In this document: piece after piece, positions 1-39,684 of the stretch
Layout of the letters: each line of letters starts with the position of its first letter
Numbering within the stretch: the first letter of the stretch is position 1
IMG/VR virus record: IMGVR_UViG_3300028840_004609
Location: 1 to 39,684 of that record
Source: a virus
DNA: 39,684 nt
Strand: one strand, 5' to 3'
Translations under genes and position numbers: made by a program
Notes under the pieces: generated by a model
The model's database searches: none
What the model saw: the letters and a program-made list of their open reading frames with translations, nothing else
What the model was told of the DNA's origin: nothing

Positions 1-134
1 GTGGTTGCGTAAGTAATCACGAGAACTGGGGAAAAAACGGGAACCCTAAGCCGGAGAAATGGTAAGGGAATCCGAGCGGAAGTCAGAAGTTAACATCTCT
101 GACACGCGCAACGCATAGAGGGTGAACCTAGAAA
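1..134. repeat. Terminal direct repeat, left copy
   Basis: Bases 1-134 are identical to 39551-39684. The repeat begins at the P2 hairpin of the capsid-gene intron, a place where a packaging terminus is not expected. The simplest reading is that the contig is a closed circle of 39,550 bp with an assembly overlap, as for a circularly permuted headful-packaged genome. A true physical terminal repeat cannot be excluded from sequence alone. Confidence 0.95.
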
Positions 135-247
135 TAGAATATAATCCCTCCACGAGTCCCCGGCCCCTGATAAGGGTGAAAAGGTATGCTGAGCTTATAA
201 GAAATTATAAGAACCAAGAGATAAAAAGCTTTTGGGATAACAAACTG
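1..247 (+). ncRNA. Group I intron in the major capsid gene (3' 247 nt)
   Basis: This is the main part of a self-splicing group I intron that starts at 39533 across the circle junction. Helices seen by eye: P2 GTGGTTGC/GTAATCAC with a GTAA loop (1-20); P3 CUGGGG (26-31) with CCCCGG (158-163); P4 CGGG (38-41) with UCCG (71-74); P5 CCCU (44-47) with AGGG (65-68); P6 GCG/CGC (76-78, 105-107) topped by GUCAGA/UCUGAC; P7 GCAUA (113-117) with UAUGC (185-189); P7.1 GAGGG/CCCUC (118-122, 146-150); P8 CCCU/AGGG (165-176); P9 CTTATAA-GAAA-TTATAAG (194-211); and a further hairpin at 214-235. The extra helix between P7 and P3 points to subgroup IA. The terminal G is 247. There is no room for a homing endonuclease. 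The open frame across 122-340 is only intron read-through. Confidence 0.9.
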
Positions 248-340
248 ATAGAAACACGCTTGTACTGGAATACATCAGTGTTCACTGACATGAGATGTCA
301 AGGACGTATTATAAGTGGCATAGTAAACGCTACTTCATAG
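248..340 (+). CDS. Major capsid protein, exon 2 (C-terminal 30 residues)
   Basis: This exon encodes IETRLYWNTS followed by VFTDMRCQGR and a short tail, ending at TAG 338-340. A Trp-containing strand followed by a QG-I motif is typical of the C-terminal end of HK97-fold phage capsid proteins. It joins exon 1 (38366-39532) in phase 0 to give a 419-residue protein. The first bases AUAG can pair with UUAU at 39542-39545 just upstream of the internal guide sequence, a plausible P10. The 3' splice site is inferred from this pairing, the preceding G and the reading frame. Confidence 0.85.
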   Translation: METRLYWNTSVFTDMRCQGRIISGIVNATS

Positions 341-346
341 TAATTT

Positions 347-369
347 AAGAGGGGGTTAGCCCCCCTCTT
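347..369 (+). terminator. Hairpin after the capsid gene
   Basis: AAGAGGGGG pairs with CCCCCUCUU around a five-base loop, directly after the capsid stop codon and before the next Shine-Dalgarno sequence. There is no long U-run, so it may be a partial terminator or an mRNA-processing and stability element that sets capsid output apart from the downstream genes. Confidence 0.6.
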
Positions 370-387
370 CTCTTAGAGGGAACGAGT

Positions 388-3300
388 ATGTCAATTAGCA
401 TGACGATTAAATCAGGGACTGCAAGAACTTTCCCTCAACGAGGGGATTCTGATCTCTATGGAGAAGTAACGTCTTGGGCAAATGATGTTACTACAGCGAT
501 AAATGCGGCACCGACTTCAAATCAAACAGCAACTTATGATGCAATTGTTGGTACAGCAGCAAATGTTACTGCTGGCATTGCAACACATTCAGATATTGCT
601 ACAGCGATAGCGGCAGTATCTGCAAATGATCGTATATATATATTAGAAAATACTTATGAGCCAGCAGCTCAAATAGATATAACCAAGGCATTGACTATAA
701 TAGGTCAAGGTGAGGGTGTTGATATACAAGGTGATAACCTTGCTACTGGCGCGGTAGTTAAAATAAGCGCATCCGGTGTTACTTTGGAAAATGTAAAAAT
801 AACACAAGGGACAGGAACACCTACTTATGCTCTAGAAATTGCTGCTGCTGTAGAAAGAATAAATTTAAATATAAAAGCAGACGGAACATTCTCGTCAGGT
901 CTATTTTTAAATGGATCAGACGTGGGTGCTATAACAGGATTTATTGCCTATGATACTAGCTCGGTATTCTTTGGCGGTGAATCTCAAATGGTTGAGCAGG
1001 TAAAAATCCAAGATCAAACAACTGCTGCGTATAACTTAGTTATACAATCGGACTCAACTACACCATTATCAGCAGATAGAATATTAACTATTGATTGCAA
1101 TAATGGTGCCAGAATGCTTGATCTGGCAGAGAATTTCACAATTGGAGATGGTTATAACGTCACTATCACAGCAGAAGACGCAGCTAGCTCAATTGTGCTA
1201 GACGAGCAATCATTTGAAGTAGAGGGTGAGGGAACAGCTACAAGATTATTTAAGTTGATCAACTCATCAGATAGCGCAAGGACGCTTTCTTTTGCCGCAG
1301 ATGTAACAGCTACAGGCAATGGTCTAACGATAGCAGTAGAAGATGCTGCTGGATCTATAACTCTAGATAATTGCTCTATAGAGGTCGAAGATACAATAGG
1401 TTCAGGCAATACTATTAAATTTGTAGTTGGCACAGATGATGCATCTAGAACAGTTACACTCTCCGAAAATCTAACAGTAGGTGACGGAACAGATGTAACA
1501 CTAGTTGCAGAAGACGCAGCTTGTACATTTACAATGGATAATGCTAATGTTGAAGTAGAGAATACTGATGGAACTCAAAGAACTTGGAAGTTCACCTCTG
1601 CTAAAGCTGGCAATACGACAGTAACTCTCCAAGAAGACTTTACTATTGGGGATGGGTCAGCTGTTACTATTACAGCAGAAGATGCTGCTGGGTCTATAAC
1701 TCTAGACAACTGTAGTATTGAGGTAGAGGACACAGTTGGTTCAGGCAATACAATTAAATTCATTATAGGGACAGATGATGCCTCAAGGACAGTGACATTA
1801 TCTGAAAACTTAGTCATAGGTGACGGAGCTGATATTACACTTACCGCAGAAGACGCGGCCAGCTCTGTCACTTTAGATAATTGTTCCTTTGAAGTTGAAG
1901 ATACAATAGGTTCTGGCAATACTATAAAGTTTGTAATTGGTACAGACGATGCCTCTCGAACTGTGACTCTGTCAGAGAATCTAACAATCGGAGATGGAGC
2001 TGATGTAACAATAGTCGCAGAAGATACCGCCGGAACAATAACCCTGGATGAACAAAATTTTGAAGTAGAAGGCGAAGGCACTGCTGCACAGCTAACAAAA
2101 ATTGTTAACGCTAACAATGCTGCTGCTACTTTAACAATAGAAGGAACTAGTGCAAGAGTAAACCAGGATACAACGTCAGATGCTGATGTAAATTTTACGA
2201 CTGTAACTTGCGTTACGGACATTGATACCCCCCTAGTCACTAATGATAGTGCTGACTTAACCCTCAGCACTACCACTAGTGGCAACATAAATATAAATTC
2301 TGTGGATGAAACTGTAATTGTTAGCAGTGGGTCAGCTACTAATGCTACTACTCAAACAGTTAAGTTTGGAGATGACACCGGTGGTATATCTGGAATCAGA
2401 AACTTAAGCGGAGAGTTGCAATACAATTCAGGTGGTGGAGGTTGGACAGCGTTTAATTCAGAGGGAGGTATCAACTATATAACTAATGGTGGAGCTGAAG
2501 TTGATACTACAGGTTGGAGTGCCTACGCTGATGCGGCAGGATCTGTCCCTGTCGATGGGTCAGGTGGAGCGCCGACCGTGACTTGGACGAGAGATACAAC
2601 TACGCCATTAAGAGGGGCGGGGGAATTTGTACTTACCAAGGACGCAGCTGACAGACAAGGAGAAGGCGCAAGCTATAATTTTACAATTGACCCAGCTGAT
2701 ATTCACTCTGTTTTATCAATAAGCTTTGACGCAACTACGTCAGCTAACTATGCAGATGATGATGTGATTGTGTATATATACAATACGGATTCAAGTACTC
2801 TTATAGAGCCAGTTCCGATGGAACTTAAAGCAGGAGAGTACGGTAGGTACTATGCTCAGTTTCAAACAGATGATACTGATACTAACTATAGGTTGATCTT
2901 TCACGTAAGTTCAACTAATGCTGCAGCTTATACAATCAATATAGATAATATTAAGGTAGGGCCGAGTGCTAGGAACTTTGGTGCGCCTATAACAGATTGG
3001 ACTAGTTATACTCCTACTGGATCATGGTCTTCTAATTCTACTTATACAGGATTTTGGAGAAGAGTTGGAAGTAATATGGAAGGACAAGTTCAAATAGCAT
3101 TATCTGGAGCTCCCGATTCTACAGATCTTTCTATAGATATTCCATCTGGATATACTATGGATACTGCAAAATTAGCAACAGCTGTTGGTAATAAAGGTTC
3201 TTTAGGATATGGAACTATAAATGATGCTACAGGATTTGCCTATAATATTCAAGCTAACTATGCAGATACAAATTCTATACAAATAATACATGGAGATAAT

Positions 3301-4356
3301 GTTGGAGGAGCAATAAATGGATTAGTAGATGAATCTAGTCCAATAACTTTTGCAAACAATGATACATTATCTATTTATTTTAATGTTCCAATTCTAGGAT
3401 GGGATAGTTCTGTTCAAATGTCAGACCAAGATGAGACGCGGATTGTAGCTGCACGATATGAAACAAATAATAACGATGAGATGACAAATGCTTCAACGGA
3501 AGTTGTTTGTTTTGAAGACTTAGTATATGACACACATAATGCTGTAAGTTTTACTAATTTTGCAGGACAAGATTGGAAATTTACTGCTCCTATTCATGGT
3601 TTTTATAACATAAATGTTGGTGTATTGCTTTCGGATAATGCAGCATGGGATGTTGATGAAATAGCATATTTAATGGTATGCAAGAATGGAGCAGTTGATT
3701 CATATCTAGATAGATTTGAATGTGATTCGTCTGATCAAGCGGCATTAACCGTTCCTTTAAATGGATCTGCAGATATTGAATTAAATAAAGGTGATTATAT
3801 TGATATTAGGTGTTATCAAGGAAGTGGGGCCAATATAAATCTAATAGCGACAGCTGAATGGAATTATATATCCATTCACCGAATCTCCGGCCCATCTGCA
3901 ATCGCTGCGAACGAGTTAGTTGCTGCGAGATATGATACGGATGCTGGTCAGAGTATTGCGACTGGTGGCTATCACATTGTAGATTTTGATAGTACCACTT
4001 GGGGTTATGATACGCACGGAATCGTAACCACAGGAGCCAGCTTTAAGGCCACAGCGAATATCAGTGGAAGGTTTTCAGTAAAAGCAGGGGTGTTACTTGC
4101 TAGTTCTGCGAACTGGGAGACCGGAGAGACAGCAGAATTAGTTCTTTATAAAAATGGATCGTTTGCAGCCGAATTAGATTATTACAGAATACCAGTCAAT
4201 ACAACAATACTTGTGGGTCTTTTTGGATCGACGGATATTTACTTAAACAAAGGTGATTATGTAGATATTAGGGTGTCTCAAGATAGTGATGCTGCAATAT
4301 CACTTGTTGCAGGAGAAGAGTATAACTGGATGTCAATTCACAGAATAGGATTTTAA
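388..4356 (+). CDS. Large multidomain fibre/appendage protein with beta-helix repeats and tandem C1q-like domains
   Basis: This 1322-residue protein is probably a virion fibre or surface appendage. After a short N-terminal anchor-like region, residues about 70-190 read as a pectin-lyase-like beta-helix (a 'GDNI-type' turn pattern with ILENTYEP and LENVKI). Residues about 245-575 hold six tandem copies of a 55-57-residue beta-rich unit. Residues about 694-865 resemble a carbohydrate-binding jelly roll (TNGGAEVDTTGW opening). Residues about 868-1010 form a WRRVG-type beta domain often seen in phage fibres. Two C1q-like jelly rolls follow (about 1013-1170 and 1171-1322), each ending in a SIHRI motif. 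ATG 388 is preceded by AGAGGG. It follows the capsid gene, which also suits a head fibre. Receptor or glycan binding is inferred, not shown. Base composition shifts sharply between domains, as in mosaic assembly. Confidence 0.75.
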   Translation: MSISMTIKSGTARTFPQRGDSDLYGEVTSWANDVTTAINAAPTSNQTATYDAIVGTAANVTAGIATHSDIATAIAAVSANDRIYILENTYEPAAQIDITKALTIIGQGEGVDIQGDNLATGAVVKISASGVTLENVKITQGTGTPTYALEIAAAVERINLNIKADGTFSSGLFLNGSDVGAITGFIAYDTSSVFFGGESQMVEQVKIQDQTTAAYNLVIQSDSTTPLSADRILTIDCNNGARMLDLAENFTIGDGYNVTITAEDAASSIVLDEQSFEVEGEGTATRLFKLINSSDSARTLSFAADVTATGNGLTIAVEDAAGSITLDNCSIEVEDTIGSGNTIKFVVGTDDASRTVTLSENLTVGDGTDVTLVAEDAACTFTMDNANVEVENTDGTQRTWKFTSAKAGNTTVTLQEDFTIGDGSAVTITAEDAAGSITLDNCSIEVEDTVGSGNTIKFIIGTDDASRTVTLSENLVIGDGADITLTAEDAASSVTLDNCSFEVEDTIGSGNTIKFVIGTDDASRTVTLSENLTIGDGADVTIVAEDTAGTITLDEQNFEVEGEGTAAQLTKIVNANNAAATLTIEGTSARVNQDTTSDADVNFTTVTCVTDIDTPLVTNDSADLTLSTTTSGNININSVDETVIVSSGSATNATTQTVKFGDDTGGISGIRNLSGELQYNSGGGGWTAFNSEGGINYITNGGAEVDTTGWSAYADAAGSVPVDGSGGAPTVTWTRDTTTPLRGAGEFVLTKDAADRQGEGASYNFTIDPADIHSVLSISFDATTSANYADDDVIVYIYNTDSSTLIEPVPMELKAGEYGRYYAQFQTDDTDTNYRLIFHVSSTNAAAYTINIDNIKVGPSARNFGAPITDWTSYTPTGSWSSNSTYTGFWRRVGSNMEGQVQIALSGAPDSTDLSIDIPSGYTMDTAKLATAVGNKGSLGYGTINDATGFAYNIQANYADTNSIQIIHGDNVGGAINGLVDESSPITFANNDTLSIYFNVPILGWDSSVQMSDQDETRIVAARYETNNNDEMTNASTEVVCFEDLVYDTHNAVSFTNFAGQDWKFTAPIHGFYNINVGVLLSDNAAWDVDEIAYLMVCKNGAVDSYLDRFECDSSDQAALTVPLNGSADIELNKGDYIDIRCYQGSGANINLIATAEWNYISIHRISGPSAIAANELVAARYDTDAGQSIATGGYHIVDFDSTTWGYDTHGIVTTGASFKATANISGRFSVKAGVLLASSANWETGETAELVLYKNGSFAAELDYYRIPVNTTILVGLFGSTDIYLNKGDYVDIRVSQDSDAAISLVAGEEYNWMSIHRIGF
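1126..2109 (+). repeat. Six tandem 165-171-bp coding repeats
   Basis: A unit encoding TIGDGADVT, AEDAAGSITLDN and EVEDTIGSGN-type segments recurs six times. Equivalent codons (AED or VED) start at 1171, 1336, 1507, 1675, 1846 and 2017, giving periods of 165, 171, 168, 171 and 171 bp. Copies differ at many synonymous sites, so the array is old or kept diverse. It should form a repetitive beta-solenoid or shaft. Confidence 0.85.
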
Positions 4357-4911
4357 ATGAAAAAAATAGTAAGCGGCTCTAACTTGGTAACTGGACAAGC
4401 ATTCGAGCAAGCATTCTATGACGAAACAAAAATGAATGCTTGGATTGCAAAGCAAGAAGTAAAGAACGGGTTGTGGGGTGCTGGGGAAAGACATATGTCT
4501 CGAGCTTCATGTCCTTTAAATTTAGAGTTCCTCATTGAGGAAGAATATCAAAAACTTATACAAGAAGAATATGAAAGACCTGTTTGGGAACTGGATGGAG
4601 AAGGACAACCTGTACTCGATGGGGAAGGTCAACCTGTTCAAGCTGTTGACGGAAACGGAGATCCAATTTTCGAGACAGTTCCAGCGGAGTATGAGACTTG
4701 GGCAAGACTTAGACCTGAATACGAATATTCGATTGAAGATGTTACTGCGGCATATGAAGCGGAGCTCCAAGAAGCTGCGGATAGAGCTACAGAGATAGCG
4801 GAACTAAAACAGGCCTACGATATTATAAATGGCTGGACATCAATGAATGATATTGGGTTGCCTTTTTTAAAAAAGTTTTTTATTAGAATATTAAAAGAAA
4901 TGAGAGATTAA
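4357..4911 (+). CDS. Hypothetical protein with an internal DGEGQPV repeat
   Basis: This 184-residue protein is of unknown function. Its ATG follows the stop of the fibre gene with no gap, which implies translational coupling and a shared job, for example fibre assembly or attachment. Residues about 79-105 hold a short tandem repeat (DGEGQPVL, DGEGQPVQ, DGNGDPIF). The rest is charged and mostly helical, with a Glu/Tyr-rich middle and a basic amphipathic C-terminus. There is no signal peptide or membrane segment. A tail-fibre assembly chaperone is possible from position alone. Confidence 0.7.
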   Translation: MKKIVSGSNLVTGQAFEQAFYDETKMNAWIAKQEVKNGLWGAGERHMSRASCPLNLEFLIEEEYQKLIQEEYERPVWELDGEGQPVLDGEGQPVQAVDGNGDPIFETVPAEYETWARLRPEYEYSIEDVTAAYEAELQEAADRATEIAELKQAYDIINGWTSMNDIGLPFLKKFFIRILKEMRD

Positions 4912-4925
4912 CAAGGAGTTTAATT

Positions 4926-5285
4926 ATGGCATATCTATACGCGTCTAGTACTTACATACCTAACGAATCATCAAGGAGAGAAGTTACTTTAACAGAAGCT
5001 TCAACTTGTGAAGGTGACAAGGTGGTATGGTGTATCGACACAGCAGAAGATCATGTTACCTTGGCAAGATACGATAAGAGTAGAGCTGGGGAATATATAG
5101 ATGTTAACAATCCTTTGATAGTTGTAAAACATCAAGTTAACTCATCTGTTGCTAATACGTTGGTTAAATCAGAAGATGGAACAACTATTTTTACATTTGA
5201 TACTGACGATTCTGGTGCTCCTGTTTATGCAGCGTTTAGATTAGTGACAGGAACTATGGAAACAGCATCTTGGAGAGTTGCATGA
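4926..5285 (+). CDS. Small beta-rich virion-region protein
   Basis: This 119-residue protein starts at ATG 4926 behind AAGGAG. The sequence alternates polar and hydrophobic residues, as in an all-beta fold, and has no recognised motif. It lies between the fibre pair and the adaptor gene, and its stop overlaps the next start as ATGA, so it belongs to the structural operon. A minor capsid or decoration protein is a guess from context. Confidence 0.7.
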   Translation: MAYLYASSTYIPNESSRREVTLTEASTCEGDKVVWCIDTAEDHVTLARYDKSRAGEYIDVNNPLIVVKHQVNSSVANTLVKSEDGTTIFTFDTDDSGAPVYAAFRLVTGTMETASWRVA

Positions 5286-5551
5286 AACAAAGAGCTAGAC
5301 ATATGGCATTACAAGATTTAGCTAATATGCTTTTGCCATCATTGTTGGAAGATATTGATACTAAGAAAGCGGTGAGCTCGGTGCCTAAAGAAGTAAAGAA
5401 AAGAATTGATGATGATGATGATTACGAAGAAGAAGAAAAGAAGAAACCTAAAGTAGTTAGTCTTTCATTAACTCGTTTGATGTCTATCCCTAAAAAGGGA
5501 GAAGGCAAGATGGGGGCACCGCCTAAGGCAACCAAAAAAGGTAAAAAATGA
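5282..5551 (+). CDS. Small acidic/basic hypothetical protein
   Basis: This 89-residue protein has its start at ATG 5282, overlapping the previous stop as ATGA with GGAG at 5272-5275. An in-frame TTG at 5270 is less likely. The N-terminal half is helical, followed by an acidic run (IDDDDDYEEEE) and then a lysine-rich tail. Such a polyampholyte next to head genes may be a head-completion or assembly factor, but no family is recognised. Confidence 0.65.
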   Translation: MKQRARHMALQDLANMLLPSLLEDIDTKKAVSSVPKEVKKRIDDDDDYEEEEKKKPKVVSLSLTRLMSIPKKGEGKMGAPPKATKKGKK

Positions 5552-6462
5552 AATATAACGCATCAGATTTGATTTCAGCGATGAGGAGGAATGCATCTAT
5601 TCCTGCGAGTCAGGTTAGATTTTCAAATACTGATTTTCTAACATTTCTGAATGAAGAGCTTCAGTTGACTATAGTTGGGGAGTTGCTTGCATTGAGACAG
5701 GATTACTTTGTAACTACTATTGATTCATCGTTGGTAGCTAGTCAAAGTAGCTATAGCATTCCTGTATCTGCGGTAGGTTGGAAGTTAGAAGCGATAGGAT
5801 ATCTAGACTCTAACTCGAACTATACAAGATTACCTATTATTACAAGGGATCAAAGATCTAACTATGAAGGAATAACAAGTGCGACTGCTCCTTCAGCTGT
5901 ATATCTAATGGGTAATTCTGTTGTAACTGTTCCTGATATGGGATCGAGTGTAAGCGGAAGTCTTAGGTTTGATTTAGTTAGAATACAAAATGAATTAGTT
6001 CTTCCCACTTCGTGTGGAAAAATATCCTCGGTTACTGATACTGGGACAGATTATCAAATGACTGTTGATACTGTCCCTATATCAGATGGGGATACCTGTG
6101 ATGTTATAAGTGGGTCTAATCCTTTTAATATCATAGCTAGAGCGGTAACTACTTCTGTGTCAGGAAGTGTGATCACAGTTACATACGGATCAGATTTTGC
6201 TAGAGCTCCTGTTGCGAATGATTATGTATGTATTACAGGACAGACGCCATACCCGAATATTCCGGAAGACTTTCATCCTATTTTAGCGCAAGCTGGAACA
6301 GTTAGATGTTTAATAGCTTCTAACGATGAAAAGGGAATTCAGACTCAGTCTGTTTCCTTGGGAAACATGATTAAAAGAATGAGAGATAGAGCTTCTAAGA
6401 GAGTTGGTGACTCTCCTAAAAAGATAGTTGGCAACAATTATATATTAAACTTAATGAGATAA
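5548..6462 (+). CDS. Putative head-tail adaptor (neck) protein
   Basis: This 304-residue protein starts at an ATGA overlap with the preceding gene. The N-terminus (residues 1-60: ASDLISAMRRNASIP, then FTFLNEEL-like helix) matches the pattern of podovirus adaptor-type structural proteins that begin with a DLI..RR...P helix and an FLNEE segment. The middle and C-terminal parts are beta-rich with a basic end. It lies upstream of the nozzle-like protein, the expected place for a ring that joins portal to tail. The family is inferred by pattern and gene order. Confidence 0.6.
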   Translation: MKYNASDLISAMRRNASIPASQVRFSNTDFLTFLNEELQLTIVGELLALRQDYFVTTIDSSLVASQSSYSIPVSAVGWKLEAIGYLDSNSNYTRLPIITRDQRSNYEGITSATAPSAVYLMGNSVVTVPDMGSSVSGSLRFDLVRIQNELVLPTSCGKISSVTDTGTDYQMTVDTVPISDGDTCDVISGSNPFNIIARAVTTSVSGSVITVTYGSDFARAPVANDYVCITGQTPYPNIPEDFHPILAQAGTVRCLIASNDEKGIQTQSVSLGNMIKRMRDRASKRVGDSPKKIVGNNYILNLMR

Positions 6463-6466
6463 AATT

Positions 6467-9400
6467 ATGCCTGAAATAAGATCATTGCACGAAAAGACAG
6501 GTATAAACATTCATGGGAATAATCTAACTCTTCCTTCGGGCTCTGCTGTAGCAGTTGAAAACTGGAAATGCATAAGAGATAATGTTTATACAAAAGTAAG
6601 AGGTAGGGCAGCATATGGATCTGGGCTGCCTTCTCAAAACATAGCTCAACTTCTTCAATATCAAGATAGATTGATCTGTCATATGGGAAATAGTACTTTG
6701 TATTATGACAGTGATGGGTCAGGGACATTCTCTCAAATCACAGGAACATACACTGTCCCTGAAACTAACTACAAGATCCAAGGATTAGAATTACAAAGTA
6801 ATCATTATATAACTACTGGGTCAGGAATATATAAATCAGATACTTTGGGAAGTCAGTATATAGCAACAGGGGCACCAAAAGGTCTTAGTTTTGATACTAG
6901 GATTATAGATTCTATAAACTGGCTAACAAATGGATATACGGTTTCATATAGAGTAGTTTGGTCTATAGAGGATAATAATAATAACATAGTTGATGGAGCT
7001 CCAAGTGAAAGACAAGATATCACAAATAGTGCTGGGGCGGATAGAGCAGTTGAATTAAGAATTTATATTCCTACATCAGTTACTACTAGTTATTATTGCA
7101 AGGTATATAGATCTAGTCAAAATACAGGTACCCCTCCTGAAGATTACCAACTGGTATATCAAGCTAGACCTACTTCAGCAGAAATTTCATCTGGAATACT
7201 AGAATTTAATGACATTCTTGCTGATGATTGGAGAGGAGCTTCGCTATATACAAATACGACACAAGAGGGCATAGAAAACTCTAATGAAAGACCTCCGTTG
7301 TCTAATTCAATAACTAGCTTTAAAGGATACACATTCTTTGGTAATATAGAGAATAAGCAGAGATTATATACAGCATTAATTTCCACCACAAATCTAACTT
7401 CAGGGACTAGTACCATTACCATAAATAATGGTACTAATTCCATCGTATTCGGTTGCTATGCATTTACTACTAATATAGGTTCAGGGATAACCGGGGCAGC
7501 AGATAACGGAGGTGGTTTAGTACGTATTACCACTTCAGGAAATCATGGACTTTCAACCGATGATTGTATTAATATAACTGGTGTAGCTGGAACCACCGAA
7601 GCTAATGGGGATTGGACTATCACCGCTGTGGCAGGAACCACATTTGATTTGCAAGGCTCTGCATTTGCAAACCCATATACATCTGGTGGAACCGTTGATC
7701 TTCGAATCAATAATTTAGGCGCAGGGGTGGCGGGAGCTGCGGATAATGGCGCTGGGTTGATCCGAATTACGACAAGTAAGAATCATGGTCTCACTACAGG
7801 AGACTATGTAAGAATATACGATGTAACGGGGACAACTGAAGCAAATGAAACGTGGCAAGTCACTGCAATTGCTGCTACCACATTTGACTTGGTCGGATCG
7901 ACTTTTAGTAACGCATATGTCTCAGGGGGGACGGTTGACTTATATGAAGACTACGGGGCTACGCCACGATTCTTGCTATATAAAACCGCCAATCAGGGCA
8001 CGGATGCGCAAAACATTGCGAAGACTGCGCAATCGTTGGTTCGGACTATTAATTTGTGTACTTCTAATACTTTCTGGGATGGCCATTATAATTCTAGTGG
8101 CACAGATCCTGTGGGTAAAATGGAAGTTGATGCTAAGTCATTAGGTGCAGCAGCGTTCTATTTAACAGCAAACTCTACAGCAACCGGCGGTTGCTTTGGT
8201 CCTACCATGCCTACTTCAGGCACAACATACATCTCAACAAATGACGACTTTCAACATGCCATAATGTGGTCAAAAGCTGACCAACCTGAAGCTGTCCCAT
8301 TAATTAACATAAAAAAAATAGGTAGTGCAGATGACCCAATTCTTAAAGTAGTAGGTCTTAGAGACTCTTTGTTTGTTATTAAGAAAAAAGACGGGGTTTG
8401 GAGACTTACCGGAGAGTCTGAAACATCATGGAACTGGGATGAATTTGATGGAACAGTTGAATGTATTCAAAAGAATTCAATAGTTAAGGGTGAAAACGCT
8501 ATTTATATGATGACCTCTTCTGGATATGCAAAAATAAGTGATGTTGGGGTTGAAATTATAGGTAGAGATAACGAGAAAAATGATTTAAGGCCGGTTAAAG
8601 TATCAGGGTTTGATAATGACGGATATGCTTGGTACTATGATTCTGAAAAAGCATATAAGATTGCTACCTACCTAGATCAAGATTCTACCTCAAATGATAT
8701 AGTTAAGGAATATAACGTATTTACACTTGCATGGACACAAAGAAAGTTTGGTGTCTACACCAATGATACTCACGTTTCGATGGGGGTAGTTGTAAATGAT
8801 ATTGAATATACGGCACCACTGACAGGCAATGGATTGTTAAAGGAAAGAAAAGACTTAGCTACTACAGACTACACTCTCCCTGACATATCAAATACTATTA
8901 CTGCAATAGACATTACAAATAAATCAGTAACTTTAGGCACTAATATAACTATTCATAATGATGCGATGCTAACACAGGGAGCACTAACTAAGATAGTAAC
9001 TTCTTTTGATACTACATCAAGCGTGACTCTGTCGAGTGTAACTTCTCTCCATGCAAACGTTAATTTGAATGTAAGTACTTGTGCTGATAATGGATCCGGT
9101 TTGATACGAGTTACTACAACTGCCGCTCATAGTCTTTCTACATATAATGGCATAACAATTGCATCAGTTACCGGAACCACTGAAGCTAATGGAGACTGGG
9201 TTATAACTGTTATAGATGCGACTAACTTTGATCTAATAGGAAGTACATTCACTAACGCATATACTGCCGGGGGTACAGTTACCAACGCTATAACAATTAA
9301 GCCTGGAATATATAGTAGATTAAAGTATCAAATAATTCATTGTGGTTACCCTGAATACGAGAAGTTTCATGACAAGGTTACCATTTTCATGGATGATGAC

Positions 9401-9685
9401 GAGACATCTATTAGTAAATTATATATTAATACAACTACTGATGCTGACAAGACAGCGGTAACTACTACAGTAGATGAGACATCTAATAGTTTATGGGAAG
9501 GTATTTGGTTGGGAGACTGGGGTGATAGACGAATAACAGACAAGGCATTGATACTAGTCCCTGATGAGCATTCTAGAGGAAGTCATATTTACTTAGATAT
9601 AATTCATGCTATGCCTCAACAAAGAATAGACTTGAATGGGTATAGTTTAATTTTCGATATTGTTGATAGTCGTTATCAAAACTAG
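6467..9685 (+). CDS. Tail nozzle / packaged-DNA stabilisation-like protein with inserted repeat modules
   Basis: This 1072-residue protein is probably the tail nozzle that closes the portal channel, as in P22 gp10-like or T7 gp12-like proteins. The N-terminus describes a repeating beta-propeller-like pattern. Residues about 600-720 (SADDPILKVVGLRDSLFVIK, then GVWRLTGES and IYMMTSSGYAKISD) match nozzle-type proteins. Three inserted copies of a 65-75-residue module lie at residues about 340-416, 421-493 and 871-939. Each reads H-G/S-L-S/T-T then GTTEAN and ends with GGTV. Copies 1 and 2 use more GC-rich codons than the flanks. The start is four bases after the previous stop, with only a weak Shine-Dalgarno sequence. 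Confidence 0.7.
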   Translation: MPEIRSLHEKTGINIHGNNLTLPSGSAVAVENWKCIRDNVYTKVRGRAAYGSGLPSQNIAQLLQYQDRLICHMGNSTLYYDSDGSGTFSQITGTYTVPETNYKIQGLELQSNHYITTGSGIYKSDTLGSQYIATGAPKGLSFDTRIIDSINWLTNGYTVSYRVVWSIEDNNNNIVDGAPSERQDITNSAGADRAVELRIYIPTSVTTSYYCKVYRSSQNTGTPPEDYQLVYQARPTSAEISSGILEFNDILADDWRGASLYTNTTQEGIENSNERPPLSNSITSFKGYTFFGNIENKQRLYTALISTTNLTSGTSTITINNGTNSIVFGCYAFTTNIGSGITGAADNGGGLVRITTSGNHGLSTDDCINITGVAGTTEANGDWTITAVAGTTFDLQGSAFANPYTSGGTVDLRINNLGAGVAGAADNGAGLIRITTSKNHGLTTGDYVRIYDVTGTTEANETWQVTAIAATTFDLVGSTFSNAYVSGGTVDLYEDYGATPRFLLYKTANQGTDAQNIAKTAQSLVRTINLCTSNTFWDGHYNSSGTDPVGKMEVDAKSLGAAAFYLTANSTATGGCFGPTMPTSGTTYISTNDDFQHAIMWSKADQPEAVPLINIKKIGSADDPILKVVGLRDSLFVIKKKDGVWRLTGESETSWNWDEFDGTVECIQKNSIVKGENAIYMMTSSGYAKISDVGVEIIGRDNEKNDLRPVKVSGFDNDGYAWYYDSEKAYKIATYLDQDSTSNDIVKEYNVFTLAWTQRKFGVYTNDTHVSMGVVVNDIEYTAPLTGNGLLKERKDLATTDYTLPDISNTITAIDITNKSVTLGTNITIHNDAMLTQGALTKIVTSFDTTSSVTLSSVTSLHANVNLNVSTCADNGSGLIRVTTTAAHSLSTYNGITIASVTGTTEANGDWVITVIDATNFDLIGSTFTNAYTAGGTVTNAITIKPGIYSRLKYQIIHCGYPEYEKFHDKVTIFMDDDETSISKLYINTTTDADKTAVTTTVDETSNSLWEGIWLGDWGDRRITDKALILVPDEHSRGSHIYLDIIHAMPQQRIDLNGYSLIFDIVDSRYQN

Positions 9686-9693
9686 AGGAATAT

Positions 9694-10080
9694 ATGGCAG
9701 TAGTAAGAGGTGTTAGAAAACTTTTAAAATCAGATTTCTCTGAAGCTCCTAAGTGGTTTGAAAAGATGCTGTCTCCTTTCAATCAATTTCTAGACTCAGT
9801 TATTGGTGCACTTAGAAATAGATTAACATTTAGAGAAAACTTTTATTGCGAAGTAAAGGAATACATATTCACTCACGCAAGTGAGTTAGAGGTATCTCAT
9901 AGTCTTTCATCTTTTACTGGAATTATGATCGTTGCCACTCCAAGTGTTACACCTGCAACTACTTATGGAATATCTGAATGGCATACAAGAGAGATTGATA
10001 ATTCAACCATAGGAATAACAATTGAGTTTGCCGGCGGGGGAACTACAAGCGGCAATGTTAAATTTATAATATTAGGTTAG
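9694..10080 (+). CDS. Small tail-associated protein
   Basis: This 128-residue protein starts at ATG 9694 behind AGAGGA. The pattern APKWFEKMLSPFN, then NRLTFRENF, is one I associate with small conserved proteins coded next to nozzle genes in podoviruses. The N-terminal half is helical and basic, the C-terminal half beta-rich (ITIEFAGGGTTSG end). A tail knob or tip subunit is possible. The call rests on position and a loose pattern match. Confidence 0.6.
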   Translation: MAVVRGVRKLLKSDFSEAPKWFEKMLSPFNQFLDSVIGALRNRLTFRENFYCEVKEYIFTHASELEVSHSLSSFTGIMIVATPSVTPATTYGISEWHTREIDNSTIGITIEFAGGGTTSGNVKFIILG

Positions 10081-10088
10081 GAGTAAAT

Positions 10089-11552
10089 ATGGCATTTTTA
10101 TCATCGGGCAATCAAGGAGACTTAATATCAGGAGGCGGTGGTTATGCAGGGGCAGGTGCTACGATAGGTGGCAAGCAAAAAACTACAGCTGGGAAACCTG
10201 GCGGTTGGTACAACATTCAAGATTTTTTAGCTGCGAATCCTCAGACCCCAAATGTTCAAAGTAGAATGACACAAAGAGGTTCTCAACAATTAGGTGAAGC
10301 TAAGGGACAACTGCAAAGTCAAGTAAGTGCTCTCCCATCTATGCCTACACCTGAACAATATTCTCAAGAGAGATTTGGTGGAATACTTCAAGATGGAGTA
10401 ACTGGTGGAGAGGCAAGTAATCTAAGAAGTTTCTTGGATCAATCATATACTCCCTCTGCTACACCACAAGAATTGCTACCAGGAGTTCAGTCTCCATATA
10501 AGAATATGCAACCAGGTAGTTTTGAATCTGTTATGAATTGGTATGGAGATATTGAAAGACCAAGTGCCGCTTATACACCAGGCATGCAAAAAATGGATGA
10601 AATGTTACTTAGAGGGCAAAAAGGATTTGCGCAAGAATTCCCAACTCAACTACAACAGCAATTTCAATCAGAAGTAGGTCAACCATTAGAAGCAAAAAGA
10701 ACTGAAGTAGGTCAACAACAGGAAGCAACTAAACAACAATTCTCCGATGAAGGCAAACAATGGTATGAAGGAATTGGTGGGTTTCTAAGTGGAGAGAAAC
10801 AAAAGCTTACTGATACATATGAAAAACAAAGAGCTGAACTAGCTAAGCAATCTGCTATGACTCCACAACAAATAATGGGACAAGACTATTGGAGCGCTGC
10901 TCAACAATATCAACCTTATGAAATGATGCCAGGATTAAATAAGCCATCGTTAGGTATGCCGGAATATCAACTGCAACATGTAGCAGGAATAGACCCGATG
11001 AACTTCCTAAATAGAGCAGAATATACAACCCCATCAATGGATACTGCTGCAAATGTTTTATACTCTCCTGAACAATTAAATACATACAATGTTTTATCCG
11101 GATTATTACCTGAAGAACAATATGGATCTTATACAGGATCCGAAGTATTTAAACCTGGTGAATGGTCATTCGATGCTCCTGGATTTATGAATGATTATAA
11201 ACGAGTAGAAAGACAAGTAGCAGAAGCAAAAGCAAGAGATCGAATCAACCAAATTCTTGGAATGCCTTCTGCTCAATTACCATATGGGCAAACAGCTGAA
11301 CAAGCAGGTCTTGCTAGTTATAATGTTCCAGGGCAGATCGCTACTCGATACGGAAATACATATTTAACTCTACCTCAAGCAGGTACTACAGTATGGCAAC
11401 CATACACAAATCTACCACAAATAAGACCATCCATACTTTATGGTAGTGGTGGTGATGGCGGAGGTCGTGATGGAGGCGGCAGTAGTGGCGGTGGGGTCGG
11501 ATCAGGAGGAGGCTCTGCCGGAGATGCTGGCGGAGCAGGGGTAGGTGTTTAA
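10089..11552 (+). CDS. Glutamine- and glycine-rich probable internal virion protein
   Basis: This 487-residue protein starts at ATG 10089 behind AGGAG. The N-terminus is Gly-rich. The middle (about 55-260) is Gln-rich and helical, with coiled-coil-like stretches (QQQFQSEV, QQQEATKQQF). The C-terminus (about 455-487) is almost pure Gly/Ser. No enzyme motif is visible. It is the first of four large low-complexity proteins at 10089-15662 that sit where ejection proteins are coded in podoviruses, so a role inside the capsid or in DNA ejection is inferred. Confidence 0.6.
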   Translation: MAFLSSGNQGDLISGGGGYAGAGATIGGKQKTTAGKPGGWYNIQDFLAANPQTPNVQSRMTQRGSQQLGEAKGQLQSQVSALPSMPTPEQYSQERFGGILQDGVTGGEASNLRSFLDQSYTPSATPQELLPGVQSPYKNMQPGSFESVMNWYGDIERPSAAYTPGMQKMDEMLLRGQKGFAQEFPTQLQQQFQSEVGQPLEAKRTEVGQQQEATKQQFSDEGKQWYEGIGGFLSGEKQKLTDTYEKQRAELAKQSAMTPQQIMGQDYWSAAQQYQPYEMMPGLNKPSLGMPEYQLQHVAGIDPMNFLNRAEYTTPSMDTAANVLYSPEQLNTYNVLSGLLPEEQYGSYTGSEVFKPGEWSFDAPGFMNDYKRVERQVAEAKARDRINQILGMPSAQLPYGQTAEQAGLASYNVPGQIATRYGNTYLTLPQAGTTVWQPYTNLPQIRPSILYGSGGDGGGRDGGGSSGGGVGSGGGSAGDAGGAGVGV

Positions 11553-11583
11553 TGAAAAAACAATATTATAAAGGAGGCCTAAT

Positions 11584-12708
11584 ATGGGATGGCCAGTAGC
11601 CGCTGCGATAGTAGGTGGTTCAGTACTTTCTAGCATGATGGGAAATCAAGCAGCTAAAGAAGAATCCGAAGCTGCAAGATCTCAAGCATCCGGGTTAAGA
11701 CAGGAAGCACTTGCAGAATTATCCAAGATGAATCCAATTCAACTTGCTGAATTAGGTTATGATCCAGCAATGATTGAATACATCAAAGGCCCTCAGCCTT
11801 TGCTTTACTCTCCGGCAGAAGAAGTTCAAGCGAACATGATCAGTACTGACCCAGCTACTAGAGCAATTCAAATGCAAGCACTAGAAGAAATGGGTCAAAG
11901 AGCTGAAGAAGGATTATCAGCGCAAGATCGTTATAACTTCATGAAGAATAGACGTCTAGCAGAGACATCAGCAAGAGGACAAGAAGAAGCGATCATAGCA
12001 AACCTTGCTCAAAGAGGCATGGGTGGAACTGGCATAGAAGCTGCATTAAGAATGATGGCATCTCAAGGCGGATCTGAAAGATTAGCTGAACAGCAAGCAA
12101 TGGAGGCCGCAGAAAATGCAAAGATGAGACTTGCAGCAACTGGGCAACAAGCAGGATTGGCCGGAGACATAAGGCAGCAAGATATCGGAGTTGCTAGATC
12201 TAATGCAGATATCTTGAATCAACTAGCTTGGAATAATAGTGAAAGAGCAAGACAGATTGAAAATATGAATATCGATATGCAAAACAGGGCAGCTCAAGAA
12301 GATGTTGCGACTAGAAGAGGTGTTCAAGCAGCAAACGTTACTACTCAAAATCAAGCACAACTAATGAATAAGCAACAAGCTATTCAAAATCAATTAGCAA
12401 AACAGGAGAGTGAACGTCAAACAGCAATGGCAAGAGCTGGCGCATTAACTAGTGGTATCCCTGACATATATGCTTCAGGAGCAGCTGGGGCAGCGGGGGC
12501 ACGACAGATGTGGGATACGATAGGAGCAGGAGTTGGAACTGCCGGTCAAATGTATATGACTCAACAAGCTGCCGATCAAGCAAGTAGAGATAGAGCTGCG
12601 GATAGACAGATGATGGGTCAGATATATGGAGCTCAACCACCACCTAAACCTACAGGTAACCCATATACTTATAATTATACTGGGCCGTCATATTCAAATG
12701 TAGGCTAG
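11584..12708 (+). CDS. Probable DNA-ejection (internal virion) protein
   Basis: This 374-residue protein starts at ATG 11584 behind AAAGGAGG. It opens with a hydrophobic, small-residue helix (WPVAAAIVGGSVLSSMMG), followed by a long Ala/Gln/Glu-rich helical body (about 25-280) and a Pro/Tyr-rich tail. A leading membrane-active helix plus a long coiled body resembles podovirus ejection proteins that enter the cell envelope with the DNA. There is no catalytic motif. Confidence 0.65.
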   Translation: MGWPVAAAIVGGSVLSSMMGNQAAKEESEAARSQASGLRQEALAELSKMNPIQLAELGYDPAMIEYIKGPQPLLYSPAEEVQANMISTDPATRAIQMQALEEMGQRAEEGLSAQDRYNFMKNRRLAETSARGQEEAIIANLAQRGMGGTGIEAALRMMASQGGSERLAEQQAMEAAENAKMRLAATGQQAGLAGDIRQQDIGVARSNADILNQLAWNNSERARQIENMNIDMQNRAAQEDVATRRGVQAANVTTQNQAQLMNKQQAIQNQLAKQESERQTAMARAGALTSGIPDIYASGAAGAAGARQMWDTIGAGVGTAGQMYMTQQAADQASRDRAADRQMMGQIYGAQPPPKPTGNPYTYNYTGPSYSNVG

Positions 12709-12717
12709 GAGATTAAA

Positions 12718-13797
12718 ATGGCAGAATACAAAATAGATCCATATGAGTTACAAATGAAAGCTTTAACTCAAATGGCACAAGCGCAAAATACAGCACAAGA
12801 GAGAAAAGCTAATTTAGGTACACAAGCACAAATGATGCGACACCTTGGTAGTTTTGCTGATGTTGCATCAAGACCTGTTATAACACAAGCGGAGATCATG
12901 GCAAAACAAACACCTAAGTCTCCGGGGTTAGGTCAAGGTTGGCAGGAAGCTGCGCAAGGTTTAGAGACTAGAGGAGCAGAAGACTACCAAGGTTTACTTG
13001 ATAAGTATAAGATGCAAAATCAAATGGCAACTACTCTAGCTAGACTGAAAGAAATAGAAGAGGAGAAGAAGGACAGAGCTTTAAAACGAAGATTTATGGA
13101 AGCTCAAATTAGTTCCGAACAAACTAAGGCACAAAATGTTCTACCTAAACTAACCAAAGGCCAAGAAAAGGTTGATACTGAGTTTGGACAAGAATGGGCC
13201 AAGTTTAAGACATTAGGCGGTAGTACTGTAATTGATAAAAACTTAAGTCAGCTTCAAAAAGTATATGATGCACTAGATGCCAAAGTTAAAGGAGTTAAGG
13301 ATGCTCCATCTATCTCCGGCCCATGGTTGGGGAAGATACCTGATCAATTGAAGTCTATATACGCCCCTGAGGCTGTAAATATTCAAGAATTAGTAGCAGA
13401 AGTAGCGCAAGGAAACTTAAGACAAGTATTAGGTGGTCAATTTGCTCAAAAAGAAGGAGAGCAATTAATTAAGAGAGCTTTCAACCCTGAATTAGATGAA
13501 TCAGTTAATAGAGAAAGAGTGGGGAGATTAATAGCACAAATTAAGAAAGCTTCGCAAGCAAAAATAGATGCTGGAAGAGTCTTTGATGCTCAAGGTACTC
13601 TATCTGGATACAAAGGGCCGTTATACCAAAACATAGAATCTGACGAAGAGAGACCGAAGGGAAGAAGTCTTTTGAATAATATTATTCCTGAAGCACAAGC
13701 GGCACCTATGGAAGTGATTAAGCCATATAAGGGAAAAAGATATCGATTGAAACCAGGGGCAGACCCTAAAAAGAAAGAAAGTTGGGAGGTGATGTAA
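12718..13797 (+). CDS. Probable internal virion protein
   Basis: This 359-residue, mainly helical protein starts at ATG 12718 behind AGGAG. The body (about 60-280) is rich in Lys, Glu and Gln. The C-terminus holds a compact GKRYRLKPGADPKKKESWEV motif of the kind seen at the ends of phage internal proteins. Its stop (TAA 13795-13797) shares one base with the next ATG, so the two are coupled. Function is inferred from location. Confidence 0.6.
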   Translation: MAEYKIDPYELQMKALTQMAQAQNTAQERKANLGTQAQMMRHLGSFADVASRPVITQAEIMAKQTPKSPGLGQGWQEAAQGLETRGAEDYQGLLDKYKMQNQMATTLARLKEIEEEKKDRALKRRFMEAQISSEQTKAQNVLPKLTKGQEKVDTEFGQEWAKFKTLGGSTVIDKNLSQLQKVYDALDAKVKGVKDAPSISGPWLGKIPDQLKSIYAPEAVNIQELVAEVAQGNLRQVLGGQFAQKEGEQLIKRAFNPELDESVNRERVGRLIAQIKKASQAKIDAGRVFDAQGTLSGYKGPLYQNIESDEERPKGRSLLNNIIPEAQAAPMEVIKPYKGKRYRLKPGADPKKKESWEVM

Positions 13798-15662
13798 TGC
13801 CTGATTTAGCACCTTGGGAAGAAGCACAAGCTTCAGATTTAGCACCTTGGGAAGAAGCGCAAGCTTCAGATGGTGGCAAAGACTATGAGGAAGTAATGCA
13901 CCCAGCAATTACTTTCAAAGAAAGAGCGCTTGCAAAGAACTTATCTCAATCACCTGAGGCAACTGTTAGGTATCTGACTCAAGAGCATCCGGAATTAGAG
14001 GTTAAAACAGACGGCAAACGTTATTTTATAAAAGATAAGGGAAAAGAAGGGAAATTTAAGGTTTTAGATCCAGACACAGGAATGATCTCCAAGGATATTA
14101 TTGGAGACATAGCTGACATTGGTTGGGATATCTTGTCTGGGGGAGTAGAAACTGCCGCTGGGATAGGTGGAGCATTAGGTGGTGCTGCGGCAACTCCATT
14201 TATCGGAGGAGCGGGCGCAATTCCTGGCGCGATGGCAGCGAGTAGTGCAACTACTGCTGGGATGGAAGCGGCAAGACAAAAGATTGGTCAACTAGCTGGA
14301 ATCCCTCAAGAGGTTAGCGGAACAGATGTTGCAATATCAGGTGGTATTGGAGCTGTATCTCCTTTATTGTTTGGAACAGGAGCTGGTGCTGGGCAACTAG
14401 CAAAGGCCGGAGTTAAAAAAGGTATAGCTAAATTTGGAGAAAAGGGGGTAGGAGGATTAGCGAAGGAAGGAGCTGGAAGATTAATGGGAGGAGCTTATGA
14501 TGTAGTGGCAAAACATATTCCAGCGAAAGCTGCGGAAGTAATGAGTGGTATCAGTAGTAAAGTCTACAAGGATTATATTGAAAACCCAGCTATTATTAAG
14601 CAAATTGATAAAGCTAAGGGGATGGCAGGATATGCTGAAACTAAGTTAAGAAATTTTTATGATAAGTTGAATGCTACCAAAAAGAAGATAAGTACTGATT
14701 ATGATCAACTTCAAAAAGCAGATATAGATATAGATATTAGCAATGTTAAAAATCAATTAATAGATTTAAGAAATTCTATTGCTCAAGGGCAGAAAACAGA
14801 AGGATTAAATAAAGATCAAATTAAATTAGTTTCTGATTTAGATAAGATGTATAAAGATCTTTTTGAAGTTACAGTACAAAAAACTAAAGGGAAGGGTAAG
14901 ACTGGGAAAATTGTTAAAGAGGAACTTGGGGATCAGGTTAAAGCTAAGAAAGTATTAGAACTTAAAAAGATTCTTAAAAAATACGAGGAAGGATATAAGG
15001 ATATTACGCGATCTAATAAAAGTGCGTTTGATAAAACAGTAGTTACTAAAGCTAGGGGATTGAATGCAGAATTGAGCAATCAATTAGAAAAGAAGATTCC
15101 CAATGCAGGAAATATTGCTGATGCTTGGGGTGATGTTTTAGATGATTATGAGTTTTTAGAAACAGAATTAAAAAATAAAATGAGCTATGACCCTAAATTT
15201 AGAAAGGAACATGTTTTTGACAAGAAGGGAAAAAAATATCTTAAGGGTGCAAGCATTGATTCGGAAGAGGGTGCTGATAGATTGCTTAGATTACAAGAGA
15301 TGGATCAGAAATATGGAACTGATTTGACTAAGACATCAAATATGTTGAAATCATATGATCAGTTAAGAAAAGCTCCTACATGGCCGTTGTCTGGGGGCGC
15401 TACTTCTACTACTAGAACATTGGGTGGTGCTGCGTTGGGAGGTCTTGCTGGGTCACAAGCAGGCGAGGGGTATCCTGTTTTAGGTACAGCTTTAGGAGCT
15501 ATTGGTGGTAGTCCTAAAATATGGAAGGGTGCATTGATGACAGGACAAGCACCAAGACGAATGATGGATTTTCTAGGAGAGAAACAATTCTTATCTCCAT
15601 ATATGAAACAAACAGGTGTAAGGACAGGGATAGAAACACTCAAGCCGAGAGAGAGGGAATAA
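13797..15662 (+). CDS. Large probable ejection protein with glycine-zipper segment and N-terminal repeat
   Basis: This 621-residue protein is taken from ATG 13797 (overlap TAATG, Shine-Dalgarno GGGAGGTG) and not the upstream in-frame TTG at 13782. Residues about 3-25 are two perfect copies of DLAPWEEAQAS. Residues about 105-160 form a Gly/Ala-rich membrane-active stretch (GGALGGAAATPFIGGAG). Residues about 260-470 are a long Lys/Glu coiled-coil region. A second Gly/Ala-rich patch lies near 540-575. Size, last place in the series and the glycine zippers suit a channel-forming DNA-ejection protein. No lytic transglycosylase motif is seen. Confidence 0.65.
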   Translation: MPDLAPWEEAQASDLAPWEEAQASDGGKDYEEVMHPAITFKERALAKNLSQSPEATVRYLTQEHPELEVKTDGKRYFIKDKGKEGKFKVLDPDTGMISKDIIGDIADIGWDILSGGVETAAGIGGALGGAAATPFIGGAGAIPGAMAASSATTAGMEAARQKIGQLAGIPQEVSGTDVAISGGIGAVSPLLFGTGAGAGQLAKAGVKKGIAKFGEKGVGGLAKEGAGRLMGGAYDVVAKHIPAKAAEVMSGISSKVYKDYIENPAIIKQIDKAKGMAGYAETKLRNFYDKLNATKKKISTDYDQLQKADIDIDISNVKNQLIDLRNSIAQGQKTEGLNKDQIKLVSDLDKMYKDLFEVTVQKTKGKGKTGKIVKEELGDQVKAKKVLELKKILKKYEEGYKDITRSNKSAFDKTVVTKARGLNAELSNQLEKKIPNAGNIADAWGDVLDDYEFLETELKNKMSYDPKFRKEHVFDKKGKKYLKGASIDSEEGADRLLRLQEMDQKYGTDLTKTSNMLKSYDQLRKAPTWPLSGGATSTTRTLGGAALGGLAGSQAGEGYPVLGTALGAIGGSPKIWKGALMTGQAPRRMMDFLGEKQFLSPYMKQTGVRTGIETLKPRERE

Positions 15663-15665
15663 ATT

Positions 15666-15725
15666 ATGCCATGCGGAAAAGCAAAAGGTAAATCAAAAGG
15701 TAAAAAAAGAGTAAAAGGAAAGTAA
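15666..15725 (+). CDS. Tiny lysine/glycine-rich peptide
   Basis: A 19-residue reading frame, MPCGKAKGKSKGKKRVKGK, starts three bases after the stop of the ejection-protein gene, with GAGAGAGGGA upstream. Its extreme basic composition suggests nucleic-acid binding or a packaged condensing peptide. It is too short for composition to prove coding, but the start signal and tight spacing support translation. Confidence 0.45.
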   Translation: MPCGKAKGKSKGKKRVKGK

Positions 15726-15746
15726 AAGAGAAAACAATGCTAAATT

Positions 15747-15989
15747 TCATAATTTGTTTTGTTTTTGTAATTTAAATGACAAATGAAGATTGTTCATACT
15801 TGTTTCTAGTTCTTTTATTCTTGTATCTAGTTCTGATGATTTTTTTTGTGTTTTTTGGTATGAAGAAATAACAAAAGGAAAAGTAATGAGCAAGATACAC
15901 AAAGGAAATATGAAATAATGTAAGAAGTATGTTAGGAGAGTGAAGACTGCGATTAATGCTAATTGAATTACTAGGATATTATTTTTCAT
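15747..15989 (-). CDS. Doubtful small membrane protein opposing the structural operon
   Basis: On the minus strand, ATG 15989 opens 80 residues with two hydrophobic segments (about 4-24 and 27-41) followed by a charged coiled-coil-like tail (about 42-80). That is a sensible holin- or spanin-like layout, and it fills the only gap of about 300 bases in the structural arm (15726-16034). Against it, no Shine-Dalgarno sequence is visible, the strand is opposite to its neighbours, and AT-rich DNA easily gives hydrophobic frames. If it is not a gene, the gap is AT-rich with no other clear signal. Confidence 0.35.
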   Translation of the reverse strand: MKNNILVIQLALIAVFTLLTYFLHYFIFPLCILLITFPFVISSYQKTQKKSSELDTRIKELETSMNNLHLSFKLQKQNKL

Positions 15990-16034
15990 ATGGAAAGTAT
16001 AGACCAAAAACTACATATATAAAAGAGGTAACAA

Positions 16035-16451
16035 ATGAGCTATGGTAGAAATTATAATTACCACAGGGAAGCAGTGATAAGCGCAGCGCAAGATTTCACT
16101 ACTTCATGGGCAGATTTAGGTTCAGAATTAGATATGAAAGGTTTCAGTAAAATGGGGATCTTTATAGAGCTTGATGTAAACTCCGGTCAAAATATGCGCA
16201 TAAGAGCATTAGCTAAATTAGACCCAGCAGGAACTAATGAATACAATCTCCCTATTAGATCTATAAATGCATCTGACGTAAAAGTGGAACCTGAATATAC
16301 TGAATTCAATATAGATGGAGATGCCAACTATTTTCTAGAGGTAAATACCTTTGGGCTAGCTCCTTATGTTCAATTACAAGTAATGGTAGGAACAGATGGT
16401 GGAGCTAATGCACAAGTAGATTCTTGTGAAGTAACAAAAATTTGGATTTAG
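16035..16451 (+). CDS. Small beta-rich structural protein, paralogue of 16955-17362
   Basis: This 138-residue protein starts at ATG 16035 behind AAGAGG. It shares the layout of the 135-residue protein two genes on: GFSKMGIFIELDV versus GYSKVGIWLDAYI, then MRIRALAKL versus MSIRAVAKL, and a shared TNEY and EVTK ending. The fold looks all-beta. It opens a run of small proteins that look like appendage or decoration subunits. No function is recognised. Confidence 0.65.
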   Translation: MSYGRNYNYHREAVISAAQDFTTSWADLGSELDMKGFSKMGIFIELDVNSGQNMRIRALAKLDPAGTNEYNLPIRSINASDVKVEPEYTEFNIDGDANYFLEVNTFGLAPYVQLQVMVGTDGGANAQVDSCEVTKIWI

Positions 16452-16460
16452 GGGGATAAA

Positions 16461-16958
16461 ATGGGAAGTATTGGTAGTATACGACTAGCAACTGGTAACT
16501 TAAAAACAATTACAACTAACCAAGACATAGATCAAGATGGAGCGACAACACTTAACTTATTTTCGTTCACATCTCCAATGCATATTGTAAAGCTAAGCGG
16601 TGTAATCAAAACAGTCACGGATGGAACTAGTTGTACTGGGGTTTCATTTGTTTTATATGATGGAACTAATACAATTCAGTTAACAAAGAATGATGGAGTT
16701 TTAACTAGTATGGAAGCTGGTTCTATCTTTTATAAAGATGCTAGCGCTGCAACTACATTTGAATTACTACAAGCAGATCAAGCAAGACTAGATGAAACGT
16801 TAGCAACTGGGATGTATGAATTCATAGTCAATCCAAAAACTGCGGTTACTAATTATATTCAATTTAATTATACAGGAGCTACTGGATTTGATATCAATGT
16901 AGATTTTTATTGCGAATATCTACCTATAGTTCCAGGGACTTCAATGGCGGTTGTATGA
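16461..16958 (+). CDS. Small beta-rich structural protein
   Basis: This 165-residue protein starts at ATG 16461 behind GGGGG. It has short strand-forming segments rich in Thr, Ser and Gly and no charged core, as in a jelly-roll decoration protein. It lies between two paralogous genes, and its stop overlaps the next start as ATGA. No family is recognised. Confidence 0.6.
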   Translation: MGSIGSIRLATGNLKTITTNQDIDQDGATTLNLFSFTSPMHIVKLSGVIKTVTDGTSCTGVSFVLYDGTNTIQLTKNDGVLTSMEAGSIFYKDASAATTFELLQADQARLDETLATGMYEFIVNPKTAVTNYIQFNYTGATGFDINVDFYCEYLPIVPGTSMAVV

Positions 16959-17362
16959 CTATGAATGTTATGAGGGAGGTTGTTGAATCTTCCGAGCAGT
17001 TGGTGGATACTCTATGGACGGATGTTGGAGATCCAATAGAGATGTGGGGGTATTCCAAGGTAGGTATTTGGCTAGATGCTTATATAGATGATAGTTATTA
17101 TATGAGCATAAGGGCAGTGGCCAAGCTTAATAAAGATGATACTAACGAATATCCTTTGTCTATAAAAACAATTGATCAACAAACAATAGATTCATATCAA
17201 GCAGAAGTAAGACTTCATAAAACAGAGTGTGCTTGTAATAGGTATTTGCTTATTGTTGAAACAGATGGAGTTATCCCATATTTACAATTACAAATGAAAA
17301 CTGATTTTGAAGGAGACCGTGGCTATGTTGATAGAATAGAAGTCACAAAGGTTTTACTATGA
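16955..17362 (+). CDS. Small beta-rich structural protein, paralogue of 16035-16451
   Basis: The start is taken as ATG 16955, overlapping the previous stop as ATGA, giving 135 residues. Other in-frame ATGs at 16961 and 16970 are possible. The core matches the protein from 16035: WGYSKVGIWLD, MSIRAVAKLN, TNEYPLSIK and a final RIEVTKV. The pair probably arose by duplication with the intervening gene between them. A role in a virion appendage is inferred. Confidence 0.6.
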   Translation: MTMNVMREVVESSEQLVDTLWTDVGDPIEMWGYSKVGIWLDAYIDDSYYMSIRAVAKLNKDDTNEYPLSIKTIDQQTIDSYQAEVRLHKTECACNRYLLIVETDGVIPYLQLQMKTDFEGDRGYVDRIEVTKVLL

Positions 17363-17493
17363 AATGGCAAAGAGATAAGCATATAGTAGATGATTCTACT
17401 AGACAAGAGAAGATGATAGAATTTATTCTGCAAGAGATTCTAGTAACGCTAAGAGAATTAACAGAATATTTAAAATTAAAATTAGGAGAGTAG
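17359..17493 (+). CDS. Small helical protein, 44 residues
   Basis: ATG 17359 overlaps the preceding stop as ATGA, and the stop TAG 17491-17493 lies one base before the next ATG at 17495. The product begins MKWQRDKHIVDD and continues as one amphipathic helix (FILQEILVTLRELTEYLKL). Tight coupling on both sides is the evidence that it is real. It could be a coiled-coil linker or assembly factor for its beta-rich neighbours. Confidence 0.6.
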   Translation: MKWQRDKHIVDDSTRQEKMIEFILQEILVTLRELTEYLKLKLGE

Positions 17494-17494
17494 T

Positions 17495-18061
17495 ATGTTC
17501 ATAGAGGATGGATCAGGGAGTGGTTATCTCGCAAAGGTAACTACTAAAAACAGGGTTGCTGTTGAAGCGATATCAATCTCTTCGCAACACTATGTCAGTC
17601 ACACAGAAGAGAGTGCGTACCAAGCAAGTCAAGAGATAAATATTGCCGCTTCTGAACAGACTATTCTATTATTACAAAACGGTTCTACTGACAAGGATAT
17701 GATTGTTACATATATTAGAGTTCATTCGGCAAGCGCAGCAGATACAAATCAAAACGCATATTTTTCTATAAAGATTGGAGGGACTTATTCGTCAGGCGGA
17801 GCTGCTATTGTTCCTACCAATGTTAATGCAGGTAGTACTAACGCTGCTGTAGGGACATTCATAGGTGGGACAGGAATAGTTACAGCTGGAACATTTACAG
17901 AGATTGATAGAAATTATACAGCTAACTCAATGCAAACCTACAATAAGGAGGGAGCGCTCATTCTCAAAAGAGGACAAGCGCTTTTGATAAATCATACAGG
18001 CTCTAGTGCTGCTGGTGTTGCTTATGCTAGGGTTTCATTTATTGTAGCTAAAACAATATAG
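17495..18061 (+). CDS. Appendage-cluster protein with IEDGSGSG opening
   Basis: This 188-residue protein starts at ATG 17495 behind TAGGAGAG. It opens with MFIEDGSGSGY and an NRVAVEAIS segment. The same opening, DGxGSGxxxxVDxxNRI, recurs in the next two genes, so the three share an N-terminal docking module. The body is beta-rich, with Gly/Ser/Thr turns (FSIKIGGTYSSGGAA). Surface attachment to a common virion base is inferred. Confidence 0.6.
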   Translation: MFIEDGSGSGYLAKVTTKNRVAVEAISISSQHYVSHTEESAYQASQEINIAASEQTILLLQNGSTDKDMIVTYIRVHSASAADTNQNAYFSIKIGGTYSSGGAAIVPTNVNAGSTNAAVGTFIGGTGIVTAGTFTEIDRNYTANSMQTYNKEGALILKRGQALLINHTGSSAAGVAYARVSFIVAKTI

Positions 18062-18069
18062 GAGAAAAT

Positions 18070-18615
18070 ATGGGAATTCAAATAGAAGATGGCAAGGGTT
18101 CCGGCAGTAGATGTAGAGTTGATAGTGATAATAGGATAAGAGCATATTCTGTTGTAGAGCCTGAAATAGCATATGCGTCAGAAGAAAACGGTGAAGCATA
18201 TGCATGGACATCGGTTACATATGATTATGGTGCAGCGGATACAATTTTATTGGTGAAGAATACTTCAACTAGCAAAAAACTTATTATAGATAGTATTGTC
18301 ATGACTAGTGACACTGCAACTATTGCGCATATACATGTACCTGCATGTACAACACCTACAGGGACAGCAGTTACTGGTGTTAACTTAAATACCTCATCAA
18401 ATAATGTAGCTGAAGCAACTGCGAAGACAGACGAAACAACTAATGCCATTGGAGTTGTCGGAATAGTTGCAACTGTAGTACTGGAAGCAGATAAGACATT
18501 TACGCATGATACTCGCGGAACCATAGTTTTAGGTACAAATAAATGTGTAGCAGTTGATTATGTAACAGATGGTACAGCGGCAACTGTGACAATTACAGGA
18601 TATTACCACTCATGA
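18070..18615 (+). CDS. Appendage-cluster protein with IEDGKGSG opening
   Basis: This 181-residue protein starts at ATG 18070 behind TAGGAG. The N-terminus (GIQIEDGKGSGS then VDSDNRIRAYSV) matches its neighbours, while the rest has diverged, which suggests a conserved anchor with variable heads. The body is all-beta and Thr-rich. The stop overlaps the next start (TCATGATG). Confidence 0.6.
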   Translation: MGIQIEDGKGSGSRCRVDSDNRIRAYSVVEPEIAYASEENGEAYAWTSVTYDYGAADTILLVKNTSTSKKLIIDSIVMTSDTATIAHIHVPACTTPTGTAVTGVNLNTSSNNVAEATAKTDETTNAIGVVGIVATVVLEADKTFTHDTRGTIVLGTNKCVAVDYVTDGTAATVTITGYYHS

Positions 18616-19247
18616 TGGAAGTATTTTTAAAAGATGGGGTCAACAATGGTAGTAATTTACAAATTGATAGTATTGGCAATGCACATACCATAGTGAACCC
18701 ATTCCCACCGAAAATAATTAAATCACAAGGGAAGATCTTTAGAAGTTACATGAAAGACAGCGCCGATAGCAGTGATATGAAAGTTGTGGCCACTGCTGCA
18801 GCACCTCATGATTTTTACATAGCAGGATCTAGTACTGCTGATAGATATATAACATCTATTTCATTTGTTATAGCTGATGCTGGCGCAACACTAACAGAGT
18901 TTGGAGCAGTTGCAGCATTAGCAACCGGGTGCAAATTGTTTTATGAAGACGAAACACAAGGGGATATAACTATTCATGAAGCACTAACAAGTAACTGGGA
19001 TTTTGTTAGATTATCTCAAGGGAACCCACCTTTCGGAAGTGCCGCTGATTCATTTAGAGCTAAGAATGTTTTAGGAATATCAGATGCCTATACCCCTGTC
19101 TTAGACTTTAGAAAAATATTTGGGTTAACTTATGGCATACATATAAAGGCCGGTTCTACTAATAAATTAATAATGAGGATACAAGATACAACTTCGGGTG
19201 TTGATGTCTTTAATGCCATAGCATATGGATTTGATAGATTTATATGA
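18612..19247 (+). CDS. Appendage-cluster protein, third member
   Basis: This 211-residue protein starts at ATG 18612 (overlap ATGA); ATG 18615 is an alternative. It begins EVFLKDGVNNGSNLQIDS, a looser version of the DG..GS opening shared by the two upstream genes. The rest is beta-rich with one Trp-Asp segment (TSNWDFVRLSQG). Function is unknown. Its stop overlaps the start of the small membrane protein. Confidence 0.6.
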   Translation: MMEVFLKDGVNNGSNLQIDSIGNAHTIVNPFPPKIIKSQGKIFRSYMKDSADSSDMKVVATAAAPHDFYIAGSSTADRYITSISFVIADAGATLTEFGAVAALATGCKLFYEDETQGDITIHEALTSNWDFVRLSQGNPPFGSAADSFRAKNVLGISDAYTPVLDFRKIFGLTYGIHIKAGSTNKLIMRIQDTTSGVDVFNAIAYGFDRFI

Positions 19248-19438
19248 AAGATCAGGAATGGATGATGTCTGTTGAAAAAAAGCTTATGTCTATTAAAAAG
19301 GACGTTGAGTTTATAAAAGATAGACTTCCTATATGTGAAAAAAAAGAGATTATTAGCATGATTAAGGTAAATAGATGGATTATATCGGTACTATTTACTA
19401 GTGCATGCGCAATTATAGGCAATATTTTAGCAAAGTGA
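19244..19438 (+). CDS. Small XhlA/holin-like membrane protein
   Basis: This 64-residue protein starts in an ATGA overlap. Residues 1-40 form a charged coiled-coil-like helix (VEKKLMSIKKDVEFIKDRL), and residues about 43-62 form one transmembrane segment (WIISVLFTSACAIIGNILA). That layout matches XhlA-type haemolysin/holin accessory proteins. The endolysin candidate is far away on the other strand, so a lysis role is plausible but not proved. Confidence 0.55.
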   Translation: MKDQEWMMSVEKKLMSIKKDVEFIKDRLPICEKKEIISMIKVNRWIISVLFTSACAIIGNILAK

Positions 19439-19447
19439 GGACGTTAC

Positions 19448-19600
19448 ATGAATTTTATGATAAGTAAGGAATTGTTAGAAAAATTGATTAGCTATTTAGC
19501 ACAACAGAAGTTTCATGAAGTAGCTAACTTAATGAAGGCATTAGGGACATTAAAACAAATTAAAGAGGTGCCTAAAGAAGAAGATAAAGTAAAAGAATAA
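19448..19600 (+). CDS. Small helical phage protein, 50 residues
   Basis: ATG 19448 lies behind AGGA at 19438-19441, ten bases after the stop of the previous gene. The product reads MNFMISKELLEKLISYLAQQ and continues helical to a charged Lys/Glu tail. The LLEKLISYLAQQKFHEVANLM pattern resembles small conserved phage proteins of unknown function. It is the last gene before the hairpin at 19647. Confidence 0.6.
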   Translation: MNFMISKELLEKLISYLAQQKFHEVANLMKALGTLKQIKEVPKEEDKVKE

Positions 19601-19646
19601 CATAATACGGATAGACTGGGGTTACGGCTTTACCTATTCGACCTGT

Positions 19647-19697
19647 AGGAGAAATCTGAATTCAGGAATTCAAGACTCTCCTTCAGTTTAACTTTTT
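19647..19697 (+). terminator. Two-tier hairpin and T-run before the beta-helix gene
   Basis: AGGAGA (19647-19652) pairs with TCTCCT (19677-19682), and inside it TGAATT (19657-19662) pairs with AATTCA (19667-19672) around CAGG. The sequence TTTAACTTTTTTT follows. It could end the upstream operon or act as a leader element, since the next Shine-Dalgarno sequence (GGAGGAGGG) begins immediately after the T-run. Confidence 0.55.
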
Positions 19698-19714
19698 TTG
19701 GAGGAGGGATCCAA

Positions 19715-22009
19715 ATGAGTAATGGATATAAGCATTATGCTGGATTGCAAGGAACAAAAATCAAGACGGTTGGGAGTGACGCTGACGCATATCAATACAC
19801 CAATCTTGAAACGGCAATTGCCGCATCACAGGCAAACGATGTAATCATTATAGATGATGGCACGTATTCGTTAACAGCAACAAATACCATTAATTATAAT
19901 TTGACTATGATTGGTAGAGGTAACGTTGCTGTAAATTGCGGAACTACAGGAATTGCAACTCGTGGTTTCATGTTAAATAAACCCGCTGCCGGAACAGCAA
20001 ACACTTTAATTACATTTGAAAACATTGCATTTTCTAACGCTCATGCTACAGGTGATGTGTTTGAGATAGACACAGACGGCGGAGCTACCGGGGATATGAA
20101 GGTAGTGTTTAAGGACTGCTCTATAGATGCTGGCGCATCTGCTGTTTCTGTCGATTTAGATCACACTACAGCGACTATCAATCTTTACTTGGAAGTTTAC
20201 GGTAGAGGTGGTTTGACACTAGATAGTATGAACCTAGCTCTTGCTAAAGCGGCTTCACATGTTTATATCGAAGGGTATGACATGAGTGCTTCAGCTTCAA
20301 CGTTTACGCTAGGAACAGGAGACGTTGCTTCAATTTATCAATTCAGAGATTGTATTTTCGGCAGTGCTGCAATTACTACAGGTGGAGCTGCAAGTGTACT
20401 AGTTAGTGCTATCAACTGTGTTAACGAAACTGCAAACGTTCAAAGACAACTAGTTGATGGTGACTTTGATCATACTGGTGTTTTAACAATATCAGATGGA
20501 AGTCAAGCAGGTAACGTTAAATTGATAGTTGGCGCTACTGGAATTACTGAATACTACAATACATTTGAACTAGCTAAAGCTCAAGCAGTAGCTGGGGATA
20601 CTATTGTATTGGGATCAGGTAGTCATACTATTGCTGCAGCAGTAACTTTAAACTTTAACATTACTGTTAGAGGTGAAGGACAATGTACAGTAACTGGTGC
20701 GGTTGCTGATCGACTTTTCATGCTTAACAAACCGGCAACTGGAACTTCAGCTACATACATGGAGTTTGAGAATATTGACTTTGTGAATACAAATAGTTCT
20801 GCTGATATTTTTGAAGTGGACAACGATGGGGCAGGAACCGGAAACCTTGAAATCTTGTGGCGTAATTGCTCTTTCACTGCTGGTGCGACTGGGCTTGCAA
20901 TAGATTTAGACCAAACTACAAATACAATTGATGTTCACGCTAGAGTAATAGGTCATTATGGATTAGCGTTTGATAGTTGTAACTTTGCCTTGTCTAAGGC
21001 AGGCTCAACTGTTTGCGTTGATGGATATGACTTAAGCTCAGGACATACTATAGCGCTAGGAACAGGAGACGTTGCTTCTATTTACACATTTAGAAACTTA
21101 ATCTATGGTTCAGCTGCAAGTATTTCAGGTGGAGCTGCAAGTGTTTTAATGAACCATGTAAACTGTGTTAATGAAACTGCTGGAACATATCAATCATTAC
21201 TTTATGGTGACTTGGATGCTACAGGTACAGAAGTTATCTTAGGTGGTGCTTATGTTTCACCAGTTGTTCACTTAGTAGGTCAATCAGGAGTAGGCGCTCC
21301 ATACGCAACTTTAAACGCCGCAGTGACTGCGGCAGTAGCTGGGGATATAATTGAACTAGAGCCTGGCACACATACAGTAACTACAGATGCGACCATGACT
21401 CTTAATAAGAATATTACTATCAGAGGGAAAGGAAGATGTGTTGTTACTGGTGCGGTTGCTGATCGTATGTTTATGATAAATAAACCTGCGACAGGAACTT
21501 CTGCTACTTATGTTAAGTTAGAGAATTTAAAAATAACAAATAGTACGGCAAGTGCGGACATAGTGGAAATCGATAATGATGGTGGAGGAACTGGTGCGCT
21601 TTACGTAGATATTATCAATTGCTCTATGTCTACAAATTCGGGGCTTTCAATCGATTGTGATCAGACTACAAATACAATTGACGAATTCATTTATGTTAAA
21701 GGTAACTTAAGCGAAGACATGGCAATGGACGGAATGAATTTTGATATATCTAAAGCTGGAAGCGAAGTCTTTTTAGATAACGTTAGATTTAATGCAGCAG
21801 TTATAGCGCTAGGAACTACAAATGTTGCGTGGATTATGTCTATGAAGGACTGCTTGTACGAATCTGAAGCGATGATGACAGGAGGTTCTGCATCTGTGAT
21901 TGTTAACTTGTGGAACTGTATTAGAAATAACGCTGGAACTTATGAAATTCCTGCAGCGGGTGACTTTGATCAGACTTCAGCTAGTGAACAAATACTACCA
22001 GCATCTTAG
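19715..22009 (+). CDS. Triplicated pectin-lyase-like beta-helix protein
   Basis: This 764-residue protein is made of three modules of about 250 residues (starting near 1, 267 and 517). Each opens with an AYATL..A...A..GD-I-L-GTHT pattern typical of right-handed parallel beta-helices, then carries NKPATGTSATY, EIDNDGG and DQTTNTID-type blocks. The ATG follows GGAGGAGGG closely. No catalytic carboxylates can be assigned, so it may be a structural spike, a decoration protein or a polysaccharide-binding tailspike. It shares its opening (YKHYAGL versus YTHYAGL) with the next gene, which is a one-module paralogue. It is probably transcribed apart from the upstream cluster because of the hairpin at 19647. 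Confidence 0.7.
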   Translation: MSNGYKHYAGLQGTKIKTVGSDADAYQYTNLETAIAASQANDVIIIDDGTYSLTATNTINYNLTMIGRGNVAVNCGTTGIATRGFMLNKPAAGTANTLITFENIAFSNAHATGDVFEIDTDGGATGDMKVVFKDCSIDAGASAVSVDLDHTTATINLYLEVYGRGGLTLDSMNLALAKAASHVYIEGYDMSASASTFTLGTGDVASIYQFRDCIFGSAAITTGGAASVLVSAINCVNETANVQRQLVDGDFDHTGVLTISDGSQAGNVKLIVGATGITEYYNTFELAKAQAVAGDTIVLGSGSHTIAAAVTLNFNITVRGEGQCTVTGAVADRLFMLNKPATGTSATYMEFENIDFVNTNSSADIFEVDNDGAGTGNLEILWRNCSFTAGATGLAIDLDQTTNTIDVHARVIGHYGLAFDSCNFALSKAGSTVCVDGYDLSSGHTIALGTGDVASIYTFRNLIYGSAASISGGAASVLMNHVNCVNETAGTYQSLLYGDLDATGTEVILGGAYVSPVVHLVGQSGVGAPYATLNAAVTAAVAGDIIELEPGTHTVTTDATMTLNKNITIRGKGRCVVTGAVADRMFMINKPATGTSATYVKLENLKITNSTASADIVEIDNDGGGTGALYVDIINCSMSTNSGLSIDCDQTTNTIDEFIYVKGNLSEDMAMDGMNFDISKAGSEVFLDNVRFNAAVIALGTTNVAWIMSMKDCLYESEAMMTGGSASVIVNLWNCIRNNAGTYEIPAAGDFDQTSASEQILPAS

Positions 22010-22024
22010 TTTTTATTATATTAA

Positions 22025-22053
22025 GGGAGGGGTTACACTCTCCCACATTTTTT
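22025..22053 (+). terminator. Weak terminator between beta-helix paralogues
   Basis: GGGAG (22025-22029) pairs with CTCCC (22040-22044), and a run of six T follows at 22048-22053, just before the Shine-Dalgarno sequence of the next gene. The T-run followed by GGAGGG repeats the arrangement at 19691-19708, so both beta-helix genes have similar leaders. Confidence 0.5.
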
Positions 22054-22063
22054 GGAGGGAAAA

Positions 22064-22870
22064 ATGGCAACAGGATACACTCATTATGCAGGTTTAAAAT
22101 CTGCGGACATTATTACAGTAGGACCTACTAAGGCGGCAGATGTAGTTAACTATACATCTATTTCAGATGCGTTTGATGCAATGGTTCCTGGTGGGACTAT
22201 GTTAATCTATCCAGGCACGTATTCATTATCAGCAACAGAAACAATTGACTATCCATGTAGCATTATAGGAATTGGTGATGTAACCATTAATGGTGGTACT
22301 GCAGGAGTGGAAGATCGATTAATAATGGTAAACAAACCTGCTGCGGGTACAGTTGCAACTCAAATTTATGTAGAGAATATAAAATTTGTGAATGCGTATT
22401 CTGCAGCTGACGCGGTGGAAATTGATAATGATGGTGGAGCTACTGGAAGTCTAACTACAATTTGGAACATGTGCGGATTTTCTACAAATGCGGGGCTCGC
22501 ATTTGATATAGACCAGACGACGAATACAATTGATGTTTTCCATTATATATATGGTGCAAGACATTTACTTTTGGATGATGACTGCAATTTTGCCTTGTCA
22601 AAAGCTGCATCAGAAGTGCATGTTAGCGGTTATCAGCTAGACGGTGGAGAAACTTTCGTTCTTGGTACAGCAAATGTGGCGTCACTGTATTTTTGGGATA
22701 ACATTATATATTCAGCTACAGCTTTCACGACAGGTGGAGCCGCTAGCATTATAGAAAACTTTACTAACTGTGCTAAAATTGCCAGTGGTGCAATTGCAGC
22801 TTGTGAAATTGGTGATATGGATGCAACAGCAGCATCTGAAAATATTCAAGCTGGAACTTTGGCAGCATAA
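22064..22870 (+). CDS. Single-module beta-helix protein, paralogue of the preceding gene
   Basis: This 268-residue protein is taken from ATG 22064 (GGAGGG at 22054-22059), not from the in-frame TTG at 22052. It matches one module of the 764-residue protein: THYAGLKS, YPGTYSLSATETI, NKPAAGTVATQ, EIDNDGGATG and DQTTNTIDVF. A short form with the same N-terminus could form mixed spikes or compete for the same attachment site. It is the last gene of the rightward structural arm. Confidence 0.7.
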   Translation: MATGYTHYAGLKSADIITVGPTKAADVVNYTSISDAFDAMVPGGTMLIYPGTYSLSATETIDYPCSIIGIGDVTINGGTAGVEDRLIMVNKPAAGTVATQIYVENIKFVNAYSAADAVEIDNDGGATGSLTTIWNMCGFSTNAGLAFDIDQTTNTIDVFHYIYGARHLLLDDDCNFALSKAASEVHVSGYQLDGGETFVLGTANVASLYFWDNIIYSATAFTTGGAASIIENFTNCAKIASGAIAACEIGDMDATAASENIQAGTLAA

Positions 22871-22876
22871 TTACTT

Positions 22877-22894
22877 GGGGAGCGCAAGCTCCCC
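22877..22894. terminator. Bidirectional terminator hairpin
   Basis: GGGGAGC pairs with GCTCCCC around a GCAA loop, between the end of the rightward structural arm and the end of the leftward gene at 22898. TTATTAATATTT follows on the plus strand. The placement between converging genes is what is expected of a two-way terminator. Confidence 0.75.
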
Positions 22895-22897
22895 TTA

Positions 22898-23215
22898 TTA
22901 ATATTTACATGCTCTGTGTATAGTAGATTTAGAACAGTTATAATATTTAAGTATTTCTCTGACTTTAAATCCATTTTTTCTCATTTCTTTTACTTCTTCT
23001 ATTTGTGCTTTTGATAATTTTTGATTAGGATGATAGAAATCAATTCTTTTTTTAGCTATTAAATTATTTGAGTCTCCATCTACTTTTCTTTCAGATTTAA
23101 GAATTCTTAGAATTGTAGATTTATTTACATTAAAAATTTTTGAGATATTTTTAGCACTTTCTCCTTTTGAATATAGATCCATGACTTTTAACGCATCATT
23201 CTTACAAATTTTCAT
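22898..23215 (-). CDS. Double helix-turn-helix DNA-binding protein
   Basis: This 105-residue protein starts at ATG 23215 behind an excellent AAGGAG. Two HTH units of the resolvase/transposase type are visible: residues about 6-40 (SAKNISKIFNVNKSTILRILK) and about 67-105 (VREILKYYNCSKSTIHRA). There is no catalytic domain. It could be a repressor or activator acting on the 57-base divergent region at 23216-23272, or a left-over DNA-binding part of a mobile element. The two repeats suggest binding to paired sites. Confidence 0.7.
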   Translation of the reverse strand: MKICKNDALKVMDLYSKGESAKNISKIFNVNKSTILRILKSERKVDGDSNNLIAKKRIDFYHPNQKLSKAQIEEVKEMRKNGFKVREILKYYNCSKSTIHRACKY

Positions 23216-23272
23216 GTAATTCTCCTTGTTAATGTAGTTATTAATAAGTATATTTCAGTCAAGGAGGTGCAT
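23216..23272. promoter_or_regulatory. Divergent control region
   Basis: These 57 bases separate two genes that start in opposite directions and hold both Shine-Dalgarno sequences plus AT-rich sequence (TTAATAAGTATATTT). They must supply promoter elements in both directions or at least upstream leaders. No exact promoter match can be assigned by eye. Confidence 0.4.
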
Positions 23273-23551
23273 ATGAGTGAAAAACACGATATTAAGAATA
23301 TAAAGGAAGTGGTTGCCCTAATGTTTGCTGTTGCAGGGCCTATTCTCAGGGAAGTTCAAAAGGATGGCTTCCAGTGGACGGATTTATTGTCCTTTATAGG
23401 AGATAAGCACTTTCAGGAATGTATTCTTCCTGCTGTAACAGACATAAGCAAGGTTCCGGAAGAGATAAAAGACTTTGACTGGGCGGAAAGCGCAGAATTA
23501 GTTGCTTTTATAGTATCCGAGACGAAGAAGATGTTTATATCTATGTATTAG
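23273..23551 (+). CDS. Small hypothetical phage protein
   Basis: The start is ATG 23273 behind AAGGAGG; the in-frame GTG at 23267 lies within that signal. The 92-residue product is acidic and helical, with a hydrophobic stretch near residues 13-22 (VVALMFAVAG) and a QWTDLLSFIGD segment. It stands alone as a rightward gene among leftward ones, and its stop overlaps the end of the gene at 23548 on the other strand. No function is recognised. Confidence 0.65.
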   Translation: MSEKHDIKNIKEVVALMFAVAGPILREVQKDGFQWTDLLSFIGDKHFQECILPAVTDISKVPEEIKDFDWAESAELVAFIVSETKKMFISMY

Positions 23552-23739
23552 TCGAGTAGTCGAATAGCTATACTAACATCTGCTTTTTCTAGACCGCGTA
23601 TTTTCTTCTTTGCCAAAAGCTTTGCCTTGTCCATTGCCTTACGTGGATTACTTGCTTCTATTAGCAAGGTTCCTCCTGATAGCATTGTGGTCATGCCCTT
23701 TACGCCTTTAATAAAAATTCTTGCTTCATATTTATTCAT
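23548..23739 (-). CDS. Small MNKY-family protein, copy 1
   Basis: This 63-residue protein starts at ATG 23739 with a G-run as Shine-Dalgarno sequence. It opens MNKYEARIFIKG and has LLIEASNPRKAMDKAKLLAKK. The gene at 23799-23996 encodes the same layout (MNKYKVKIQVL, LIIEAENHRDAIDKIE), so the two are paralogues. The strand-strand-helix pattern could be a small RNA- or protein-binding fold. No function is known. Confidence 0.6.
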   Translation of the reverse strand: MNKYEARIFIKGVKGMTTMLSGGTLLIEASNPRKAMDKAKLLAKKKIRGLEKADVSIAIRLLD

Positions 23740-23798
23740 AATACCCCCCGGTTATGAATTTTTAATCTATGAAAAACTCGTCCTTGTAATGTTCATAT

Positions 23799-23996
23799 CT
23801 ACTCCTTATCCTTGTATGCATATTTTTTCATTTGTTTTATTTCTAGCACTCGCATTTTTGCGGGTGCAACGATAGATTCGATTTTATCTATAGCATCTCT
23901 ATGATTTTCTGCTTCTATTATTAGATCGAAATCAACCCAATAAGTCAGTTGTTCTTTTTGAGTCAATACTTGTATTTTTACTTTGTATTTATTCAT
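23799..23996 (-). CDS. Small MNKY-family protein, copy 2
   Basis: This 65-residue paralogue of the gene at 23548 starts at ATG 23996, inside the last codons of the upstream gene (eight-base overlap), so translation is coupled. Shared features are the MNKY start, an early beta strand, the IEA(S/E)N segment and a basic amphipathic helix. Function is unknown. Confidence 0.6.
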   Translation of the reverse strand: MNKYKVKIQVLTQKEQLTYWVDFDLIIEAENHRDAIDKIESIVAPAKMRVLEIKQMKKYAYKDKE

Positions 23997-24150
23997 CTAA
24001 TGACTCTCCTGACAACTGTATAGCTAATCCATTATGATCAACCGAGATTATGTCGTCTACAATACCTAGTCCATTGATTTCTGCTGCTATTATCACAGGT
24101 TTATCGGGGTCTTCTTTTTGTAGCAATTTAATTAATTCTTTTACTTTCAT
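23989..24150 (-). CDS. Small conserved-type phage protein (MKVKELIKLLQ)
   Basis: This 53-residue protein starts at ATG 24150 behind AAAAGG. The opening MKVKELIKLLQKEDPDKPV, followed by strand-forming INGLGIVDDI, matches a frequent type of small phage protein that starts with K-E-L-I-x-L-L-x-x-x-D-P. The function of that group is not known to me. Its end overlaps the next start. Confidence 0.65.
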   Translation of the reverse strand: MKVKELIKLLQKEDPDKPVIIAAEINGLGIVDDIISVDHNGLAIQLSGESLDE

Positions 24151-24272
24151 AAATTACCTTTTTTAATATATTTAAATTATAACCTATTTTATAATAATTG
24201 TCAATTATTAAATATTAAAATATTCAAAATTTTAAATATTTCACATATTTTCAAACAAAAATAGTTTAAATT
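24151..24272. other. Very AT-rich intergenic stretch
   Basis: These 122 bases are almost all A/T (TTAAATATTAAAATATTCAA type) and lie upstream of the leftward gene at 24150. They probably contain its promoter and could end transcription from 24273. No specific element can be assigned. Confidence 0.4.
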
Positions 24273-24557
24273 CTAGCCTAGAACGTCAGAATTATGACTT
24301 TTATGGGTATTTTGAAAGTAAATTTGTTTAGAAACGAGCAATTCTAGGTCTACTCTCTTTTTTCTCATGGAGAGTAGCTTAGCTAAACTGGCTATTTTTG
24401 TACCCAATATAGCTAGTTCTACAAATGGGCCTATTGTAGGGATAGAGACGTCTGGGGTCTTGAACTTAGTAATATCGGATATAAGGGCATCTATTTGTTT
24501 AACGGATAACCCTCCCTTGGTATATCTAGTATAGTCAAAGGAAAATTTTTCTGACAT
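24273..24557 (-). CDS. Hypothetical protein divergent to the sigma factor
   Basis: This 94-residue protein starts at ATG 24557 behind AGGAGGAG. It has a polar N-terminus, a predicted helix-strand middle (LSVKQIDALISDI), and a moderately hydrophobic helix (residues about 45-67, FVELAILGTKIASLAKLLSM) followed by a basic segment. Only 68 bases separate its start from that of the FliA-like sigma gene, so they may be regulated together. Its size is near that of FlgM-type anti-sigma factors, but I see no convincing motif match. Confidence 0.6.
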   Translation of the reverse strand: MSEKFSFDYTRYTKGGLSVKQIDALISDITKFKTPDVSIPTIGPFVELAILGTKIASLAKLLSMRKKRVDLELLVSKQIYFQNTHKSHNSDVLG

Positions 24558-24625
24558 TTCTCCTCCTTTTATGAAGTTATTTTAATCCGTTGCTTGTTAA
24601 AAGGATAGGGTGTATTTATTAAAGC

Positions 24626-25345
24626 ATGAATAAATATAATGGGTATTCGGAAGGAATTTCTAAGAATAACAGAGAGAAAGCGATCTTAAACTACCTGCCT
24701 CTTGTTAAGAAAATAATTAGGAAAATGAATGCTGGGTTTTTGCCAAGAGAAAAAATAGAAGACCTGGTTTCTGCTGGTGTTGAGGGGTTGATAAATGCGG
24801 TAGATAACTTTGACCCTATAAACGGACACTTTTATTTGTATGCAGAAATAAGGATAAAAGGAAGCATAGTTGACTATTGGAGGAAGCAAGACACGATAGG
24901 AAGATATACTAGAATATATCTCAAAAAGATAATAAACTACATAGACTCAAGAAGGAAGATATCAACTGACCCTATTTCCGAAGAAGATTTATATAGACAT
25001 TTAGGCTTAAGTCGAAAGCGTTTTTGCAATGTGATGAAGACGATTGGGAAAGCTGATATTACATACTATGCAGATAGATATTCTTGTTATGAAAGTGTTG
25101 ACCCAGTTACTTCTGTAGGGGCAAAAATTTTAAAAGAAATAGTGTTAAAGGAAATAGAAAAACTAGAACCCAAACAAAGAAAAATTATACTTTTATTATT
25201 CTATGAAAACAAGACAAGCATTGAACTTACCAAGATTTTCAATCTAACTGAAGGAAGAATATCTCAATTAAGGAAGATTGCGCTTAGTAAGTTAAAACGA
25301 AGACTACTACCTCATATACAATATGAGAATCAATTACTTCTTTGA
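24626..25345 (+). CDS. FliA/WhiG-type sigma-70 family factor
   Basis: This 239-residue protein should bind host core RNA polymerase and direct it to alternative promoters. Region 2 spans about residues 18-90, with LPLVKKII, the DLVSAGVEGLINAVDNFDP core-binding helix and the YAEIRIKGSIVDYWRKQD segment that is diagnostic of FliA-type factors. Region 3 spans about 93-145. Region 4 spans about 172-228, with the HTH LTKIFNLTEGRISQLRKIAL. Length matches FliA. It is transcribed rightward against the leftward arm, and its 3' end overlaps the endolysin gene by 16 bases. The start ATG lacks a strong Shine-Dalgarno sequence. I could not find a clear FliA-type promoter (TAAA with GCCGATA) in the intergenic regions, so its target promoters are unknown. 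Confidence 0.9.
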   Translation: MNKYNGYSEGISKNNREKAILNYLPLVKKIIRKMNAGFLPREKIEDLVSAGVEGLINAVDNFDPINGHFYLYAEIRIKGSIVDYWRKQDTIGRYTRIYLKKIINYIDSRRKISTDPISEEDLYRHLGLSRKRFCNVMKTIGKADITYYADRYSCYESVDPVTSVGAKILKEIVLKEIEKLEPKQRKIILLLFYENKTSIELTKIFNLTEGRISQLRKIALSKLKRRLLPHIQYENQLLL

Positions 25346-25854
25346 GAATGTCTCATAGCACAGTGTATATAATAATCAGTAATTACTGTAACTGGGAAAT
25401 ACTTGTTACATGTATTTATAAGATAATTTTTATCTACTAGACCTACTGGCAATAGGATATCTACGGCCTCACCTGTTAGATGGCACGAACGATCTGCTCC
25501 TTTTACTTTTTTATTATGAGTATAAGTTCTATATGCAGATGTTAGTTTTATCGGGGCATTATAAGTAGATCGAACACCATCCAAACAAATCAGGAGATGT
25601 AGATTTAAAATGATTACGGGGCTTTCATCTTTACAAGCAAATTCTTCTAGATAAAAGTGCTCAATGATTCTTTTTTTTTGATTCTGCTCATCCATGAAAA
25701 ACACTAAGTTTTCACAGCCTTCTTTAAAGTCTACCAACGGAGTTTTCAAAGGACGTACTTTAAGTACATTTTTGTACTGCTCTACCCAATTCATATAATC
25801 TTTTGCTGATTGGGATAGGTCAAAGTTCGTCTTTAAGCTTACCCTTGATTCCAT
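25330..25854 (-). CDS. M15-family peptidase, probable endolysin
   Basis: This 174-residue protein is a zinc D,D- or D,D/L,D-peptidase that would cut peptidoglycan cross-links at lysis. Residues about 67-78 (YLEEFACKDES) match the F-EF-CKD segment of this family. The zinc ligands are read as H125 and D132 in HLTGEAVDI, and H164 in YYIHCAMR. The catalytic region is complete. ATG 25854 is behind GGAG and overlaps the lipoprotein gene by 35 bases. There is no signal peptide, so export would need a holin. It is the last gene of the leftward operon. Confidence 0.8.
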   Translation of the reverse strand: MESRVSLKTNFDLSQSAKDYMNWVEQYKNVLKVRPLKTPLVDFKEGCENLVFFMDEQNQKKRIIEHFYLEEFACKDESPVIILNLHLLICLDGVRSTYNAPIKLTSAYRTYTHNKKVKGADRSCHLTGEAVDILLPVGLVDKNYLINTCNKYFPVTVITDYYIHCAMRHSQRSN

Positions 25855-26503
25855 AATAAGATCTCCTCATGTTTTTAGTCTCTACTACTGCAAATTGTAT
25901 TTCAGAATCATGTTCTAAGTAAGTTTTCTTATTAAGGTAGTACCATTTATTCTTGGTTTTTACTTTTGCGGAATAGGCATGTTCACCCAACACAAGGAAG
26001 TTGCCTTTTTTATAAGTGGTAGTGTATACTTCAGAGGGTTTAATATAAGAATCTTTGTGTAACCTAATTCTTGCTTCAAAAAAAGAACTAGCATTATTGC
26101 CTCTGTCTTGGGGATAGATATCACCTATGCAATTTAAATATCGTTGATCTTTTAGCATATCTTCGGATATTGTAAACACCACTTCATCTTTTTTTAAGAC
26201 ATCTATTATTTTTTCAAAAACTATTCCTTGAATATTCCCACAACGAAAATCTAATTTATAAGCATAAGGTTGTTTCAGCAACTTAAAATTCAGAGGCATG
26301 CTTTCATCATGCTTGTAAGCACACAGCCCTACGCTTCCTGTCATATCAACACAGGGTTTATTGTTGATCAACACAAAATAATCCGGATAATTTGCTTCAC
26401 CAGGAGAAAGAAATGCCAAATCGTCTTTGTATTCTAATTGGTTACAGCTAAAACTTAATAAAATAGTTGTAACCAGAAACATTATTTTGATGTAGTGGAA
26501 CAT
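25820..26503 (-). CDS. Predicted lipoprotein upstream of the endolysin
   Basis: This 227-residue protein starts at ATG 26503 behind GAGGTG. The N-terminus is a lipoprotein signal: a basic start, a hydrophobic core (IMFLVTTILL) and a lipobox LSFSC, which predicts lipid-anchored Cys20. The mature part is soluble and beta-rich, with several Cys residues (CVDM, LCAY, RCGN, NCIG), as in an oxidised extracytoplasmic domain. Overlap with the endolysin suggests a lysis role (an outer-membrane spanin-like part) or superinfection exclusion. It is much longer than typical Rz1 spanins, so neither is certain. Confidence 0.65.
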   Translation of the reverse strand: MFHYIKIMFLVTTILLSFSCNQLEYKDDLAFLSPGEANYPDYFVLINNKPCVDMTGSVGLCAYKHDESMPLNFKLLKQPYAYKLDFRCGNIQGIVFEKIIDVLKKDEVVFTISEDMLKDQRYLNCIGDIYPQDRGNNASSFFEARIRLHKDSYIKPSEVYTTTYKKGNFLVLGEHAYSAKVKTKNKWYYLNKKTYLEHDSEIQFAVVETKNMRRSYYGIKGKLKDEL

Positions 26504-26775
26504 TTTTCACCTCTATGTTTTTGCAAAGCGGAGACTGCTTCTTCTAAGAGATCATACGATGGACATCTAATAATAAGCTTGTCATACATATCCATCCAAA
26601 TCATCTTAGACATAATCTTTTTGGTATCTTCTTTTTCTTCGTCTGTTAGAGTAAAATCTAATTCCTCAACTGCGCTTTCTGCGAAGTTGTAAATATTATC
26701 AATAAAGTATTGGTAGTGTTGAGAGACTTCCTGTAGAAAATTCGCTCTTATTTCTCCCATAACTTTTTTATTCAT
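26482..26775 (-). CDS. Small helical protein of the leftward operon
   Basis: The start is taken at ATG 26775 behind AGGGAGA, giving 97 residues; an in-frame TTG at 26877 would lengthen it but overlaps the previous gene. It is helical and acidic (VEELDFTLTDEEKEDTKKI). Its SKMIWMDMYDKLI segment resembles AQRVLWIQMRDIL of the gene at 26849, so the two may be distant paralogues. The end overlaps the lipoprotein start by 22 bases. Function is unknown. Confidence 0.6.
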   Translation of the reverse strand: MNKKVMGEIRANFLQEVSQHYQYFIDNIYNFAESAVEELDFTLTDEEKEDTKKIMSKMIWMDMYDKLIIRCPSYDLLEEAVSALQKHRGEKCSTTSK

Positions 26776-26848
26776 CCATTCTCCCTTTGTTTGATCAATA
26801 TTAATATAAGTTGACCACCCAGATTTATCTATTCTTTTCACTACTGAC

Positions 26849-27151
26849 TCACTCCTCTTTTGGATATTTAGAGTCAAGTATATCTCTCATTTGAATCCAT
26901 AGTACTCTTTGAGCAAGAATCGAACTCTTTTTTAAACTTTTTTCAAGTTCTTCAATTTCAGTTTTTTTAGTGCGTTCAAGAAGATCACAACATGCCTTGG
27001 TCGATAGGTCTTTAAGAAACTCAAAGTACCCTTCTATTATTTGCTCAAAGTCTTTCATCAAAGCTTGCATCTGTCTCGCTCCTGGATGATCTTCATAGTC
27101 TTTCATTATAATTCGCATGCCTTCAATTTCTGGATTATCTTCTAATTTCAT
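26849..27151 (-). CDS. Small helical acidic protein
   Basis: This 100-residue protein starts at ATG 27151 behind AAAGGAA. It is predicted to be nearly all helix, with charged heptad-like stretches (LLERTKKTEIEELEKSLKKS). It lies one base downstream of the zinc-ribbon gene in the SSB/ERF operon. A role alongside DNA metabolism is likely only by association. Confidence 0.6.
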   Translation of the reverse strand: MKLEDNPEIEGMRIIMKDYEDHPGARQMQALMKDFEQIIEGYFEFLKDLSTKACCDLLERTKKTEIEELEKSLKKSSILAQRVLWIQMRDILDSKYPKEE

Positions 27152-27152
27152 T

Positions 27153-27344
27153 TTACAATTTCCTTTGTGCTAATCGCACTGATTTTTCTAATTCCTCTAG
27201 CGCTTCATCAAGCCCTAGAGTGAAGTTTTCACTACACCTAGGGCATTGTATACCTTCATAAACCATGCAACATTTATCGCATATATCCCATACCCTAAAA
27301 AGGGATGTCGTCTGCTGTGAACTCTGAAAACATTCTTCTGTCAT
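27153..27344 (-). CDS. Small zinc-ribbon-like protein
   Basis: This 63-residue frame has a CDKCC...CPRC pattern (residues about 22-37), a likely zinc knuckle, followed by an acidic/basic helix. The ATG at 27344 overlaps the SSB gene by 50 bases and lacks a clear Shine-Dalgarno sequence, so the true start is uncertain. The metal-binding pairs lie beyond the SSB stop, which supports real coding. Confidence 0.5.
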   Translation of the reverse strand: MTEECFQSSQQTTSLFRVWDICDKCCMVYEGIQCPRCSENFTLGLDEALEELEKSVRLAQRKL

Positions 27345-27714
27345 TTATGTTTTTAGAGTTTGCTCTATAATTGTTCTCAGTAGTTTTATCTTGCCCCCCG
27401 GATAAAAATTGAACATTTTCAGCAATGATATCTAGCGAGACAACTTTTTTACCTTCTTTATTGGTGTATTCATTAGTAGATAATTTCCCCTCGATAAATG
27501 CTTGCCTTCCTTTATCTAAATACTTAACACAGTTTTCAGCAATTTTACCAAATACTTTAACGGAAACCCAATCCGTATGATTTATATAGTCATTACCTTG
27601 CTTTCTCTTTGAATTCAAAGCTAATCGTAGCTCCGAATATCCTGTTCCGTTGTTTGAATACTTTAATTCAGGTTTCTTGCCGAGTACTCCGATCAGCATT
27701 ACTCTATTTACCAC
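27295..27714 (-). CDS. ssb: Single-stranded DNA-binding protein
   Basis: This 139-residue protein binds single-stranded DNA during phage replication and recombination. Residues 1-103 read as the OB fold (VNRVMLIGVLGKKPELKYS, then WVSVKVFGKIAENCVKYLDKG and GKLSTNEYTNKEGKKV). A flexible linker and the acidic tip DDIPF, the usual partner-docking tail, follow. The start is GTG 27714 behind AAGGAG. It shares the operon with ERF, which fits an annealing/recombination module. Confidence 0.95.
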   Translation of the reverse strand: MVNRVMLIGVLGKKPELKYSNNGTGYSELRLALNSKRKQGNDYINHTDWVSVKVFGKIAENCVKYLDKGRQAFIEGKLSTNEYTNKEGKKVVSLDIIAENVQFLSGGQDKTTENNYRANSKNINDRRMFSEFTADDIPF

Positions 27715-27717
27715 TTT

Positions 27718-27933
27718 TTACTCCTTTTCTTTAGTCTTCCTTTTCTCTCTTAGTTTTTTCATTAGTAGCTCTATAAATACATCTCTTTCTTCTGCTGCAT
27801 GTAACTCTTTTACATCTCTCATTGCATGCTCGTGTTGCATCATTTCAAGTCTTTCCATTTCTATTCTCGATATATCTTCTTTTGAAATACGTGAAAAAAA
27901 ATTACCAAAACAGTCTTTAAGTTTTCCAAACAT
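27718..27933 (-). CDS. Small helical hypothetical protein
   Basis: The start is taken at ATG 27933 behind GGAG, giving 71 residues; an upstream in-frame TTG would overlap the preceding gene. The sequence is a single long charged helix (ISRIEMERLEMMQHEHAMRD and so on) with a short aromatic N-terminus (FGKLKDCFGNFF). Three bases separate it from ssb. Function is unknown. Confidence 0.55.
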   Translation of the reverse strand: MFGKLKDCFGNFFSRISKEDISRIEMERLEMMQHEHAMRDVKELHAAEERDVFIELLMKKLREKRKTKEKE

Positions 27934-27944
27934 AATGTACTCCA

Positions 27945-28169
27945 TTAGCAATATGCAACTATAGTTACCGTCTCTCCTATAGACCCATCTTTTTGTTTTA
28001 ATTTAGCTATGACCACTCCTTCATCATCAAATGGAATCAACTCTCCGGTCTCTTCTCTTTTGAGATAATATTTTGCATTTTCATGAGGAGCAACAGTGAA
28101 TTTAAAAAAGGTAGTAGGTTCACGAGAAGGAGCAGTGAAGGCAGTAGGAGAATTCTTATCTTTAAGCAT
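27945..28169 (-). CDS. Small hypothetical protein
   Basis: This 74-residue protein starts at ATG 28169 behind AGAGGT. It has a polar, Pro-rich N-terminus and a beta-rich C-terminal half (YYLKREETGELIPFDDEGV, then ETVTIVAYC). No family is recognised. The long hairpin at 28187-28247 lies directly upstream, so its expression may be controlled by that element. Confidence 0.55.
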   Translation of the reverse strand: MLKDKNSPTAFTAPSREPTTFFKFTVAPHENAKYYLKREETGELIPFDDEGVVIAKLKQKDGSIGETVTIVAYC

Positions 28170-28186
28170 TATATACCTCTTTGGAT

Positions 28187-28247
28187 CCCTTGCAAGAGCG
28201 CGAGTAAACTAGGTTTTAGAAGACTTGCGCTCTTTAACTTGCAAGGG
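28187..28247. other. 61-nt imperfect inverted repeat
   Basis: CCCTTGCAA (28187-28195) pairs with TTGCAAGGG (28239-28247). Inside it, GAGCGCGAGT (28196-28205) pairs with ACTTGCGCTC (28223-28232) with one G-T pair. A six-base bulge (28233-28238) and a 17-base loop remain. It lies between the ERF gene and the 74-residue gene. It could be an mRNA processing hairpin, a terminator/attenuator or a protein-binding site. There is no U-run on the minus strand right after it. Confidence 0.75.
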
Positions 28248-28262
28248 TAGTGTATTAATTAT

Positions 28263-28856
28263 CTAAACAGGAGCTATCAACAACATCTCAACTTTCTCAC
28301 ACATGATTTTAAGTGTATTTTCGTCTTTATTTGCTATTTCTTTCAAATTGTTTATCTCTAGTTTGCTATGAAGCATATCCATTCTATTCTGATCTTTACC
28401 GTTTTTGAGATATAGTTGAACTAGTCTTCTTAGTTTTTGTAAGACTGAAATCTCTTGTACCTCTTGACTCGGTCGACCTTTTCCGTGATCATTCGTAGCA
28501 TCAGGATCTCGAGTGTCATCTATTAATAAGAGACCGTTCAGAGCATACTTTCTAGCATAAGATGATGTAGCACCAGTGATTTGTGATTCATCCATCCCTC
28601 TTCTTATAACTGGCTCTCTTGCATAGGCAGAAACGCTATAGTTCTCATCTTTGCTTTTAAAGGTCGCAGTTGCCTTTATATAGTATCGATCTCCTATCTG
28701 AACCAACTCGTCTTGAACCATAATCAGAGACTCTCCTAATAAGGGTTTCACCGCCTCTAATATGTCTTCACACGATCTGTATCTGTAGCCTCCGAATTTA
28801 TTTACTTGATTTTTAGGTGCTTTGAGCGTCTGTTGTATCTTTGCTAGGGTCGACAT
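28263..28856 (-). CDS. erf: ERF-family single-strand annealing recombinase
   Basis: This 197-residue protein should anneal complementary single strands for phage recombination and genome circularisation. Residues about 17-45 (NKFGGYRYRSCEDILEAVKPL) and about 90-115 (SQITGATSSYARKYALNGLL followed by LLIDD) match the conserved ERF core. The C-terminal part is helical. ATG 28856 is behind AAGGAG and overlaps the upstream regulator by 44 bases. SSB in the same operon and the RusA resolvase in the opposite arm complete a recombination set. Confidence 0.9.
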   Translation of the reverse strand: MSTLAKIQQTLKAPKNQVNKFGGYRYRSCEDILEAVKPLLGESLIMVQDELVQIGDRYYIKATATFKSKDENYSVSAYAREPVIRRGMDESQITGATSSYARKYALNGLLLIDDTRDPDATNDHGKGRPSQEVQEISVLQKLRRLVQLYLKNGKDQNRMDMLHSKLEINNLKEIANKDENTLKIMCEKVEMLLIAPV

Positions 28857-29100
28857 TGACTTCTCCTTGTCTTAGTTCTCTAACCTTTCCTACCTCTAAT
28901 GCTTTAAAACTTATTCCCACCTCATTGCAGAATTTAAGTACTGTATTCTTTTTTAGTCGTGTGCGCCCGTTAATAAATTGGTTCAACAGGGCGCTATGTA
29001 TCCCTAAAACAACAGCGAGATCTTTTTGAAAGATACCTTTTTTAAGGAGTATAATCTTTAGATCTCTACTCATCTCTTCCACGCTTTCGATTGTAGACAT
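28813..29100 (-). CDS. XRE-type helix-turn-helix regulator
   Basis: This 95-residue protein starts at ATG 29100 behind AAGGAG. Residues about 12-68 form a Cro/CI-like five-helix domain, with the HTH FQKDLAVVLGIHSALLNQFI and a following NGRTRLKKNTVLKFCNEVG. It is the first gene of the leftward operon and faces the initiator gene across a 279-base control region, the normal site for its operators. With no integrase present, a Cro-like timing role is more likely than lysogeny control. Confidence 0.8.
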   Translation of the reverse strand: MSTIESVEEMSRDLKIILLKKGIFQKDLAVVLGIHSALLNQFINGRTRLKKNTVLKFCNEVGISFKALEVGKVRELRQGEVNVDPSKDTTDAQST

Positions 29101-29379
29101 TTGTAAACTCCTTCTATTTATACTACGTTTTTTTTATTTATTTTCTTATACCTATTTATATATATTATATAATAAGTTTTTTATAATAAAAAAATAATAA
29201 TAAAAAAAACGACAGATTAAGAATGATAATAATAATTCAACTTTTAGTTTAAAAATAAGAGGTATTTGTAATGATTATTTAATTTCTGAAGGTTTTAGAT
29301 TAGAATGTTTCGCGTAATAAAAATTTAAATTAAGAGGAGATGTTTCGCGCACTCCTCTTAAAAAGGAAAATTCATAAAT
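29101..29379. promoter_or_regulatory. Divergent early control region
   Basis: This 279-base AT-rich region separates the leftward recombination operon from the rightward initiator gene. A 13-bp inverted repeat (CGTTTTTTTTATT at 29126-29138, AATAAAAAAAACG at 29199-29211) flanks an almost pure A/T segment. ATGTTTCGCG occurs at 29305-29314 and 29340-29349. The second copy sits in the loop of a 10-bp hairpin (29330-29339 with 29352-29361) directly before the initiator Shine-Dalgarno sequence. These are likely operators, promoters and possibly a DNA-unwinding region. Confidence 0.65.
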
Positions 29380-30420
29380 ATGACTATAACAAACGTATCT
29401 AACAAAGTCAAGCACGAGATTATAGAAGAAGGGGGTAGCATTGTTATTCCTTTGACGGATCACTGGGAACATGGGTTTTCCCGGATAATGAATGCCCTAT
29501 TTATTGACAAGGTATTGACCTCTAACGAAGTAAGACTCCTTGGCATCCTTTTGACTTTTGCAAATTATCCTGGTGCGCAAATGCGCGCAAAACCCGTTTC
29601 TCTTTCATATTTGCGCAAATTATCAGGGCTCGGAAAGAACACTGTAATTAGGGCGGTAGACAGCTTAATAAAACTAGGTCATATAAAGGAGGCTATATCT
29701 CCAAGGCCTGATCAATGCAGATGCATTGTAGTGATTTCTCCCTATTTATATAGGGAAAACTACGAAAATAAACAAAACTATTCCGATAATAGTCAAAACA
29801 TCACTGACATTAATGAGCAAGACCTGGTTGCAAAAAAGGATCAATATTCTGCGCAAACTGCGCAAGGGGTGTACCCAAAAAGGGTACAGGGGGTGTACCC
29901 AAAAGTAAACCCTAAAGAACTAAACATTAAAAAAACTAAATATCTCTGTGCGCAAAGAGATGTTGTGCTTGAAAAATATAAGTTGTCTAAGAGCGCACAT
30001 CGAAGAGAGATTACTGAATTTAATAAACTATTAAAAATGGGGAAATATAGCGAAGATCAAATATTAAAAGCAGTAGAAAGCTTATTTGAGCATGGAACGC
30101 TCAAAGATGGTTCTAAATGCGATAGGCCTATGTCATATCTAGCATCTGGCCCAAACATCGCTCAGAAGGTACTAGATAGAGCGAATAAGAAGGATAGACC
30201 AGAAGACTATACCTTTGACTCAAGGAAGATATCTGAAGCAATAAGAGCAGCTTCATCAGGAGAAAAAAGATTCAACGATTCATTTAATAGTTTAAATAGT
30301 TATGAAAAAAAGTTTATAGGAGACAGAAACAACGCAAGAAAATTGGGTGGAAGCCTAGAAACCCGCGTAAATGAGCTAATAAAAAACTTTGTTTTTGCTA
30401 ATAAAATTAAACTTGAATAG
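29380..30420 (+). CDS. Winged-helix replication initiator (lambda O-like)
   Basis: This 346-residue protein probably binds the phage origin. Residues about 20-120 form a winged helix (IVIPLTDHWEHGFSRIMNAL, then LRKLSGLGKNTVIRAVDSLI and LGHIKEAISP). A polar linker (about 125-185) carries a repeated GVYPK. A helical C-terminal domain follows (about 195-285, FNKLLKMGKYSEDQILKAVESLF, SYLA), as in DnaD/O-type initiators. The ATG lies behind AAGGAAAA and a hairpin. Repeated sequence elements inside the gene look like an origin. No helicase or loader gene is seen, so it probably recruits host helicase. Confidence 0.75.
   Translation: MTITNVSNKVKHEIIEEGGSIVIPLTDHWEHGFSRIMNALFIDKVLTSNEVRLLGILLTFANYPGAQMRAKPVSLSYLRKLSGLGKNTVIRAVDSLIKLGHIKEAISPRPDQCRCIVVISPYLYRENYENKQNYSDNSQNITDINEQDLVAKKDQYSAQTAQGVYPKRVQGVYPKVNPKELNIKKTKYLCAQRDVVLEKYKLSKSAHRREITEFNKLLKMGKYSEDQILKAVESLFEHGTLKDGSKCDRPMSYLASGPNIAQKVLDRANKKDRPEDYTFDSRKISEAIRAASSGEKRFNDSFNSLNSYEKKFIGDRNNARKLGGSLETRVNELIKNFVFANKIKLE
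29574..29956. repeat. Iteron-like repeats inside the initiator gene (candidate origin)
   Basis: TGCGCAAA occurs at 29574-29581, 29612-29619, 29850-29857 and 29949-29956. Near-copies lie at 29583-29591 (GCGCGCAAA) and 29859-29866 (TGCGCAAG). The 29609-29620 copy is a perfect 12-bp palindrome, ATTTGCGCAAAT. GGGTGTACCC occurs at 29867-29876 and again 24 bases on at 29891-29900, with AGGGTACAGG between. Such clustering within an initiator gene is known for lambda O. The coding-level repeat GVYPK explains part of the second family only. Confidence 0.65.
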
Positions 30421-30428
30421 AGGGAAGT

Positions 30429-30623
30429 ATGAATTGTACTTACTGTGATGGAACAGGGCAAATTATGGCATATAAGAAAGATGATCGGTTTAAGACACCA
30501 TATATATTTAAATGCTTCTGCCCCGAAGGAAGTCAGTATAACAGTGATCACTTTGTTAAATGGGGATCAAGGTTTGAGAATACATACGAGCCAGAATACA
30601 AAAGAAAAAACGCTGAGCATTGA
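30429..30623 (+). CDS. Small DnaJ-type zinc-motif protein
   Basis: This 64-residue protein starts at ATG 30429 behind AGGGAAG, eight bases after the initiator stop. It opens with CTYCDGTG, the CxxCxGxG motif of DnaJ-like zinc fingers, and has a second Cys pair in KCFCPEG. One zinc site is likely. Next to the initiator it may act in replication complex assembly. That role is inferred from position. Confidence 0.65.
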   Translation: MNCTYCDGTGQIMAYKKDDRFKTPYIFKCFCPEGSQYNSDHFVKWGSRFENTYEPEYKRKNAEH

Positions 30624-30644
30624 ATCTATTCAACACTCAACGCC

Positions 30645-30677
30645 AGTCTAGTGTTCGTAATTATAGTCTAGCACTAA
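30645..30677. promoter_or_regulatory. Paired AGTCTAG sites upstream of rusA
   Basis: AGTCTAG occurs at 30645-30651 and 30665-30671, exactly 20 bases apart. TAGTGTT (30649-30655) and AGCACTA (30670-30676) form an inverted repeat. The sites lie in the 148-base gap before the rusA gene and could be an operator for two dimers on one face of the helix. The rest of the gap is AT-rich. Confidence 0.5.
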
Positions 30678-30771
30678 ATCAAACCTTGTAAAAATACTCT
30701 TAAATAAAACCTCTTTACAAAGACAGGGTGTTAATTTAAATTGTTTTTGAAAAATATATACAGAGGTTTGT

Positions 30772-31122
30772 ATGAAGCGGATCATTAGTCTAGATAATCT
30801 CAAAATGGAGAGTATCAATCAAAAATATATTATCAGCAAAAGTACAGGAAGATTAATACTTGCTCCTAAATACAGAGATTTTAAAAATCTTTTAAAAGAG
30901 TCTTGTATCCTTTTCACAGAGAAAGCTCCTTATTCTATAACAGTCTATATGGATACTTATCTAGACATAGACAACATACTCAAATGTGTAATTGATGCAT
31001 TGGGAGATGTAATTACTAACGATAGATTTGTGTACGAGCTACATGCTTTCAAAAAACCTATCAGAAAGGGTGCGCTTGGTCGTTTAGAGGTTTACATAGA
31101 TTCACTTTCAAAAGAGGAATAA
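30772..31122 (+). CDS. rusA: RusA-family Holliday junction resolvase
   Basis: This 116-residue protein cuts Holliday junctions and branched replication products before packaging. The family's acidic/basic set is visible: D65 and D67 in LDIDN, K71, D75 and D84 in TNDRF. Length matches RusA. It has its own upstream gap with candidate operator sites, and it overlaps no neighbour. It works with the ERF and SSB proteins of the opposite arm. Confidence 0.93.
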   Translation: MKRIISLDNLKMESINQKYIISKSTGRLILAPKYRDFKNLLKESCILFTEKAPYSITVYMDTYLDIDNILKCVIDALGDVITNDRFVYELHAFKKPIRKGALGRLEVYIDSLSKEE

Positions 31123-31332
31123 ATGGAGAAAAGCAAAGAATCAGCATTAGTTGAATTAGTTGTAGACATGATCGCTTGGATTGAAGAACTAGATTCATTA
31201 ACTCATAAACTCTGTAGAAATTCTTCAATAGGCATAAGTTCTTCTAGAAGAACAAAAATAGAAAACGTATCAAGAAAGTTAAATAATCTTGGAAGAATCA
31301 TAAAAGAAGAACAACAAGAGGTAAATAAATGA
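31123..31332 (+). CDS. Small helical hypothetical protein
   Basis: This 69-residue protein has its ATG directly after the rusA stop, with GAGGAAT as Shine-Dalgarno sequence. It reads as two helices with a Ser-rich hinge (NSSIGISSSRRTK). Its stop overlaps the next start as ATGA. No function is recognised. Confidence 0.6.
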   Translation: MEKSKESALVELVVDMIAWIEELDSLTHKLCRNSSIGISSSRRTKIENVSRKLNNLGRIIKEEQQEVNK

Positions 31333-32498
31333 GGATAGAGTGTGCCCATACAAAATTACTTAAGGTTAACAACATTGTACCACACCCAAAAAATAGAAAT
31401 AAACATTCTGAAAAACAAATAAAAGTGTTAGCTACAATAATTAAAAAAAATGGTCAGCGTTCACCAATAGTCATTAGCAAAAGAAGTGGGTATATAACTA
31501 AAGGGCATGGACGGCTAGAGGCAATTAAGCTTTTGAAATGGGACGAGTGCGCAGTTGACTTACAAGATTATGCAAGCGAAGAAGCGGAATTAAGAGATAG
31601 AATTGCAGATAATGAAATAGCTAGATATGCAGAGTTTGATAATTTGGGGTTTATTGAAGACTTGAATGATTTAGACATAAACATAAGTGATATAGATTTC
31701 GAGGACTTCGGGTTACTTGACTTTGATCTACCTGAAGACCCTGTTGTTAGTGAGGAAAAAGACGACGAAGTTCCGGAAACAAATGACAATGAATACAACG
31801 TTAAGTTGGGTGATGTATGGGAGCTTGGTGATCATCGTTTGATGTGTGGTGATAGTACTGATAAGGAGTGCGTTGATAGATTGATGGATGGAGAGAAGGC
31901 TGATATGGTTTTTACAGATCCTCCATTCGGAATTGATTTAAGTACTGATTATTCTGGCATGGGCGAAAAAGCACAAAAACATAAAAAGATTATTGGAGAT
32001 GATAAGGCATTTAATGCTTTTTTTATTATTGATATTTTTAGTTATTGCAAAGAGTTGTTTTTGTTTGGAGCTAACTACTATATAGAGACCATAGAACGCA
32101 CACATGATAATTTAGGGTCATGGTTTGTATGGGATAAATACCCAACAGATCAAAACGATAAAAGATTCGGATCAGCCTTTGAACTAATATGGAGCAAAAC
32201 AAAACACAAGCAAAGTATATTAAGAATCAACTCTTTAAACGTAGGCCATTTTAAACGAGAAGCAATTATTCATCCCACACAAAAACCCACTGCTTTAGCT
32301 ATGTGGTTTCTTGATAAATATACAAAAGAAAAAGATTTGGTAGTTGACTTATTCCTAGGATCAGGATCAACCATGATAGCTTGCGAAAAAACAAAACGCA
32401 AATGCTATGGCATGGAGCTGGACGAGCATTACTGTTCAGTAATAATCAAAAGATGGGAAGAGCACACAGGTAAGAAAGCAATATTATTAAAAACGTAA
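31329..32498 (+). CDS. ParB/Srx-like domain fused to a DNA methyltransferase
   Basis: This 389-residue protein should methylate phage or host DNA at adenine N6 or cytosine N4. Residues 1-100 form a ParB-like domain (VPHPKNRNKHS, SPIVISKRSGYITKGHGRLEA). An acidic linker follows (about 105-155). The methyltransferase part spans about 157-389: GDSTD, catalytic DPPF at 197-200, HPTQKP at 315-320 and the SAM-binding FLGSGST at 342-348. The last motif follows the catalytic one, an amino-methyltransferase order. It likely protects phage DNA from restriction. No cognate endonuclease is coded nearby. Confidence 0.9.
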   Translation: MRIECAHTKLLKVNNIVPHPKNRNKHSEKQIKVLATIIKKNGQRSPIVISKRSGYITKGHGRLEAIKLLKWDECAVDLQDYASEEAELRDRIADNEIARYAEFDNLGFIEDLNDLDINISDIDFEDFGLLDFDLPEDPVVSEEKDDEVPETNDNEYNVKLGDVWELGDHRLMCGDSTDKECVDRLMDGEKADMVFTDPPFGIDLSTDYSGMGEKAQKHKKIIGDDKAFNAFFIIDIFSYCKELFLFGANYYIETIERTHDNLGSWFVWDKYPTDQNDKRFGSAFELIWSKTKHKQSILRINSLNVGHFKREAIIHPTQKPTALAMWFLDKYTKEKDLVVDLFLGSGSTMIACEKTKRKCYGMELDEHYCSVIIKRWEEHTGKKAILLKT

Positions 32499-32513
32499 AC
32501 CGGGTAAAAAACC

Positions 32514-32909
32514 ATGGCAAATAGTCCAAATCACGACCCCGTCACTGGCAAGTTTGTGAAAGGCAATAGAGCAGCGACCGGGGATAAAAGAATAAGAGAT
32601 ATGAAATCTGCCATTCGATCAGAGCTAATTGAATGTGCGTATAGCTTATTAAAACCTTGGAAGACATTACAAGAAGAAACAAAAAAGGGAGTGTCTAGAT
32701 ATCAATACATTCTTAATAAAGCTGTAGCAGAAGGCAATACCAAACTAATTACTTGGGTCACAGAAATGGCAGTAGGAAGACCTAAGATAGTTGACGAGAC
32801 AGCAAACGAAGATACCTTGTATATTGCAGCAACTAAGGAACAACAAGCGGAGTTAGTCAAAATGGCAATGAAGGCCCGTGATGCGAAAGAGAGAGAGGAG
32901 AAAAAATGA
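32514..32909 (+). CDS. Putative small terminase subunit
   Basis: This 131-residue protein starts at ATG 32514. The opening HDPVTGKFVKGNRAATG resembles the KGN leader of small DNA-binding packaging proteins, and the rest is helical and basic with a charged C-terminal coil. It lies two genes upstream of the large terminase, the usual place for the DNA-recognition subunit. The call rests mainly on gene order. Its stop overlaps the next start as ATGA. Confidence 0.55.
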   Translation: MANSPNHDPVTGKFVKGNRAATGDKRIRDMKSAIRSELIECAYSLLKPWKTLQEETKKGVSRYQYILNKAVAEGNTKLITWVTEMAVGRPKIVDETANEDTLYIAATKEQQAELVKMAMKARDAKEREEKK

Positions 32910-33217
32910 CAGGGGAAAGAATTAAACGGGTTGATCTTATTGAAGGGTTCAATTGGAGGGACGATCTCATGCCAAAGATATATGCAAAATTATTAAAAGA
33001 ACTCCCTACAGATGTAAGTGTATATAAAGTTGCTGAAAGCCCGATAACTAATACTTTCCATGTATATTTAACTTGCTCAAATTGGGACATTATTACAAAA
33101 CTTGGAGATATTCCAGTTATTAGCATACAACTCAATGAAGACAGTCTTGACACGTTAGAATTTAGAAAAATATTGCGATTACATAACAAATATGAATTAT
33201 CCCAATCTCTATCATAA
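32906..33217 (+). CDS. Hypothetical protein between terminase genes
   Basis: This 103-residue protein starts in an ATGA overlap. It mixes helix and strand (FNWRDDLMPKIYAKLLKEL, then TFHVYLTCSNWDIITKL) with no known motif. Its last 26 bases overlap the large terminase start, so translation is coupled. A packaging accessory role is possible. Confidence 0.6.
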   Translation: MTGERIKRVDLIEGFNWRDDLMPKIYAKLLKELPTDVSVYKVAESPITNTFHVYLTCSNWDIITKLGDIPVISIQLNEDSLDTLEFRKILRLHNKYELSQSLS

Positions 33218-34580
33218 CGGCATCATAGCAAGTTGGTATCTTAAAAAATCTCAAATGAAATTCTATGAGATGCTACTAAAAGAAAAGCTGGTTGTAGCTA
33301 AATGTCATAGACGTTTCGGTAAGGGTACTACTGTTCTAACTTATGTAGCAGAGAGATGTCTTAAAGAGAATATTATTGTTAGATACGGAGCGGAAACACA
33401 AGGTCAAGCATATCAAATCTTTGACTTCTTAATGGGAAAGATATTCTACAAATGTCCTGACATGAAGCCTAGACTTAGAAACGGACACTATGAATTTAAG
33501 TCAGGATCTAGAATATATATCTTTGGAGTTAAAGACTCAGGAGAAATTGACAAGGCAAGAGGAACTGAAGCTCATATAATCATTCTAGACGAGTATGGTT
33601 TTTGGAGATTTAAAGCTGAATACATTCTTAAATCTATCTTATTACCTCAGCTTATGAATACCAAAGGGCAGGCGTTGATTACATCGACACCGCCAGAAGA
33701 TTTGACTCACGATTATGTTAATCAAGTAATTAAAGCAGAAAAGGGAGGATATCTATTCAACTGGACTCTCCAAGACTCTGTAAACATAGGTGAAAAAACA
33801 GAGAAAGAAAAGCAAGACATTATCGATGATTGCGGTGGAGAAGATTCTGTTCACTACCAACGTGAGTACATGTGTAATCTTATTCCTACCAAGGAAAGAC
33901 TGGTTATCCCTGAGGCACAAGATGAAGAGTTGTATGTAGGTAAGATGGACAGACCACCACACGTAGAGTTTTATGTTTGTATGGATCTAGGTCTTATTGA
34001 TCATACTGCTGTGCTTTTTGGGTACCTAGACTTTAAAAATTCAAGATTGGTAGTAGAGGATGAATACTGGGCAAACTATAACTCAACTGCCGAGATAGTA
34101 GAAGCGTGCAAAATCAAAGAAAAAAAACTTAAGATGCACGAGATATATAGGCGCATCGGAGACTGTGAAAGACAGCAGCTATGGGATATGTCCAATGATC
34201 ATGGTTATCCGGTAGCACCCATCATTAAGCGCTCTAAACAGTCAGGGAAAGGCTTCAGAGACTCTGTGATTAATCAGCTTAGAGTCGGCATAAAAGAAGG
34301 AAAATTACTTGTAGACCCTGATGGATGTCCCAACACAGTTAGACAACTCAAATATGGTATCTGGAATGAGCGTAGAACTGACTTTGAAAGAACAGAGACT
34401 ATGGGGCACTTAGATGCCTTGATGTCTGTCTGCTATATGTTTGATAACATCTCGTGGGACAGAAACCCATATCCAAGCATGTACCATAAATTAAGAGAAT
34501 CGGACTCCTATATAAATATTGAAGAATTAAGAAACAGAGATAAACAAAGACACGGCCTAAAAAAGCTGACAGGAAGATAG
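33192..34580 (+). CDS. terL: Large terminase subunit
   Basis: This 462-residue motor packages phage DNA into the prohead. The N-terminal ATPase shows a Walker A-like CHRRFGKGT (38-46), Walker B IIILDE (129-134) and the STPP coupling motif (165-168). The C-terminal RNase H-like nuclease shows D265 in YVCMDLGLIDH, an acidic residue near 323-325 (GDCE) and D408 in GHLDAL. Length is normal for a short terminase. The ATG lacks a strong Shine-Dalgarno sequence and relies on overlap with the upstream gene. The Arg-rich Walker A variant HRRFGKG suits podovirus terminases. Confidence 0.93.
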   Translation: MNYPNLYHNGIIASWYLKKSQMKFYEMLLKEKLVVAKCHRRFGKGTTVLTYVAERCLKENIIVRYGAETQGQAYQIFDFLMGKIFYKCPDMKPRLRNGHYEFKSGSRIYIFGVKDSGEIDKARGTEAHIIILDEYGFWRFKAEYILKSILLPQLMNTKGQALITSTPPEDLTHDYVNQVIKAEKGGYLFNWTLQDSVNIGEKTEKEKQDIIDDCGGEDSVHYQREYMCNLIPTKERLVIPEAQDEELYVGKMDRPPHVEFYVCMDLGLIDHTAVLFGYLDFKNSRLVVEDEYWANYNSTAEIVEACKIKEKKLKMHEIYRRIGDCERQQLWDMSNDHGYPVAPIIKRSKQSGKGFRDSVINQLRVGIKEGKLLVDPDGCPNTVRQLKYGIWNERRTDFERTETMGHLDALMSVCYMFDNISWDRNPYPSMYHKLRESDSYINIEELRNRDKQRHGLKKLTGR

Positions 34581-34581
34581 T

Positions 34582-34782
34582 ATGGATGAATCAGTAATTA
34601 TATACAATTTTCGTAATGAACTAAACACCCTTAATTCTGTAATAGAAAGCAAAGGGTTTTCAACAAACTACACTTCAGTACAGAAAGAATCATTCTTCAG
34701 AAGAAGAGACGAATTGAAAGCGTTTCTAGAGAGACGAGATCAACACAGAAAGAATCATTCTTCAGAAGAAGAGACGAATTGA
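34582..34782 (+). pseudogene. Small gene frameshifted by a tandem duplication
   Basis: The present frame gives 66 residues ending HSSEEETN. A 65-bp duplication (34681-34745 and 34746-34809) shifts the frame. If one copy is removed, the frame instead runs on through ERRDQREKSRERIK to TGA 34836-34838, giving about 63 residues and an ATGA overlap with the next gene at 34835. That exact coupling is restored only without the duplication, so the original gene was probably intact until recently. The protein is helical and basic. Function is unknown. Confidence 0.7.
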
Positions 34783-34809
34783 AAGCGTTTCTAGAGAGAC
34801 GAGATCAAC
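34681..34809 (+). repeat. 65-bp tandem duplication
   Basis: The segment starting CAGAAAGAATCATTCTTCAG at 34681 is repeated at 34746, and the copies match for 64 bases. The period, 65, is not a multiple of three. The lack of any mismatch points to a very recent event or to an assembly or population variant. Confidence 0.95.
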
Positions 34810-34834
34810 GTGAAAAATCAAGGGAGAGAATAAA

Positions 34835-35020
34835 ATGATTGAAGAAGACTATGAGGACACAGTTGCGATAGCACGACTAAAACTAGCTAGGGAGATTATA
34901 TCTTTTACGTATGTTGACTCTGTTGATAGAGAATTATTGCATGAGATGTCAGCAAAGCTAGGTTATGTAATAGATGAGCTCATGGAAAAAATAGACGAGA
35001 GAATTGAGGAAGACGACTAA
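34835..35020 (+). CDS. Small acidic helical protein
   Basis: This 61-residue protein starts at ATG 34835 behind AAGGGAGAG. It is strongly acidic (EEDYEDTV start, DERIEEDD end) and helical. It sits between terminase and portal. An acidic small protein here could be a DNA mimic or an assembly factor. No family is recognised. Confidence 0.6.
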   Translation: MIEEDYEDTVAIARLKLAREIISFTYVDSVDRELLHEMSAKLGYVIDELMEKIDERIEEDD

Positions 35021-35063
35021 AAATAGAATGTAAATTCTTTCACTTTGTTATGGGGGATAACTA

Positions 35064-35291
35064 ATGGAAAGAGAAAAACCTTTATTTGTATTTTCTTTTA
35101 AAAGAAAAAAACCAATCCCAACACGTCCTATTTTAATAGGAACAACAGTCTATAGGTGCTCTGCTGATGCCGCTAAAGCACTAGGAGTATCTCAAACAAC
35201 CGTGATCAATAGAATCAAAAGAAAAGCACCAGTTGACGGGAAAATATATAAATATGTTAAAAAAATAAACAAAGGTGTTTACAAAGCTTAG
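35064..35291 (+). CDS. NUMOD1-like small DNA-binding protein
   Basis: This 75-residue protein starts at ATG 35064 behind GGGGGAT. A basic N-terminus is followed by VYRCSADAAKALGVSQTTVI (residues about 29-48) and a final YKYV. This S-DAAKALG-S-TTV pattern is that of NUMOD1-type HTH modules found in homing endonucleases and related DNA-binding tails. No nuclease domain is attached. It may be a relic of an intron-associated endonuclease or an independent regulator. Confidence 0.65.
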   Translation: MEREKPLFVFSFKRKKPIPTRPILIGTTVYRCSADAAKALGVSQTTVINRIKRKAPVDGKIYKYVKKINKGVYKA

Positions 35292-35341
35292 TTTTTAAAC
35301 GAGATTAGATGTGTTGCTAATGCGAAGGAGGGGTTTTTTGC

Positions 35342-37279
35342 ATGGCGTACAGCAAATCAAAAAAGGGCTATATTTTCCTTAAAAAGGGAGATGAGCTCGC
35401 AGCAGAATTAAGTTCTAAAGTAGAAGACTTTCAAGAATACATCCTGAAAAGCGGTATTCATTCGCAGTGGATTAAAAATCAAAGATTCTACGAAAACGAA
35501 TTCTATAACACCGATAAAAGCAGAGACATATCAGATGCCGGAGCTGTTGGAGAGTTAAAAGCGGCCTCCTTCAATCACTTTAGAAATGTTCTAAGGCATA
35601 TGTTAAATCAATTGACAGCTATAACTCCTGCATTCGATGTTAGTGCCTCCAATACAGATGTAGCTTCGAGAAGAGCTGCAAAGATTGGTAAGGACATAGT
35701 CAATTATTACTTCAAAGTCAAAAGAACATCTCGTTATACAAAAAAAGGCGCAGAATATGCCTTGGTTTATGGAGATGGCTATCCTGTTTGTGAATGGAAC
35801 CCTTCAATAGGGAGACAGATAACAAGGAGTGAGGATGGACGGCTTATTAGAGAAGGAGATTTTGATTTTGCTTGCATTTCTCCTTTTAACGCTTTCTTTG
35901 ATTGTACGCTAGATGACAAGGATCACCTCGAATGGTTCATATTTAGAAGGAAGAGAAATAAGTATGATCTAGCTAAGATATTTCCTAAAAAAGCAAAAGA
36001 ATTAGTAGCACTATCAAGTTATTACGACACAGATATATATAACAAAAATAGAACAGATGATGAACAACGTAACATAGAGTCCGATAATGTCTATGTGTAC
36101 AGTATGTATCACGTAGCAAACAATTGCTTGCCCAAAGGTAAGTATTGTATGTTCATAAGTAGTGGTACCGAATCTTTCACCTTGTACGAAGGAGATAATC
36201 TATACGGAGAAAAACTTCCTGTATTCAACTTATCACCTGCTAAATATCTAGATACACCTTTTGGATTTACAGAGGCAAATTTACTACGCGGCCCACAAGA
36301 GATTATCAATCTTATGGTCTCTGCTTTAGTAAGTAATGCTTCTGCCTTAAGTGTGAATAACATATGGGCGCCGACTGGTGCTAATTTAAACTTGCAAGAA
36401 CTAACCGATGGTCTGAACTTGATTACAACAGACCATGACAAGAAGCCTGAGGTATTATCGCTATACCAAGATGTCCCAGGTCTTAAAGACTTACTCTTAC
36501 TATGTAACTCGACCATTGAGACTTTGTCGGGGCAAAACGCCGTAGTAAGAGGCAATGTGCAAGATGCCCCGAATCTTAAGTCGGGTATAGCGATTAGTAC
36601 CGTCATAAATATGGCGCAACAGTATTCTCAAGCATTAGAAAAAGCATATATAGAAATGTTTGAGGATATATCTACTTTCTTAATAGAAACTTTACAAAAA
36701 GTTGCAAACACTGAACGGATGATTGATATCACCGGAAAGATGCAAGCAACATCTGTTAATTCATTTACCAAAGAAGATTTACAAGGAGTTAGTAGAGTTA
36801 TCGTTGATCAGACTAACCCGATAACCAAACAACCAGCAGGAAAGATTGAGATAGCTATGGAGCTATTGAAGTTAGGTCATATAACACCAGAAAGATTCTT
36901 TGACGTTGTGAATACAGGGAACCTAGATGTAGCAGTAGAGTCCGATGAAAGGATGCTCGACTTCATATCTAGTGTTAAAGAAAAACTCTTGGACGGAGAA
37001 GTTATACCTCCTATCCCAGGGATAAATCATCAGATGTACATAAAAGAAATACATTCGTTATTGTATGACACTGAAATTCTTAGCAATGAGAATAATCAGC
37101 AAATCATGCAAAACATTGTAACAACTATACAACAGCAATTAGATATTATGCGTAACGGTGATGAGATTGCCAATCTAATTTATGGTGGTAAATCACCAAC
37201 GCCAACAGCTATAAGTCAGGCGGAAATGCAACCGCAAATGCCGCCAAGTTTAAATGCTGCGGGGCAAGTTCCAGTTTAA
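35342..37279 (+). CDS. Portal protein
   Basis: This 645-residue protein forms the ring at the packaging vertex. The start is ATG 35342 behind AAGGAGGGG. Typical portal features are the N-terminal helix region (SKVEDFQEYILKSG, QWIKNQRFYENEF), the FNHFRNVLRHMLNQLTAITP segment, ALVYGDGYPVCEW, the central helix-rich stem (SALVSNASALSVNN, TIETLSGQNAVVRG) and a Gln/Pro-rich C-terminus. Size and place between terminase and scaffold support this strongly. Confidence 0.85.
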   Translation: MAYSKSKKGYIFLKKGDELAAELSSKVEDFQEYILKSGIHSQWIKNQRFYENEFYNTDKSRDISDAGAVGELKAASFNHFRNVLRHMLNQLTAITPAFDVSASNTDVASRRAAKIGKDIVNYYFKVKRTSRYTKKGAEYALVYGDGYPVCEWNPSIGRQITRSEDGRLIREGDFDFACISPFNAFFDCTLDDKDHLEWFIFRRKRNKYDLAKIFPKKAKELVALSSYYDTDIYNKNRTDDEQRNIESDNVYVYSMYHVANNCLPKGKYCMFISSGTESFTLYEGDNLYGEKLPVFNLSPAKYLDTPFGFTEANLLRGPQEIINLMVSALVSNASALSVNNIWAPTGANLNLQELTDGLNLITTDHDKKPEVLSLYQDVPGLKDLLLLCNSTIETLSGQNAVVRGNVQDAPNLKSGIAISTVINMAQQYSQALEKAYIEMFEDISTFLIETLQKVANTERMIDITGKMQATSVNSFTKEDLQGVSRVIVDQTNPITKQPAGKIEIAMELLKLGHITPERFFDVVNTGNLDVAVESDERMLDFISSVKEKLLDGEVIPPIPGINHQMYIKEIHSLLYDTEILSNENNQQIMQNIVTTIQQQLDIMRNGDEIANLIYGGKSPTPTAISQAEMQPQMPPSLNAAGQVPV

Positions 37280-37309
37280 CCCCCCTAACAGCAGAAAATA
37301 AGGAGATAT

Positions 37310-38353
37310 ATGTCAGAGCAAGAGGGGACTGTACCTGAGGCAGTTGAACAAGAGATTGGAGAAGAATATGTCGAATCTCAAGAGGATGTTCAAGATAACT
37401 CAGAAGAAAAGATTGAGGAGACGCAACCGCAAGAAGAGGTGCCAAGGGACGAAACTGTCGCGGAGAGAAAGAAAAGAACTAAAGAAGAACTCATCGACCT
37501 TGCAGAAGAATTCTACGGAGTTAAAAAAGATGAGGTTGTCATTGATAAAAATGGCGATCTTAAATTAGTTGTAAAAATCAATGGCAAGAAGAGATTGGTT
37601 AGTCCCAAAAAAGATATTTTAAAAGGTTTCAATTTAAACCAGGCGGGATATGAAAAGCTTAACGAAGGTAAACAGCTTATCAAGCAAGTGCAAGGTTTTT
37701 TTGATGAAGCAAAAAGCAACCCCGTTAAGTTATGGGAAATGGCGGACAACCTAGGTATTGATAAGTATGAACTAGCAAGAAGATTGTTAGAGGACAAAGT
37801 CAGTGAAATGTCTATGACTGACGAAGAGAGAAGGTTTAAGGAACTAGAAAAAAGAGAAGAGGAGTTTAAACGAAGAGAAGAGGAAGATAAAAAAAAGCAT
37901 GAGACGGCACAGCAAGAACAAGCTAAGCAAGTTGAAATGCAACGTTATGACCAGGAACTTACTTCAGCTATGACTGAAATGGGTTTTCAAAAAGCAAGTA
38001 AAGGACAGAAGAGTCATATATTAATGGGTGCGATTGGAGAGTTAATGGTTGCTAACCGAGCAGGGCGCGACATGACTTGTAAAGACGCAGTCATGAGGGC
38101 AGTTAACAAGTGGCAAGATTATGTACACGGTGTGTTTGATGACATTGATGACGACCATATCATCAAAATCATCCCCGAAAGAATAATCAAAGCTATTAGA
38201 AAAGCAGATCTAGGGAAGATAGGGGTGGGCATGCCTACCAGTAATGCACGACCCGAATCTCATGATCAGCAAATAGAATTGCCCGAAGTAGACTCGAGAC
38301 CCCGTAGAAAGAAACAGGTCTCATTAAGTGATTATTTTTCGAATTTAAATTAA
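37310..38353 (+). CDS. Scaffold protein
   Basis: This 347-residue protein would guide capsid assembly and leave the mature head. It starts at ATG 37310 behind AAGGAG. It has a very acidic N-terminus (to about residue 50), a helical body with a charged coiled coil (about 160-215, EERRFKELEKREEEFKRREE) and a basic C-terminus (SRPRRKKQVS) that could bind the capsid protein. Place directly before the capsid gene is the classic position. Confidence 0.8.
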   Translation: MSEQEGTVPEAVEQEIGEEYVESQEDVQDNSEEKIEETQPQEEVPRDETVAERKKRTKEELIDLAEEFYGVKKDEVVIDKNGDLKLVVKINGKKRLVSPKKDILKGFNLNQAGYEKLNEGKQLIKQVQGFFDEAKSNPVKLWEMADNLGIDKYELARRLLEDKVSEMSMTDEERRFKELEKREEEFKRREEEDKKKHETAQQEQAKQVEMQRYDQELTSAMTEMGFQKASKGQKSHILMGAIGELMVANRAGRDMTCKDAVMRAVNKWQDYVHGVFDDIDDDHIIKIIPERIIKAIRKADLGKIGVGMPTSNARPESHDQQIELPEVDSRPRRKKQVSLSDYFSNLN

Positions 38354-38365
38354 CAAGGAGTACTT

Positions 38366-39532
38366 ATGTCAACAAACTCGATGACAACTCTGACAGGATA
38401 TTTTAAGACCGCATATGCTGATAGAGTTGAAGATTTAACACCTGATAATGTTTATTACGCTAAAGAGATTCCGGATGTTCCAGCTGATCAACAGCCAGGA
38501 GGAACTTACACACAGCCAGTAACGCTGACCAGTGAGCAAGGAATTACAAAAGCAGCTGCAAGTGCAGGGGCGTTCGCTTTGAACTCTCCAATAGCAATGG
38601 CAACTGGTAACGCTACTATAAACGGATCTCAATTCCTACTTAGGTCAGGTCTTGATTACGAAACTATTTTTAGATCACAGAATAAAAATAGTTTTATCAG
38701 AGCTACTAAGGGTGTTATTAAGAACATGCTTAAGTCTGCATATTTTTATATGGAATCAGATTTAATGTGGGGTACACAAGGTATTGGTACTGTTTCTAGT
38801 GTTTCTACTAACACTATTACTTTAACAACTGCTGAATTTGCAGCTGGACTATGGTTAGGTTCAGAAAACAGAAGACTAAGAATTGAATCTTCTGCTGGTG
38901 TTCTTAGAGGAACTTGTGCTGTGTCTTCATATGACATTGCCGGTAGAACTGTAACAGTTGATTCTGCTCCTGCAGGTTTAACAAGTACAGACGTTATCTA
39001 TTTTGAAGCTGATGGAGCTGCCGGAGCAAACTGTATGACTGGAATTTACGACATACTAACTCCTGCATCAGGCGCTTTCATGGGTATCAACGATAGTACA
39101 TATAGTCTTTGGGCGCCATTAACTGCTTTCGGTGCTGGAAGTGCTCCACTATCTTTCAACAAAATCTTACTTGCTATCGCTGGATCAGTTAACAAAGGTC
39201 TTGGAGATGACATCAAAGAGATTGAAGTTGTAGTTAACCCATTAGCATGGCAAAACTTAGGCAACGACCTTGCTTCACTTAGAGCTATTGATAGTTCATG
39301 GAAATCAGAAGAAGCTACTAATGGCTCTGAAATGATTACCTTCTTCTGTCAAGCAGGGAAAGTTAAAATCATTCCTCATAAAATGATGAAAGAAGGATAT
39401 GCATTTGTACATCCTAAAGCATCAAGATTCTTTGAAAGAGTAGGTTGTCAATCAACTCCAACTTTCAAGTTACCTGGAATGGTAAACGCAGGTGAAGAAC
39501 AATATCTTCGCCCAATGGAAAATAATGCGGGT
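38366..39532 (+). CDS. Major capsid protein, exon 1 (389 residues)
   Basis: This is the shell subunit, starting at ATG 38366 behind AAGGAG. The sequence suits an HK97-fold podovirus capsid protein: N-terminal arm, then SFIRATKGVIKNMLKSAYFY and an inserted beta region (VSSVSTNTITL, TVDSAPAGLTSTD). It continues with IKEIEVVVNPLAWQNLGNDL and a C-terminal VKIIPHKMMKEGYAFVHP region. Exon 1 ends at U39532 after ENNAG, and splicing joins it to exon 2 at 248 for 419 residues in all. Without splicing the frame runs on to TAA at 39560-39562 and replaces the final strand with RRELCPVVA. Confidence 0.88.
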
Positions 39533-39684
39533 AGACGTGAGTTATGCCCGGTGGTTGCGTAAGTAATCACGAGAACTGGGGAAAAAACGGGAACCCTAAG
39601 CCGGAGAAATGGTAAGGGAATCCGAGCGGAAGTCAGAAGTTAACATCTCTGACACGCGCAACGCATAGAGGGTGAACCTAGAAA
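39533..39684 (+). ncRNA. Group I intron in the major capsid gene (5' part)
   Basis: The intron begins after U39532. P1 is CGGGU (39528-39532, exon) with GCCCG (39546-39550, internal guide), and the splice-site U pairs with G39546 as the required U-G wobble. P10 is UUAU (39542-39545) with AUAG at the start of exon 2. Bases from 39551 repeat the window start, so only 39533-39550 (18 nt) are unique to this end. With 1-247 they make 265 nt. Confidence 0.88.
39551..39684. repeat. Terminal direct repeat, right copy
   Basis: This copy is identical to bases 1-134. It lies wholly inside the intron and shows that the two window ends are adjacent in the genome. Confidence 0.95.

Follow-up and report, generated by a model that had tools for sequence, protein, structure and literature searches.

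The window analysed here, by which we mean the whole stretch of DNA, spans the 39,684 bases of a virus record, and a repeat of 134 bases stands at both of its ends (1-134 = 39551-39684). Long virion-type open reading frames (ORFs) lie on the plus strand and a leftward cluster contains SSB and an Erf-like annealing protein; the terminase large subunit was found at 33192-34580, the portal protein at 35342-37279 and the major head protein (MCP) at 38366-39562. The virus had been called a podovirus, which is likely, with the reservation that the P22-like match of the portal is weak (E=1e-5) and under the cut-off. A virion-type protein of 1072 aa (6467-9685) contains three E1_FCCH-like stretches (Pfam PF16190, E=9e-24). 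The locus of interest consists of a sigma factor gene on the plus strand (24626-25345, 239 aa) and a divergent ORF on the minus strand (24273-24557, 94 aa), both at the positions originally given for them. To the right, the 3' end of the sigma gene overlaps a convergent gene for an M15-type peptidase/endolysin (25330-25854, minus strand; Pfam Peptidase_M15_3, E=2.6e-13), and to the left lies an ORF of 53 aa (23989-24150, minus strand). Ahead of the leftward small genes, upstream of 24150, a housekeeping-type promoter (TTGACA-17-TATAAT; 24176-24204, minus strand) matches at 12/12 positions.

That the 239-aa protein is a sigma factor, as the original prediction had it, is beyond chance. It belongs to the sigma-70 superfamily, with region 2 (Sigma70_r2, E=9e-12, 45.1 bits against a cut-off of 24) and region 4 (Sigma70_r4, E=5.5e-10, 39.1 bits against 24.1) both above the curated Pfam cut-offs; the NCBIfam model TIGR02937 scored 92.1 bits (cut-off 42.9), PHROG 351 ('RNA polymerase sigma factor') matched at E=1.2e-25, and the top solved relative was Aquifex FliA (PDB 1rp3, E=2.2e-22). 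A syntenic copy is present in a sister phage, G003, described below. The assignment to the flagellar class held in that this was the best-scoring class, but not as full membership, as the FliA model gave 119.6 bits against a cut-off of 201 and the FliA/WhiG model TIGR02479 gave 118.4 against 189.6. FliA/WhiG was likewise the best NCBIfam class of the G003 sigma, so that TIGR02479, at 133.9 bits there, stayed under its curated cut-off for both proteins. The original description of full regions 2-4 fared similarly: the FliA model aligned across residues 3-227 and an AlphaFold2 (AF2) model built from six sequences, although weak (pLDDT 72.8, pTM 0.40), placed helices between regions 2 and 4, but region 3 had no Pfam match. 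Foldseek searches with this weak model gave TM-scores of 0.3-0.4, with the FliA/WhiG structures 1rp3, 6pfj, 6pfv and 9wsm among the seven best. Judged by its sequence, then, the protein is a divergent FliA/WhiG-like alternative sigma and no textbook FliA; unlike the usual setting of that class, no flagellar genes were noted among the window proteins scanned.

The sister phage (IMGVR_UViG_3300017963_000459; 38,953 bases with a 92-base terminal repeat) was reached via a terminase scan, and 40 of the 53 window ORFs have a tblastn match in it at E<=1e-3. Several virion proteins are closely similar (TerL 87%, portal 82%, MCP 95% and the 1072-aa protein 87% identical), and less alike on the virion side are a 1322-aa protein (58%) and a 626-aa ORF (13782-15662), which has no match. 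The leftward and replication genes are also diverged, with SSB at 59%, the Erf-like protein at 52%, a DnaD-like protein at 47% and the M15 peptidase at 38% (over 120 residues). The sigma is intact in G003, has the same length of 239 aa and occupies the same locus, bounded on the left in both phages by the 53-aa ORF (61% identity) and on the right by the same M15 gene, which the sigma 3' end overlaps in both; yet the two sigmas are only 28% identical over 222 residues, the lowest value among all 40 matched ORFs of the 53 tested. Conservation within the protein is uneven, since by hand count region 2.4 is identical in 11/22 residues and region 4.2 in 7/21. Because region 2.4 is better conserved than the whole protein and region 4.2 less so than region 2.4, it is possible that the two sigmas partly share a −10 element. 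Elsewhere in this comparison, the 227-aa lipoprotein-like ORF of the window (25820-26503) is unmatched in G003, where a similar place (L014:4536-5792) holds a 418-aa ORF that is unrelated, begins like a signal peptide and has no Pfam match, and about 80 non-coding bases ahead of a tail-fibre-like gene (within 19600-19715) are nearly identical in both phages and by eye could form a hairpin.

The comparison also bears on the ends of the two contigs. The reading frame of the MCP ends at 39562 within a non-coding element of which G003 has a nearly identical copy. Part of this element matches DNA in 37 phage records; in the three of these that were inspected, the matching DNA adjoins split MCP/terminase genes or homing/intron endonuclease genes. 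Removal of 39533-39684 together with 135-247 (265 bases, across the contig ends) extends the MCP to 419 aa with a second exon at 248-340, and the spliced C-terminus (GIETRLYWN...IVNATS) resembles that (GIETRVYWN...IVNAS) of a relative more distant than G003, namely G002 (34,119 bases long with a 127-base terminal repeat; its portal is 50% identical to that of the window). In group I introns the upstream exon usually ends with T and the intron with G, and both hold at the predicted junction. It appears that an intron of group I type, 265 bases long and with no endonuclease of its own, interrupts the MCP gene close to the 3' end of that gene; Rfam gave nothing above gathering scores in 112,756 bases, the intron element included. 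As the end repeats of both contigs fall within this intron, they are probably breaks of circular assemblies at a common repeat, not true phage ends.

The divergent 94-aa ORF is preceded by a strong ribosome-binding site (AAAGGAGGAG), and of the six frames its own scores best for codon use; it is therefore probably a gene. The original prediction made it the partner of the sigma, and its small size, its divergent layout and its probable coding capacity would suit a sigma/anti-sigma pair. It nevertheless had no match to FlgM, to another anti-sigma or to any other family in Pfam (E<=1), PHROGs (E<=0.1) or NCBIfam (E<=0.1), no homolog was found in the phage records or the viral contigs, and a single-sequence AF2 model of low confidence (pLDDT 65) consisted of one long helix with no meaningful fold match. 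In G003, the one other such locus known, the 306 bases between a 57-aa gene and the sigma contain no comparable ORF, so that the sigma is kept there and the 94-aa ORF is not. The anti-sigma proposal could thus not be upheld and a pair of this kind is very improbable; the likeliest reading of the 94-aa neighbour, an orphan, is that of an unrelated accessory gene.

The origin of the two sigmas was addressed with a tree of 21 rows, from which the near-duplicate L006 was left out; L029, L030, L032 and L037, which repeat genes of L005-L008, and also L039 were left out. The window and G003 sigmas came out as sisters (support 98/97), both on long branches, on a FliA side that was split from the SigF-type and RpoD-like rows by 99/99. 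By this split and by NCBIfam rank, FliA/WhiG is the nearest class for both, ahead of SigB/F/G and RpoD. When either was removed, the other took no settled position within the FliA side, and the branches are long, so the sister relationship rests on the joint tree together with synteny, equal length and a short linker. This linker, between regions 3 and 4, is 52 residues long in the window sigma and 47 in that of G003, whereas it measures 56-65 in the 15 further FliA-like proteins compared, some of which come from fecal scaffolds (17 rows counted; the outgroup rows MT835851, SBSphiJ4, L036 and L038 were left out). We read these sequences as descendants of one captured FliA-type gene that would have changed fast or been passed between distant phages of the group. 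If two different bacterial FliA genes had been captured independently at a single hot spot, this would also account for proteins that are no more alike (28%) than each is to bacterial FliA-like proteins (27-30%), and the sister grouping does depend on two long branches. Such independent captures are nonetheless unlikely, as they would leave to coincidence the 98/97 of the joint tree, the equal length, the same M15 overlap and the common short linker, and the neighbouring genes are likewise diverged between window and G003 (38-61% identity).

The nearest isolate is a Silvanigrella aquatica phage record (CP017838; portal 23% identical), and neither in it nor in G002 was a sigma detected by protein, Pfam region 2 or TIGR02479 search, the last of which does detect that of G003; none was detected either in G001 (10.7 kb) or G008 (20.4 kb), which are shorter and perhaps fragments. 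The sigma is thus present in two of the three genomes with end repeats, which makes it an accessory gene in part of the phage group, and its apparent absence from G002 and CP017838 means that the virion genes of the broader group need none.

Beyond the group, tblastn with the window sigma matched 10 of 50,697 phage records, all of them unannotated human-fecal scaffolds, and the G003 sigma matched 12, nine of them human-fecal scaffolds with FliA-like sigmas; the others are two Bacillus phages and a 595-kb record of an uncultured phage, matched in part. The sigma of one of these Bacillus phages, SBSphiJ4, groups with a SigF-type row in the tree. The fecal records were considered as further phage examples and rejected: five were fetched, and on the three that were scanned the large neighbours of the sigma were CheA, FapA and FlhA, for which reason we treat these scaffolds as bacterial. 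The records concerned (MT835847, MT837366 and MT835480), labelled 'Bacteriophage sp.', carry a FliA-type sigma next to CheA, FapA or FlhA and are probably bacterial, and by eye MT837854 also has a FapA-like neighbour. Protein queries with the window sigma found no closer relatives in viral_contigs and four distant bacterial relatives in genome_contigs, those with the G003 sigma found G003 alone, and a search with the two-row alignment of both returned G003 again and L049, a phage-like contig in viral_contigs with a sigma of the SigB/F/G (SigF) type. The rarity originally claimed therefore applies to close FliA-type sigmas in phage records, where the matches were the fecal scaffolds, and not to phage sigmas in general; it is limited in this way because tblastn misses very divergent sigmas.

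Three kinds of scan were made for promoters that the sigma might read, and the earlier remark that its targets are not obvious was borne out, as none gave anything firm. With the canonical FliA promoter consensus, the window has 21 sites of at least 10/12, where 20 shuffles averaged 12.9 and reached at most 21; with the same consensus the counts were 11 against a mean of 11.8 in G003 and 16 against 11.9 in G002. The window sites listed are mostly inside genes. Enrichment is thus at best weak in the window and does not occur in G003, and the case for canonical FliA promoters as targets is not convincing, with the window count equal to the shuffle maximum and that of G003 not above its mean. Pairwise comparison of 20 window upstream regions returned only AT-rich matches, ribosome-binding sites and one palindrome (23231-23254, AATGTAGTTATTAATAAGTATATT). 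This palindrome is operator-like and lies between the divergent genes 22898-23215 (minus strand) and 23267-23551 (plus strand), the former a helix-turn-helix gene with no match in G003. In dyad counts the best dyad was equalled in 2/25 shuffles for the window and 10/25 for G003. No shuffle (0/25) reached the best dyad of the pooled set, but this is not firm because the set contains homologous regions of both phages, in which sites common by descent count twice. Neither pairwise comparison nor dyads therefore gave firm repeated sigma-specific promoters ahead of middle or late genes, in a search of low power (about 13 upstream regions). The housekeeping-type promoter beside the locus is a different matter. 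A 12/12 site arose in 3/60 window shuffles, and its conserved position is consequently the better argument, with an 11/12 site at the equivalent place in G003; such a conserved promoter fits reading of the leftward genes by a host sigma.

We consider it probable, at roughly 0.6, that the sigma is a middle/late sigma of the phage that works like gp36 of phiEco32, a reading by analogy. The host RNA polymerase with its housekeeping sigma would read the leftward early genes; the phage sigma would then be made, would bind the host core polymerase and would steer it to the middle and late promoters of the phage, its presumed targets. This is favoured by the homology across regions 2-4, by the intact sigma of the same length at the same locus of G003 despite 28% identity, by the adjoining conserved housekeeping-type promoter and by the position of both proteins on the FliA side of the tree; no phage RNA polymerase was seen among the ORFs scanned, which took in only part of the small ones. 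Against it stand the lack of a repeated promoter motif and the two relatives, G002 and CP017838, that do without a detectable sigma. The transcription switch of the original prediction survives as our best guess in so far as it concerns phage genes, but without the 94-aa protein as its anti-sigma, and the redirection of host motility or development genes that it also foresaw found no support in these data.

The same two difficulties could be turned into arguments that the sigma acts mainly on host genes for motility, development or surface, which proteins of the FliA/WhiG class control in bacteria. An accessory gene carried by the window and G003 and not detected in G002 and CP017838, with no sigma-specific phage promoters in three scans, would suit such a role, which has been proposed for the sporulation-type phage sigmas of spore-former phages; these, according to PMC9429907, seem nonessential for core phage functions. 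The reading of host flagellar promoters, however, should require that FliA-like specificity be kept, and copies that are 28% identical and under the FliA cut-offs make this role rather unlikely. The empty promoter scans, the short linker and the strong divergence might be expected if the protein no longer started transcription, being either a decoy that lowers host transcription by competing for the core polymerase or a gene in decay. This is very doubtful, as both copies are intact, and region 2.4 is better kept than the whole sigma, which suggests that promoter contact still matters.

If the sigma is indeed a middle/late sigma of the phage, its divergence could have a further consequence. 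A flagellar-type sigma captured once might co-evolve with its target promoters at such a pace that the middle/late programmes become mutually unreadable between sister phages whose virions are almost the same. The result would be a regulatory barrier that stops co-infecting relatives from exploiting one another's machinery; we regard this as improbable. In any case, a sigma at 28% beside several virion proteins at 82-95% makes the evolution of promoter specificity directly testable in these sister phages, and the two natural variants at one locus provide test material for the evolution of phage regulators.

Among bacterial sigmas the nearest comparison is with the FliA/WhiG (sigma-28) group, represented by Aquifex FliA (1rp3), Bacillus SigD and WhiG, which is the top class of both phage proteins, with which both align collinearly across regions 2-4 and on whose side of the tree both fall, whereas they differ in their scores under the curated cut-offs and in the shorter region 3-4 linker. 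Phage sigmas as such are already known. According to PMC3594737, host sigma reads the early genes of phiEco32 and gp36 its middle and late genes, and PMC4331800 describes the sigmas of the podoviruses phiEco32 and 7-11 as acting with the host core polymerase. If our reading is right, the window sigma resembles these in function; they belong to much larger phages (~77-90 kb), and phiEco32 also has a separate inhibitor of host transcription, gp79, of which no counterpart was seen. T4 gp55 and SPO1 gp28/gp34, described in PMC9429907 as middle or late phage sigmas essential for infection, would be of the same kind in other phage groups and are set beside ours by description. The sporulation-type (SigF/G) phage sigmas treated in the same paper, of which L049 provides an example, are likewise phage-carried and have regions 2-4, but FliA/WhiG, and not SigB/F/G, is the class in which the sigmas of the window and of G003 score highest, and the tree separates the two types at 99/99. 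In the literature searched, from which subscription journals were largely absent, we found no report of a FliA/WhiG-type sigma in a phage of about 40 kb. The sigma described here varies on the known phage sigmas in being FliA/WhiG-like, carried by a ~40-kb phage, fast-diverging and short in its linker.

Follow-up and report, generated by a model that had tools for sequence, protein, structure and literature searches.

A predicted 265-nt group I intron without an open reading frame in the major capsid gene of a circular tailed-phage record

The stretch of DNA analyzed here, referred to as the window, comprises all 39,684 nt of the IMG/VR record IMGVR_UViG_3300028840_004609. Its ends are identical, with bases 1 to 134 matching bases 39551 to 39684 exactly, and the record therefore closes into a 39,550-bp circle, in which the segment from 39551 to 39684 (+) is a second copy of the first 134 bases and lies within the putative intron described below. 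The major capsid gene is located downstream of the terminase (33192 to 34580) and portal (35342 to 37279) genes. Among the other features of the window are 2 long ORFs (388 to 4356 and 19715 to 22870) with imperfect internal repeats (e.g., units of 239 nt and of 127 to 147 nt, 71% to 76% alike), which are probably fibre or spike proteins, and a sigma-70-type factor (24626 to 25345, +), recognized by Pfam through its regions 2 and 4, that perhaps serves the phage's own transcription programme. Furthermore, a near-perfect tandem duplication of 65 nt (97%; 34675 to 34804) straddles the end of a short ORF (34582 to 34782) downstream of the terminase gene.

Exon 1 of the capsid gene (38366 to 39532, +; codons 1 to 389) was assigned through its match to phrog_14242, a major head protein family in PHROG (E 1.4e-5, compared to E 6e-12 for the capsid relative from contig L002) as well as through alignment with intron-free relatives. 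Read without splicing, the capsid ORF extends from 38366 to 39562 and encodes 398 aa ending in ...NNAGRRELCPVVA (RRELCPVVA), with its last part, including the stop codon TAA, being the exon 1 frame continued into the insert (39533 to 39562, +). The same capsid gene is uninterrupted in 2 viral contigs, L002 and L003, which thus have an empty intron site. A predicted splice joining 39532 to 248, between codons 389 and 390 (GGT|ATA), would connect exon 1 to exon 2 (248 to 340, +; 30 codons and TAG) and yield a capsid protein of 419 aa, which aligns with those of L002 (61% identity) and L003 (59% identity) without a gap across ...YLRPMENNAG|IETRLYW.... A third group of relatives (L034 and L035, 44% identity) also aligns over capsid residues 1 to 417. 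The proposal of the first-pass annotation that splicing from 39532 to 248 restores an in-frame capsid C-terminus is thus matched by the uninterrupted gene in L002 and L003; for the position close to the 3′ end of the gene, which it had considered unusual, no special meaning is evident. Since no capsid relatives were found in genome_contigs, the host was left unassigned.

The insert consists of bases 39533 to 39550 (18 nt, +) followed by bases 1 to 247 (247 nt, +), amounting to 265 nt with G247 as the final base, and, in view of the 134-nt end identity, it spans the circle junction within the major capsid gene as suggested before. Its first 18 nt contain the P1 loop and a guide with a P10 strand (39542 to 39545) and a P1 strand (39546 to 39550), which pair with both exons. 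P1 (CGGGU/GCCCG) includes a U-G pair at the 5′ splice site (U39532-G39546), which is the same in 9 introns of the family, and P10 is formed by UUAU of the guide and AUAG at 248 to 251, with 4 of 4 positions paired. Both guide pairings sit exactly at the splice sites that the protein alignment fixes.

The join from 39550 to 1 is supported by the 134-nt overlap, by a sister contig of the same overlap geometry (92 nt), and by the gene order in intron-free relatives, as the capsid gene of L002 and L003 is followed by a gene resembling the spike-like ORF at 388 to 4356 of the window, which therefore provides independent support. The sister phage (contig IMGVR_UViG_3300017963_000459; loci L001, L013, L015, and L043) carries this intron as well, inserted at the identical site. 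None of the stored contigs covers the intron from end to end; the window ends inside it, as does the sister contig. Such breaks would be expected if the insert were an intron fragment shared with other phages in the sample, erroneously joined to a capsid gene that is not split in this way, and within the 15 kb compared, the longest stretch identical between both phages, 154 nt, is indeed located in the intron; this long shared stretch is also a possible explanation for why both contigs break there. However, exon 1 is directly continuous with the intron, and the intron with exon 2, in both contigs, the guide pairing fits exactly these 2 exons, and the capsid and spike-like genes are adjacent in L002 and L003, which renders an assembly artefact very improbable.

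The remaining 247 nt of the insert (1 to 247, +) can be traced as a complete series of helices. P2 (1-8/13-20) is followed by the strands of P3 (26-32/157-163), P4 (38-41/71-74), P5 with an extension (44-47/65-68), P6 (76-78/107-109), and P6a (82-87/98-103). P7 (113-117/185-189) forms a pseudoknot with P3, and an extra helix composed of P7.1 (118-122/146-150) and P7.1a (128-130/135-137) is inserted between P7 and P3, giving the intron an IA-like layout. P8 is short (4 bp; 165-168/173-176), and P9 (194-200/205-211) and P9.1 (214-220/229-235) complete the structure. Folding of the 5′ exon end together with the intron returned P1, P2, P3 to P6a, P7.1, P7.1a, P8, P9, and P9.1, while both P7 strands remained single-stranded, as the P3/P7 pseudoknot requires. 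The minimum free energy corresponds to a z-score of −4.07, and none of 200 shuffled sequences was equally stable. The elements listed in the first-pass annotation, namely P1 to P10, the U-G pair at the 5′ splice site, the last-base G, and the extra helix between P7 and P3, are therefore all present.

Related introns were gathered by pattern search and blastn, and an alignment of 15 introns, including those of the window and its sister, was made. Their covariation score was reached by none of 500 shuffles, with P3, P6a, P7.1, P8, P9, and P9.1 as covarying helices. P7 pairs in all 15 introns though it is nearly invariant, and its pair G113-C189, the putative guanosine-binding pair, is likewise conserved in 15 of 15. 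Pairing between cognate strands exceeded that between strands exchanged among introns for P3 (99% vs. 60%), P7.1 (100% vs. 61%), P7.1a (100% vs. 73%), P8 (100% vs. 48%), and P9 (100% vs. 69%). It should be noted that the values of 99% for P3 and 100% for P8 were obtained by tracing strand by strand by eye, which leans towards structure and is controlled by the exchanged strands; in a plain MAFFT alignment, pairing of P3 and P8 was only about 50%, which represents a register shift. P1 is complete with cognate strands compared to approximately 59% with exchanged strands in 9 family introns, a comparison that leaves aside L016 and L019 (unclear exon boundaries) as well as L024, L026, L027, and L030 (P1 weakly or not traceable).

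Furthermore, a covariance model, R1, was built from the 13 other phage introns of this alignment, excluding those of the window and its sister and with 13 nt of the P7.1a loop of L028 taken out by hand. R1 matches the window at 38 to 241 with 173.4 bits (E 1.9e-42), the next match to an unrelated place having E 0.45, and since its introns stem partly from searches seeded with the window intron, this result is independent in sequence, not in sampling. R1 also matches introns that Rfam classes as group I. By blastn, the 3′ half of the intron is similar to introns of crAss-like, Clostridioides, and Staphylococcus phages (best E 2e-20); an exact 25-nt pattern taken from this half had no match in viral contigs. 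The Rfam model RF00028 (Intron_gpI), suggested earlier as a check, gave no match on the unjoined record, including a scan of 1 to 600, which contains 247 of the 265 intron nt. Even with E-values up to 10, it found nothing in L014, L018, L025, L028, and L029; in the last 3 of these, the neighbouring genes are annotated as fragments of a capsid or terminase gene, and endonucleases lie close by. Because RF00028 misses related loci too, and a published survey describes Rfam's model of group I introns as incomplete (PMC11878797), the Rfam negative represents insensitivity of the model and says little against a group I intron. The first-pass annotation had named the lack of any covariance-model hit as evidence against its proposal; this holds to the letter for Rfam but not in substance.

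An intron of this kind could in principle be a degenerate relic that no longer splices, in which case the capsid protein would be the 398-aa form ending in RRELCPVVA, and the unspliced frame is indeed short, with a clean end. However, the core helices are all intact, and the 5 differences between the introns of the window and its sister all concern unpaired positions outside the traced helices. Moreover, intron-free relatives conserve the exon 2 residues that would be absent from an unspliced product, and the amino acids encoded by exon 2 are identical in the 2 phages, with synonymous changes only. A dead intron is therefore a highly unlikely alternative. Similarly, partial splicing might generate 2 capsid forms with different C-termini, a regulatory role for which the unspliced frame, open for 9 codons before its stop, would provide the basis. 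Yet the read-through ends differ between the phages (AGACGTGAG vs. ATACGTGCG) and have no recognized counterpart, and we consider such a role just as improbable as that of a relic.

Thus, we conclude with a probability of roughly 95% that the insert is a 265-nt ORF-less, IA-like group I intron that interrupts the major capsid gene of a tailed phage whose circular record measures about 39.55 kb; its splicing chemistry and splicing in cells are deduced from the general behaviour of group I introns. At the level of sequence, this reading is carried by the break in the gene together with the empty site that relatives have there, by pairings at both splice sites, by covariation within the core, and by homology to other phage introns. 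A split of the capsid gene at 39532|248 by a group I intron, as first proposed, is accordingly upheld by the pairings, the covariation, the R1 match, and the gapless spliced protein, and the intron is structurally complete and probably active. In the predicted reaction, the guide would pair with the end of exon 1 (P1, with the U-G pair at the cut) and the start of exon 2 (P10). The first attack, by a P7-bound guanosine, would occur after U39532, and the U released there would carry out the second, after G247, which would bring codons 389 and 390 together in the frame of the 419-aa capsid protein.

What is new here is that a sister phage approximately 80% identical overall carries a 98%-identical intron, with divergence falling towards the insertion site. 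Over 15.1 kb aligned to the sister, 265-nt windows have a mean identity of 79.5% (sd 4.8), compared to 98.1% for the intron and 86.4% for the most similar window at a distance of over 300 nt. Synonymous differences per codon decrease from 0.37–0.47 far from the site to 0.10–0.20 adjoining it (11/71 codons near vs. 124/330 far, p = 3e-4). This drop resembles co-conversion in homing and suggests recent homing or recombination between related phages. Alternatively, the high identity of the intron could reflect strong constraint on the ribozyme instead of recent transfer, which would be in line with the restriction of all 5 differences to unpaired positions and with the conservation of the intron core across the family. 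However, loops and peripheral helices vary widely in related introns yet are nearly identical here, and constraint on the intron does not explain the scarcity of synonymous differences in the flanking exons; we therefore regard this explanation as unlikely, albeit less so than the alternatives considered above.

As for the means of a recent move, the 265 nt contain no ORF, the first-pass annotation having already noted the lack of an endonuclease, and the sister intron is without an endonuclease as well. PF13392, PF01541, and PF14528 had no match in the window or the sister genome, and a Pfam scan of the larger window ORFs revealed no endonuclease. The sole free-standing endonuclease-like candidate found in the window is a 75-aa ORF between the terminase and portal genes (35064 to 35291, +) with a DNA-binding domain of the I-TevI type (PF20987, 27.8 bits) and a weak match to NUMOD1; as this ORF has a DNA-binding domain and no nuclease domain, it was rejected as a free-standing endonuclease. 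A weaker match of the same kind occurs in a similar place of the sister phage. Since no endonuclease was found in either genome, one has to assume either a nuclease supplied in trans or simple recombination, and the intron may have moved between the related phages by homing with an outside endonuclease or by recombination during coinfection. Tentatively, and at slightly less than even odds, we propose that this endonuclease-free intron is still mobile between phages of ~80% identity, by means of a nuclease from elsewhere (e.g., a coinfecting phage), and that it takes adjoining capsid sequence with it, which would result in capsid gene conversion.

Introns of the same lineage are found in other capsid genes. 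In L005, L009, L014, L018, and L023, ORF-less introns of 223 to 230 nt follow codon 9 to 18 of phrog_267 capsid genes. Like the window intron, they belong to the same family (178 to 187 bits with R1), lack an endonuclease, and interrupt a major head protein gene in phase 0; in contrast to it, they are shorter, have no P7.1a hairpin and apparently no P2, and reside in a different capsid family. Given these relatives, 265 nt is an ordinary size and not near the lower limit as previously supposed. Since Rfam misses them, their capsid genes would be annotated without a start. One lineage of small ORF-less introns therefore interrupts capsid genes of unrelated uncultivated phages while escaping Rfam's group I model, so that in metagenomes, capsid genes may be recorded as truncated or absent, and the island of identity between the window and its sister suggests that such introns are still spreading. 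In L012 (4306 to 5400, −), a related intron splits the gene of a phage P-loop ATPase within its Walker A motif (PKT|GKTT) and contains a LAGLIDADG-like ORF, which suggests ORF gain or loss within this intron lineage.

Introns in capsid genes, considered unusual in the first-pass annotation, have already been described (PMC3706429, PMC7886860). For the capsid intron of LittleE (mycobacteriophage cluster J), splicing was established by RT-PCR and protein sequencing, and the same report covers a capsid intron of Tuc2009 and a tail intron of BAKA (PMC3706429). The LittleE intron shares its location in a phage capsid gene with that of the window, and the BAKA intron its length of 265 bp; compared by description, the LittleE intron differs in its size (819 bp), its endonuclease, and its location at the site of capsid processing (PMC3706429). 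Capsid genes of crAss-like phages carry several introns (PMC7886860). Those of uncultured phage cr128_1 and bajarodcaudo virus 1 resemble the window intron in belonging to the R1 family (L028, 140 bits; L025, 170 bits), in their capsid host gene, and in having P7.1, whereas they differ by the presence of several introns per gene, endonuclease ORFs between the gene fragments, and a different capsid family and insertion site. Subgroup IA phage introns (T4 td/nrd, Twort, and Bastillevirinae; PMC11878797) likewise have an extra helix between P7 and P3 and occur in protein-coding genes of tailed phages, but they mostly interrupt DNA-metabolism genes and usually contain an endonuclease ORF, and the window intron is only IA-like. 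Taken together, the intron is a well-supported further example of a known mobile intron type and not a novel type of system.
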